This document shows, piece after piece, positions 1 to 50,089 of a stretch of 50,089 bases of DNA. The position numbers and the translations under genes are program-made. The stretch is from positions 1 to 50,089 of the forward strand of contig NZ_JADEXD010000026.1 of the NCBI RefSeq assembly GCF_015207285.1. Direction: 5' to 3'. The notes below the pieces were generated by a model that saw nothing but the letters and a program-made list of their open reading frames with translations, was not told the DNA's origin and did no database searches. Every line of letters starts with the position of its first letter. Positions within the stretch are counted from its first letter, which is position 1. The DNA is from Tychonema sp. LEGE 07203. Its GTDB lineage: Bacteria > Cyanobacteriota > Cyanobacteriia > Cyanobacteriales > Microcoleaceae.

Positions 1-61
1 CCCAGTTACAGAACTGATCCCACAGGTTGGCGCTTTCGCGCTGCTGTAAGGTGGCTGTCAT
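1..61 (-). CDS. psbA: Photosystem II D1 protein, N-terminal fragment (runs off window)
   Basis: The reverse complement of the first 61 bases opens with ATG and encodes MTATLQQRESANLWDQFCNW, the highly conserved N-terminus of the PSII reaction-centre protein D1. Only 20 codons are in the window; the rest lies to the left. D1 is a thylakoid membrane protein that binds P680, pheophytin, QB and the Mn cluster. A sigma70-like promoter can be read about 65-93 bp upstream of the start. The gene is divergent from cofG. Cyanobacteria usually carry several psbA copies, so which isoform this is cannot be decided from this fragment. Confidence 0.93.
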   Translation of the reverse strand, partial: MTATLQQRESANLWDQFCNW

Positions 62-125
62 GTATTTATGATTGCGTTATTTGGTTTTCAATGTTCGTGA
101 CGGCTTTGTGTTCCGCCATGTAAAT

Positions 126-154
126 AACATAAACCTTTTATTTCAGTTTGTAAA
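126..154 (-). promoter_or_regulatory. Putative psbA promoter (-35/-10)
   Basis: On the minus strand a TTTACA hexamer (149-154) is followed after exactly 17 bp by TATGTT (126-131). These match the sigma70-type consensus at 5/6 and 4/6 positions. It lies 65 bp upstream of the psbA ATG, which fits the short leaders known for cyanobacterial psbA. The start site has not been mapped; this is inference from spacing and position. Confidence 0.55.
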
Positions 155-419
155 GGGTTTTTAACTACAGTTTTTCTTATAAATGGTATAGGTATAAATT
201 ATCAATCACCAAAAACCTTATCTGTAAAGGGTTTAAAAAGCAGAGCGGGGGATTTTTGGGCGATCGCACGAAAAAAATAATGTTCATAATCTAGCTGGCA
301 AGGAGATTCGGGACACTCGTCAGTGTTAAGATAGATGAAGTATTGCGATCGCCAACCGCAAAACTCGCACTTACATATATATGTTGTCGATCGAGTTCGA
401 TCGATCAAAGTCCCAAGCA

Positions 420-1370
420 ATGTCCCGCACCGTCACCTACAGCCCAGCTTATACTCTGGTTCCCACCTACGAGTGTTTCAACCGCTGCACCTATTGCAAT
501 TTTCGGACTCAGCCGCTGCAAAGTCCTTGGCTGACACTCCCAGAAGCCGAAACACAGCTCAAATTGCTGCTTCCTCAAGGTGTAATTGAAATTCTGATCC
601 TCAGTGGCGAGGTACACCCCCAGAGTCAGCGGCGAAAAGCTTGGTTTCAGCGGATTTACGATTTGTGCGAACTAGCACTTACTCTCGGATTTTTGCCGCA
701 TACTAATGTCGGGCCGCTCAGCTTTGAGGAGATGGCACTGTTAAAACAGGTGAATGTGTCGATGGGGCTGATGCTGGAACAGTTGTCCCCGGATTTGTTA
801 CAAACGGTTCACCGACAGGCACCGAGTAAACTGCCGGCGCTGCGGCTGCAACAGCTAGAATTGGCTGGGGAATTAAAGATTCCGTTTACAACAGGTTTGC
901 TGTTGGGAATCGGGGAAAGCGAGGCTGATTGGATTGAGACATTAGAGGCGATCGCCCGCATCCATTCCTGCTACAATCACATTCAAGAAGTTATCCTCCA
1001 GCCTCACAGTCCGGGAAACAAGCAAAGTTGGGACGGTGAAGTTTTTGATGCTACAAAAATGCCGCAAGTAATTGCGATCGCCCGCAGCATTTTACCATCT
1101 GAAATCAGGCTGCAAATCCCGCCGAATTTAGTTGCACAGCCGGACACATTACTTGCTTGTTTAGAAGCAGGTGCGAGAGATTTAGGAGGAATTGGGCCAT
1201 TGGATGAAGTTAATCCCGATTATCCTCACCTGCAACATCAAACTTTAACCAAAATTTTAGCTGCAGCGGGATGGCAGCTCGTGCAGCGTTTGCCTGTTTA
1301 TCCTCAGTACGATAATTGGCTGCCGCAGACATTGCAAACTGCTGTTAAAAAATGGAGAGTTAGTCATTAG
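420..1370 (+). CDS. cofG: 7,8-didemethyl-8-hydroxy-5-deazariboflavin synthase subunit CofG (radical SAM)
   Basis: 316-aa radical SAM enzyme. The Cys triad CFNRCTYC lies near residues 20-27, a CX3CX2C cluster-binding motif, and the downstream sequence (IGESEADW, LQPHSPGNKQ, DLGGIGPLDEVNPDYPH) is characteristic of CofG. With CofH it makes the deazaflavin chromophore FO, used as coenzyme F420 precursor and as antenna of some photolyases; cofH is not in this window. The ATG at 420 is preferred over an in-frame ATG at 381, because family members start just before the VTYSPAYTLVPT segment. The last codons (VSH-stop) are read from the first heptads of the tandem repeat at 1361-1451. No partner gene is adjacent, and the gene is divergent from psbA. 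Confidence 0.9.
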   Translation: MSRTVTYSPAYTLVPTYECFNRCTYCNFRTQPLQSPWLTLPEAETQLKLLLPQGVIEILILSGEVHPQSQRRKAWFQRIYDLCELALTLGFLPHTNVGPLSFEEMALLKQVNVSMGLMLEQLSPDLLQTVHRQAPSKLPALRLQQLELAGELKIPFTTGLLLGIGESEADWIETLEAIARIHSCYNHIQEVILQPHSPGNKQSWDGEVFDATKMPQVIAIARSILPSEIRLQIPPNLVAQPDTLLACLEAGARDLGGIGPLDEVNPDYPHLQHQTLTKILAAAGWQLVQRLPVYPQYDNWLPQTLQTAVKKWRVSH

Positions 1371-1451
1371 TCATTAGTCAGCAGTCATTAGTCATTAGTC
1401 AGTAGTCAGTAGTCAGTAGTCAGTAGTCATTAGTCATTAGTCATTAGTCAT
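1361..1451 (+). repeat. Heptanucleotide tandem repeat, 13 units of TAGTCA(T/G)
   Basis: Thirteen consecutive 7-bp units, nearly all TAGTCAT or TAGTCAG with one CAGTCAT, with no indels. The array begins inside the final codons of cofG, and the cofG stop codon is the TAG of the second unit. It resembles the short tandemly repeated repetitive (STRR) heptamers described in filamentous cyanobacteria. A second cluster of the same heptads lies at 46255-46390. Confidence 0.95.
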
Positions 1452-1489
1452 TATACCAAATCCGGGTTGGGGTTCCCTTTTATGAATTC

Positions 1490-1505
1490 GTCGGCGCAGG
1501 CCGAC
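1490..1505. repeat. Small GC-rich hairpin, possible terminator of the SDR gene
   Basis: GTCGG and CCGAC arms close a short loop about 40 bp downstream of the SDR stop. It is followed on the minus strand by general spacer without a strong T-tract, so a terminator role is weak. A similar GTCGG hairpin occurs near 30538. Confidence 0.4.
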
Positions 1506-1545
1506 ATCGTTTGTGTAGACGCGGTTTCAACCGCCGAATCATCTT

Positions 1546-2322
1546 TTAAATCAAAGAACCGCCACCGTCAATCCACACTTCAGTACCCGTGATAAAGCTG
1601 GATGTACCGGAGACTAAAAATAAAACTAATTGGGCAATTTCTTCGCTAGAACCAGCGGTATTATCAGTCAAAGGAATCATATCTTGAAGGCTATCGCGGT
1701 CAACTGGAATGCGATCGAGATGTCGCTTAGTGGTACTTTCCTCGATCGCAGTCAGCACCCCGCCCGGACAGATAACATTGACTCGGATTTGGCAGGGCGC
1801 AAGTTCTAGCGCCAGCATTTTTGCAAAAGCTACTTGGGCCGCTTTGCTGCAAGCATAAGCTGTAGCCCCTACTTTCCTGAAACTTCTTGTGCCATTAATC
1901 GATGATGTAATGACAATCGAACCGCCTTGTTTTTTTAGATAAGGAACTGCATATTTTACAGTCAAAAATGTTCCTGTGAGGTTGGTGTTAATTGTCCGAT
2001 CCCACTCATCAATTGCTATCTCTTCTACCGGCGACCAGATCCCGTTAATCCCTGCATTGGCGAACACAATATCAATTCTTTGATATTCGTTAACAATAGT
2101 TTGAAATGCCTGCTGCATTTGCTGACTGTCGCCCACATCTGCGGCAATTGCCAGCCCGCGCCCTCCTTCATCGATTAGTTTGCCGACTGTTTCTTGCGCC
2201 GTTTCTAAACTTAGATCGATAATAGCAACTTTTGCGCCTTCTTTGGCCATTAAAATTGCTGCTGCACGACCAATTCCCGACCCGCCGCCGGTAATAACGG
2301 CAACTTTTTCTGCAAGTTTCAT
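1546..2322 (-). CDS. SDR family oxidoreductase
   Basis: 258-aa classical short-chain dehydrogenase/reductase. The Rossmann glycine motif TGGGSGIG is at residues 11-18, NAG at 89-91, the catalytic Ser pair in TSS near 140, and the YxxxK dyad (YACSK, Tyr156/Lys160). The length is normal for single-domain classical SDRs. Asp36 (IIDLS) at the end of beta2 suggests NAD(H) preference. The substrate cannot be inferred; the nearest names in this family are glucose dehydrogenases and 3-oxoacyl reductases. It lies 200 bp downstream of the alpha-amylase gene on the same strand, with no obvious functional link. Confidence 0.9.
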   Translation of the reverse strand: MKLAEKVAVITGGGSGIGRAAAILMAKEGAKVAIIDLSLETAQETVGKLIDEGGRGLAIAADVGDSQQMQQAFQTIVNEYQRIDIVFANAGINGIWSPVEEIAIDEWDRTINTNLTGTFLTVKYAVPYLKKQGGSIVITSSINGTRSFRKVGATAYACSKAAQVAFAKMLALELAPCQIRVNVICPGGVLTAIEESTTKRHLDRIPVDRDSLQDMIPLTDNTAGSSEEIAQLVLFLVSGTSSFITGTEVWIDGGGSLI

Positions 2323-2464
2323 TTTATTTTTATATAAATAACGTTTTAGACTGACCTAAAAATAAGACTGGAGATAGAAAAAACTAAAGTCCTCGCTACC
2401 AACAGGCTTTACTCATCCAAAATTGCCAAGTAAAAAATGGTTTAATGCACTGATTGTAGCGGTA

Positions 2465-2485
2465 AGGTGCGCGGAACGCACCCTA
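2465..2485. repeat. Inverted repeat GGTGCG...CGCACC between amylase and SDR genes
   Basis: A 6-bp perfect stem (GGTGCG / CGCACC) with a 5-nt loop, 38 bp past the amylase stop. The motif reads like the common cyanobacterial 'gtagggtgcg ttccgcgcacc' dispersed repeat. It may also terminate amylase transcription, although no T-tract follows. Confidence 0.5.
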
Positions 2486-2522
2486 CTTCAGGCAGAGAAG
2501 TCTGTCAATTTTAAGACAGTCC

Positions 2523-4001
2523 TTACGGCTGCGGAACCCAGACAGAAACTGAACCGGCGTTACACCGGAAATCTGCCCAACCATCGTCATTCGTTGCGAT
2601 GGGTTCTTTGATATGTTCGGTGATGTCAATATAAGTTCGATTCGGATGCCCGACTTCCATAAACTTAGTGCCATCGCCTCCGTTACTGAGTACCACAGCC
2701 ATGCCGCCCGGATGTTCTTCATCTCCGAGTCGCGTCCAGCCAATTGTGTTGGCGTGGTCGAAGTAATCGTACTGATTGCCGTAGGAATAGGTTTGGCGCG
2801 CCCACAAGAATTTATCGATAATAAATTGATGTTTGTCTAACCAAATCTCGTATTCGTTGCCATCATTTGCTGTATCCTTGTAGTTAGCGCCGTAATAATC
2901 CGGGTAAAAAATACAAGGATATCCTTCGCTACGCAACAGGATCAAAGCGTAGGCAAGAGGTTTAAACCAACCCTCGACAACTGATTCTAAGGATTGCAAA
3001 GGTTGGGAATCGTGGTTGTCAACCAAGGTAACGGCTAGAGTGGGTTGCTGTTGCACGAGGGTGCCGTCGAAAATTGTTCGCAAGTCGTAGCTGTTGCCGG
3101 CCTTGCTAGCAGCGTGGAAATTGTAGTGGAGGGGTGCGTCAAATAAGGAGACTTTACCATCTGTAGCTTGGATGAAGTAGTGCAAAGCTTCTACTTCGTA
3201 AGACCAATATTCGCCGACGGCAAATAGGTCGCGTTTGGCATAGTTGCGGACGTGTTCCAACCACTCTTGGAAAAATTCTGCTGCTACGTGTTTGGCCGCG
3301 TCAAAACGAAAGCCGTCAACGTTTGTTGTATCTACGTACCACTCACCCCAGTATTTTAATTCCCCGGTGACTTCTGGGTTGTCCATATCTAAATCGCAAC
3401 CCATCAGATAGTCAAAGTTGCCTTTTTCTAAGTCTACTCCCCAATCAAATTGTTTACCTTTTAGCAAGTAAACTGCTTTTTCTTCTGTGTTGTAAACGTT
3501 GTAATCAATCGCGTCAAAATGCCACCAATGCCACTCCATGCTGGAATATTTTTTGTCGCGCCCTGGGAAAGTAAAATGAGTCCAAGCTTTGATTGTTTGA
3601 TATTCGCCTACGGTGTCATTTCGGTTGTCGGGATGGAAGGGCGTGGCTTCGGCTTCTTCTTCTGCATCTGCACCTAATTTGTGGTTGAATACAACATCGG
3701 CATAAATCCGAATTCCAGCTTCTTGGGCAGCTTTGATGGCGCGCAAATACTCATCTTTTGTGCCGTATTTAGTGCGTACTGACCCTTTTTGGTCGAATTC
3801 GCCTAAATCGAACAAGTCGTAGACGCCATAGCCTACATCCATACCGCCGGCCGTTCCTTTATAGGCGGGTGGCAACCACAGGGATGTAACGCCGATTTTG
3901 GCTAAATCTTTTGCAGATTCTGCTAGCTGGTTCCACAGGCTGCCGTCGTCGGGATTGTACCAGTGGAAATACTGCATCATGACGCCATTGACTTCAGACA
4001 T
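2523..4001 (-). CDS. Cytoplasmic alpha-amylase, glycoside hydrolase family 13 (GH13_5-like)
   Basis: 492-aa enzyme predicted to cleave internal alpha-1,4 bonds of glycogen and maltodextrins in the cytosol; there is no signal peptide. The (beta/alpha)8 regions are visible: ADVVFNH (101-107), GFRFDAAKH with nucleophile Asp234, AVGEYWS with acid/base Glu264, and LVDNHDSQP with the third carboxylate Asp331. The N-terminus GVMMQYFHWYNPDDG and the overall length match intracellular, AmyS/AmyA-type GH13_5 enzymes. The ATG at 4001 is preferred over one at 4088, because an AGGGAAAA purine-rich RBS lies just upstream and homology starts there. It is probably transcribed alone; the SDR gene follows after 200 bp. 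Confidence 0.92.
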   Translation of the reverse strand: MSEVNGVMMQYFHWYNPDDGSLWNQLAESAKDLAKIGVTSLWLPPAYKGTAGGMDVGYGVYDLFDLGEFDQKGSVRTKYGTKDEYLRAIKAAQEAGIRIYADVVFNHKLGADAEEEAEATPFHPDNRNDTVGEYQTIKAWTHFTFPGRDKKYSSMEWHWWHFDAIDYNVYNTEEKAVYLLKGKQFDWGVDLEKGNFDYLMGCDLDMDNPEVTGELKYWGEWYVDTTNVDGFRFDAAKHVAAEFFQEWLEHVRNYAKRDLFAVGEYWSYEVEALHYFIQATDGKVSLFDAPLHYNFHAASKAGNSYDLRTIFDGTLVQQQPTLAVTLVDNHDSQPLQSLESVVEGWFKPLAYALILLRSEGYPCIFYPDYYGANYKDTANDGNEYEIWLDKHQFIIDKFLWARQTYSYGNQYDYFDHANTIGWTRLGDEEHPGGMAVVLSNGGDGTKFMEVGHPNRTYIDITEHIKEPIATNDDGWADFRCNAGSVSVWVPQP

Positions 4002-4384
4002 ATTAAGTTTTCCCTGTTTTGTAAAGTTGCCAGATATATGTTTGTTAGTTGCCGATCGCTCTGGCTGTGTCTGCAATCTTAAAGTCAATATGTATCATAA
4101 AATATATAAATTAATAATAAAAAATATCTTTTGATAGATTGACAATTTAGTTGTTTTTTGCTAAAATGCTCGTAGCATATGTAGCCGAGCAAAAAATATT
4201 CTAAGAATTGTAATTTTTTTCTCGGAAACCTGCTGGATATTATGTAAGCTTGAACGAAGATAATTAAATTGGTTCGATCGTTTGGACTGAAGCGATCGCA
4301 CTCGAAGCTGGTAACGGTTGTTTAGGGGAAATAAGAGGATTGTTAGATTGGCCGATCGCACAACCACCTCTTAACTGTAAAATA
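4002..4384. other. Intergenic region, no gene recognised
   Basis: AT-rich spacer between the amylase start and the phosphoesterase stop. A 68-codon frame on the minus strand (4161-4367) has no family-like composition and no RBS, and is not called. The near-4150 segment TTGACA-like plus TAAAAT may be promoter material for the amylase or for nothing; I see no conserved element. Confidence 0.4.
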
Positions 4385-5164
4385 TCAAGATGTTGCAGGT
4401 TCTTCGACTACTCGCTCAATCTTAGTATCCCAAGTACCGTCGATCGCCAATTCGAGCAATCTAAATCCGGGGCCAACTGTGTCGAGAACTATGGGAGAGG
4501 TTTTGGGTAAGAGTTGGATGCAGGTACTCGGTGTTCCCAAATAAGCAACTAAACCTCGCTGTTGTTGAAATTCTTGGTGAATGTGGCCGCAAAGGACGAT
4601 TTTTATGTGAGGGTATCGATCGACAATTGCCAAAAATTCATCGGCATTGTGCAGCATCATGCTGTCCATTATTTCACAGTCGATCGCCAATGGATGATGG
4701 TGCAAAGCAATGATAACAGGTCGCTCGCCCGTTTGTTGCAGTTGAGAATCCAGCCAATCCAAACTCTCTGGGGAAAGCCGCCCGCCGTCGCATCCGGCTT
4801 CCACACTTGAAAGCAATAAAAATTGCCAGTTTCCTAGCTGAAAAGATTTTTCTGGGGAAAGAGGCGGCTTATCTAATATTTGCTGCATGACTGGGATGTT
4901 GTCGTGATTCCCAGGTATCCAGTAAGCGGGGATGTTGAGGGGGGAAATGAGGGAGGCGAGGAGCTCGTAGGATTCGGGTGTTTCGTCTTGGGATAAGTCG
5001 CCTGTGAGCAGGAGTAAGTCGGGCGGCGGCTGGATCTGTTGCAGGCGATCGAGAACTGAAGAGAGGCTGCGGGCGGTGGAGAGGCCTTTCCAGGTTCGAT
5101 CGAACTCTGCAAACAAGTGAGTGTCGGTGATTTGGGCGGCGAATAGGCAAGAAGCGGTTGTCAT
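4385..5164 (-). CDS. Calcineurin-like metallophosphoesterase, 3',5'-cAMP phosphodiesterase (CpdA)-type
   Basis: 259 aa. Binuclear-metal phosphoesterase motifs appear in order: ITDTHL (DxH), LTGDLSQD (GDxxxD), GNHD, ALHHHP and CGHIHQEF (GHxH). The cAMP/cGMP phosphodiesterase CpdA group has this exact layout and length. Cyclic nucleotide turnover is a plausible role, but other phosphodiesters are possible. The ATG at 5164 (MTTASCLF) is chosen because the extra 16 codons up to 5212 are non-conserved in character. It stands alone, upstream of and divergent from tRNA-Cys. Confidence 0.82.
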   Translation of the reverse strand: MTTASCLFAAQITDTHLFAEFDRTWKGLSTARSLSSVLDRLQQIQPPPDLLLLTGDLSQDETPESYELLASLISPLNIPAYWIPGNHDNIPVMQQILDKPPLSPEKSFQLGNWQFLLLSSVEAGCDGGRLSPESLDWLDSQLQQTGERPVIIALHHHPLAIDCEIMDSMMLHNADEFLAIVDRYPHIKIVLCGHIHQEFQQQRGLVAYLGTPSTCIQLLPKTSPIVLDTVGPGFRLLELAIDGTWDTKIERVVEEPATS

Positions 5165-5318
5165 GGCTGGTGTTGCGGGCGATCGATCTAGTTCTAGATT
5201 ACCCTTTCGCAAGGCTTTTGGGGATATGCGAACAAAGGGCGAGAAAAATTTTTGACGAGTATGTTAAAACGATCGAGATTTGGTGTAATATCAAATAACG
5301 TCAAATTTCCGACGTAAC

Positions 5319-5389
<71 letters not shown>

Positions 5390-6381
5390 TTTTTATTTCT
5401 ACAGTAACAATTTGTTTGTCACCGATGACAGAGTTTTGTCCATTTAGGCGATCGCTCTATCTGGTAGAGTTTGATATGGCAAGGGCGATCGTATCCTTAA
5501 AATCTGGCGATCCTGTGATTCCGGTTTGGTCTCACCCCTCCCTCCTCTTCCTTGGAAGACGAAACTGAAATGGATTTAGAAACATTACTCGATCGCATAA
5601 ACCTTGGAGAAGACCAAGACATTGAATTTAAGTCTGCTGACGGTGGTTTCCCCAATGAAGTTTGGAAAACTGTATCAGCATTTGCCAATACAGATGGCGG
5701 CTATATTGTTCTTGGGGTTAAAGAAACTCGCACAGGGTTTGAGATTTCTGGTGTCCGCAATCCTCATGTTTTAATTAAAGAGTTTTGGAATAATCATAAT
5801 AATCCGCAAAAACTGAGCTTCTCAATTTGTGGCAATTCTGACCTACAAACTTTGAAGATAGAAGATCGTAATTTAGTTGTTATTAAAATTCCCAGGGCAA
5901 CCAGAACTCAGCGCCCAGTTTATATTAACAATAATCCCATGATTGGGACATATAAGCGCAACCACGAGGGGGATTACCGTTGCACTGATGCTGAAGTTCG
6001 CCAAATGTTGCGCGATGCCAGCAACGATCCTCAAGATATCAAAATTTTAGAAGGTTTCGACCTTAGCGATATCGATGCAGAAACATTAAAATCCTTTCGT
6101 CAACGGTTTAGCTCTAGAGAACCGGATCATCCTTGGCTGGCATTAGACGATTCGGACTTGTTGCGTCAGTTAGGAGGATGGAGTCGCGATCGCAGCACAG
6201 GTAAAGAAGGGTTGACTATTGCTGGTTTGTTGATGTTTGGTCGGGAACGAAGCATTTTAGATGCACTGCCTCACTACCAACTTGATTATCAGGAGCAACT
6301 TTCTGGCGATCCAGAAACACGGTGGACTTACAGACTAACACTTGATGGCAAGTGGGAACCTAACCTGTTCAACTTCTACTA

Positions 6382-6480
6382 AGCTGTTATACATTTAAAT
6401 TGTGCATCAAAAATCAATACAAATATTGTGGAATGGGCTTCTAGCCCGTTCCGAATATCCAGTTTAAATGCGCCACAGCT
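6382..6480. mobile_element. 99-bp MITE with TA target duplication
   Basis: It starts AGCTGT....CATTTAAA and ends with the inverse TTTAAATG....ACAGCT (16 of 21 terminal positions match). TA dinucleotides flank it at 6380-6381 and 6481-6482, the hallmark of IS630/Tc1-mariner-type insertion. The centre is a 10-bp hairpin (6430-6439 / 6443-6452, loop TCT), so the entire element can fold on itself. No coding capacity. Its left end supplies the TAA stop that truncates the host gene. Confidence 0.85.
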
Positions 6481-7173
6481 TATCGCGTTTATACTCGTTT
6501 AGTTAATGATTTAGATGTTCCTTTTCAACTAGACAAAGATGCCGTGCGTCGAGGCGAGACTCACGTGCACGAAGCATTGCGAGAGGCTTTAGTCAACACT
6601 CTTATTCATGCCGATCATCAATCAACTCGCCCTTTAATAATTACTAAGTACAAAAATGGTTTTTCGTTTTCTAATCCGGGTCGTCTGAGAATTTCTCTTC
6701 AGCAGCTTTACGAAGGTGGCGTTAGCGATCCTCGCAATCCTAATTTGCAAAAAATGTTTCAAATGCTAGGCTTAGGAGAAAAAGCAGGATCTGGCTTTGG
6801 AAAGATGATCCGCGCTTGGATAGAACAGCAGTGGTTTCCTTTGGTATCAGAAAAATTAGAGTTAGAGATGACTTTGGTTGGTTTACCAATGGTGAGCATG
6901 ATTCCCGAAAATGTCGAACAAGAGTTAAGGGAAATTGTGGGAGATGACTATTGCGAACTGACAGAATTAGAGCGCATTATTTTGATATTGGCGCATCAAT
7001 CAGGAGCAATTAGCAATGCTGACATTCAGTGTTACAGCCGAGAACACCCTAGAGATATAGGGGAATGTCTCAAGCGATTCGTCAATAATGGTTGGTTAGA
7101 ACGCTCTGGTCGCGGGCGTGGAACTCAGTATGCTCTACCACATAAAGGTGAATCGGATTTGCTTTCACTGCTT

Positions 7174-7257
7174 CCTAGCTCCGAACATTACGAACCTAGC
7201 TCCGAACATTACGAACCTAGCTCCGAACATTACGAACCTAGCTCCGAACATTACGAG
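7174..7257 (+). repeat. Four 21-bp in-frame tandem repeats (SSEHYEP)
   Basis: Unit CCTAGCTCCGAACATTACGAA repeated four times, the last with one change at its end. Each encodes seven residues (P-S-S-E-H-Y-E). Two degenerate relatives (CTCCGAACATTAC) recur at about 7341 and 7360 in the same gene. It lies between the ATPase half and the final winged helix. Confidence 0.95.
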
Positions 7258-7674
7258 CATCTGCGAAAAATTGCTGCACCGATTCGCGACAAAGGTCGCA
7301 CCAGCAAAGAGCTTGTCGAGCGGGTTATTGTAGAACTTTGCTCCGAACATTACTTACAACTCCGAACATTAGCTGACTTATTGGGTCGTGCGCCAAACAG
7401 TGTCAGGAACCACTATGTAAATCCGATGTTAAAACAAGGCTTGTTAGAGGCACGATATCCTGACGAACCAACTCATCCCCAGCAAGCATACAGAACCTTG
7501 TTGTCTCAAAGAATCAGCAAAATTTCTGATACTCCGCCATCTCCCCAAACCTCATAAAACATCGTTGACACCAGCTATCTGCCCACCACGACGGAACCTT
7601 AAACTTTGCGCCACTCGATTGCTAATCACCAATTGCCCCAAAGCAATTAGCAATTAGCAATTTTACCCTAATCA

Positions 7675-8145
7675 TCACATATTACTGATGATTCTCTGCA
7701 CGATTTCCACGCCTGTTACTGCTTGCCAGCCAAACAGCCCCAATAGCGCCACATTGAGAACGATGTGAGTGTATCTGGCAAAATCGTTGCCTCTTTGCAT
7801 CAAAGGAGTTAGCGAGGCGGAAATCGCAATTATTGCGGTCATTCCCAACCCTGCCAGCAAGTGGGCTCCCACAAATAGTTTGCCGTTGTTGATGTAGGTG
7901 ACGGCCATTCCGCCGATCGCCCCCGTTACCATCAAGGCTAGCAGCAAAGAGCCCATCTGGTGGTGTTTAATGTTGAATTTGCCCTTAATTAACTCTTTTT
8001 TGACTTCGCCTTCGGCACTTCTGAGCCGGCGGATTTGCAGGCCGAGATACAAAGCATAAAAGGAGATTGCTAGCAATACCCACATTAAAACTGGGTGGAA
8101 GAATTGGCTCCAAACTTTCACTGACTCCGGAATTTCGAGGTTCAT
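7675..8145 (-). CDS. DUF4079 family membrane protein
   Basis: 156 aa with about four hydrophobic helices (residues ~12-34, 63-83, 90-108, 122-145). Histidines occur at helix ends (FFHPVLMW, KHHQMGSLL, GAHLLAG, YTHIVLN), an arrangement that recalls cytochrome b561-like four-helix haem proteins. DUF4079 proteins are restricted to cyanobacteria and plastids. Function is not established; a membrane redox or haem role is an inference from the histidine pattern. It stands alone, divergent from the ankyrin gene 94 bp away. Confidence 0.82.
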   Translation of the reverse strand: MNLEIPESVKVWSQFFHPVLMWVLLAISFYALYLGLQIRRLRSAEGEVKKELIKGKFNIKHHQMGSLLLALMVTGAIGGMAVTYINNGKLFVGAHLLAGLGMTAIIAISASLTPLMQRGNDFARYTHIVLNVALLGLFGWQAVTGVEIVQRIISNM

Positions 8146-8238
8146 GGTGTTCTCAGGATTAGCAAAAAAACTTCATAAAAATTAGTATACAAGTAACTGC
8201 CTCTCATGTGGTAAAAATATACAAAACGAGACACTATT

Positions 8239-9720
8239 ATGGCTGCCATTAAACAAGACGCTGTATTGATTCAAGCCGCCAAGACTGGCAATATTATTCA
8301 CGTCCAAGCTTTACTCGCTAAAGGCGTTGACGCTAATGCCAAAGACTCTGAGGGGACAACGGCTTTGATGTTTGCCGCCCAAAAGGGCTATACGGAAATC
8401 GTGCGTATTTTACTAAACAATGACGCTAACGTCAACCTCGCGAGCAGGCGTTTTGGGCTGACGGCTTTGATGCTGGCCGCCGCTCACAAACAGGCTGATG
8501 TTATGCGGCTGTTGTTGGCTGCGGGGGCTGATGTTGATGCAAAAAATGATGATGGAAGTACGGCTTTGATGGCGGCTTCTCTCAAAGGCGATATTGATGT
8601 TGTCCGGCTTTTACTGAATGCTAAAGCTGATGTGAATGTCCGAGATAAAGATGGAGATTTTGCTCTAAAAACAGCGGTTTTATCGGGTTGCGAAACTGTT
8701 GTGAAAGCTTTGGCTGGTGCGGGTGCTGTTGCTGACAATTCTCTGCTATTTTTAGCTGTCAGTCAAGGTAGCGCTGAAATTGTCCGAATTTTGCTCGATC
8801 GCGGTGCGGATGTTAATGTTAAAAATATTGAGAGCAAAACTGCTTTGATGCAGGCTGCAACGGCGGGAAATTTAGCGGTTGTCGAGGTGCTGTTGGCGGA
8901 TGGTGCTAATGTGGAAATTCGCGACAAAGATGGCGAAACTGCTTTAACTTTGGCTGCTGATTTCGGCAATATTGATGCGGTGCGAGCTTTGCTGGGTGCG
9001 GGCGCTGATGCGAATGTGAAAAATGGAGATGGGGGCACGGCTTTGATGGCGGCGGCTGCTGGGGGAAATTTGCCGATCGCACGTATATTACTTGATGCTG
9101 GCGCGGATATCAACGCTAAGGACAGAGATGATGAAACTGCGTTGAATTTTGCGGTGGTTGAAGGCTGCGAAGATGTGGTGGAATTGCTCTTAAACCGAGG
9201 TGCTACTGTCGGAGCCAGAAATCGGTTGGGCGATACGCCTTTGATGGTGGCGGCTGTTCACGGTCACAGCAATATCCTATCGGCTTTGCTGCAAAAAGTC
9301 AACACAAATCAGGCTGATTTTCTGAATGCTAAAAACTTTGGGGAAACGGCTTTGACGCTGGCTGCAGTTCACGGACATACTGAGGCTGTGAAGGTTTTGC
9401 TCGACGGCGGTGCTGATGCAAATGTCCCGGCAGATTTGGGGAAGACGGCTTTAATGAAGGCGTGCGATCGCGGTTATTTGGCGATCGTCCAATTATTAGT
9501 CGAAAAAGGCGCAGATGTCAACTTGCTGGATGAATCCGGCGCAAGTGCTTTAATGTGGGCCGCCCATCGGGGTTATGCTGATGCAGTCAAGATTTTAATC
9601 GCCGCCGGTGCAGAATTAAATCACAAGAATCCCGGCAATTATACAGCTTTAATGCTGGCTGAGTTTAAAGGTTATTCGACTGTTGTGAAATTGCTCAAAA
9701 ATGCCGGAGCACAGGAATAA
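8239..9720 (+). CDS. Ankyrin repeat protein (about 14 repeats)
   Basis: 493 aa made almost entirely of 33-aa ankyrin repeats with the usual G-TALM-AA-GH--IV-LLL--GAD-N--D pattern, starting near residue 6. Ankyrin arrays are protein-binding scaffolds; no catalytic domain, signal peptide or membrane segment is present, so it is presumably cytosolic. One repeat, near residue 170, is degenerate (DNSLLFLAVSQG), and one has a longer finger loop (QKVNTNQADFLNAKN, near residue 355). Starts with ATG after a spacer with no strong RBS. A second, shorter ankyrin protein lies at 43005-43481. The binding partner cannot be inferred. Confidence 0.93.
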   Translation: MAAIKQDAVLIQAAKTGNIIHVQALLAKGVDANAKDSEGTTALMFAAQKGYTEIVRILLNNDANVNLASRRFGLTALMLAAAHKQADVMRLLLAAGADVDAKNDDGSTALMAASLKGDIDVVRLLLNAKADVNVRDKDGDFALKTAVLSGCETVVKALAGAGAVADNSLLFLAVSQGSAEIVRILLDRGADVNVKNIESKTALMQAATAGNLAVVEVLLADGANVEIRDKDGETALTLAADFGNIDAVRALLGAGADANVKNGDGGTALMAAAAGGNLPIARILLDAGADINAKDRDDETALNFAVVEGCEDVVELLLNRGATVGARNRLGDTPLMVAAVHGHSNILSALLQKVNTNQADFLNAKNFGETALTLAAVHGHTEAVKVLLDGGADANVPADLGKTALMKACDRGYLAIVQLLVEKGADVNLLDESGASALMWAAHRGYADAVKILIAAGAELNHKNPGNYTALMLAEFKGYSTVVKLLKNAGAQE

Positions 9721-10138
9721 ATATCGCATCACGGGAGATGCAGATGCAGGCGGCGGTTGAAACCAGGTTTACAAAAACTTTCGTCCGCCTCCGCAAATTG
9801 AAGAAAATGCAGTCTCAAGAAAAAAACGTAATGTTAACCATCCATTCTTCAACCCCTCTCAGATCGGGTTTTGTTTGTGCAAACCTGGTTTTAGATCGAA
9901 TCCTCTCTTCATCGGAATAGTAATATCGTTGACCGTTGCATCGGAATGATTTAACCTTACTAGAACACAGAGAACACAGAGAGATTAGAGAGAAATTAAT
10001 AATTCTGATGCTAACAGAATTGATATAAATTAACTGTTAACAGTTAACAGTTAACATCACCAGAAGTGCAACCGGAATTGATATTAACCGCCGTTTTATC
10101 TTTACTTTACGCACCCAGATTAACCCGCAAATCTTGTC
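9721..10138. other. Intergenic region with dispersed repeat sequences
   Basis: No gene. It contains a degenerate GCGGTTGAAACC/GGTTTA motif (9751-9775), one copy of the GATTTAAC...ACACAGAGA dispersed repeat (about 9930-10003), a short TTAACTGTTAACAGTTAAC palindromic tandem (10028-10056), and a GTGCAACCGGAATTGATAT motif (10067-10085) shared with 35515-35540 in reverse orientation. Confidence 0.6.
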
Positions 10139-11077
10139 TCAATCCGCTTTCCGCACCCAGCCGTTAATAGTAAAGCGACTGTCAGCAAAAGCTTTCGAGG
10201 GACAGCTAACTGTCAAAACTTCGTGCATATAGCGGCTGAGAAAAAATACGATGCTGTTATTCCGAGGTTCGACAGTTCTGAAAGTGTCGGCCGCCACATA
10301 AAAATTGTTCTCGACTTTGCTATCGTAAATCAGCAATTCGCCACCGGAAAAAGCCTTGGGTTCTCGATAGAAATAGTAAACGTAAGTAAAAAATCTGCTG
10401 GCGGTATCGGGTGAGCCGCTGTCGTTGTGCAGTTTATAAAAGTTGTTGTCATTGTGCATGGTTAGCTGAGCTTCTATATCACCAAGCGGAAATGACGGGA
10501 TATTTAATTTTCGCAGCACGTCGGGGAGAATTCCTTTAATGCGATTCACGATCAGTGTTGAAAATTCGGGAAATGAGTGGAGTACCATCGAACGGCGGTA
10601 ATCTTCGGCATTTGTTGAGGTGCTGGTAGTCACAAATTCTGATTCTTTTGCTAACACATATTTGATTAGTTTGTTCTTTTCGGCTGGTGTCAAAAAGTTG
10701 TCTATTTGGGCGTAGCGAGATATTAAGTCGTCATTTACAGGCGCGGGTGCGGGGATTTCTGCGGGAATTTCTGCGGGAATTTCTGCGGGAGTTGCTGGCT
10801 GCTGCGGTTGCAGTTGCTGCAAGTAAATTGGGGGTTCAGTGACTAATCCGACTAGGTGTTCGCTGGGGAAAGAAAGGGCGGATCGCCCGTCGTCTATGGG
10901 GATTTGAAATAAGGTGGAAAAACCTACTGTGGGTTGGGTGCGATCGACTAATGTTTTGACAAGGTTGTGCAATAATGGTGTATCGGATTTGAGAATGACT
11001 GTACACTGATGTCCGCCGGCGAGCAGAATTTTAACTTTTACGTTTTGGGGTTGAATTTGCTGTTGAGTGTAAGTCAT
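10139..11077 (-). CDS. 2-oxoglutarate/Fe(II)-dependent oxygenase (prolyl 4-hydroxylase-like)
   Basis: 312 aa. The C-terminal double-stranded beta-helix domain (~118-310) shows the iron ligands HxD (His217, Asp219 in KLHND), distal His285 in YMHEV, and the 2-oxoglutarate-binding Arg301 in SRFTINGW. FSGGELLIYD (243-252) is typical of P4H-type hydroxylases. An N-terminal ~90-residue region (VKILLAGGHQCTVILKSDTPLL) is separate and unrecognised, joined by a proline linker of AEIP units (97-112) encoded by 12-bp tandem repeats. The substrate is unknown; protein or peptide hydroxylation is possible. It stands alone, with repeat-rich spacers on both sides. Confidence 0.85.
   Translation of the reverse strand: MTYTQQQIQPQNVKVKILLAGGHQCTVILKSDTPLLHNLVKTLVDRTQPTVGFSTLFQIPIDDGRSALSFPSEHLVGLVTEPPIYLQQLQPQQPATPAEIPAEIPAEIPAPAPVNDDLISRYAQIDNFLTPAEKNKLIKYVLAKESEFVTTSTSTNAEDYRRSMVLHSFPEFSTLIVNRIKGILPDVLRKLNIPSFPLGDIEAQLTMHNDNNFYKLHNDSGSPDTASRFFTYVYYFYREPKAFSGGELLIYDSKVENNFYVAADTFRTVEPRNNSIVFFLSRYMHEVLTVSCPSKAFADSRFTINGWVRKAD
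10748..10793 (-). repeat. 12-bp tandem repeats encoding the AEIP linker
   Basis: The unit GCGGGAATTTCT (plus strand) occurs about three to four times in frame and gives the Ala-Glu-Ile-Pro repeat in the oxygenase linker. Such simple linkers expand and contract by slippage. Confidence 0.85.
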
Positions 11078-11144
11078 AATTTTTTAAGGACGCAACTGGG
11101 AAGTCGTTAGGATATAACAGTTTTGATTGGTGTCACAGTCTTTT

Positions 11145-11300
11145 TGATCCCCCCTAACCCCCCTTAACAAGGGGGGGACAAGAGTGTCATAATCTCCCGT
11201 CTTAGTAGGGGATAAGAGTGTCACAGTCTCCCCTCTTAAGACGGGATAAGAGTATTCTCAAAGTCCCCCTTCTTAAGGGGGATTTAGGGGGATCGAGACT
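11145..11300 (+). repeat. CCCCCT-rich inverted-repeat element, long copy
   Basis: Ends GATCCCCCCTAACCCCCCTT and, inverted, AAGGGGGATTTAGGGGGATC, with internal direct repeats of roughly 40 bp (AAGAGTGTCA-AGTCTCCC-TCTTA). A shorter copy in opposite orientation lies at 15607-15691; the two share both termini. It is noncoding and lies between the 2OG oxygenase start and the purH stop. Confidence 0.85.
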
Positions 11301-11407
11301 CTGCTATCAACGAGAGATACAAAGAATTTTAGACTTAAGTTAAGACCCCCGAACACTATTGTATCCCTACCCTATGATACACAATTGAAAATTGCTAGGT
11401 ATGTTTC

Positions 11408-12952
11408 CTAATGCAAAAAGTGGCGGATATCGGTGAACATCATTGTAATTCCGAGTTGGTTGGCTGCTTCGATCGAATCTTTATCGCGCATACTACCTCC
11501 CGGTTGGACGATCGCAATTATCCCCGCGCCCGCCGCCGTTTTTACGGAATCGTCGAAGGGGAAGAAGCCGTCGCTAGCCAAAATCGCTCCTTGACTCTTT
11601 TCTCCTGCTTGTTCCAATGCTAGTTTAACCGATCCGACGCGGTTCATTTGTCCCGCACCGACACCGATTGTAGTGCGATCGCGCGTCACAACGATCGCAT
11701 TAGATTTAACGTGTTTCGCTACCTTCCAAGCAAACAGCAATTCTTCCAACTCTTCAGCAGTCGGCTGTTTCTCAGTAACTGCGCGCCAATTGCTAGTTTC
11801 TTCTACTGCATTGTCTGACTCTTGAACCAGCAAACCACCTGCAATAATTTTAACAGTTTGCGGCGGCCCTTGAGTCAAATCCGGCAAAATCAAGACTCGA
11901 ACTTTCGCCTTTTTCTTGATAATTTCTTCCGCTTCCGGTTCGCACCCCGGCGCGACAATACATTCTAAAAATGTTTTGGTTAACGCCGTTGCGGTAGCAG
12001 CATCAATCGGGCGGTTGAGGGCGACAATGCCACCGAAAGCTGAGACTGAATCGGTGTCGAAAGCTTTTTGATACGCTTCGGAAATAGTTGTTCCCAAGGC
12101 TGTACCGCAAGGATTTGTATGCTTGAGAATAGCGGCGGCGGGAGTCTCTGGAAATTCTACAATCAGCCGCCTTGCTGCTTCTAAATCTACTAAATTATTG
12201 TAGCTTAATTCTTTGCCTTGCAGGATGGTGCTAGTCGTCCAGCCTGTGGGCGCACTTCCGCTTTGATACCAGGCGGCTGCTTGGTGGGGATTTTCGCCGT
12301 AGCGGAGTGTTTGCAGCTCTGTTCCCGACACGTTAAAATCTTGTGGTAGCTTCGATTCTGGCTCGGATTGGCTGCTGAGATAATTTGCGATCGCGCGATC
12401 GTAGTTTGCTGTATGTTTGAAGGTTTCCAGCGCGCACTTTTCCCGGAATTTTAAAGAAGCTTCCCCGCCGTTTTCCCGCAGTTCTGCTAAATAAGTATTG
12501 TACTGGTCGGGATTGCACAAAACTGTCAAATGAGCGTGGTTTTTAGCTGAAGCTCTCAGCATCGCGGGCCCGCCGATATCTATCTGCTCGATCGCCTCTG
12601 CTAGAGTTACTCCCGGTTTAGCAATTGTCTGTTCAAACGGATACAAATTTACTGCAACTAAATCGATCGCCCGAATTTGATTTTCGCTTAAATCTGCGAT
12701 GTCTTGCGCTACATCGCGGCGCGCTAAAATACCTCCGTGGATTCGCGGGTGAAGTGTTTTGACTCGCCCTCCCAAAATTTCGGGGGAACCAGTATATTCT
12801 GCAACTTTTGTGACGGGGATTCCGGCTTCTTTCAGGGCGCTTGCTGTCCCGCCGCTGCTAATTATGTCAAATTCAAATTCTTCTACTAAAGTCCGCGCTA
12901 AGTCGATTAGCCCGGTTTTGTTGGATACGCTCAGAAGTGCTAGACGTGCCAT
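11408..12952 (-). CDS. purH: Bifunctional AICAR formyltransferase / IMP cyclohydrolase
   Basis: 514 aa, the usual length. It catalyses the last two steps of purine synthesis: formylation of AICAR with 10-formyl-THF, then ring closure to IMP. The N-terminal MGS-like cyclohydrolase domain starts at ALLSVSNKTG and includes GGRVKTLHPRIHGG (~66-79). The C-terminal formyltransferase domain carries RYGENPHQ, the KHTNPCG catalytic Lys-His region, and the terminal PGGSMRD...MMFTDIRHF. All expected blocks are present. It stands alone in this window; purine genes are scattered in cyanobacteria. No regulatory motif is recognised upstream. Confidence 0.96.
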   Translation of the reverse strand: MARLALLSVSNKTGLIDLARTLVEEFEFDIISSGGTASALKEAGIPVTKVAEYTGSPEILGGRVKTLHPRIHGGILARRDVAQDIADLSENQIRAIDLVAVNLYPFEQTIAKPGVTLAEAIEQIDIGGPAMLRASAKNHAHLTVLCNPDQYNTYLAELRENGGEASLKFREKCALETFKHTANYDRAIANYLSSQSEPESKLPQDFNVSGTELQTLRYGENPHQAAAWYQSGSAPTGWTTSTILQGKELSYNNLVDLEAARRLIVEFPETPAAAILKHTNPCGTALGTTISEAYQKAFDTDSVSAFGGIVALNRPIDAATATALTKTFLECIVAPGCEPEAEEIIKKKAKVRVLILPDLTQGPPQTVKIIAGGLLVQESDNAVEETSNWRAVTEKQPTAEELEELLFAWKVAKHVKSNAIVVTRDRTTIGVGAGQMNRVGSVKLALEQAGEKSQGAILASDGFFPFDDSVKTAAGAGIIAIVQPGGSMRDKDSIEAANQLGITMMFTDIRHFLH

Positions 12953-13649
12953 TGGTTTGAAATTGCGATCGCAAAAATAGACAGGTTATATTCTATATCA
13001 AATCTGTCGGCAGGGACATCATATTAAATCCGGCAGCATCGCAATTGTAAAATCGAGTCAGATCGAATCCGCGCTTCATCGTCCTGTATTCATCTCTTTC
13101 TTGTCTTCCTCTGTATTCTGCCCTAGAAAAGTTAAATCATTCTGATGCAACCAGAAACGGCATGATTTGATAATCGGTAACTATGACTATTCTCGTTAAG
13201 GATGAGCTTGCTTCTGGCAGCGTATTTTTAAAAGTATGTAATATTTTATACTTGACAATTATTTGTAAATATTTATGGTTGGCGCGTCGCTCGCGTTATT
13301 TTGTCCTCTGCAAGCGGGGATTACAAGATTTTTTTCGCCTTCACAGTCCGTCTCCCCGCACAACTTCCCGTGCTGTTGAAATTACTTAGTTAAGTGTAAC
13401 TGAGATGTTGCACCATTCTCAATTACTTGTTTAGGAACAGGCCGGAGAGCCCGTTCTTCACAATGGTCCAAGATGTCAAGTGTAATAGATAATTCGAGGG
13501 CGATCGCTCTAGAATCTTAAGGATATTTTAGGATAAATTATAAAAGTAATGTGCTAGCATGGGTTGTAAATTGTTCGAGTTCTAAACAGAAAAAAAAATA
13601 AAACGATATCAACACTTTAATAAAAAAAATAATTGGATAGGGTTAAAAT
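12953..13649. other. Long intergenic region with MITE and dispersed repeat
   Basis: About 700 bp without a credible gene. It holds a copy (minus strand, ~13082-13165) of the TTGCATCAGAATGATTTAAC dispersed repeat, a MITE with 8-bp target duplication (13400-13477), and A-rich sequence leading to the kinase start. A 68-codon frame at 13183-13389 lacks an RBS and family features. Confidence 0.6.
13400..13477. mobile_element. 78-bp MITE (TIR around ATGTTGCACCATT) with 8-bp duplication
   Basis: Termini GAGATGTTGCACCATTCTCAA and the inverted GACATCTTGGACCATTGTGAA match at 16 of 21 positions. The 8-mer AAGTGTAA flanks both sides (13392-13399 and 13478-13485), consistent with a target-site duplication. 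The centre is a palindrome, AACAGGCCGGAGAGCCCGTT. A related, longer copy is at 43506-43633. No coding capacity. Confidence 0.75.
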
Positions 13650-15542
13650 ATGTTTTTTAAACAAGCAGATTCAGAAAATAAGCTCAGTAATATTAGCAGT
13701 TTCCAGCAAAAAACTGTTAACAACACGATCGATCGAACAAACTGTCAAAATATGCCCGACAAATCAACAGACAAATCGACACAGGCCAACATTGCAGAAG
13801 CTTACAGTCTTAGTTTGTGCGAAATGCAGCAGATGCAACAAGCAATGGAACAGCTAAAGCAGGATTTGAAAGCTAGCGAATCTCGGTTTCGGAATGCGAT
13901 CGAAAAAAATGCAGACGGCATCGCAATCGTCAACAAACAAGGACTTGTCTGTTTTGCCAACCCGTCAGCAGAAGCGCTGTTTAACTGCAAAGCAGAGGAA
14001 CTTTTAGGCAAAGAATTTTTTGGCACTTTGGTAGTAGAAGCTTCAGCTTGCGACATTGATATGGACGCGGATATTATTCCCCAAGCTGGAGAAACAGATG
14101 TAGCAGGAATTCGCGTCGTGCAAACAGAAGTTGAAGTTATTCGCCAGCCGCAAGCAAATGCTGTAGTAGAAGTGCAGGTGGTGGAAACGGAATGGGAAGG
14201 AGAAATGGCTTATTTAGCGACGCTGCGGGACATTACCGATCGCAAGCGCGCCGAAGAAATGCTTTGGTTGTACGATCGGGCTATGGCAGCTACCAGCACC
14301 GGAATTGTCATCTCTGACGCAACTAACCCAGAACATCCAATTATTTATTGCAATCCAGCATTTGAAAGCATGACAGGTTATCGGCGACAGGAAATTATCG
14401 GGAAAAATTGCCGATTTTTGCAAGGAAACGATACAGACTCCGATGCGCTAAAAACCATCCACCAAGCATTGAAAACAGAGAGCGAATGTCAGGTAAGATT
14501 AAAAAATTACCGCCAAGACGGAACCGCTTTTTGGAATGCTTTGTCAATATCTCCAGTGCGCGATAGAACGGGAAACTTAACTCATTTTATCGGCGTACAG
14601 AGAGACATCACCGATCGCAAACAAGCCGAAGAAGCATTGCATAATTCCGAAGCACAAAGCAGAGAACAAGCAGCTCAACTAGCAGCAGCACTAGAAGAAC
14701 TAAAATCCACTCATTCCCAATTAGTGCAGAGTGAAAAAATGTCTAGTTTAGGATTGCTAATTGCCGGAGTCGCTCACGAAATCAACAACCCCGTCAGCTT
14801 CATTTACGGCAATCTCGCTCATCTCAAAAATTATACTCAAGACTTGTTTCACCACCTCGAACTTTACCAACAGCACTATCCCAATCCAGTCGCGGAGATT
14901 CAACAGGAAAGAGAAGATAACGAACTCGATTTTTTAGCTGAAGATTTACCCAGAATCCTGTCTTCAATGAATGTTGGCGTCGAGCGGATTTGCCAGATTG
15001 TGCAGTCGCTGCGGAACTTTTCGCGGCACGACGATTCACAGATGAAACCCGTTAACCTCCACGAAGGTATTGACAGCACGCTGTTAATACTAAATCACCG
15101 CTTGAAAGGAAACGGCGAAATACCGTCAATTGCAATTGTCAAAGAATACGGAAACTTACCACCTGTGGAGTGTTTTGGTGGGCCGATAAATCAAGTTTTC
15201 ATGAATATTCTCAGCAATGCAATTGATGCTTTAGGTGATGGGAATAGTAAGCAAAGTTTTCAACAAATGCGAGACAATCCCAGCCTAATTAGAATTGGCA
15301 CAGAAGTTGTCGGCAGTTTTGTAGAAATCAAAATTTCCGACAACGGCCCGGGAATCAGTGAGGAAGTCAAGCAGCGCATATTCGATACATTTTTTACTAC
15401 CAAACCCGTTGGTAAAGGCACGGGAATGGGTTTGTCAATTAGCTATCAAATTATTGTAGAAAAACACCAAGGCGAATTATATTGCACTTCGGAATTGGGC
15501 AAAGGCACGGAATTTACTATCAAAATGCCGATCGCACATTAG
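13650..15542 (+). CDS. PAS-LOV sensor histidine kinase
   Basis: 630 aa, no membrane segments, so soluble. Order: short coiled coil (~45-80), PAS (~80-200), second PAS with full LOV signature (~208-325), coiled coil (~326-362), HisKA with phospho-acceptor His376 in GVAHEINNP, and HATPase_c with N box (NQVFMNILSNAIDAL), G1 (SDNGPGIS) and G2 (GKGTGMGLS). In the LOV domain GKNCRFLQG places the adduct-forming Cys at 254, with Gln258, Asn286, Asn296 and Gln317 where flavin-binding LOV domains have them. A blue-light input is therefore likely. No response regulator is adjacent; the nearest is at 32068. The output is unknown. Confidence 0.9.
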   Translation: MFFKQADSENKLSNISSFQQKTVNNTIDRTNCQNMPDKSTDKSTQANIAEAYSLSLCEMQQMQQAMEQLKQDLKASESRFRNAIEKNADGIAIVNKQGLVCFANPSAEALFNCKAEELLGKEFFGTLVVEASACDIDMDADIIPQAGETDVAGIRVVQTEVEVIRQPQANAVVEVQVVETEWEGEMAYLATLRDITDRKRAEEMLWLYDRAMAATSTGIVISDATNPEHPIIYCNPAFESMTGYRRQEIIGKNCRFLQGNDTDSDALKTIHQALKTESECQVRLKNYRQDGTAFWNALSISPVRDRTGNLTHFIGVQRDITDRKQAEEALHNSEAQSREQAAQLAAALEELKSTHSQLVQSEKMSSLGLLIAGVAHEINNPVSFIYGNLAHLKNYTQDLFHHLELYQQHYPNPVAEIQQEREDNELDFLAEDLPRILSSMNVGVERICQIVQSLRNFSRHDDSQMKPVNLHEGIDSTLLILNHRLKGNGEIPSIAIVKEYGNLPPVECFGGPINQVFMNILSNAIDALGDGNSKQSFQQMRDNPSLIRIGTEVVGSFVEIKISDNGPGISEEVKQRIFDTFFTTKPVGKGTGMGLSISYQIIVEKHQGELYCTSELGKGTEFTIKMPIAH

Positions 15543-15606
15543 TGTCGGATGCAGCAAGCACCTTACTGTTAAGATAAAACACATTAATAGATATCACTTA
15601 TAGTCC

Positions 15607-15691
15607 AGTCTCGATCCCCCTAAATCCCCCTTAAAAAGGGGGACTTTGACTGCTCTTGTCCCCCCCTTGTTAAGGGGGGCTAGGGGGGATC
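15607..15691 (-). repeat. CCCCCT-rich inverted-repeat element, short copy
   Basis: The reverse complement matches both ends of the long copy at 11145-11300 but lacks its internal tandem units. The AAGGGGG / CCCCCTT arms can form a strong hairpin. It sits between convergent genes (kinase and glcD), where it could also act as a bidirectional terminator. Confidence 0.85.
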
Positions 15692-15733
15692 TCCGGGTGT
15701 AAAAACACGCCCTCAACTCTCATACACAAAGCC

Positions 15734-17209
15734 TTAAAAAACCTCCGCACCCTCCAAATTCTTCATAGTTTCAACCTTAGCCCTCGCCGCTTCCCCGCAA
15801 GTCTTCGGAGTCGGAAACATCTTCCCAGGATTCGCCAAACCTTTCGGATTAAACACCTGACGCACCCACTGCATCGTCTCTAAATCTACCTCCGAAAACA
15901 TATCCGGCATAAAACACTTCTTATCCGCACCGATGCCGTGTTCCCCCGAAAGACTGCCGCCGACTTTCACGCACAGCCTGAGAATTTCCCCGCCCAATTC
16001 TTCCACCTTTTCCAACGCACCTTTTACCGAGTTATCGTACAGAATCAGCGGGTGCAAATTCCCATCTCCCGCGTGAAATACATTCGCAATCCGATAACCG
16101 TATTTCTCGCTCAAACCCTCAATTTCCTTCAAAACATAAGCCATTTGCGTGCGCGGAATTACGCCGTCTTGCACGTAATAATCCGGGCTGAGATGACCCG
16201 CCGCCGCAAAAGCAGCTTTCCGCCCTTTCCAAATTTTCATCCGCGTTTCCGGGTCATGGGCAGTAGTGATATTTCGCGCTCCATTCTGCTTGCAAATATC
16301 GGCGATTCGCTGTTTGTTTGTGGCAACTTCCACTTCTAAACCGTCGATTTCTACGAGCAGAATTGCCGCCGCATCGCGGGGATAACAACCAGTTGCCACC
16401 ACATCTTCTACAGCATTGATGCTGATATTGTCCATGATTTCCATGCCGCCGGGAATAATGCCAGCGCTGATAATATCGGACACCGATTCGCCCGCTGCTT
16501 CGATACTGGCAAAATCCGCCAACAAAACGCAAATCGATTCCGGCGCTTTCAGGATTCGCAAAGTAACTTCCGTGGCGATGCCTAAAGTGCCTTCGGAACC
16601 GACAAATACACCTGTTAAATCGTAACCGGGCATTTCGGGAATTTCGCCGCCGACATCGACAATGGAACCGTCGGGAAGTACCAATTTCAATCCTAAAACG
16701 TGATTGGTTGTAACTCCGTATTTGAGACAGTGAACGCCGCCAGAATTTTCGGCAACGTTGCCGCCAATCGAACAAATAATTTGACTGGAAGGATCGGGTG
16801 CGTAGTAGAAACCTGCGCCGCTAACTGCTTGCGTTACCCAGTTATTAATTACTCCCGGTTGTACGACTACTTGCTGATTTTCTAAGTCTACTTTCAGGAT
16901 TTTTCGCATCAGGGCTGTGACAATCAGCACGCAGTTTTCGACTGGTAAAGCGCCGCCGGAAAGCCCGGTGCCCGCGCCTCTAGCTACCCAGGGAATGGAA
17001 TTGCGATCGCATATTTTGACCAAATCCGCCACTTCCTCGGTAGTTCGCGGCAACACCACCACAGCGGGGCGCTGGCGGTAGCTGGCGAGCCCGTCGCACT
17101 CGTATACAATCAATTCTTCGCGGCGCTGCACTACCCCGTTTTTGCCGACTACGGTTTCAAATTCTTTAATAACGGGTTTCCAGTTGCGTTCGGTTGCTAC
17201 GGCTATCAT
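15734..17209 (-). CDS. glcD: Glycolate oxidase/dehydrogenase FAD-linked subunit
   Basis: 491 aa. The PCMH-type FAD-binding domain is N-terminal (VLPRTTEEVADLVK ~53-66; GAGTGLSGG 78-86; GSEGTLGI). The GlcD-type C-terminal oxidase domain ends with LSGEHGIGADK and FNPKGLANPGKMF. It oxidises glycolate to glyoxylate in photorespiration; in cyanobacteria GlcD acts as a dehydrogenase together with other subunits. The length matches GlcD rather than D-lactate dehydrogenase, though close relatives act on D-lactate. The start lies 13 bp after the DUF6671 gene stop, so the two are probably cotranscribed. Confidence 0.9.
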   Translation of the reverse strand: MIAVATERNWKPVIKEFETVVGKNGVVQRREELIVYECDGLASYRQRPAVVVLPRTTEEVADLVKICDRNSIPWVARGAGTGLSGGALPVENCVLIVTALMRKILKVDLENQQVVVQPGVINNWVTQAVSGAGFYYAPDPSSQIICSIGGNVAENSGGVHCLKYGVTTNHVLGLKLVLPDGSIVDVGGEIPEMPGYDLTGVFVGSEGTLGIATEVTLRILKAPESICVLLADFASIEAAGESVSDIISAGIIPGGMEIMDNISINAVEDVVATGCYPRDAAAILLVEIDGLEVEVATNKQRIADICKQNGARNITTAHDPETRMKIWKGRKAAFAAAGHLSPDYYVQDGVIPRTQMAYVLKEIEGLSEKYGYRIANVFHAGDGNLHPLILYDNSVKGALEKVEELGGEILRLCVKVGGSLSGEHGIGADKKCFMPDMFSEVDLETMQWVRQVFNPKGLANPGKMFPTPKTCGEAARAKVETMKNLEGAEVF

Positions 17210-17222
17210 TAGTAACTTAATT

Positions 17223-18107
17223 TTAAGGGTTGCAATACTGACACTGAGCGGGATCGGCAGTCTCTCGATTGTCGGGAAATAGTTCTTCTTTAGTATAACT
17301 GCAGTTTTTGCATTTATAAATTGTCGATCGCACGAGCTGAGTCGGAAAATAGCAAAGTCCGCAGGGCAACCCTATTTTCCTTTCAGCAATCTCGAATCCC
17401 GGCCAACCGCACTCCGGGCACAATTGCTGGAATTTTTTAACTAAATCGATAGTTGCATTTTCGATGTTTTTCATCCGAGTGGGATTGTACATCGCCCGCA
17501 TATCTGTTTCGAGGTGAACTCTGCCAGTTGAGGATTTTTTCAAGCCCGCTGATACAGCATCAAAAAGTTGTTTTTCTGTTACAATGCCCTTGACAATTTC
17601 ACCATTGCCGAGTGCAGCATCGCCAACTACAACCACCATTCCGTGTGCGGGAAATCCAGCTTTTTTAGCAAAATCATCGGCTTCTTCTATAGTGGCAACT
17701 AACTGGTGACTGTAATTAGTTTCTACAGACAATGATTCGCCGATAATTTCAATATTGTTGGCTCGATCTAATAAAATTACGATTTCTCGATTAGCTGGCA
17801 GATACGGCATCATTGGGTGAGGGCCGAAAGTACCTTCGCTCGCAAAGGCAAGAGTTTCTCCCGCAATTTCTAGAGCTTTTTCTGCTTTCTGGCGGGCGGC
17901 TTCTATTTGAGTTCCCAAGCGTTTAACTTCTCTAGTAAATGTTCCGAAAGCGTCTGTATTAAGCTCTGGCGGCACTACAATTTTTACGCCTAATTCTCGT
18001 TCCAAAACAGGAGCCATCACCCGTTCTTTTTGGTGCATTGTAGCAAGAACGGCGGTGCGATCGATCGATAATTTATGGGCATTCATAGACTCAGCAAATA
18101 TAGACAC
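17223..18107 (-). CDS. DUF6671 family protein with C-terminal zinc ribbon
   Basis: 294 aa. The N-terminal two thirds are a conserved unknown domain (ATMHQKERVMAPVLE; GTFTREVKR; SEGTFGPHP). The C-terminus has three CxxC pairs (CPEC, CGLC, CKNC, then CQYC at the end), arranged as zinc ribbons. No catalytic motif is recognised. It is immediately upstream of glcD on the same strand (13-bp gap), which suggests a shared transcript and perhaps a link to photorespiration; that link is inference only. An alternative ATG is at 18086. Confidence 0.82.
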   Translation of the reverse strand: MSIFAESMNAHKLSIDRTAVLATMHQKERVMAPVLERELGVKIVVPPELNTDAFGTFTREVKRLGTQIEAARQKAEKALEIAGETLAFASEGTFGPHPMMPYLPANREIVILLDRANNIEIIGESLSVETNYSHQLVATIEEADDFAKKAGFPAHGMVVVVGDAALGNGEIVKGIVTEKQLFDAVSAGLKKSSTGRVHLETDMRAMYNPTRMKNIENATIDLVKKFQQLCPECGWPGFEIAERKIGLPCGLCYFPTQLVRSTIYKCKNCSYTKEELFPDNRETADPAQCQYCNP

Positions 18108-18296
18108 ACAGCATCATTATATAAAAAATTAAACTCACCGTCTCAACTCACACAAATCCAGACAAATCCAGACTTAAATGCTGGATAAAAGTAAAATATT
18201 TACCTCAGTTAAAGCTCCCGGATTCATCTTTGAATTTCATCGAAAATTATTCAATTATTCAATTTTAAAACCTCAAATATCTAATTTCAAATCCTA

Positions 18297-18689
18297 TTAG
18301 TTCCCTCCAGTAACTCCCCCAGCTTGACCCTTGAGTACAAAAATCACTCCCGTCATAATTAGCCCCACGCCTACCAACCGCAGCGGCGGCAAAGGCTCGT
18401 GAAATATAAGTTTGCCGCCTAAAACCGTAAACAGGTAACTAATTGACAGTAAAGGCGAGACTATGCTAATGTTGGCGCGAGACAAAACTACGATAAAGCC
18501 GATCGAAGAAACTGCATACAAACACAGACCTCCAACTATCAAAGGCTGAGTTGCCATTGCGAGCACTTTTTCCACTAAATTAGCAGCGCCAATGGGCCCT
18601 AAGATTTTTGCTCCTGCTTTCAGACTAAATTGACCCACCACACTGCACAAAATAGCAGCGAGCAAAACTAGAAAAACGCTTCTACTCAT
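18297..18689 (-). CDS. Small EamA/EmrE-like four-helix transporter
   Basis: 130 aa with four hydrophobic helices (~4-24, 48-70, 74-94, 100-120), a size typical of half-length DMT superfamily members (SMR, ArnE/ArnF). LRLVGVGLIMTGVIFVLKG is a typical EamA C-terminal helix. It is divergent from a DPM-like glycosyltransferase (157 bp apart). ArnEF-type proteins flip undecaprenyl-phosphate sugars, so a role in flipping the product of the neighbouring GT2 is plausible. Multidrug export is the alternative. Confidence 0.82.
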   Translation of the reverse strand: MSRSVFLVLLAAILCSVVGQFSLKAGAKILGPIGAANLVEKVLAMATQPLIVGGLCLYAVSSIGFIVVLSRANISIVSPLLSISYLFTVLGGKLIFHEPLPPLRLVGVGLIMTGVIFVLKGQAGGVTGGN

Positions 18690-18845
18690 AAATTAACTAA
18701 CCTAATATTACAAAAAAACGGCAGTTGGGAAAAAATTGAAAAACTTTAATTAAGTTTTGTTGATTTTTATTCACAACTAATAATTTAAGCAGAGATACTG
18801 GAAAAGTAAGTATTGTCGATCGCCAGCAACGCCTGGAATAAACCT

Positions 18846-20024
18846 ATGGCCGAACAGACCAACACCAGCGGGGAATACACTCTCGAACTGTCGATACTCA
18901 TGCCCTGTCTCAACGAAGCAGAAACCTTAGAAATCTGCATCGAGAAAGCCCAGAAGTCACTGCGCGAACTGGATATTGCCGGCGAGGTCATCATAGCAGA
19001 CAACGGCAGCACTGACGGTTCCCAAGATATCGCCACCAAAATGGGGGCCCGAGTCGTGCCCGTAGCAGCCAAAGGCTACGGCAGCGCCCTGATGGGAGGC
19101 ATCGTAGCGGCGCGCGGAGTTTATATTATCATGGGCGACGCTGACGACAGCTACGACTTTTCCAACCTCGGTGCCTTTGTCGAAAAATTGCGGGGAGGCT
19201 GCGATTTAGTCATGGGAAATCGCTTTCAAGGAGGCATCAAACCCGGTGCAATGCCGCCACTGCACAAATATTTAGGAAATCCGGTGCTGACATGGGTTGG
19301 GCGGTTATTCTTTGCAAGTCCCGCCGGCGATTTTCACTGCGGATTGCGGGGTTTCAGGAGAGACTCAATTTTGAAACTGGACTTGCAAACAACGGGGATG
19401 GAATTTGCTAGCGAAATGGTCGTCAAAGCCTCTCTGTACAAGTTGAACATCGCTGAAGTCCCAACGGTACTCTCTCCCGACGGGCGCAGCCGCCCGCCGC
19501 ACTTGCGAACTTGGCGAGATGGCTGGCGGCACCTCAGATTTTTGTTGCTTTACAGTCCTCGCTGGCTGTTTTTGTATCCTGGTGTGGCGCTGATGATTTT
19601 GGGTATAATTGTTACCATCTGGCTGTTGCCCGGTACTCAAAAGATTGGCAGTATTAACTTTGACGTACATACGCTGCTTTACGGGGCGATCGCAATTATC
19701 GTCGGTTTTCAAGCAGTAACTTTCGCCTTCTTCACCAAAGTTTTCGCCATCAGCGAGAAACTGCTGCCCGAAGACCCCAAACTCAATAAAATATTTCGCT
19801 ACGTTACCTTAGAGACAGGATTGATTGTCGGAGTCACGCTGATATTAATCGGAATAGTTGGCTCGTTTTTGTCATTAACTATCTGGAGCGATACAGCTTT
19901 CGGTTCTCTAGACCCTTCTAAAACTCTCCGTTTAGTTATTCCCTCGCTCACCTGCCTGACCGTCGGTTTGCAGATGGTTCTGTCCAGCTTTTTTCTCAGC
20001 GTGCTGGGCTTGAAGCGCAGGTAA
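18846..20024 (+). CDS. Glycosyltransferase family 2, polyprenyl-phosphate-sugar synthase-like
   Basis: 392 aa. The GT-A domain (LSILMPCLNEAETL; IIADNGSTDGS; MGDADDSYDFSNL with DxD metal site) covers ~1-230 and is followed by about four membrane helices (~240-390). The layout is that of DPM1/GtrB-type enzymes that transfer a sugar from a nucleotide donor to polyprenyl phosphate at the cytoplasmic face. The ATG at 18846 is chosen; an in-frame upstream codon at 18813 would add eleven residues of no family character. It is followed after 33 bp by a methyltransferase on the same strand. Confidence 0.88.
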   Translation: MAEQTNTSGEYTLELSILMPCLNEAETLEICIEKAQKSLRELDIAGEVIIADNGSTDGSQDIATKMGARVVPVAAKGYGSALMGGIVAARGVYIIMGDADDSYDFSNLGAFVEKLRGGCDLVMGNRFQGGIKPGAMPPLHKYLGNPVLTWVGRLFFASPAGDFHCGLRGFRRDSILKLDLQTTGMEFASEMVVKASLYKLNIAEVPTVLSPDGRSRPPHLRTWRDGWRHLRFLLLYSPRWLFLYPGVALMILGIIVTIWLLPGTQKIGSINFDVHTLLYGAIAIIVGFQAVTFAFFTKVFAISEKLLPEDPKLNKIFRYVTLETGLIVGVTLILIGIVGSFLSLTIWSDTAFGSLDPSKTLRLVIPSLTCLTVGLQMVLSSFFLSVLGLKRR

Positions 20025-20057
20025 ACTAATTATCACTGAAACACTATAACCTCTGCT

Positions 20058-20786
20058 ATGAGTACATCCAAAACCTCAAATCCTATGACAATAAATCAAA
20101 AAAACTCCAGCGAGTACGTTGGCCCCAAGCTTGGTGGTTTCGCCACCAAACTATCTTGGTACGCCCGCCAAAAAATGTTTGATTTACTCATGGCATTAGC
20201 CAATCCCAGCGGCGACACAACCGTGTTGGATGTAGGAGTAACTTCCGACCGCCGCGAAGATTGCAATTTTTTTGAGAAACTCTATCCCTACCCCCACAAA
20301 ATCACCGCTGTCGGCATGGAAGATGCTGCATTTTTAGAACAAGAATATCCCGGTTTAAAATATGTCCGTTCTAACGGTTTGACTTTACCATTTCCCGACA
20401 AAAGTTTTGATTTAGTCGTGAGTTTTGCCGTCATCGAACACGTCGGCAATCGAGTTCAGCAGAAAACTTTTGTTCGAGAACTTTGCCGCGTCGGCAAAAC
20501 CTGCTGCATCACTACTCCCAACCGCTGGTTTCCCGTAGAATTCCACACCGCTGTCCCCCTAATTCACTGGCTTCCCCCCTCTTCGTTTCGAGCTGTTTTG
20601 AGATTGCTGGGCAACAACTTTTTCGCCCAAGAAGAAAACCTCAATCTTTTATCCGAAAAAGATGTATTGCAGATGCTGCCAGCAGAGGCTAAAATTGATA
20701 CCAAACATTTCCGGCTTCTCGGTTTGATATCCAATTTGCTTTTTTATGTAAAAAATCCCCGGCGATCGAATAAACCGGATTTTTGA
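20058..20786 (+). CDS. Class I SAM-dependent methyltransferase
   Basis: 242 aa. Rossmann methyltransferase motifs: TVLDVGVTSD (motif I), AVGMEDAAFL, LPFPDKSFDLVVSFAVIEHVG (motif IV region), and RELCRVGKTCCITTPNRWFP. The substrate is unknown. A 33-bp gap from the GT2 suggests an operon, so a sugar, lipid-sugar or quinone-like acceptor is possible. An internal ATG at 20085 (MTINQ) is an alternative start. Confidence 0.87.
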   Translation: MSTSKTSNPMTINQKNSSEYVGPKLGGFATKLSWYARQKMFDLLMALANPSGDTTVLDVGVTSDRREDCNFFEKLYPYPHKITAVGMEDAAFLEQEYPGLKYVRSNGLTLPFPDKSFDLVVSFAVIEHVGNRVQQKTFVRELCRVGKTCCITTPNRWFPVEFHTAVPLIHWLPPSSFRAVLRLLGNNFFAQEENLNLLSEKDVLQMLPAEAKIDTKHFRLLGLISNLLFYVKNPRRSNKPDF

Positions 20787-20798
20787 CCTTTACTGTTG

Positions 20799-20932
20799 GT
20801 TGCAACTGATAGAAGAGCACCTGTGGCAAAAACCGGGTTTCTGACCGCAAAAACCGCATCACAACCTATATCTTTCGTTCAGAAACCCGGTTTTTAAGAA
20901 CTTCCACATGGTGATCTTCTGTCAGTTGCAAC
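20799..20932. mobile_element. 134-bp MITE-like inverted-repeat element, copy A
   Basis: Terminal repeats GTTGCAACTGATAGAAGAGC and, inverted, GTTGCAACTGACAGAAGATC; over 23 bp 21 match. Inner arms AAAAACCGGGTTTCTGAC are repeated in inverse as TCAGAAACCCGGTTTTT. A second copy in opposite orientation is at 46069-46180. It lies between two convergent genes and could also terminate transcription from both sides. No coding capacity. Confidence 0.8.
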
Positions 20933-20944
20933 GAAAAATATTTG

Positions 20945-20983
20945 AAAAAAACCCGATTTCTGACTATCTCTGCGTCCAAGACT
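20945..20983 (+). repeat. Dispersed AAAACC.G.TTTCTGAC..TC..TGCGTCCA repeat
   Basis: Shares AAAACCxGxTTTCTGACxxTCxxTGCGTCCAxGAC with 33541-33577. It looks like half of the inverted-repeat family next to it fused to another short motif. Noncoding. Confidence 0.55.
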
Positions 20984-20985
20984 TT

Positions 20986-22935
20986 CTACAATTTTGTTTC
21001 TAAATCCAGCACAAAATTTTCTCCGTCTTCATACAATTGTTTTCGAGTTTTTGCAAGTTGCCACAGGTTATTTTGAAAGTCGTGAGAAAGTTTTGCTTGC
21101 AGTCGAAACCAAGATGACAATCCAGGCCCTGAAGTATCTACAGCAGGATGATTGAGACTCCAAGACGAATAAGCTATGTATCGAATAGATTTTGTGGCTA
21201 AATAGTTGGCCAAGGCTTCAGGGCCTTTGAATGCAGGCATACCCGGTGGCAAACTAGCTCCCCCCGGCCAGTCGGCGAGAAAAATTTGATTGCGTTTAAA
21301 GTCGAGGATAAAAGGTACGTCCAGTCTGGTCAAAACTGTTTCTCCTTGTGGAATAGACTGCTGTAGGGCTGCATATTGCGACTTTTGCTTGGCTGTAACT
21401 AACGATGGATTTGTCAGTCCAAATTGAATGTTTTTTAGATACGCTGAATAAGTTTGTTTGGTGGTATCCCAATCGTAGCTAATTGCCAAACCTGCACAAA
21501 ATACAGCCACCAGAAAAAAATTGCCTGCTTTGTTTTTATTTAATGCCTCCCTGTCGGTCATTGCTATTGCGAGCAATATTAAAATTGCTGGGAATAGGTG
21601 AGAAAATGAGTAGCGAAAAGGGTCGGCATTTTCGGTAAGTACGCCTACGGCAACTGTTGCCAATCCCGCTGCAATTGTCATAGATAAAGCTGCTTGGCGG
21701 TTGGAGAACGATCGCTCTTCGGGTAAATTTCTAAACTTCAGGGGTCGGACGCTCAAGCTCAAACACCCGAGCAATATCAGTATAAGAATGTAAATACCTC
21801 GGAAAGATGCGATCGCAATTTTAGCTGTCCCCAATAGCGTCGAAGCTGATTTGAATGTAATGCCGTAGGCGGAGGCGTGATAGCCTTTTCCCAAAATAGG
21901 ATACAGTAAAGTGCCTGATGATTGATACATAGAAATCATCCAAGGCAGCAGAAATATTCCGACTAATACTGTTGTCAGCACTAATTCAAATATAACTTTT
22001 TGTTTGGATTGAGAGCTAAGCCAGTAGCATATATAGCTCACTGCAAATAAAAAAACACAGGCGGGAATTAAAGATGATTTTACAGCACAAATTGCCGCAG
22101 CAATTAAAGCTAATATACAAGCATTGGCTGCCCAGTGGTTGTGTTCTATTTCTTTACTGTCAAGCGTCCTGAACAAACTTACAAATAAAGCTACTGGCAG
22201 CATGACGCTGGTTGTGTTAGCTTTGGGAACTGCAATCAAAAGCAAGAATAAAATAGTAAAGATGATGCGTCGGGTTGAGGCTGGGTTTTGTTTGAAAAAT
22301 CCTAGGATTAGTCCGACCGTAATTATCAGCGCCAAAGCGGGGTCGATGAGGTTTAAATTAGTGTCGGAAAGTCCGCTTAAAATTAATGTATGGAGAAATG
22401 ACTGTCCCCCAAAAGATACTATTCTGCGTTCGCTAAAAGGGTCGGGGCCCATCGAACCGAGTTGCAGCATTTTATGCGGAAATACTAAGTAAGCGTGGTA
22501 GTCGTCGCTGGTATTAAATCCGTCAGCATAGACCATGTTTGCAAAGTTTAGTCTCCCTGTGTAAAGCCATCCAGCGTATTGAATTAAAATCAGTAAACTA
22601 ACTATGGCAATCCCTGATAAGATTATTTTATCTTGGCGGTTTTCTTGAAAAGTCTGCCAGACATTGCTAATAATTAATTGTCTGTGATTTACTAAATCTA
22701 CTAGACAGTAGACGAGTCCAAAACCTAAAAACAATAAAATTGTGATTGGGGAAATAGTCCACGCTGCATTTAAGATTCCGCCAATAAAAACGCTAAAAGA
22801 TAGACCCCAAGCGGCTCTTTGTCCCCAGTCAATTCGCCGTTCGGGAAACAGGATGTGGTTGAGGGCTTTTCCCCAACCGATGAGGGAGAGGAGCAGGCAA
22901 ATACCGTAGCAAAATGAGATGAGGTATGACATCAT
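20986..22935 (-). CDS. Polytopic membrane protein, GT-C glycosyltransferase-like
   Basis: 649 aa with roughly a dozen hydrophobic helices up to ~residue 470, then a soluble C-terminal part. The first large loop contains SDDYHAYLVFPHKML with Asp144-Asp145, positioned like the catalytic acidic pair of GT-C enzymes that use lipid-linked sugars. No stronger family signature is seen. The neighbouring DPM-like GT2 and small flippase-like transporter support a role in lipid-linked sugar transfer outside the cytoplasm, but this is inference. Two adjacent ATGs (22935, 22932) are possible starts. Confidence 0.75.
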   Translation of the reverse strand: MMSYLISFCYGICLLLSLIGWGKALNHILFPERRIDWGQRAAWGLSFSVFIGGILNAAWTISPITILLFLGFGLVYCLVDLVNHRQLIISNVWQTFQENRQDKIILSGIAIVSLLILIQYAGWLYTGRLNFANMVYADGFNTSDDYHAYLVFPHKMLQLGSMGPDPFSERRIVSFGGQSFLHTLILSGLSDTNLNLIDPALALIITVGLILGFFKQNPASTRRIIFTILFLLLIAVPKANTTSVMLPVALFVSLFRTLDSKEIEHNHWAANACILALIAAAICAVKSSLIPACVFLFAVSYICYWLSSQSKQKVIFELVLTTVLVGIFLLPWMISMYQSSGTLLYPILGKGYHASAYGITFKSASTLLGTAKIAIASFRGIYILILILLGCLSLSVRPLKFRNLPEERSFSNRQAALSMTIAAGLATVAVGVLTENADPFRYSFSHLFPAILILLAIAMTDREALNKNKAGNFFLVAVFCAGLAISYDWDTTKQTYSAYLKNIQFGLTNPSLVTAKQKSQYAALQQSIPQGETVLTRLDVPFILDFKRNQIFLADWPGGASLPPGMPAFKGPEALANYLATKSIRYIAYSSWSLNHPAVDTSGPGLSSWFRLQAKLSHDFQNNLWQLAKTRKQLYEDGENFVLDLETKL

Positions 22936-23463
22936 TGCTGTAAAAAATTAATCTATTATTTTTTAACTTTTGAAGCGATTAGTTGTCAAGTTTTTGTGTT
23001 GGGAGAGGTAGATTTCGCTATTATACGACAGGGTGCTACTTTAGTCAATCTTTTGTAATTTTTGATCCTAATTAATGACAGTAAAAAATGCAGTTAGCGG
23101 TGGGAAAATTTATTTTTAAGTTAAAATTTGGGGGTTAAGTATCGATCGCCCCAGGAGAACACCAAAAGGTCGATCGCCCCAACAGCACTATCCTCTGGCG
23201 TTCGATCGCGCGAAAAGCTAGCGGGGCTCTGGCATTCTACAGATTTTCTTGCGATGCTGAGTCTGGCGGGCCAAAGCGATCCGGCAGGCGATGGATAGTT
23301 AATCCGCGCGATCGCACTTAGGGAAAATAAGGGCGCACTTTGGGAAGAAACGGGCGTACTTTGGGAAGAAACGGGCGCAGTTTGGTAAGAAACGGGCGAT
23401 CGCACTTCCAGCCAAAATCAGTATATATTAGAGTTAGAGCTAAAAAATACCAGCAAAAAGTCT
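22936..23463. other. Intergenic region rich in HIP1 sites and 21-bp repeats
   Basis: No convincing gene. The right half has many CGATCG sites and ends with a tandem of 21-bp units (23331-23393). The 94-codon minus-strand frame at 23121-23405 is a by-product of those repeats. Confidence 0.6.
23308..23405 (+). repeat. Three tandem 21-bp units GGGCG-ACTTTGGGAAGAAAC
   Basis: Units at 23331-23351, 23352-23372 and 23373-23393, framed by GCGATCGCACTTAGGGAAAATAA on the left and GGGCGATCGCAC on the right. Degenerate single or double copies of the same unit recur after the following toxin-antitoxin cassettes (23957-24032, 25263-25317, 25632-25673, 25957-25975, 26671-26728). Confidence 0.88.
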
Positions 23464-23712
23464 ATGCCGACTTATAATGAGGTACTAACTCAAGTTCAAC
23501 GCCTCGCACTGACTGACCAACTCCGATTATTAGAGGAATTGAGAAAGATCATTCATCAGGGGGTTGAAGTTGAAGGCGATGATGATGATGTGATTTCAGC
23601 AGAAGAAATAGCAGAAAGCCAATCAGCATTAGCAGATTATTTAGCAGGGCGCGATCGGGGAATATCTTCAAAAGAACTTAAGTTGAAGCTGTTAGGAGAA
23701 AAAAGTCACTGA
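23464..23712 (+). CDS. Putative antitoxin of a RelE-type module
   Basis: 82 aa. It begins PTYNEVLTQVQRL and has an amphipathic N-terminal helix and an acidic middle (EGDDDDV). The N-terminus resembles the product of 25726-25956 (STYSEVLSQAQNL), and the DNA just before both starts is also alike. It is followed directly by a RelE-like frame, which makes an antitoxin role likely. No DNA-binding fold is recognised. The C-terminal AGRDRGISSKELKLKLL is the probable toxin-wrapping segment. Confidence 0.7.
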   Translation: MPTYNEVLTQVQRLALTDQLRLLEELRKIIHQGVEVEGDDDDVISAEEIAESQSALADYLAGRDRGISSKELKLKLLGEKSH

Positions 23713-23752
23713 CTGCATTCTCCTAAAATCAGCACAGCGGTATTTACAACGG

Positions 23753-23956
23753 ATGCAACTGGACGATCGAGTCCGTATTGTTAAGGCTTTAGATGCGCTG
23801 GTGACAGACTCGAGAGGACTTGACATTAAGCCTCTCAAAGGTCATCTTGAGTTCCGGCTGCGAGTGGGTAAATATCGGATACTTTTTGTAGAAGATACGG
23901 ATAACCAGGTATATGTTGTGACTCTGATTGGTTCTCGCGGTGATATCTATAAATAA
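23753..23956 (+). CDS. RelE/ParE-family toxin, N-terminus lacks a normal start codon
   Basis: 67 aa from the first ATG, but the family match clearly starts earlier: the open frame upstream reads TDCILLKSAQRYLQRM from about 23708, typical of the first RelE strand and helix. No ATG, GTG or TTG lies in that frame between a TAG at 23693 and 23753; ATT at 23717 is the only near-start. The C-terminal core (IKPLKGHLEFRLRVGKYRILF, GSRGDIYK) is intact in motif. The toxin would cleave mRNA at the ribosome. Either a rare start is used, or the gene is N-terminally crippled. Confidence 0.6.
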   Translation: MQLDDRVRIVKALDALVTDSRGLDIKPLKGHLEFRLRVGKYRILFVEDTDNQVYVVTLIGSRGDIYK

Positions 23957-24032
23957 GGGCGATCGGACTTTAGGAAGCAAAGGGATCTCGCCCTTGGGGA
24001 AGAAAAGGGATCTCGCTTTTCCCCGAATCCCG
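23957..24032 (+). repeat. Degenerate GATCG-ACTTTGGGAAGAAAAGGG repeat (two units)
   Basis: GGGCGATCGGACTTTAGGAAG followed by GGGGAAGAAAAGGGATCTCG, directly after the RelE-like stop. It is related to the 21-bp units at 23331-23393. Confidence 0.7.
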
Positions 24033-24099
24033 AATAGAGATAATATAATAAATAACACGCAAAAAAATCAACGAAATTTAGTGTAAGTTAAGATATCCT

Positions 24100-24324
24100 A
24101 TGTTGACTATTGAACAGATAGAAAATGCGATTCTCCAACTTCCGCCCAACAAGATTGGAGAGTTGTTAGAGTGGTTTCTAAATTTGGATTACCAACGATG
24201 GGATGTTCAGTTAGAGAAAGATATTGCTGAGGGGAAACTGGATGCTTTAGCAGCAGAGGCGATGGCTAACGCCTCGGCTGTCGCCTACGCAGATTTTGCG
24301 AGTGGTAAGTATCGAGCAATTTGA
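24100..24324 (+). CDS. Putative antitoxin carrying a small in-frame repeat insertion
   Basis: 74 aa. MLTIEQIENAILQLPPNKIGELLEWF is a typical short cyanobacterial antitoxin N-terminus. The C-terminal DFASGKYRAI is the usual toxin-binding end. Between LDALAAEA and DFASGK sit ten extra residues (MANASAVAYA) encoded by about 24260-24290, GATGGCTAACGCC...GTCGCCTACGC, which resembles a small dispersed cyanobacterial repeat. The stop TGA overlaps the next ATG (TGATG), so translation is coupled to the following toxin frame, which is broken. Confidence 0.72.
   Translation: MLTIEQIENAILQLPPNKIGELLEWFLNLDYQRWDVQLEKDIAEGKLDALAAEAMANASAVAYADFASGKYRAI
24260..24290 (+). repeat. Small dispersed repeat within the antitoxin gene
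   Basis: About 30 bp, GATGGC-AACGCC-CGGCTGTCGCCTACGC, weakly palindromic. It recalls GCGATGCC..GGCGGGC..GCCTACGC-type repeats scattered in many cyanobacterial genomes (recognised from memory). Its length keeps the frame open. Confidence 0.5.
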
Positions 24325-24576
24325 TGGAATATACTACTCTAAAATTTTGGGATTGTTACAATGCTTTGCCATCAGATGTACAAGCTACAGCAGATCGGTG
24401 ATGAGTTGGTGAAGGCAGATCCGTCTCATCCTTCTCTGCATTTTAAGAAGGTTGGTAATTATTGGTGTGTAAGAGCCGGACAAGCTTATCGGGCGTTGGG
24501 TATTGAAATTAAAACAGGTATTTTGTGGTTTTGGATTGGTACTCACGCAGAGTACGATCGGCTGATTGGTAAATAA
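24324..24576 (+). pseudogene. Frameshifted RelE/ParE-family toxin
   Basis: From ATG 24324 the frame reads MEYTTLKFWDCYNALPSDVQ and then ATADR before TGA at 24399. The expected continuation, ELVKADPSHPSLHFKKVGNYWCVRAG...YRALGIEIKTG...WFWIGTHAEYDRLIGK, is in another frame up to 24576. The shift (apparently two bases lost near 24399) destroys the toxin, while its antitoxin partner is intact. If the shift is a sequencing error, the module is complete. Confidence 0.82.
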
Positions 24577-24656
24577 TGCCGCTGGTGAAAAAATACAGGT
24601 GGCGATCGCCTACCTGATGACTTAAAATAGAAGAGACATAGAGCTGCGTGGTCAAA

Positions 24657-24881
24657 ATGGACAGAATCTCCGTCAACCCTCAAATTCACTTCGGTAAGCC
24701 TTGCATAGTGGGTACGCGCATTACTGTACAGAGCGTTCTCGAATTACTAAATGAAGGGCTTTCTTTTGGAGAAATTATCCGAGACTATTATCCCGATTTG
24801 GAAATGGATGATATTCGGGCGTGTTTGCGTTATGCGATCGCACTGGTGGCGGCGGAAGATGTGCATTTGGCATTAGCTTAA
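24657..24881 (+). CDS. DUF433 antitoxin
   Basis: 74 aa. DRISVNPQIHFGKPCIVGTRI, LNEGLSFGEIIRDYYPDLEMDDIRACLRYA is the standard DUF433 winged-helix antitoxin. The ATG at 24657 is preferred; a GTG at 24648 would add three residues. It is followed after 3 bp by the DUF5615 PIN-like toxin, the usual partner. Confidence 0.92.
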   Translation: MDRISVNPQIHFGKPCIVGTRITVQSVLELLNEGLSFGEIIRDYYPDLEMDDIRACLRYAIALVAAEDVHLALA

Positions 24882-24884
24882 ATT

Positions 24885-25244
24885 ATGAGGTTTCTAATAG
24901 ACCAAGATGTGTATGCTGTTACCACAAAGTTTTTGATTGATGCAGGACATGATGTAATTGTTGTCGCTCAAATGGGTTTAGCGCAAGCAAGTGATGAAGA
25001 AATACTGAGAGTAGCGCAAGCAGAAAATCGCATCCTGGTTACGCGAGACAGAGATTACGGAAATCTTGTTTTTGTGAGGGCGATCGGAACAGGTGTGATT
25101 TACCTTCGAGTCTTACCTAAAATGCTGAATGAAGTTCATAAGGAACTAGCAGCCGTTATAGAAAATTACTCTGAAGTAGAATTAAAAGGGGCATTTGTGG
25201 TTGTAGAACCTGATGGATATCGGTTTAGAAAACCGCTTATATAG
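24885..25244 (+). CDS. DUF5615 PIN-like toxin
   Basis: 119 aa. MRFLIDQDVYAVTTKFL gives the first acidic residue pair; VAQMGLAQASDEEILRVA and LVTRDRDYGNL give the other PIN acidic positions. Predicted ribonuclease toxin inhibited by the DUF433 protein 3 bp upstream. Length and motifs are intact, so this is the most complete module of the island. Confidence 0.9.
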   Translation: MRFLIDQDVYAVTTKFLIDAGHDVIVVAQMGLAQASDEEILRVAQAENRILVTRDRDYGNLVFVRAIGTGVIYLRVLPKMLNEVHKELAAVIENYSEVELKGAFVVVEPDGYRFRKPLI

Positions 25245-25256
25245 GGTGTTAATTAG

Positions 25257-25317
25257 TTTGGTGTTGGGGAAGATAAGGGATCTCGCACTTTGGGAAGAAA
25301 AGGGATCTCGCACATTT
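25257..25317 (+). repeat. Degenerate GGGAAGAAAAGGGATCTCGCAC repeat (two units)
   Basis: TTGGGGAAGATAAGGGATCT and CTTTGGGAAGAAAAGGGATC between the DUF5615 stop and the BrnA stop. Same family as 23331-23393. Confidence 0.75.
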
Positions 25318-25319
25318 AT

Positions 25320-25583
25320 TTATTCACTGCTTTTTACATGATGTTCAACATAAGAGCGCACCACGGCATTCATTAGAGATTGATAACCTTTTCCTTGGCT
25401 TTTAAACCAATCTAATACATCGCTATCAACTCTTAAAGAAATAGCTTGTTTTGTCAGTGGTGTTACGAGTTTTGCTTTTGCCCAAAAATTCGCATCTAAT
25501 TCAGGAATATCACAGGTATCGATCGCAGATTCTGGAATATTTTCTAATTCTTCAAGTCGTTTGCGCGAGATAGTCATATTCAA
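25320..25583 (-). CDS. brnA: BrnA-family antitoxin without BrnT
   Basis: 87 aa. LDANFWAKAKLVTPLTKQAISLRVDSDVLDWFKSQGKGYQSLMNAVVRSYVEH is the ribbon-helix-helix BrnA domain. BrnA normally follows the RelE-like toxin gene brnT, but the 140 bp upstream of this gene contain no brnT-like frame. It is therefore an orphan, possibly acting on a toxin elsewhere or decaying. It is the only minus-strand cassette among the toxin-antitoxin genes. Confidence 0.88.
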   Translation of the reverse strand: MNMTISRKRLEELENIPESAIDTCDIPELDANFWAKAKLVTPLTKQAISLRVDSDVLDWFKSQGKGYQSLMNAVVRSYVEHHVKSSE

Positions 25584-25631
25584 ACTGCATAGTGTATATA
25601 CAAAACGTATCTACTTATGATATAGCATAAC

Positions 25632-25673
25632 CCGATCGCACTTCGGGAAGATAAGGGATCTCGCATTTCCCTA
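25632..25673 (+). repeat. Degenerate CGATCGCACTTCGGGAAGATAAGGG repeat
   Basis: One unit plus ATCTCGCATTTCCC, between the brnA start and the next antitoxin-like gene. Confidence 0.7.
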
Positions 25674-25725
25674 GTTCCTAAATTGCTATAATGACAATCA
25701 GCCCAAAAATCTCAACATAAAGCCT

Positions 25726-25956
25726 ATGTCTACTTATAGCGAGGTACTGAGTCAGGCTCAAAATCTTACTCCTGACGAGCAACAGCAACTTTTAGAAGTA
25801 TTGTCAGCATTGATGCGCGATCGGGTAACAACCCAAACTCAGGGTAGCAGTGAAAGATTGCCCAGGAAAAATTTAAAGAGATGGCGAGGTTTTTTGCCGT
25901 ATCGTGTGGATGCTTTGGAATTACAGTGGCAACTTAGAACAGAATGGGATGAGTAA
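25726..25956 (+). CDS. Orphan antitoxin-like protein
   Basis: 76 aa. The N-terminal STYSEVLSQAQNLTPDEQQQLLEVLSAL is akin to the antitoxin at 23464. The C-terminal part (RWRGFLPYRVDALELQWQLRTEWDE) resembles the toxin-binding tails of VapB-like proteins. No toxin frame follows; a repeat unit begins one base after the stop. Either a degraded module or a solitary regulator. Confidence 0.65.
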   Translation: MSTYSEVLSQAQNLTPDEQQQLLEVLSALMRDRVTTQTQGSSERLPRKNLKRWRGFLPYRVDALELQWQLRTEWDE

Positions 25957-25975
25957 GATAGGGAAGAAAAGGGCG
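25957..25975 (+). repeat. Degenerate GGGAAGAAAAGGGCGAG repeat
   Basis: A single unit immediately after the orphan antitoxin stop; same family as the other cassette-flanking repeats. Confidence 0.6.
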
Positions 25976-26029
25976 AGCCAGTAATCCAAGGGCTATAATA
26001 GTAAAAATCAATAATAGTTGATATTAGCT

Positions 26030-26293
26030 ATGCAACGAATATTTGAGGCTATATTGAAGGGAAACCTTTTAGAATGGGCTAATGAGGTTCCAAGACAAGG
26101 CGATCGCCCTGTCAGAGTTTACGTTACTTTACAAGAAGAGCCATCGACTTTAAGTGCGGAGTTTCGCCGTCAGAGAATAGTTGAAATATTGGAAAAAATT
26201 GCAGCAAATAATGTATTTGCTGATATTAGCGATCCAGTGGAATGGCAGCGAGATTTGCGTCAAGACCGTCCACTTCCAGGTAGGGATGAATAA
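26030..26293 (+). CDS. Antitoxin of a PIN-domain module
   Basis: 87 aa. MQRIFEAILKGNLLEWANEVPRQGDRPVRVYVTLQEEP is typical of short proteins paired with PIN toxins in cyanobacteria. It ends 3 bp before the PIN gene. The ATG at 26030 is preferred over TTG at 26018. Confidence 0.8.
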   Translation: MQRIFEAILKGNLLEWANEVPRQGDRPVRVYVTLQEEPSTLSAEFRRQRIVEILEKIAANNVFADISDPVEWQRDLRQDRPLPGRDE

Positions 26294-26296
26294 TGA

Positions 26297-26662
26297 ATGC
26301 TGCTAGACAGTAATATTATTATCTACGCTTCCCAGCCAGAAAACACGCAGATTAGGCAGTTTATTGGCGAACATGACATAGTTGTATCAGCAATAAGTTA
26401 TATTGAAGTCTTGGGTTATCATCGGCTGACTGAAGAAAATAGATTGTACTTTGAAGAATTCTTTGGTGTGGTGGAGGTTTTACCAATTTCTAACGCTGTA
26501 CTCGATCGCGCAGTGCTGTTGCGACAGATGAGGAGAATGACACTAGGGGATGCTATTATTGCGGCAACAGCTTTGGTATATGGCAGAACTTTGGTGACAA
26601 GAAATGTAGGGGATTTTCGGTGGATTGCGGAACTCACACTGATTAACCCGTTTGAGGCTTAA
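26297..26662 (+). CDS. PIN-domain ribonuclease toxin (VapC-like)
   Basis: 121 aa. MLLDSNIIIYA carries the first Asp, ISYIEVLGY the conserved Glu, TLGDAIIAATAL the third acidic position and LVTRNVGDF the last. A complete PIN domain, predicted metal-dependent RNase, neutralised by the protein encoded 3 bp upstream. Confidence 0.9.
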   Translation: MLLDSNIIIYASQPENTQIRQFIGEHDIVVSAISYIEVLGYHRLTEENRLYFEEFFGVVEVLPISNAVLDRAVLLRQMRRMTLGDAIIAATALVYGRTLVTRNVGDFRWIAELTLINPFEA

Positions 26663-26670
26663 TAAAAACG

Positions 26671-26728
26671 GCGATCGCACTTTTGGGAAGAAAAGGGCGA
26701 TCGTACTTTTGGAAGATAAGGGCGATCG
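26671..26728 (+). repeat. CGATCGCACTTTTGGGAAGAAAAGGG repeat (two units)
   Basis: Two units, GCGATCGCACTTTTGGGAAG-AAAAGGG and GCGATCGTACTTTTGGAAG-ATAAGGG, after the PIN stop. The clearest single-unit form of the island repeat; it begins with a HIP1 octamer. Confidence 0.8.
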
Positions 26729-26750
26729 GTTTTAACTATCTTATCCTAAT

Positions 26751-27641
26751 CTAATCAGCATCATACTTACATAACCATGCTGCTATGAGCGTTCCTACTA
26801 TTCCACCTCCTGAAAAACCTATTATTATTGGAGCGTTTAAAAGTCCGGCTACTGCAACTCCAATTCCCATAGCAGCTCCTCCTGACTGAAGAACTGCATC
26901 TACAAATTTTCTCCTAATAATTGCTTTTTGGTTTTTATTAAGATTAGCTCGCTTGATTATATCTTCAGTTAACATAGCTAGGAGCGCAATAGTCCCTTCT
27001 TTAGATACTCGCTCTACTATGGCTGTAAAAAGATTTCCTAACCATTCTTTACCATCAGGTGTGGTTCTGGTTGTATTATCTATTGCAATTACTGGAATCT
27101 GGTATGACATCTGCTCGTTACCTATCTCATCTGCTATAGCTTGCCGAATTATTCTTGTTTTTGTACTCAATTTTGTTTGGTATTCTGATGGTTTAACATT
27201 ATTAGCAAAAGTAAAAACAATAACAGCATATTCCCAAACGATAGTTCCTAAAGCATTTGAAATGATATTGATTGCTCGCCGATCGTTTTCCGATCTTGTT
27301 TCATCGAGTCTACTAACATACAACATAGAGTCAGGCTTTGATATTTTGGAACTAATTAGGTCTATGTATGCTTCATCATTTCCACTTCCATCACACAGGC
27401 CAGGAGTGTCAAAGACAGTAGCTTTAACCCCATTTATCTCAAAATCAAATCCAACAACATCTGCTGTTTCAGGCTCATAGTCATTAACTTTAGATACTTC
27501 TTTACCTACTAATGAGTTTACAGTGCTAGACTTCCCCCATCCTGTACGACCTACTACAAAGAATACCAGGCGTTTGTTTTTAGTATTCGCCAACATTCTT
27601 TCAAGAGCTTGAATAAAATTTATGCCTGTTGTGTCAGTCAT
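26751..27641 (-). CDS. AIG1/GIMAP-like GTPase with C-terminal membrane segment
   Basis: 296 aa. The P-loop GRTGWGKSST (31-40) and VNSLVG, G3 as FDTPGLCDG (77-85) and the flanking sequence match the AIG1/Toc34/septin-like branch of TRAFAC GTPases rather than Era or ribosome GTPases. The usual G4 Asp position is not clear (VFTFANNV). The C-terminus (~251-291) is strongly hydrophobic with small residues (GGAAMGIGVAVAGLL, GFSGGGIVGTLIAAWL), so it is probably membrane-attached. Such GTPases occur in bacterial conflict systems. It is divergent from the NB-ARC gene, and they share a 229-bp spacer. Confidence 0.82.
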   Translation of the reverse strand: MTDTTGINFIQALERMLANTKNKRLVFFVVGRTGWGKSSTVNSLVGKEVSKVNDYEPETADVVGFDFEINGVKATVFDTPGLCDGSGNDEAYIDLISSKISKPDSMLYVSRLDETRSENDRRAINIISNALGTIVWEYAVIVFTFANNVKPSEYQTKLSTKTRIIRQAIADEIGNEQMSYQIPVIAIDNTTRTTPDGKEWLGNLFTAIVERVSKEGTIALLAMLTEDIIKRANLNKNQKAIIRRKFVDAVLQSGGAAMGIGVAVAGLLNAPIIIGFSGGGIVGTLIAAWLCKYDAD

Positions 27642-27779
27642 GATACTTTGTGAATTTTTCGATAAAGTTAAGGATTACTTTTGCGTAGAGCAACTACGGT
27701 CATTAAAGTATATTTTATAACCAAACTTAAGCTCAGTCAGTCGGAAACATCGGCACTTTCCCCAGACAATCCGATCGCA

Positions 27780-27836
27780 AATGTCGGAATCTTGTCGGAA
27801 ATGTCGGAATCTTGTCGGAAATGTCGGAAAGTCGGA
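27780..27836 (+). promoter_or_regulatory. Tandem 20-bp repeats with six phased GTCGGA hexamers
   Basis: Unit AATGTCGGAATCTTGTCGGA at 27780-27799 and 27800-27819, then a partial third. GTCGGA hexamers start at 27783, 27794, 27803, 27814, 27823 and 27831, that is every 8-11 bp or about one helical turn, and run into a TATAAT at 27837-27842. A further GTCGGA is at 27740. Best read as an operator or iteron-like protein-binding array. Confidence 0.7.
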
Positions 27837-27842
27837 TATAAT
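27837..27842 (+). promoter_or_regulatory. Putative -10 box of the NB-ARC gene
   Basis: Perfect TATAAT 28 bp before the ATG at 27871. A TTGTCG at 27812-27817, 19 bp upstream, could serve as -35 and lies inside the tandem repeat, so a protein bound there would block or recruit polymerase. Confidence 0.5.
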
Positions 27843-27870
27843 ACGACAAATCGCAGCACACTACTGACCT

Positions 27871-29259
27871 ATGGAAATCGCAGAAGTCTTAAAACTCGCC
27901 GACGAACTAATCTTCGCCAAGACGGGAGAACATATAGACTATCTGCAAAAAGCTATCCTTGAAGGGACATTCCAAGGTCGGACATACCCAGAAATTGCTG
28001 AAGGGACTCATTCCAGTGAAGGCCATACCAGAGATATCGGTTCGGAATTATGGCAAATATTTTCAGAGGGATTGGGAGAAGATATTACTAAAAGAAATTT
28101 TAGAGCAATTTTAGAAAAAGCGAAATTTGATAACTTTTCATCAGCCATCGGTAGAGTAGGTAGAGATTATGTAGCGATTAACAACCTCAACATTTGTCAA
28201 GAAAGGGCGAGAAGTCCCACAGAACCCCAAAACCCTCAACAAATTTCTAAACAACTCCACATAGACTTAGGCGACGCACCGGAAATATTCACCTTTTTCG
28301 ATCGCACTTCCGAACTCTCCACCCTCGAAAACTGGATAACGGGCGATCGCACACGCCTGATCGCACTCCTCGGAATCAGCGGCACCGGCAAAACAACCCT
28401 CTCCCTCCGCCTAATAGACGAAATCAAAACCGGCTTCGATTACGTCATCTATCGCAGCCTCCGCTTTTCCCCAACCCTAGACGCAACCCTCACCAACCTG
28501 CTGCAAATCTTTTCCCAACAATCAGAAATTCCCCAAAACATCGAAACCAAAATTTCCCAAATCCTCGATTACCTGCGAAAATACCGGTGTCTGATTGTCC
28601 TCGATGACGTGCAAATGCTTTTTAGCAGCGGACAACTCGCAGGAAAATATAAAACTGGATATGAAGATTATCAGTTATTTTTTAAACTAATTGGCGAAGT
28701 TTGTCATCAAAGTTGTTTGATATTGAATAGTTGGGAAAAACCCAGAGAAATTGCCAGATTATCAAAAGATAATCATCCCGTGCGATGTTTTGTATTGGCA
28801 AGTTTAGGAGTAGCAGCTAAAGAGATTTTGCAATCCCAAAAGTTAGCCGATGAGGAAACATGGTCAACTTTGATTGATATTTATCAAGGCAATCCTCTGT
28901 GGTTGGAGTTGACTGCAACGCTGATTCGAGAGTTATTTGGCGGGAGAGTTGCGGAGTTTTTGCAGTGCGAGATGCCGATTTTAGATGAAGGGTTGCAATT
29001 TCAATTATCCCAACCTTTTGGCCGTTTGACTGCTGCAGAATTAGCAGTGATGATTTACCTCGCTAATTCAGCTGAACCCGTTGCTGTGTCGCAGTGTTTA
29101 AACAAAATATCATTTTCGCCGTCAGAAATAGTCAATGCAGTGCGATCTCTGGGAAATCGCTTTTTATTGGATGCAATAGAAAAAGAAAAGATAACTTTGT
29201 TTAGTTTAAATCCCGTACTGAAACAACATGTGAAAACCGAGTATTCTCAGTCCGCGTAG
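27871..29259 (+). CDS. NB-ARC ATPase with N-terminal HTH-like domain, no sensor repeats
   Basis: 462 aa. The N-terminal ~90 residues (EIAEVLKLADELIFAKTGEHIDYLQ; GRTYPEIAEG) are the helix-turn-helix-like domain that opens many cyanobacterial NB-ARC/NACHT-WD40 proteins. The STAND ATPase follows: P-loop LLGISGTGKTT (166-176), Walker B CLIVLDDVQ (240-248), GxP-like NPLW (~336-339), and a winged-helix region to the end. The usual C-terminal WD40 or TPR sensor is missing, and the stop follows the winged helix. STAND ATPases act as switches in signalling, cell death or antiphage defence. It may work with a partner; the divergent GTPase is the obvious candidate (inference). Confidence 0.88.
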   Translation: MEIAEVLKLADELIFAKTGEHIDYLQKAILEGTFQGRTYPEIAEGTHSSEGHTRDIGSELWQIFSEGLGEDITKRNFRAILEKAKFDNFSSAIGRVGRDYVAINNLNICQERARSPTEPQNPQQISKQLHIDLGDAPEIFTFFDRTSELSTLENWITGDRTRLIALLGISGTGKTTLSLRLIDEIKTGFDYVIYRSLRFSPTLDATLTNLLQIFSQQSEIPQNIETKISQILDYLRKYRCLIVLDDVQMLFSSGQLAGKYKTGYEDYQLFFKLIGEVCHQSCLILNSWEKPREIARLSKDNHPVRCFVLASLGVAAKEILQSQKLADEETWSTLIDIYQGNPLWLELTATLIRELFGGRVAEFLQCEMPILDEGLQFQLSQPFGRLTAAELAVMIYLANSAEPVAVSQCLNKISFSPSEIVNAVRSLGNRFLLDAIEKEKITLFSLNPVLKQHVKTEYSQSA

Positions 29260-29308
29260 GGGGACTTTGTTTGACAAGAAGCGGTTTCAACCGCCGTCTT
29301 TATTCTAG

Positions 29309-29350
29309 CAATGCTCCATTCCCAATGCCCAATTCCCCATTCCCCAATTC
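29309..29350 (+). repeat. Heptad-type repeat (ATTCCCC/ATGCCCA) before a start codon
   Basis: About five to six loose 7-bp units, ATTCCCA-ATGCCCA-ATTCCCC-ATTCCCC-AATTCCT, ending ten bases before the ATG at 29361. Confidence 0.7.
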
Positions 29351-29360
29351 CTAATTATCA

Positions 29361-30461
29361 ATGTCTCGACCAACATTATATATTGCCATCACCAATCACG
29401 GATTCGGTCACGCTGTCCGAGTTTCCTCCGTAGCTGCAAAAATTCAAGAATTCAATCCAGATATTTTACTAATTATTACAACAACTGCACCTCGCTGGCT
29501 GCTAGAATGTTACATTACTGGCGACTTTATCCTCCGTCCCCGCGCTTTTGATGTCGGTGTCGTGCAGGTTGATAGTTTGCATATGAACAAAGAGGCGACG
29601 CTGGAAAAATTGCGGGAAATTCGGAAAAATCAAAATTCGATAATTGCGGGCGAAGTAAATTTTATTAAGCAAAATCGGGTGAGTTTGGTGTTGGCAGATA
29701 TTCCTCCTTTGGCTGCGCGAATGGCGGCATCTGCTGGGGTTCCTTGCTGGATGATGGGCAATTTTGGGTGGGATTTTATCTATCGAGATTGGGGCGGGGA
29801 GTTTGCAGAAATGGCTGATTGGATTGGTGAATGTTTCGGAAAGTGCGATCGGCTTTTTCGCCTGCCTTTGCACGAACCGATGCCAGCTTTCCCAAATATT
29901 CAAGATGTCGGCTTGACGGGCGGCAATCCTCGCTACAGTAACGATGAAATTCGGGAAGCATTCGGCATTAAATCACCGCTGGAAAAAACTGTGTTGCTGA
30001 CTTTTGGCGGCTTGGGTTTAGAAGCAATTCCTTATCAAAATCTGCAGCAATTTAGCGATTGGCAATTTATTACTTTTGATGCACTCGCTCCCGATTTGCC
30101 GAATTTAATTAAAGTCAAAAATCCAGAGTTTGCACAATCTTTCCCAATTTTACCGCGTCCTGTGGATATGATGCCTGTCTGCGGGCGCTTGGTTTCTAAA
30201 CCTGGATACAGCACTTTTTCGGAAGCTTTGCGTTTGGAAATACCTGTTGTTTCTATAATGAGAGAAGGTTTTGCAGAAGCTCAGATTTTACTCGAAGGGC
30301 TGCAAAATTATGCTGAAAATCAAATTTTGACGGCGGCGGAGTTTTTTGAGGGAGATTGGGAGTTTTTGCGACAGCCGCTGCTGCCGCCGCTTTTGTCGGA
30401 TAAGTTGGATAAACACGGTACTGAGGATCTCGCCCAAGCTGTTGTAGACTATTTTGAATAG
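29361..30461 (+). CDS. GT-B glycosyltransferase (MurG/UDP-GlcNAc transferase-like)
   Basis: 366 aa. It opens LYIAITNHGFGHAVRV, the N-terminal nucleotide-sugar transferase loop with HGxGH as in MurG-like and monogalactosyl synthase-like GT-B enzymes. The C-terminal half has LLTFGGLGLEA and SKPGYSTFSEALRLEIPVV, the donor-binding region. No membrane helix. The acceptor is unknown. It stands alone downstream of the NB-ARC gene, with a heptad repeat in its leader. Confidence 0.82.
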   Translation: MSRPTLYIAITNHGFGHAVRVSSVAAKIQEFNPDILLIITTTAPRWLLECYITGDFILRPRAFDVGVVQVDSLHMNKEATLEKLREIRKNQNSIIAGEVNFIKQNRVSLVLADIPPLAARMAASAGVPCWMMGNFGWDFIYRDWGGEFAEMADWIGECFGKCDRLFRLPLHEPMPAFPNIQDVGLTGGNPRYSNDEIREAFGIKSPLEKTVLLTFGGLGLEAIPYQNLQQFSDWQFITFDALAPDLPNLIKVKNPEFAQSFPILPRPVDMMPVCGRLVSKPGYSTFSEALRLEIPVVSIMREGFAEAQILLEGLQNYAENQILTAAEFFEGDWEFLRQPLLPPLLSDKLDKHGTEDLAQAVVDYFE

Positions 30462-30725
30462 GGCGATTGAAATCTGGCTTACACAAATTTTCGTTGGCTG
30501 GATGACGGCGATTGAAATCGCGCCTTTACCAACAAAGTCGGCCTTTGCCGACTGAAGAGTTTTGCATCAGTCTCATCTAAAATAGAATACCTATTTTAAA
30601 AATTTTTGCTACAGCCCCGGTCGGACAGGGCAGTGCCGTTTCCCTGCAGACTATAGCTTATATTTTGTATGCAGCACTAATTTTCAGAATTGGTATAAAA
30701 TCTAAAATCTAAAATCTAAAATCAA
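30462..30725. other. Intergenic repeats and heptad leader
   Basis: Two copies of GGCGATTGAAATC, a GTCGGCCTTTGCCGAC hairpin (30538-30553), a GGGCAGTGCC motif, and a 7-bp periodic AAAATCT array (30697-30724, four units) that ends at the ATG of the next gene. No gene. Confidence 0.65.
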
Positions 30726-31163
30726 ATGACTCACTCTCAACAAATACTCAAGATTAAAACTACAGGGAAGTCTCTGTACAACATCACTCCTAAGATAGAA
30801 GATGCGGTGGCTAATTCTGGTATAGAAACGGGACTTTGTAGCTTATTTTTGCGTCACACTTCTGCTAGCTTGGTGATTCAAGAAAATGCTGACCCGGATG
30901 TACTTCAGGATTTGGCTAACTTTTTGGCTAAACTGGTACCGGAGGGCGCGAGTTACATTCACGATGCGGAAGGCCCAGACGATATGCCGGCTCACATTCG
31001 CACTGTGCTGACTCATACTTCCGAACAAATCCCGATCGCGCGCGGTAGATTATTGTTAGGAACTTGGCAGGGAATTTATCTCTGGGAGCACCGGCAGCGC
31101 GGCCACATTCGCGAATTGGTTGTTCACGTCAGCGGCGTTGGATCGGAATTTGCACCTCGCTGA
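30726..31163 (+). CDS. YjbQ/UPF0047 family protein (secondary thiamine-phosphate synthase type)
   Basis: 145 aa. LCSLFLRHTSASLVIQENADPDVLQDL, DAEGPDDMPAHI and GRLLLGTWQGIYLWEHR are the signature blocks of the family, with conserved His residues that bind metal. Some members show weak thiamine-phosphate synthase activity in Escherichia coli; the true role is unclear. The 3' end overlaps the SOUL gene stop by 35 bp on the opposite strand. Confidence 0.92.
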   Translation: MTHSQQILKIKTTGKSLYNITPKIEDAVANSGIETGLCSLFLRHTSASLVIQENADPDVLQDLANFLAKLVPEGASYIHDAEGPDDMPAHIRTVLTHTSEQIPIARGRLLLGTWQGIYLWEHRQRGHIRELVVHVSGVGSEFAPR

Positions 31164-31644
31164 TTTTAGTTGCTTCTGGTGTCATCGGGGAATTGTAAAA
31201 AAAGCGGCGCGGTGGCCCAACTATTTCGTATTCGGGATGTTCTTGAAGCCAATCTTTGAGTTTCTGGAGGTTATTTTCGTAGCTTTCCCAAGTGTAGGCC
31301 CCGCGCGCGCCGATGCTGACAACCGTCATCGGTGAAGTATCCGTAATTTCCACAGCAGGGTTAACGCTGCTGGGGTCGATATTTGGTGCGGGGTAGAGGA
31401 AGGAAACTTCTGCAACAGGAACTGTATCGATTTGCTCGGAAGTTGCTGTGTAGCGCGCTTCTACTGGCGTTGTCATGGCAATTTGATTGTTGCTGATGTG
31501 TTCAAACAAAGGATTGAAGGCGATTCCTGTAGCTTGTCGCACATCGCCTGCGTGGGTGTAGGTGACAGCTCGGTACTGGGGATATTGCTTAACTTCTATG
31601 ACGCCAATCTTTGCGGGCTCAGGAAATCCACTTGGTAATGCCAT
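31129..31644 (-). CDS. SOUL haem-binding family protein
   Basis: 171 aa. Sequence PAKIGVIEVKQYPQYRAVTYTH, NPLFEHISNNQIAMTTPVEARY and EYEIVGPPRRFFYNSPMTPE has the SOUL/HBP23-like pattern; the AMTTPV block is diagnostic. No signal peptide. It may bind haem or tetrapyrroles. Convergent with the yjbQ-like gene; the two stops overlap by 35 bp. Confidence 0.9.
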   Translation of the reverse strand: MALPSGFPEPAKIGVIEVKQYPQYRAVTYTHAGDVRQATGIAFNPLFEHISNNQIAMTTPVEARYTATSEQIDTVPVAEVSFLYPAPNIDPSSVNPAVEITDTSPMTVVSIGARGAYTWESYENNLQKLKDWLQEHPEYEIVGPPRRFFYNSPMTPEATKISEVQIPIQRR

Positions 31645-32067
31645 TTTTAATTTTTGATTTGAGGTTTTACACTAAATAACGAGCAAAGACTTACTCCGCA
31701 AGGGTTTTAAAGTTGCTGGCAGTTGCATTGTTTTTCGCAACTGTTATAAATAGGCTGAGATTGTTTGCAGCCGATCGCTCTAGTGGCACAACCATTTTAG
31801 CAGTTATTCATGGCAGTGCTAACTGTCGATCGCCTAGAATTAGCTGAGAGATTTCTTAATTAACCTCGTAATAATACGGACGGCACTAAGTAAGCAGAGA
31901 AACATTGATCTAGTTGTCCTTGAAAAATTAGCATTTTTCAGGGCGTCTGCTATTTTTGTCGGAAAATATTCGGCTCTGCGGGCCCATCGAGCTGTGCGTT
32001 TTCAGTTATTGCCTGGTTATCGCGCGAAGCCACGCCGCTCAATTATACTGCTTTCAGGGAATGACAC
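31645..32067. other. Intergenic region with a 10-bp hairpin
   Basis: 423 bp without a gene. The stem CCTTGAAAAA (31918-31927) / TTTTTCAGGG (31934-31943) with loop TTAGCA lies 125 bp before the response regulator start. It may be in the leader of that gene. A loosely repeated GCAGTTNNNCATGGC-like segment near 31806 is not resolved. Confidence 0.5.
31918..31943 (+). promoter_or_regulatory. Leader hairpin upstream of response regulator-EAL gene
   Basis: Ten paired positions including one G-T pair, AT-rich inner stem, loop TTAGCA. No T-tract follows, so a terminator is unlikely. An RNA structural role is possible. Confidence 0.4.
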
Positions 32068-33273
32068 ATGAAAAAGATTTTAGTGATTGAGGACGATCGA
32101 GTAATTCGGGAGAATATTCTCAAACTCCTCAAAGCTGAAGGTTTCGAGGTGACGGGTGAAGAAAATGGAGTGCAAGGTTTATATACAGCGGTATCAAATC
32201 TTCCTGACGTGATTCTTTGCGACGTGATGATGCCGGAACTTGACGGGTACGGGGTGCTGGCTGCCTTGCGATCGCATCCTGTTACTGCTACAGTACCTTT
32301 TGTTTTTCTCACCGGTAAAGCCGAACGTTCAGAAATGCGGCAAGGCATGGAATTGGGAGCAGATGATTACCTGACTAAACCTTTTACTAAAGCTGAACTT
32401 GTCGGCGCCGTATCCAGCCGCTTGAAAAAACAAGCAGCTTTAGTCAAACAGCAGCATAATTTGCCATCGCCAAGCAGCGAATTGCTTCAAGAAGCCGCCG
32501 ACAAATTAGAGCAGATAGAAACAAATTTGCGTGCAGCCTTGGAACGAGAAGAATTCCAAGTTTACTATCAACCGCAGGTCAATGTCCAGACTGGAAAAAT
32601 TATCAGCGCTGAAGCTTTAGTGCGCTGGGTGCATCCAGAAAAAGGGTTGATTTCGCCTGCAGAATTTATTCCCGATGCCGAAGAAACTGGCTTCATTGTA
32701 CAATTGGGCGAGTGGGTTTTGCAGACAGCTTGCAGACAAATACAGGTTTGGCAAAATGCTGGTTTTTCTTTGCAGCAAGTAGCGGTGAATCTGTCGCCCG
32801 CCCAATTTCACCAACCGGATCTGTGCAGCAGAGTTGCCGCAATTTTAGCAGAGATTGGTTTGTCAGCGAGCAGTTTGGAATTAGAACTCACCGAAAGTTT
32901 GATGGTGGAGGATGCCAAAAGTGCGATCGCGACTTTGCAACAATTGAAAGATTTGGGAGTTTCTATCTCTATAGACGATTTCGGCACTGGCTATTCTTCT
33001 TTAAGCTATCTGACGCAATACCCCTTTGATGTTTTAAAGATCGATCGCTGTTTCATCAGCAATATAACCGACGGTTGCACAAATGCAGCGATTGTCAAAG
33101 CTATTATTGAAATGGCACACAGTCTCTGTCTTGAGGTAATTGCCGAAGGAGTTGAAACCGAAGCCGAAAAAGATTTTCTGTGGCGCTACGAATGCGATGC
33201 CATGCAAGGATATTTATTCAGTCCTCCTGTGCCGGCAGCGGATTTTGAAAAGTTGCTGGAGGCAGGCGAATAG
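32068..33273 (+). CDS. Response regulator with EAL (c-di-GMP phosphodiesterase) output
   Basis: 401 aa. The CheY-like receiver is at 1-122 with the acidic pair at 9-10, phospho-acceptor Asp52 (CDVMMPELDG) and Lys104 (LTKPF). A linker helix is followed by EAL (~152-400): AEALVRW (EAL 182-184), ELTESL, SIDDFGTGYSSL (301-312), LKIDRCF with Lys324, VIAEGVE and QGYLFSPP. All catalytic positions appear intact, so it probably hydrolyses c-di-GMP under phosphorylation control. No kinase is adjacent; the HK at 38701 and the LOV kinase at 13650 are candidate partners (inference). The start has an AGGGAATG-type RBS. Confidence 0.93.
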   Translation: MKKILVIEDDRVIRENILKLLKAEGFEVTGEENGVQGLYTAVSNLPDVILCDVMMPELDGYGVLAALRSHPVTATVPFVFLTGKAERSEMRQGMELGADDYLTKPFTKAELVGAVSSRLKKQAALVKQQHNLPSPSSELLQEAADKLEQIETNLRAALEREEFQVYYQPQVNVQTGKIISAEALVRWVHPEKGLISPAEFIPDAEETGFIVQLGEWVLQTACRQIQVWQNAGFSLQQVAVNLSPAQFHQPDLCSRVAAILAEIGLSASSLELELTESLMVEDAKSAIATLQQLKDLGVSISIDDFGTGYSSLSYLTQYPFDVLKIDRCFISNITDGCTNAAIVKAIIEMAHSLCLEVIAEGVETEAEKDFLWRYECDAMQGYLFSPPVPAADFEKLLEAGE

Positions 33274-33699
33274 AGGAACGGTGAAAGCAATATTTGTGCT
33301 ATGATATTCGATCGCGATTGTAGAAAATCTTAAATTGATGGTTATTTTGTGCTGGATTGGCGATCGTCAGCAATTAGCGAAAAATTAAACGATCGCGATC
33401 GCAAGTCTTTTCGATGCGACTCCCGACAATTGGTAATTTCCGGCGATATTGAAGATTTTAGGTACGGCACTCCCGGACGCATCAGACCTCGATCGCCGGG
33501 TTTTTTACCCGATTTGTAGGCTAGAATACAGAATTTTCTCCAAAAACCTGGTTTCTGACCGTCCGTGCGTCCAGGACTATAGGAATTGCTCGATCGAAAG
33601 TGCGATCGCACAAAATTTATATCACAATAGTTAGTTCAGAAGCTACAAGCTTAAGCTTTGATAACTGCCACAATAGTAAATTCTAACCAAAACACCCCT
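33274..33699. other. HIP1-rich intergenic region
   Basis: About 425 bp, with several GCGATCG sites and one partial dispersed repeat (33541-33577, CCAAAAACCTGGTTTCTGAC). No coding potential with a plausible start. Confidence 0.55.
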
Positions 33700-35184
33700 A
33701 TGGGAAAACCAACAGGCTTTATCGAATTCCTCCGCGAATTGCCCTCCGAACTCTCACCAGTCGAGAGAGTCCACAACTGGGACGAATTTCACCTGCCGAT
33801 GGAGGAAGACAAACTCCGCAGCCAAGGCGCGCGCTGCATGGACTGCGGCATCCCATTTTGCCACACGGGTTCCCTGATTAGCGGCATGGCCAGCGGCTGC
33901 CCGATCAACAACCTGATTCCCGAATGGAACGACCTAGTATATCGCGGACTCTGGAAAGAAGCCCTAGACAGACTGCACAAAACCAACAACTTCCCCGAAT
34001 TCACCGGCAGAGTCTGTCCCGCCCCCTGCGAAGGCGCTTGCGTGCTCGGCATCAACAACCCGCCAGTCACGATTAAAAACATCGAAGTCGCAATTATCGA
34101 CAAAGGCTGGGATGAAGGCTGGATTACCGCCGAACCCCCCGCCAAACGCACCGGCAAAAAAATCGCCGTCATCGGTTCCGGGCCCGCCGGTTTGTCGGCT
34201 GCGGCGCAACTGAACAAAGCCGGCCATTTGGTAACAGTATACGAAAGAGCCGATCGACCGGGAGGCCTGCTAATGTACGGCATCCCCAACATGAAGCTAG
34301 ACAAAGAACAAGTCGTGATGCGCCGCCTAAAAATCCTCGAAGACGAAGGCGTGACATTCGTTTGCAACACCGAAGTTGGCAAAGACTTACCAGCCGAACA
34401 ACTGCTAAAAGAATACGACTCCGTTATCCTCTGTACCGGCGCGACAAAACCCCGCGACTTAGGAATCGAAGGGCGGGAATTAAAAGGCATCCACTTCGCG
34501 ATGGACTTTTTGACAGCCAACACCAAAGCAGTTTTAGACAAGAGCACCAACGGCAACTTCATCTCCGCCGAAGGCAAAGATATCGTGATTATCGGCGGTG
34601 GCGACACCGGCACCGACTGCGTGGGCACCTCCATCCGCCACGGCTGCAAAAGCCTGGTACAGCTAGAAATCCTGCCCAAACCGCCCTCGGAACGCGCCGC
34701 CAACAATCCCTGGCCCGAATGGCCGAAAGTCTACCGCTTGGATTACGGCCAAGAAGAAGCCGCAGCCAAATTCGGCGACGACCCCCGCGGCTATCTCACC
34801 ACGGCGACAAAGTTCGAGGGCGACGAAAACGGCAACGTCAAAGCCGTGCACACCGTTGAGGTGGAGTGGGCGAAAAACGAAAAAGGACAGTTCATTCCGA
34901 AACACATCCCGGGCACCGAAAAAGTGTTGCCGGCGCAGCTTGTCTTGCTAGCGATGGGCTTCCTGGGCCCGGAACAGCCCTTGCTGGATGCCCTGGGATT
35001 GGAACGCGACGCCCGCAGCAACGTGAAAGCCGAGCACGAAAAATATACAACCAGCATTCCCGGAGTTTTCGCCGCTGGTGACTGTCGCCGGGGACAAAGT
35101 TTGATTGTTTGGGCGATTAATGAAGGGCGCGGTGTCGCCCGCGAGTGCGACCTTTATCTGATGGGCGAGACCGATTTGCCTTAG
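33700..35184 (+). CDS. gltD: Glutamate synthase, small subunit (GltD)
   Basis: 494 aa. The N-terminal half has the Fe-S cluster cysteines ([33 protein letters not shown]). The C-terminal half has two Rossmann folds ([29 protein letters not shown]) and [16 protein letters not shown]. It supplies electrons from NAD(P)H to the GltB subunit for glutamate synthesis from glutamine and 2-oxoglutarate. The large subunit is not here. The ATG at 33700 is preferred over TTG at 33658. It may instead be paired with another amidotransferase-like partner. Confidence 0.94.
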
Positions 35185-35199
35185 TTTGTAGGATTTACA

Positions 35200-35222
35200 G
35201 GACACGGTACGGTACCGTGTCC
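35200..35222. repeat. Perfect 23-bp palindrome downstream of gltD
   Basis: Arms GGACACGGTAC and GTACCGTGTCC separated by one G. Likely hairpin and possible terminator of gltD; the motif recalls a dispersed palindrome frequent in cyanobacteria. It starts 16 bp after the stop. Confidence 0.75.
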
Positions 35223-35275
35223 CTACCCGATAATCTGTATTTCAATCGGCTGAAAACGGGTAGATTACCCATTAA

Positions 35276-35428
35276 TTTGTAGTTCAAATCGCTCAAGTTT
35301 GGCAAAAGCGCAACAACCCAGAACTCGCCCAACAATATTACAACAGTGCCCATCAAATCTTTCAACAATTGGGAGCCACCAAAGACTTAGAAAGAATCGA
35401 GAGAGAGTGGCAAAACCCGGATTTTTAA
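35276..35428 (+). pseudogene. C-terminal remnant of a TPR protein
   Basis: An open stretch after a TAA encodes VVQIAQVWQKRNNPELAQQ and then YYNSAHQIFQQLGATKDLE, ending with TAA at 35426. It looks like the last helix pair of a tetratricopeptide protein. There is no start codon and no upstream domain, so it is a gene fragment left by rearrangement. Confidence 0.6.
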
Positions 35429-35461
35429 GTAATATCAAATCCGCCCTTAATCCAAATTATT

Positions 35462-35541
35462 CATCTCTCTCTTCTCTGACTCTGCGTTCTCTGCGTTCTC
35501 TGCGGTTAAATCATATCAATTCCGGTTGCACCATGATAGAG
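35462..35541 (-). repeat. Dispersed GATTTAAC...CAGAGAACGCAGAGA repeat
   Basis: On the minus strand GTGCAACCGGAATTGATATG, then ATTTAACCGCAGAGAACGC and a further CAGAGAACGCAGAGT. Related stretches are at about 9930-10003 (plus strand) and 13082-13165 (minus strand). Noncoding. Confidence 0.6.
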
Positions 35542-35613
35542 GACAGCGCAAAGCCATTTCCCTACCCCAAAATAATCCTAGGGGCGGTGCCAAGAGCACT
35601 TTTCCACCACCAA

Positions 35614-38175
35614 TCAACCAAAATTCAACGGATCGACATCAATAGTTAGACTAACAGAACGCCGCGTGCAATCGCGCAACCCGATCAAATCCGACAAATC
35701 CAGCGACTCATCCACAGGCAACTTCAGCAAAATCTGCCACCGATAGCGATTTGCTACCCGCATAATCGCCGCCGGTGCAGGCCCCAACATCTCGCAACCC
35801 GGTACAGACAATCGATCGATATACTGTTGACAAACAGACGCCAACTGTACCGCAGTCACCGCAACTTCCGCCGCATCAGCACTACTCAACCGCAACAAAA
35901 CCAACCGCCCCGAAGGTGGATAATTCAACAGCGCCCTTTCTGCTAATTCCGTCTGCACAAAACCCGCATATTCGTGCCGCCTCACCGCTTGAATAACCCG
36001 ATGTTCGGGAGTGTAAGTTTGGATAATTACCCGCCCCGGATCGTCACCTCTCCCCGCACGGCCCGCCACTTGAGTTAATGTTTGAAAAGCCCGTTCGCTG
36101 GCCCGATAATCCGATAAATTCAGCAACCCATCAGCCGAGACAACTCCTACCAACGTGACTCCTGCTAAATCCAACCCCTTCGTCAGCATTTGCGTACCCA
36201 ACAAAATATCAGCTTCCCCATTAGCAAATTGAGTCAACAATCGGCGGTGGTCGCCCTTATTTCTAGTAGTGTCGCTATCAAACCGAATCGCCCGCAATTC
36301 GGGAAACAATCTGGTTAATTCCTGTTCCACCCGCTGGGTGCCGCTGCCAAAATTTTTGAAGTAAGGAGAACTGCATTCCGGACAGTTTTGAGGGTGTCGT
36401 TCCGTGTGGTTGCAGTAGTGACAGCGCAAAATTTCGGCACTTCCTTCGCCGACGTGGTGATAGGAAAGCGAAACATCGCAGTTCGGGCATTCCATCACGT
36501 AGCCGCAACTCCGACAAGAGACAAAGGTACTGTGTCCTCTCCTGTGAATAAACAGGATACCTTGCTGTTGTTTTGCTTGCAATTGTTCCAGCCCATTTTG
36601 CAGGGAAGTGCTAAAAATTGAGCGATTCCCTTGCCGCAATTCTTGACGCATATCGACTATTTGAATCGGCGGCATCGGGCGCGAATAAATGCGTTCTGGC
36701 AATGATAAATAATGGATAGTTGGCAAGCTGCAATTATTGATTTGAGTTTCGACAACAGTCTCTAATGCTGGTGTTGCAGAACCTAAAATTAAGGGACAAT
36801 TTTCTAATTCTGCGCGCCATTTGGCAACGGTGCGGGCGTGGTAGCAGGGCGCTGGTTGGTCTTGTTTGAAGCTGCTGTCGTGTTCTTCATCGAGGATAAT
36901 TAAGCCGAGGTGAGGTAAAGGTGCGAAAATGGCCGATCGCGTGCCGATGACAATTTGCGGGGTTCCAGCGAGCATCTGCCGCCATGTATCGTAACGTTCG
37001 CCGTCGGATAGGGCGCTGTGGTAGACGCAAATTTGCTCGCCAAAACGGGCGCGGAATCTGTCTGTAAGTTGCGGTGTCAACCCGATTTCGGGAACGAGCA
37101 CGAGGGCGGATTTGCCGCTGGCTAGGATTGGGGCGATCGCCTGCAAATACACTTCAGTTTTCCCGGAACCCGTAACCCCGTGCAGCAGCACTTGACGGAA
37201 TCCCGAAAAAGTGTTAATAAACGCTAAAGCTTCTGCTTGAAAACGAGTTAAATCTTTCGGTTTATCGGGTAATTGAGCAATTGCGCGATCGCCCCTGAGC
37301 ACTTCTCTTTGGTCAATTACCACGCTACCTTTCTGTTCCAAAGCTTTAACAACCGAAGAACTCGCACAGCAAATTCTCAGCAAATCGTTCACCCACATTT
37401 CACCGCCACCGCGCCGCAAAACTTCCAATACTTCTTGTTGGCGCTGAGTTAAATCAGTGACAAATGCCCTAGGAATTAATGTCACTGCCGGTTTGAGTTT
37501 TGGTTTGGGAGGATTGGGCGGTTCTAAATAACTTTCTACCCAGCCGCGTTTCAATAGATCTCGCAATCCCCTGTAAGCACCCTTAACTTGGCGCTGGAGG
37601 TATTGCCAAGTATAATCGCCGTTTTTTTGAGCTTGCAGCAATTGCAATATTTGACTGGCGGCGGGATTGAGAAATGTTTCGGCATTGGGAGAAATAGCTT
37701 CTTTAATTAAGCGAATGCGGCGCACGGAACGGCTTAACAAACCGGGCGGCAGCGAAGCTCTAATTACTTGAATTAAGGGCGTGCAGTAATAAGTAGATAC
37801 TCGTTCTAGTAGTTGCCAATAACTAGCAGGAAAAAAGCCCGCAGTGACAACATCTTCGACATCTTTAACCCGCCCCGGATCTAAGTCGGTTGGCAGTTGA
37901 GAAACGAACCGAATCGCGATCGCCCCTACCTGTTGGCTGCCAAAAGGTACGCTCAAAATATCCCCCGGCTGCACGTTCATTTCCGCAGGTAAGCGATAGG
38001 TAAATAGTTTGTTGTCCTCCCCTGGCGAGTCCCCCGCACCCCTGAAAGGAGAGTCCACCAACACCTCGATCCACTCTGCCCGCACGGTAGGGCGACTGGG
38101 CGGTTGATTGCTGCCGTAAAATGCCCCAGACTCAGCAGCTACAGGCGTTGATAAACCAAAAGTGACAGTAGACAT
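35614..38175 (-). CDS. priA: Primosomal protein N' / replication restart helicase PriA
   Basis: 853 aa. The N-terminal 3'-binding domain begins near ~45. The helicase core has Walker A VTGSGKTE, DEEH box LDEEHDSSFKQD, VLGSATP-like LILGSATPAL and motif VI (QVAGRAGRGDDPGRV). A zinc module with paired cysteines (CRSCGY, CPNCDV, CHYCNH, CPECSS) sits within the C-terminal half. It reloads the replisome at stalled forks. The ATG at 38175 is chosen; an upstream ATG at 38211 adds twelve residues of no family character. It reads away from the tandem duplication at 38281-38686. Confidence 0.95.
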   Translation of the reverse strand: MSTVTFGLSTPVAAESGAFYGSNQPPSRPTVRAEWIEVLVDSPFRGAGDSPGEDNKLFTYRLPAEMNVQPGDILSVPFGSQQVGAIAIRFVSQLPTDLDPGRVKDVEDVVTAGFFPASYWQLLERVSTYYCTPLIQVIRASLPPGLLSRSVRRIRLIKEAISPNAETFLNPAASQILQLLQAQKNGDYTWQYLQRQVKGAYRGLRDLLKRGWVESYLEPPNPPKPKLKPAVTLIPRAFVTDLTQRQQEVLEVLRRGGGEMWVNDLLRICCASSSVVKALEQKGSVVIDQREVLRGDRAIAQLPDKPKDLTRFQAEALAFINTFSGFRQVLLHGVTGSGKTEVYLQAIAPILASGKSALVLVPEIGLTPQLTDRFRARFGEQICVYHSALSDGERYDTWRQMLAGTPQIVIGTRSAIFAPLPHLGLIILDEEHDSSFKQDQPAPCYHARTVAKWRAELENCPLILGSATPALETVVETQINNCSLPTIHYLSLPERIYSRPMPPIQIVDMRQELRQGNRSIFSTSLQNGLEQLQAKQQQGILFIHRRGHSTFVSCRSCGYVMECPNCDVSLSYHHVGEGSAEILRCHYCNHTERHPQNCPECSSPYFKNFGSGTQRVEQELTRLFPELRAIRFDSDTTRNKGDHRRLLTQFANGEADILLGTQMLTKGLDLAGVTLVGVVSADGLLNLSDYRASERAFQTLTQVAGRAGRGDDPGRVIIQTYTPEHRVIQAVRRHEYAGFVQTELAERALLNYPPSGRLVLLRLSSADAAEVAVTAVQLASVCQQYIDRLSVPGCEMLGPAPAAIMRVANRYRWQILLKLPVDESLDLSDLIGLRDCTRRSVSLTIDVDPLNFG

Positions 38176-38403
38176 AGGGTTGCACATCAAACTAGGAGGA
38201 GCCGCAATCAAAGGGCGTTTTGATTATCCCTCAGTTTACCGCAGTCGATCGAGACTTACGCAGAACCTATATTTTACTCGTTTTACTCATTACCAGGCTC
38301 TTCCTGGTAACGCAGGTGCGGAGGAAGAGCCTCCCTAACTCTGTGTCGAGGCAGAGCAAGAGTGATATAGGTTCACTGGCTCTGCCCGGGAACCAGCGAA
38401 CGA

Positions 38404-38429
38404 GGGCAACCACGGGGGGTTGCCCCTAC
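38404..38429 (+). repeat. 26-bp hairpin repeat GGGCAACC-ACGGGG-GGTTGCCC, copy 1
   Basis: GGGCAACC and GGTTGCCC arms with ACGGGG between them; CTAC follows. A second copy is at 38615-38640, and a 27-bp variant is inside chlH at 48553-48579. Confidence 0.9.
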
Positions 38430-38614
38430 AAGAATTACACTGATGAACGGACTGTTATAGTCTGGATAATGATTTTTACTCGTTACCAGGAAGAGCCTGA
38501 TAACGCAGATCCGGAGGCAGAGCCTCCCTAACTCTGTGTCGAGGCAGAGCAAGAGTGATATAGGTTCACTGGCTCCCCCTCCCTCTCCCCCCTCTTTACC
38601 GTGAGTGAATGAGA

Positions 38615-38640
38615 GGGCAACCACGGGGGGTTGCCCCTAC
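38615..38640 (+). repeat. 26-bp hairpin repeat, copy 2
   Basis: Identical to the copy at 38404-38429; part of the tandem duplication. Confidence 0.9.
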
Positions 38641-38700
38641 AAGAATTACACTGATGAACGGACTGTTATAGTCTGGATAATGATTTAGGATTGCTATATA

Positions 38701-39774
38701 TTAACTGCTGGATTTGGCGACGATCGGAATCTCGATCGCAAACTCAGTCCCTTCTCCCACTGCGGATATGCACTCCAACCTCCCGCCGTGTTTGTCCACC
38801 ACAATTTGATAACTAATTGACAGCCCCAAACCAGTCCCGTGTCCGACTGGTTTAGTAGTAAAAAACGGATCGAAAATCTTCGCTTTTACAGATTCATTCA
38901 TTCCCAAACCGTTATCTTTTATGCTAACTCTTGCCCAGTTGTTTGAAATAACAGAAGTAGTAATTTCAATCAGGCTAGGGTTGGCTTCCAACTCGTCTGT
39001 AGAAGATTGTTTTTCTTGCTCCCGCAAGGCATCAACAGCATTATTAATAATATTCATAAATACCTGATTTAATTGTCCGGGATAACATTCTATTTTCGGT
39101 AAATCTCCATAATTTTTAACAATCTTGATAGCTCTCAATCCCGGTTTTTCCTTAATTGAATTTTGCAATATTACCAAAGTGCTGTCAATTCCTTCGTGAA
39201 TATTAACTGGTTTCTTTTCTGCTTCGTCTACCCGCGCAAAGTTTCGCAAAGTCAGCACAATTTCGCGGATGCGTTCGGAGCCAACTTTCATGGACGATAG
39301 AGTTTTCAACAAATCCTCGCGCAGAAAGTTTAGGTCAATTTTTTCAATAAAATCTTCAATCTCCGCATCAGTTTCTGGATACCTATTTTGGTACATTTCG
39401 AGCAACTTTAAAATATCGCCTGTGTAGTCATTGACATAGGTAATATTGCCGTAGATAAAGTTGACTGGATTGTTGATTTCGTGGGCGATACCAGCTACCA
39501 AAATCCCCAGGGCCGACATTTTTTCGGCTTCGATCAATTTGATCTGCATTGCTTTCTGGTTTTCCAGAGCTTTTTCTAGTTTAGACATTCTTGCTTTTAA
39601 TTTTTTTTCTGATTCTATAAATTCTTGACATACCGTTTTTAGCAAAAATGTTTTTTCTTGATTTTGAACTTCTAGCTGGCTGCGTTCGGCTTCCGACCTT
39701 TCTAGTTTTTGTCGCAGAATTAAATTTGCGTTTTCTAGATTTTTAATTTTATTTTCCCAGTCTGTTGGTTCCAT
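38701..39774 (-). CDS. Soluble coiled-coil histidine kinase
   Basis: 357 aa, no membrane segment and no recognisable sensor domain. The first ~85 residues are a continuous coiled coil ([20 protein letters not shown]). HisKA follows with GIAHEINNP, His98, then HATPase_c with [15 protein letters not shown] (N box), KDNGLGM (G1), and GHGTGLGLS (G2). Similar in the catalytic part to the LOV kinase at 13650. The input must come through a partner protein. The cognate regulator is unknown; the EAL regulator at 32068 is one candidate. Confidence 0.9.
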
Positions 39775-40315
39775 TTGCTATTATTTTGAACCTAAAAATA
39801 GTTGCACGCAAGTTTGATTGTGAAATTGAGTTGCACCCTTAACTACTTAGAAGTTTGTCGCAGCTCGCCTCGGTATTTTTGTTGGCAAAATTTAAGATTT
39901 GCTTTATTTTGCTCGATCTAAAAATCTTATCTAATATTGATTCAAAATGTCAAGAGATTAATAACAAAGCCGGTTGCAACCCGATCGCAGTTTTTTATCC
40001 CCGCACTCGGATTCGCGTTCGAGACGATCGGATTGTCGATCGACCCCCGTTAGCGCATTTGTCGGAGGGCCGCGGCGCGAAAAACTGCCCGAGGAACGAC
40101 AAGATTTGTACAAAAGCCGCCCAGGGCGATCGGCCACAAGCAATCTCAACTAAAGAGCCAAGTACCCTATCTCCCAGAAGGCAAGCGCACTATACGATTG
40201 CTGAGAAATATTCACTCCCCTGTGGCGATCGTACTTACGCACCCGCACCATTTTGTGCTAAGAAATACTACTTGTGACAACATCGAGACAGCAGTTTATA
40301 TTTGGAGAGTAATTG
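39775..40315. other. Intergenic region, no gene recognised
   Basis: 540 bp between the divergent kinase and spermidine synthase genes. Contains GATCG-rich stretches, and a plus-strand frame of 140 codons (39855-40277) whose composition is basic and Cys/Arg-rich, unlike a real protein. No operator recognised. Confidence 0.5.
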
Positions 40316-41260
40316 ATGTCAGGTAGCGAAGTTCGTGCAGACTTTTGGATGAGCGAGTACATTACCCCCTGGGATATTTACGTTCACGGCATCATCAGCG
40401 TCCTCGCTTACAAGAAAACTGCCTATCAAGAAATGTACGTAGTTCAGACCGGTACCTACGGCAAAGGCCTAGTTTTGGACGGAAAATGGCAATCTTGTAC
40501 CGGCGACGAGTTTCTCTACCACGAACCCCTCGTGCACCCAGCCATGATTGCTCACGGTTCGCCCAAAAAAGTGCTCGTGCTCGGCGGCGGAGAAGGAGCT
40601 ACAATTAGAGAAGTGCTGCGCTGGAAAACAGTCGAAAAAGTCGTGATGATCGACATTGACGCCGAAGTAGTAGAAGCCTGCCGCGAACACCTGCCAGAAA
40701 TGCACCAAAATGCCTTTGACGACCCCCGCTGCGAAGTAGTAATCGGCGATGCTTTAGACTATTTAGACAAAACAGACAAAGATTGGGATATAGTCATTTC
40801 CGACTTATCCGATCCCATTGAAGAAGGCCCATCTTTCCAGTTGTTTACCAAGGAGTATTTTGAGAAAGTCCGCAAAATAATGTCGCCTGACGGATATTTT
40901 GTAGTACAAGCAGGCCCAGTTTCTCCGGCAGAAATGAAAATGCACGCCCGCATTGTCAACACCCTGAAATCGGTATTCCCCAACGTTCAATCCTGCACCA
41001 GCTTTATTTCTACCTACGGAGCTCCTTGGGGTTTTGCCATAGCTTCAAACCAGGAAATAAACACGCGGCCAGAACCAGAAGTTACCGACAAAATACTGGC
41101 AGAAAAAACAACCGGCGGGTTTCGGATGTTGGACGGGATTACACTGTTGGGGTTGATGCAAGTTCCCGGTCACTTGCGCCGGGTAATCGCCGAGGAAACC
41201 GAAGTTTACACTATGGCAGCACCGCCTAAGTTTTTCGGGAAAGGTTCCCTCAGTCAGTGA
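40316..41260 (+). CDS. speE: Spermidine (or thermospermine) synthase
   Basis: 314 aa. Polyamine synthase motifs: LVLDGKWQS, DEFLYHEPLVHPAMI, VLVLGGGEGATIREVLRW (decarboxylated SAM site), MIDIDAEVV, and VISDLSDPIEEGP. It transfers an aminopropyl group from decarboxylated SAM to putrescine or spermidine. Cyanobacterial members are often closer to plant thermospermine synthase; the product cannot be set from sequence alone. RBS GGAGAG at 40304 and ATG at 40316 (TTG at 40313 also open). The Pmp3-like gene follows 39 bp downstream. Confidence 0.9.
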   Translation: MSGSEVRADFWMSEYITPWDIYVHGIISVLAYKKTAYQEMYVVQTGTYGKGLVLDGKWQSCTGDEFLYHEPLVHPAMIAHGSPKKVLVLGGGEGATIREVLRWKTVEKVVMIDIDAEVVEACREHLPEMHQNAFDDPRCEVVIGDALDYLDKTDKDWDIVISDLSDPIEEGPSFQLFTKEYFEKVRKIMSPDGYFVVQAGPVSPAEMKMHARIVNTLKSVFPNVQSCTSFISTYGAPWGFAIASNQEINTRPEPEVTDKILAEKTTGGFRMLDGITLLGLMQVPGHLRRVIAEETEVYTMAAPPKFFGKGSLSQ

Positions 41261-41299
41261 AGCTAAATTGAAAGAGAAAAGTAGTTTGGAGTAACTGAG

Positions 41300-41470
41300 A
41301 TGAGCAATTTAATCCGCATAGTCGCTGCTGTTTTTCTTCCCCCTCTGGGAGTATTTTTGACTGTCGGCATCGGTAGTGATTTTTGGATCAACCTGGTTCT
41401 GACGTTTTTGGGCTTTATTCCCGGCATTGTCCACGCCATTTGGGTAATTGCCAAGCACGATCGAGGTTAA
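41300..41470 (+). CDS. YqaE/Pmp3-family small membrane protein
   Basis: 56 aa: ATG at 41300 preceded by GGAG (41288). Two hydrophobic helices, about 5-25 (RIVAAVFLPPLGVFLTVG) and 31-50 (LVLTFLGFIPGIVHAIW), joined by GIGSDFWIN. The PPLGVFL and GFIPGIVHAIW segments are the Pmp3/YqaE signature, a family tied to membrane potential and salt stress in other organisms. Co-directional with speE. Confidence 0.9.
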   Translation: MSNLIRIVAAVFLPPLGVFLTVGIGSDFWINLVLTFLGFIPGIVHAIWVIAKHDRG

Positions 41471-41499
41471 GCTGAGAACAAATTCAGTTTTTGGATAAC

Positions 41500-41537
41500 A
41501 AACAGGCAAGAGAAAACAGATTTTCTTTTGCCTGTTT
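41500..41537. terminator. Strong bidirectional hairpin terminator
   Basis: Stem AAACAGGCAAGAGAAAA (41500-41516) pairs with TTTTCTTTTGCCTGTTT (41521-41537) over 17 bp with one G-T; loop CAGA. It lies 30 bp after the Pmp3-like stop and 76 bp from the stop of the convergent LpxB-like gene. A/T-rich flanks suit Rho-independent ends for both directions. Confidence 0.8.
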
Positions 41538-41612
41538 CCACTAATTAATCTGTATTAAATCTGCGTTCATCCGCGTTTATCTGCCGACATCTGCGGTTGA
41601 TAATAAAAAAAT

Positions 41613-42968
41613 CTAATTATTATCAGAATTGGATTGCACCTCAATTTCTTGACAAACCAATTCAGCAATTTTTTTCGCCGCCCCCGATTCTCCTCTAACT
41701 TCACGCAAACGATCGCCCATTCGTGCTAATTTATCAGGATGGCTCAAATAGTCGATCGCCAAATCCGCCACAGCATCCGCTTCCAGCCGCCCAATTAACT
41801 CCGGCACAATCTCCTCCCCAGCCCAAATATTCGGCCAAGCATAAAGTTTTCCCTTCCCCAATTGCAAGATTGCCCAATTAATCGCCGTCGCAAAAACAGA
41901 ACCGACTAACGGCAAATTTGCCAGCAATCCCGGCAAACCATCCCAAGCCTTCATCGCATCCAACTGCTGCGTCGGAATCAACACAATCATCGGTACAGCT
42001 AAGGAACCCAATTCCGCAGTATTCGCCCCCACAGTAGTCAAACACAAACTGCATTCTGATAGCAAATCATAAGCTGGAGTCTCAGTCCAAAGTTCTATTT
42101 TTAGGTTATTTTCTGTCAGCAAAAACGGCGATTCTGTTAAATGCAGTTCGGCGCTGCAGTTGTCAAATAAATGCAGGCAAGGATTTTGTTTTGGGTCGGC
42201 AAAACCTGCTATAGTTTGCACATCTATGGTAGGCGCAACCGGAATTACAAAGCGTGTTTGAGGACGGATGCGGTGGATGGATTGGGCGATCGCCAAACAT
42301 AAAGGTACACCTAAAGCTAATTTTGCCGCCTTAGAACCCGGTAACAATCCAATTAATTCTATTCCCCGTAGGGGCGGTGGATGGTGCGGGCCCGCCCCAT
42401 CCGCCTTAGAACCCGGTAACAATCCAATTAATTCTATTCCCCGTAGGGGCGGTGCCCCAGTGCCCGCCCCGCCAGATTTCCGATTCCCCACTTCGGCAAT
42501 CAAATCTCCCACAACTGCAAATTTACTAGCATATTTTTGGGGAACTTTAGCAAAAACTTCCGGTTTCATCGCCCCAAACTTATCAATCCAGCGATACCAC
42601 CGCGCGTCCCATTCCGCATAAGTAACAGTGCGATATTTTAGCCTTTTGCCAATAACAACCGTAAAAAATTGGTCGCCGCCTAAAAATAAAACAACTCCGG
42701 TTTCGTGCCAATCCCAATTTTGGGCAGTTTTGCCCGATAATAGGAATGAAAAAAAATGCTCCGGTGCTTGCACTCTGTCAACTTCTGGATAGGAAGATGC
42801 GATTTCTGCTTCTTTCCCCGTGGCGTGCGGACAGGGGGACAGCACCACCGAAATTCGCGCTTCTGTGCCCCTGTTTGCCAATTGCTGGCGCAATGCTTGC
42901 ACGGCGGGACGCACCCATGTTGCCAATTCTCCGGGCCCGTTGGAGAGGATTAAAATATCGACTGTCAT
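41613..42968 (-). CDS. LpxB-like lipid-A-disaccharide synthase-related glycosyltransferase
   Basis: 451 aa. It starts VDILILSNGPGELATWVRP and carries GLLPGSK, LTTVGANTAELGSLAVPMIVL and PTQQLDA, the pattern of cyanobacterial LpxB-related GT-B proteins with unconfirmed acceptor. Uniquely, a 54-bp segment occurs twice (42326-42379 and 42401-42454, period 75 bp). LRGIELIGLLPGSKA is therefore present twice in the protein, separated by DGAGPHHPPP. The reading frame stays open. The extra 25 residues fall at a loop around the nucleotide-sugar motif, so activity is uncertain. Confidence 0.85.
   Translation of the reverse strand: MTVDILILSNGPGELATWVRPAVQALRQQLANRGTEARISVVLSPCPHATGKEAEIASSYPEVDRVQAPEHFFSFLLSGKTAQNWDWHETGVVLFLGGDQFFTVVIGKRLKYRTVTYAEWDARWYRWIDKFGAMKPEVFAKVPQKYASKFAVVGDLIAEVGNRKSGGAGTGAPPLRGIELIGLLPGSKADGAGPHHPPPLRGIELIGLLPGSKAAKLALGVPLCLAIAQSIHRIRPQTRFVIPVAPTIDVQTIAGFADPKQNPCLHLFDNCSAELHLTESPFLLTENNLKIELWTETPAYDLLSECSLCLTTVGANTAELGSLAVPMIVLIPTQQLDAMKAWDGLPGLLANLPLVGSVFATAINWAILQLGKGKLYAWPNIWAGEEIVPELIGRLEADAVADLAIDYLSHPDKLARMGDRLREVRGESGAAKKIAELVCQEIEVQSNSDNN
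42326..42454 (+). repeat. 54-bp direct repeat (75-bp period) inside LpxB-like gene
   Basis: Two exact 54-bp copies starting CCGCCTTAGAACCCGGTAAC, each ending with CCCCGTAGGGGCGGTG, a small palindromic motif common in this genome type. The 21 bp between them and the sequence after the second copy both contain GCCCGCCCC. Confidence 0.95.
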
Positions 42969-43004
42969 AGGATTTAAGATTTAAAAGGATGCAAAGGAGA
43001 TTTT

Positions 43005-43481
43005 ATGACAGATTTAATTGATGCCGTCAAGATGGGTGATGTTGCGGCTGTAGAATGTGCGATCGAACAACGCGCAGATATCAATGCCAAAGATGGCGAA
43101 GGCGCGACGGCTTTGACCGCTGCGGCTGAGGCTGGCAATGCTGAAATTGTCAAAAAAATCCTCGCAGCAAGCGCGGATGCTAACAGTCAGGATAATGACG
43201 GTTGGACGGCGTTAATGAGCGCCGCTGCTGCGGGACATAGCGAGATTGTACAGCTTTTGCTGGATGCGGGGGCGGATGTGAATGCTCAAACTAATTTTGG
43301 TTTGACGGCTTTGATGAGTGCGGCGGGTAGCGGGCGCGCTGATGTTGTGCAGGTTTTGCTGGAGGCGGGTGCTGATATCAAAGCTAAGGATAATAATACT
43401 TGGACTGCGTTTATCTGGGCATCTTCGGAACATCATCAAGATGTGGTTGAGGTTTTGAAGCTGGCGCGCGATCGGCATTAA
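43005..43481 (+). CDS. Ankyrin repeat protein (about 4-5 repeats)
   Basis: 158 aa. It begins TDLIDAVKMGDVAAVECAIEQ and has four to five ankyrin repeats (ALTAAAEAGNAEIVKKIL; ALMSAAAAGHSEIVQLLLDAGADVN; ALMSAAGSGRADVVQVLLEAGADI). RBS AAAGGAG at 42992. Likely a small binding scaffold. Paralogous in fold to the 493-aa protein at 8239 but not adjacent to it. Divergent from the LpxB-like gene. Confidence 0.9.
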   Translation: MTDLIDAVKMGDVAAVECAIEQRADINAKDGEGATALTAAAEAGNAEIVKKILAASADANSQDNDGWTALMSAAAAGHSEIVQLLLDAGADVNAQTNFGLTALMSAAGSGRADVVQVLLEAGADIKAKDNNTWTAFIWASSEHHQDVVEVLKLARDRH

Positions 43482-43505
43482 AGACTTAGCAACCGGGTTG
43501 ATTTT

Positions 43506-43633
43506 ACATCTTGCACCATTCCAAAAACAGGCTCTCCGGCTGTTTCACAAAGAGTGAGCTTTCTTGTGGGGAGTAGGGGTTGGGCAGGAGATCCCGCCCG
43601 TCCAAGACTGATTGAGAATGGTGCAACATCTCA
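43506..43633. mobile_element. MITE-like element, longer relative of 13400-13477
   Basis: ACATCTTGCACCATTCC at the left and, inverted, GAGATGTTGCACCATTCTC at the right match the other copy. The internal palindrome AACAGGCTCTCCGGCTGTT is shared; an extra GGGGAGTAGGGGTTGGG...GATCCCGCCC segment makes this copy about 50 bp longer. Noncoding. Confidence 0.7.
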
Positions 43634-43698
43634 GGTTTATTCGATAAATCCGGTTTCTGGATGATACAATTAATCAATAAATTTGCCATTTTTCTATC

Positions 43699-44421
43699 AT
43701 GGTACTATTCGATCGAGAAATGCGTTTGCCAACGGGCGCCGAACTTCCTTCTTCGGATGATACTCCTGTGGATAACGAAAATCAAAACTTTCTTCCCAAC
43801 TTACTGTTATTCTTACTCAAATTTCACTGGCGGCAGCGGAACGACTGGTTTTTTGCGGTGGATATGGGAGTTTATCACACGACGGGAGTAAGTCATCTGG
43901 TTCCAATCGTTCCTGACGGATTCTTGAGTTTGGGTGTCGAAAGGTTCAAAGGCGATACTTTGCGCCTCAGTTACGTCCTGTGGGAAGAAAATAATATTCC
44001 CCCGATTTTTGCCCTAGAGATTGTTTCTCAAACTTACGGCGGTGAATACGATAAAAAGATTGATATTTACGCGAAGTTGGGCGTGCTGTACTACGTGATT
44101 TACAATCCCTACTACTGGCGGCGAGACCAACAGCAACCGTTTGAAGTTTATCGTTTGGTAAATGGCGAGTACGAACAGCAAATTGGTGAACCTTTTTGGA
44201 TGCCGGAAGTGGGTTTAGGAATTGGTCGAGGTCGTTACAGCGATGGGGAGCAACAGTTGGAAGTTTTGTACTGGTTTGACGAACGAGGTAATAGGTATTT
44301 GACGGCTGAAGACACTGCCGATCGAGCACAGCAAAGAGCGGAGGAATCAGAACAAAGAGCGGAGGAAATACAACAGCAGCTTGCCAGATACCGCGATCGC
44401 TTTGGCGAGTTGCCGGAATAG
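43699..44421 (+). CDS. Uma2 family endonuclease with C-terminal coiled coil
   Basis: 240 aa. Uma2/PD-(D/E)xK core: LVPIVPDGFLSLG, FALEIVSQTYGGEYDKKIDIYAKLGVLYYVIYNP. The C-terminus (~205-240) is an Ala/Glu/Gln coiled coil with AEESEQRAEEIQQQLARYRDR, a frequent extension in cyanobacterial members. Families like this are abundant in cyanobacteria and likely nucleases of unknown target. It stands alone between repeats and the RTX-like genes. Upstream is a MITE copy. Confidence 0.88.
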   Translation: MVLFDREMRLPTGAELPSSDDTPVDNENQNFLPNLLLFLLKFHWRQRNDWFFAVDMGVYHTTGVSHLVPIVPDGFLSLGVERFKGDTLRLSYVLWEENNIPPIFALEIVSQTYGGEYDKKIDIYAKLGVLYYVIYNPYYWRRDQQQPFEVYRLVNGEYEQQIGEPFWMPEVGLGIGRGRYSDGEQQLEVLYWFDERGNRYLTAEDTADRAQQRAEESEQRAEEIQQQLARYRDRFGELPE

Positions 44422-44460
44422 CAAAGTGCGATCGGGCTTCTCGTTGGTATTAATTGCTTT

Positions 44461-46029
44461 CTAGCCAAGCAAGAAAGGAAAATTATAAATGTCAGCAAGT
44501 TGAGGAAATGTCTGTTGTTTCAAACTTAATCCAGCACCTCCCTCAAGAATTGCAATTCTATCTCCTCCTCTTGATATGACTAAATCTCCACCCACTGGAG
44601 ATATTTGATAGTTACTTAGTTTGCCTGATAGCTGGAGTGCATCTCCCTGACTGGGATTGAAGCCGCGAATCCGAGCCTCACCCGCGCCTAAGTACAATTC
44701 TTGAGTGCTAGGTTGACCGCCCGGTGGTGGCGAAGTATTGTCATAAGCCAAAATAAAAGTATCAGCACCTTCGCTACCAATCAAGGTATCAAATTCGTTG
44801 CTACCGTCGCTGAAATAACTGGCATCAAAATCAACTCCAATAATGGTGGTTTTTCCCTTACCAAAACCAGTCACAACATCATTCCCCGAAGTCCCGACAA
44901 AAGTTGCCGATCGATTGGTTTCAAATTGCCCAACTTTTGTATACTGGTCGAGACCTGAAGCAAAAGTTCCTGCTTTAACCGCCGCAGCAACATCGGGATT
45001 GCTTGCTAAATATCCAGCTTCCCAAAAGTTATCTAATACAGAAACTTTATCAAAAATCAAGAGATCGCGCCCCCGATTTACCAGAAACGGCATATTTGCA
45101 CCGCCCTCGACTACACCGTGCCTTTGGATAGCCCGAGGAGGCCCATCGTTAATCGCAAACTCTCCCTTGGCATTATTGAACAACTGATAGTTGTCTCGCG
45201 TTCCCGCTAAGCGGATTTCATCAGATTTCGGGTCAAAGTTTTTAATCGTAGCGTAGCTGGTGCCACCAGCACGCCCGTAGAATTTACTTGACAAATCCCC
45301 AACACCGAGTACGAAACTATCCCTACCCTGACCGCCAATTAAGGTGTCGAGATCGCCTTCCGGGGAGGAATTTTTTTCATAAACTCGATCGCCCGCTGCA
45401 TTTAAAGATACTTGAATGCCAATGATTTCAACTTGTCCTACACCAAATCCCGTCACAATGTCAGTGCCTTTAGTGCCGACAAATGTAGCCGATCGCGTTT
45501 GCTCAAATTGTCCAAATTTTCGGTAGTGTTCTCCGCCTGTTTTAAAAACTCCCTCCTTGACTGCTGCTGCTATATCGGGGTTTTTTAGTAAGTATTCTGG
45601 TTCAAAAAAGGTGTTCGCGTAAAGGTCTTGTTTTGCTCCGAATTGGACAAAATGATCTAATCCTGATTTGAAAGTGCCTTTCTGTACAAACGGCACAAGT
45701 ACGGGGTATCGTTTTAAATAAATCGCTTCGTCGTAGTCAGGCGATACTTGGGTGCGACCTTCTTCGTAACCAAACTGGATAAAGTGGTCTAAACCAGAGG
45801 CAAAAGGCGCGTTTGGATTGTTTGCGGTACGGACAAGGGGAGCAATATCTGGATTTTGAGCTAGATAGGTTTCTTCGTCAAAGTAACGCGATACTGCGGT
45901 GAGCCCGCCGGCTTGACCAAATTTTTCAAAGTGTTCTTTGCCGGAGTTGATGATTCCTGCATCAATGGCTGGTTTCAGCCAAGGATACTGTGAAAGGTAG
46001 TATTGTTCGTCAAAGATATCGTAATTCAT
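44461..46029 (-). CDS. RTX-like repeat protein, longer paralogue
   Basis: 522 aa without a recognisable N-terminal signal. Residues 1-180 are four ~45-aa repeats of the form FDEQYYLSQYPWLKPAIDAGI...GKEHFEKFGQAGG; a fifth is near 355-390. After these come degenerate hemolysin-like stretches (GTKGTDIVTGFG, DTLIGGQGRDSFVLG, GTSGNDVVTGFG, GSEGADTFIL). Proteins of this kind are exported by type I secretion through a C-terminal signal and bind Ca2+. The carboxyl end FPFLLG is hydrophobic. The next gene upstream (46388) is a paralogue sharing the N-terminal repeats. Function is unknown; surface or extracellular localisation is inference. Confidence 0.8.
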   Translation of the reverse strand: MNYDIFDEQYYLSQYPWLKPAIDAGIINSGKEHFEKFGQAGGLTAVSRYFDEETYLAQNPDIAPLVRTANNPNAPFASGLDHFIQFGYEEGRTQVSPDYDEAIYLKRYPVLVPFVQKGTFKSGLDHFVQFGAKQDLYANTFFEPEYLLKNPDIAAAVKEGVFKTGGEHYRKFGQFEQTRSATFVGTKGTDIVTGFGVGQVEIIGIQVSLNAAGDRVYEKNSSPEGDLDTLIGGQGRDSFVLGVGDLSSKFYGRAGGTSYATIKNFDPKSDEIRLAGTRDNYQLFNNAKGEFAINDGPPRAIQRHGVVEGGANMPFLVNRGRDLLIFDKVSVLDNFWEAGYLASNPDVAAAVKAGTFASGLDQYTKVGQFETNRSATFVGTSGNDVVTGFGKGKTTIIGVDFDASYFSDGSNEFDTLIGSEGADTFILAYDNTSPPPGGQPSTQELYLGAGEARIRGFNPSQGDALQLSGKLSNYQISPVGGDLVISRGGDRIAILEGGAGLSLKQQTFPQLADIYNFPFLLG

Positions 46030-46387
46030 TTTTGCTTTTTTAAGTAAGAATAAAAAGTGCGATCGATCTAACAGAAGAGCACCGTTCGTGTGGAAACTCT
46101 TAAAAACCGGGTTTCTGAACTTCAGATATAGGTTGTGATGCTAAATTTGCGCTCAGAAACCCGGTTTTTGCCACAGGTGCAAGATATCATATCGCACTAT
46201 TTTACCGCACTATTGCTCAACAAATCAAAAGTCATCAATCAACAGCATTAGCTAGTGACTGATGACTGATGACTAATCACTAATCACTACTAAGACGGCC
46301 CGCACGGGGAACTGCCCCTACTGACTACTAACTAATGACTAATGACTAATGACTAATGACTGCTGACTGCTGACTGCTGACTACTGA
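46030..46387. other. Spacer between RTX-like paralogues: MITE copy and heptads
   Basis: No gene. Contains the inverted-repeat element at 46069-46180, heptad repeats from about 46255 to 46390, and a short GGCCCGCACGGGG...CCCCTA segment near 46298-46320. Confidence 0.7.
46069..46180. mobile_element. MITE-like inverted-repeat element, copy B
   Basis: Reverse-complement relative of 20799-20932: ACAGAAGAGCACC, TTAAAAACCGGGTTTCTGAA, GATATAGGTTGTGATGC and CAGAAACCCGGTTTTTGCC are all in matching order. The outermost ends are degraded relative to copy A. Confidence 0.75.
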
Positions 46388-46390
46388 CTA
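46255..46390 (-). repeat. Heptanucleotide repeat cluster (CTAATGA/CTGCTGA = TAGTCA-type)
   Basis: Runs of 7-bp units CTAATGA, CTGATGA, CTGCTGA and CTACTGA, read on the minus strand as TCATTAG / TAGTCAG. On the minus strand the array begins at the stop codon of the 46388 gene, whose TAG is part of the first unit. Interrupted by a GC-rich insertion around 46294-46320. Confidence 0.9.
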
Positions 46391-47371
46391 ACCAATTAAG
46401 AAAGTACCGTTACCGTTAGATTCTTGGAAAGTCAAACCCAAAGTTGCACCTCCTTCAATCACGCCCAGCACATCTCCAAAACGTTGGATTGACAAATTAT
46501 TGCCAACCGGAGTCAGGTTGTAACCGTTTAAAGAAGTTCCTTGAAGTTGGATAAAATCGTTTTCTATATCGAAGTTCCGAATAGTAGCTTGACCGTTACC
46601 CGTATACAGAGGTGTGGGGGAGGGATTCTGGGCTGCTGCGGGAACTCCGAGGACGAATATATCAACTCCCGGACTGCCGGTCAGGACATCGAATTCGTTG
46701 GTTCCAAAGCTTTCATACTGCCGGTTCCCGTTGCGATCGATGCCTACTTCCACTCCCACGAGTTCCGCATTTCCCCCACCCGCACCAGTGATGATATCGT
46801 TGCTGCGGCTGCCAACAAAAGTCGCGGATCTAGACGGCTCGTTTTTGCCGAAATTGAAGAAGTGTTCCCGACCGGTTTTCAAGGCTCCTGAGTTGACAAA
46901 CGGTACGATGTCGGGATTTTCTTTTAAGTATTCGGGTTCAAAAAATGAAGTTCCAAAACGACCTTCTTTTGCTCCAAATTGAATGAAATGCTGATACCCA
47001 GATTTGAAAGTTCCGTTCTGAATAAACGGTTGCAGTTCTGAGTTGTTTGCTAAATAAAAGGTTTCGTTGTATTCGGGGGATACGGAGGCCCGGCGCTGTC
47101 CTTCATCGTAGCCGAACTGAATAAAGTGATCTAAGCCTGTGGCAAAAGGTGCGTTGGGATTGACTGTGCGGACGAAGGGTTGAAGGTCTGGGTTGGCGGC
47201 CAGGTAAGTATCTTCGTCAAAATACCGCGATATTTTTGTGAGGCCGCCGGCTTGACCGAATTTTTCAAAGTGTTCTCTGCCGGATTTGATGATTCCTGCA
47301 TCAATGGCTGGTTTGACCCAAGGATATTGGGCTAGGTAGTATTGTTCGTCAAAAATTGCGTAGTTAGCCAT
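46388..47371 (-). CDS. RTX-like repeat protein, shorter paralogue
   Basis: 327 aa. The N-terminal half has four ~45-aa repeats nearly identical to those of the neighbour at 44461 (FDEQYYLAQYPWVKPAIDAGIIKSGREHFEKFGQAGG...). One hemolysin-like block (GSRSNDIITGAGGG; DVLTGSPGVDIFVLG) follows. The stop TAG is the first triplet of the heptad array on the minus strand. Duplication in place with partial divergence is likely. Probably a secreted or surface protein; function is not known. Confidence 0.8.
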   Translation of the reverse strand: MANYAIFDEQYYLAQYPWVKPAIDAGIIKSGREHFEKFGQAGGLTKISRYFDEDTYLAANPDLQPFVRTVNPNAPFATGLDHFIQFGYDEGQRRASVSPEYNETFYLANNSELQPFIQNGTFKSGYQHFIQFGAKEGRFGTSFFEPEYLKENPDIVPFVNSGALKTGREHFFNFGKNEPSRSATFVGSRSNDIITGAGGGNAELVGVEVGIDRNGNRQYESFGTNEFDVLTGSPGVDIFVLGVPAAAQNPSPTPLYTGNGQATIRNFDIENDFIQLQGTSLNGYNLTPVGNNLSIQRFGDVLGVIEGGATLGLTFQESNGNGTFLIG

Positions 47372-47903
47372 GTTTTTATGCCTAGGTTTTGATGAGTTTG
47401 ATTGTGAATGCCAATTAGCTTTTCATTCCTTCGATCGCGGATCGGGAACTTACAAAATAGAGAAATTATAAAAGGGTTTTAAGTTCCTGAATAAATATTA
47501 ATTTTTGTGACACAGGAAATACCGAAAGGTTTTATTATGCCTTTACTAAATTATCCCTTTTTTCCATCAGTTAATTTCTCTATCGCAAGTATGATATTTA
47601 TCCAAGACTTATCACTTATTTCAGGATGTTTTTATCAAAATTTGGTTAATTTTAGATTTTTTGTTTTAAAAATTATTTATGTACATATATGTAGGAATAA
47701 GTCAAGTAAAGATTTATAAAGAAAATTTGGAGTGTTTGCTCAAGGAATTTGTCAAATAATGTAACGAAAAATCGTCATAAATTTGTCGAATTGTGTCATG
47801 TGCAGGCTCAAATCGCCCAATGGCAAGCGTTTTCTGGTAAAAATGCTTATGGGATAAAAAATTCCCGATTCCCGAAAACAGCATCTTAAAGGAGCCTAAC
47901 CGG
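47372..47903. other. AT-rich intergenic region before chlH
   Basis: 530 bp without a convincing gene. The 70-codon frame at 47507-47719 starts with GTG, is hydrophobic and has no RBS. No hairpin or known riboswitch recognised. The chlH leader should begin in the right third. Confidence 0.5.
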
Positions 47904-50089
47904 ATGTTCACTCACGTCAAGCCCACCATTCGCCACGTCGTGCCGGAAAACTTGCAGGGGCGATCGCTCATGAAGGTGGTCTATGTCGTACTAGAACCGC
48001 AGTATCAAAGCGCCCTGTCCGCAGCGGTTCGAGCGATAAATAACAAAAATCCGAATCTGGCAATAGAAATCAGCGGCTACCTGATCGAAGAACTCCGCAG
48101 CCCGGAAAATTACGAGGCCTTCAAGCGGGATGTGGCCGATGCCAACGTATTTATTGCTTCTCTAATTTTTATCGAAGATTTGGCCGAAAAAGTGGTGGCG
48201 GCAGTAGAACCGCTGCGCGACAGCTTGGATGTCGCCGTTGTCTTCCCGTCGATGCCGGGGGTGATGCGCCTGAATAAAATGGGCAGTTTCTCGATGGCGC
48301 AGTTGGGACAAAGCAAAAGCGCGATCGGCGAATTCATGAAAAAACGGAAGGAAAAATCCGGGAGTTCCTTCCAAGACGGAATGCTGAAACTGCTGCAAAC
48401 TTTGCCGAAAGTGCTGAAATATTTGCCGATCGACAAAGCCCAAGATGCCCGCAACTTCATGCTGAGTTTCCAGTATTGGCTGGGCGGTTCCCAAGAAAAC
48501 TTGGAAAACTTCCTGCTGATGCTGTCCCATAAATATGTCTTCAAAGGCCAGGGGGCAACCACGGGGGGATTGCCCCTACAATACCAAGAACCGGTTGTCT
48601 ACCCGGATATGGGGATTTGGCATCCTTTGGCACCAGGAATGTTTGAGGATGTCAAAGGATATCTGAACTGGTACAATGCCCGCACAGATATTTCCGCAGA
48701 CCTCAAAGACCCCCTGGCACTCTGCATCGGTTTAGTGTTGCAGCGCACTCACTTAGTTACCGGAGATGACGCGCACTACGTCGCAATCGTGCAGGAATTT
48801 GAGGCAATGGGGGCGCGGGTTTTGCCGATTTTTGCCGGTGGTTTGGACTTCTCGAAACCGGTGGAAACCTTTTTCTTGGAAGTTGGGGCCAAAGGTGTGG
48901 CACCGCTGCCGATCGTGGATGCGGTAGTTTCTCTGACTGGTTTTGCGTTGGTTGGCGGCCCGGCGAAACAAGATCACCCAAAGGCGATCGATACTTTGAA
49001 AAAGCTCAATTGCCCTTATATGGTGGCTTTGCCGCTGGTTTTCCAAACGACCCAAGAGTGGGAAAATAGCGATTTGGGCTTGCACCCGATTCAAGTTGCT
49101 TTGCAGGTTGCGATTCCTGAGTTGGATGGTGCGATCGAACCGATTATTTTGTCGGGAAGAGATGGCGCAACTGGCAAGGCGATCGCCCTGCAAGACCGAA
49201 TCGAAGCAATTTCCCAGCGCGCCATGAAATGGGCAATGCTGCGCCGCAAACCTAAATTAGACAAGAAAGTTGCCATCACAGTTTTCAGTTTCCCTCCCGA
49301 TAAAGGCAACGTCGGAACAGCCGCTTACCTCGACGTTTTCGGCTCGATTTACGAAGTATTGAAAGCCCTAAAAGGTAACGGTTACGACTTGCCAGAACTG
49401 CCGGAATCTGCCGAAAAGCTGATGCAAGAAGTCATCCACGACGCCACAGCCCAATACCAAAGTCCTGAGTTAAATATTGCTCACCGGATGTCTGTAGCTG
49501 AGTATGAAGAATTCACTCCTTACTCGGAACGCTTGCAAGAAAATTGGGGCCCGCCTCCGGGACATTTGAACAGCGACGGACAAAATTTGCTGATTTACGG
49601 CAAACATTTCGGCAACGTGTTTATCGGAGTGCAACCTACCTTTGGATACGAAGGCGATCCGATGCGGTTGTTATTCTCTCGTTCCGCCAGCCCGCACCAC
49701 GGTTTTGCTGCTTACTACACATATTTGGAGCGCATTTGGGGTGCGGATGCGGTGCTGCACTTCGGCACTCACGGTTCCCTAGAATTCATGCCCGGCAAGC
49801 AGATGGGAATGTCGATCGATTGTTATCCTGACAGTTTGATTGGCAAAATTCCTAATCTCTATTATTACGCCGCCAACAATCCCAGCGAGGCAACTATTGC
49901 CAAGCGCCGCAGTTATGCTGAAACAATTTCTTACTTGACTCCTCCGGCGGAAAATGCTGGTTTGTACAAAGGTTTGCAGGAACTCAGCGAGTTGATTGCT
50001 TCCTATCAAACTTTGAAGGATACGGGCCGGGGCGTGCCGATTGTGGATGCGATCGTGGAAAAATGCCGTTTGGTCAATTTAGACAAAGA
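47904..50089 (+). CDS. chlH: Magnesium chelatase subunit H, 3' truncated by window end
   Basis: 728 codons present, open to the edge. The start ATG is at 47904, preceded by AAAGGAG (47888-47894). It encodes [19 protein letters not shown], then [28 protein letters not shown]-like [45 protein letters not shown], the N-terminal portion of the porphyrin-binding subunit of Mg-chelatase, which inserts Mg2+ into protoporphyrin IX with ChlI and ChlD. A 27-bp hairpin repeat (48553-48579) lies within the gene and adds residues in frame between YVFKGQ and [11 protein letters not shown]. Confidence 0.95.
48553..48579 (+). repeat. 27-bp hairpin repeat inside chlH
   Basis: GGGCAACC-ACGGGG-GGATTGCCC-CTAC: the same sequence as the 26-bp copies at 38404 and 38615 plus one extra A, which makes the length divisible by three. 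Encoded residues are GATTGGLPL within [17 protein letters not shown]. Confidence 0.85.

Follow-up and report, generated by a model that had tools for sequence, protein, structure and literature searches.

An interrupted AlbA_2/ATPase-type gene

Is the gene for an AlbA_2/ATPase-type protein in this 50,089 bp stretch of the Tychonema sp. LEGE 07203 genome (the window) a very recent casualty of a short mobile element, is it switched off and on by that element, or has it long been dead? A first-pass annotation made from the sequence had proposed a 99 bp element with inverted ends and flanking TA dinucleotides, whose removal together with one TA would restore the reading frame. We consider it very probable that a MITE, mobilised in trans by an IS630-type element, inserted at a TA in a conserved AlbA_2/GHKL-ATPase-type gene and cut off its ATPase half. 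The relevant features of the window are as follows, G012 being another genome of the same genus.

5552–6382, forward strand: 5′ portion of the interrupted gene (276 aa), with an SLFN_AlbA_2 domain and a TAA stop at the element junction
6380–6381, no strand: left TA of the target-site duplication, read from the sequence; a single TA is present here in relatives
6382–6480, forward strand: MITE of 99 bp with IS630/Tc1-type ends, recognised by 12 full-length copies at 99–100 % identity, TA flanks and folding
6382–6401, forward strand: left terminal repeat, sharing 17/20 bases with the corresponding end of an intact G012 IS630
6430–6452, no strand: inner GC-rich palindrome, present outside the element too in this genome
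6461–6480, reverse strand: right terminal repeat, sharing 18/20 bases with the corresponding end of that IS630 type, both in G012 and in this genome's relic on contig C248
6481–6482, no strand: right TA of the target-site duplication, read from the sequence; a single TA is present here in relatives
6484–7557, forward strand: 3′ portion of the interrupted gene (357 codons and a stop codon), with HATPase_c_4 and Fic-like_C matches; the GTG at 6544 is the first ATG, GTG or TTG in this frame

The element begins with AGCTGT and ends with ACAGCT. The inverted ends are perfect over 8 bp when the TA is counted and imperfect farther inward, and the pair was not reported by a repeat finder at its default setting (12 bp, seed 9). 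When the ends were assessed by RNA folding, they paired on both strands (z −6.86 and −6.02), and none of 200 shuffles per strand was as stable as the element. The element is well under the limit of approximately 500 bp for a MITE and contains no transposase gene, and it has the terminal inverted repeats, target-site duplication and several dispersed copies that mark the class. The inner palindrome (GGAACGGGC...GCCCGTTCC, followed by ACAA) is a REP-like repeat of this genome, which is also found outside the element as tandem units of 86 bp and 24 bp (L248 bases 1–260; L026 about bases 1500–1590). A scan of 6300–6600 for promoters and terminators returned none of either, and Rfam gave nothing at E 0.1 or better across 6200–6700.

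The TAA ending at 6382, in which the left TA is completed by the element's initial A, closes the 5′ frame, and there is no ATG, GTG or TTG upstream of the GTG at 6544 in the 3′ frame. Hence, translation from the normal start can yield only a 276 aa N-terminal AlbA_2 fragment, which lacks the ATPase part. Given the junction stop and the separation of the AlbA_2 and ATPase parts, we infer that loss of function is the likely outcome for the gene product. The frame is rejoined by removing 101 bp, as had been predicted: the interrupted form of the gene is longer than the uninterrupted one by this length, and the protein of relatives spans the insertion point as NLFNFY-YRVY. Separately, the coding region of the 3′ half contains, at 7174–7256, four perfect 21 bp tandem units that encode a 7-residue repeat.

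No NCBIfam family was found for the protein of an intact relative. The same protein (L052 bases 1498–3381) gave weak partial matches to pAgo and SIR2-Argonaute-type models in PADLOC; a defence assignment was not adopted because these matches extend over just portions of long models with several domains, and they probably reflect shared small domains.

Copies of the element in this genome and in relatives

A search of the genome (6.61 Mb in 351 contigs) with the element yielded 48 matches with an E value of at most 0.001, many of them to the inner palindrome alone. Twelve were full-length copies at 99–100 % identity, 11 identical and one with a single difference (99 %), and all 12 had TA on both sides in otherwise unrelated surroundings. 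With this many full-length copies in its own genome, the element is not a chance arrangement, and the further copies anticipated in the first-pass annotation are present. Much older full-length copies, with about 72–79 % identity, were also found. When three or fewer mismatches were allowed, the end motif TAAGCTGTNNNNCATTTAAA occurred 311 times versus 142 for a reversed control, an excess indicating that several related short elements have these ends in common. A pair of end motifs facing outward on contig C316 was inspected and is not an IS.

Matches to the element were found in 31 of the 59 genomes searched, including this one. They were present in 28 of 29 genomes of the same genus (27 of the 28 relatives) and in three of 30 others, and the MITE family is old and diverse in the genus. 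The mean distance between copies within a genome was 0.025 in G016 (10 copies), 0.048 in G010 (10 copies), 0.088 in G021 (six copies), 0.113 in G012 (four copies) and 0.147 in G023 (10 copies), in sets that were picked from the top of each match list and are hence biased, with two of the G016 copies having the same flanks. The closer copies within some genomes suggest separate bursts in some lineages. No copy of the element was found at E 1e-5 in plasmid and phage collections.

In a crude survey of open frames, made independently of gene annotation, at least nine of the 11 other copies lay outside long reading frames, and frames of more than 130 aa were touched only by the window copy and the copy on contig C2. 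The latter also terminates a long frame, beside a second short repeat. A short repeat with the ends TATAGC and GCTATA adjoins two MITE copies (L012 about bases 1602–1720; L001 about bases 1480–1700), and one of these MITE copies apparently lies within the repeat, making the elements nested.

A probable IS630-type partner

The DDE_3 (IS630-type) matches in this genome led to contig C248, on which the reading frame of a transposase stops next to an exact copy of the end motif. This IS630 copy (L114 bases 957–2354) is 5′-truncated, lacking about the first 135 residues, and is dead; it adjoins a transposase gene that, from its appearance, we take to be IS1-type. Intact IS630 of about 1.2 kb were found in two genomes of the same genus, G012 (two copies examined) and G020 (L125, L151 and L127). 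Their open frames, of 375 aa in G012 and 385 aa in G020, encode a DDE_3 transposase, and the motif is present at both ends with at most one mismatch, the ends being TAAGCTGT....C(A/C)T(T/C)TAAA. In a comparison restricted to the ends, the MITE agreed with the G012 IS630 at 17/20 bases on the left and 18/20 on the right.

TA-specific insertion and ends in common with a DDE-transposase-encoding IS630 are the features of an element mobilised by the IS630/Tc1-mariner group, and the IS630/Tc1-type affiliation first proposed from the TA duplication thus stands. A transposase with AGCTGT-type termini, also foreseen, exists as a truncated relic in this genome and in intact form in relatives. The near-identical ends of the relatives' IS630, together with the truncated copy here, point to a mobiliser of IS630/Tc1 type. 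The MITE, a non-autonomous element with IS630/Tc1-mariner-type ends, was most likely moved in trans by such a transposase, and the similarity of the ends points to the G012-like type. A transposase recognising TAAGCTGT....CATTTAAA-type ends would copy or move the MITE; insertion at a TA within the conserved AlbA_2/GHKL-ATPase-type gene duplicated the TA, added 101 bp with an immediate TAA and separated off the ATPase half.

This assembly, a draft in 351 contigs, yielded no complete transposase gene flanked by matching ends. A second IS630 type, with the ends TAAGCTG(A/C)TACGCAGCT and a weaker similarity to the MITE (13–14/20), is represented by a relic on contig C83 and by copies broken at contig ends on C36, C232, C210 and C26. 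Complete but collapsed copies of this type may exist in the genome.

This negative result bears on the suggestion that the element moves in and out here among members of the population, so that the gene alternates between inactive and active states. The near-identity of the copies indicates that the family moved recently, and both halves of the gene are undamaged, which speaks for such a reversible switch; however, a search of the assembly found no complete source of transposase with matching ends, and the behaviour of the characterised IS630 element ISY100 also counts against it. In the available part of its description, the rejoined donor produced by excision of ISY100 in vitro keeps two extra bases plus the second TA, giving TATATA rather than a clean TA (PMC2170065). 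By analogy, simple excision here would be expected to leave extra bases in a frame-changing scar; a clean empty site would not be the default product of excision and would need repair from an uninterrupted copy of the chromosome. A reversible switch is unlikely, and we disfavour it. It is similarly improbable that the element comes and goes in filaments with multi-copy chromosomes through precise repair from uninterrupted copies; if this were true, filaments would be mosaic, some cells having the AlbA_2/ATPase protein and others lacking it.

Uninterrupted sites in relatives

Insertion of a MITE into a previously intact gene was further examined through relatives. Strong relatives of the split gene were found in nine other genomes, and in all nine the frame is uninterrupted at the insertion point at the DNA level, with one TA at that point and open frames of 609–664 aa. 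This bears out the view that a MITE splits a single gene, with SLFN_AlbA_2 on the 5′ side and HATPase_c_4 on the 3′ side. In a wider scan of a second genome collection, the frame passes through the point in 29 of 31 loci, seven of the 31 being the same loci as in the set of nine; in the remaining two (L193 and L195) the alignment stops short of the insertion point and they are not assessable. A BLAST search of the 31 loci with the element gave one short match, away from the insertion site. The most plausible reading of these empty sites is that they represent the pre-insertion state.

Two copies besides the window copy, those on contigs C259 and C142, were examined for empty sites in four relatives each. 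For the C259 copy, the flanks directly adjoin with a single TA in one relative (G028), which is a clean empty site, and are diverged in the other three (G005, G023 and G008). The C142 copy gave no usable comparison in any of its four. Identity of loci shows G028 to be Microcoleus sp. LEGE 07076 and G005 to be Tychonema sp. LEGE 06208; the genome studied here is congeneric.

The same comparisons speak to whether a short-read assembly misplaced a repeat into the gene. The assembly is in 351 contigs with several identical copies of the element, two of which (on C302 and C308) are less than 300 bases from the beginning of their contigs. However, both flanks belong to the same gene, as in all nine relatives, and carry the correct TA duplication, whereas a mis-join at a repeat would put unrelated flanks together. 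We regard an assembly artefact as very unlikely.

Age of the insertion

How long ago the MITE inserted was judged from the state of the gene and of the copies. No inner stops are present in either half. For the 5′ half (270 codons), dN/dS was 0.13–0.23 in pairs including the window gene and 0.11–0.22 in other pairs; over the initial 218 codons of the 3′ half the corresponding values were 0.074–0.084 and 0.061–0.111, the last 139 codons, which include a repeat array of varying length, being omitted. With no inner stops and dN/dS like that of intact relatives, there is no sign of gene decay. Only one base difference is seen across all 12 copies (12×99 bases), while synonymous divergence to the nearest relatives is 0.08–0.21, and the burst and the insertion are thus much younger than the species split. 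Together, the undamaged halves and the single difference among the copies indicate that the insertion is very recent, in agreement with the initial description of the gene as a very recent casualty.

A long-dead gene with the element ancestral at the site would fit the age and diversity of the MITE family in the genus, but the element is at the site in none of the nine relatives and none of the 29 assessable loci of the wider scan, and neither the near-identity of the copies nor the condition of the halves is that of an old pseudogene, making this reading extremely improbable. Neither outcome named in the first-pass annotation as contradicting it, namely relatives that all have the element here beside degraded flanking genes or a lack of further copies in any genome, was observed. 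Hardly more credible is that full protein is still made by bypassing the hairpin at the RNA or translation level: the strong folding on both strands and the lack of visible decay would suit it, but most other copies in the crude survey are not in a long reading frame, Rfam has no match and recency alone accounts for the absent decay.

Comparison with known elements

A recent MITE insertion into a gene is an ordinary, well-understood type of event, here caught early, and MITE-split genes are already known in cyanobacteria. The Nezha MITE of Anabaena/Nostoc, reportedly described by Zhou and colleagues in 2008, is said to be short and non-autonomous with inverted ends, to be present in multiple copies and to have been recently active. 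By description, the element found here resembles it in each of these respects and in residing in a filamentous cyanobacterium. Searches of the literature, with ISfinder outside their scope, found no publication describing a MITE from this genus.

In Anabaena sp. 90, according to the available part of the genome report, there are 147 MITEs of 77–541 bp, of which 15 are in disrupted frames that are now pseudogenes, and the authors found no matching IS (type II) (PMC3542288). Compared by description, the disruption of a reading frame by a MITE is the same type of event; unlike those MITEs, as that part of the report presents them, the element examined here has ends that match an IS630 type. MITE-inactivated gene clusters in natural Anabaena are also mentioned in the part of a review that was available (PMC10969869). 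ISY100 is described in the accessible part of its report as an autonomous element with a TA target and duplication, a DDE transposase and terminal repeats, about 24 bp long, that are sufficient for it to transpose (PMC2170065). On that description, the element shares with ISY100 the TA target and TA duplication but differs in having no transposase gene. The ends match those of the intact IS630 of G012 and G020, which in contrast carry a transposase.

Existing knowledge of MITEs is unchanged by the present case. It does provide a clean, early-stage MITE burst, with 12 copies and one difference, a dated insertion, empty sites and an identifiable IS630 partner, and thus a usable system for examining the mobilisation of cyanobacterial MITEs and the persistence of a newly split gene.
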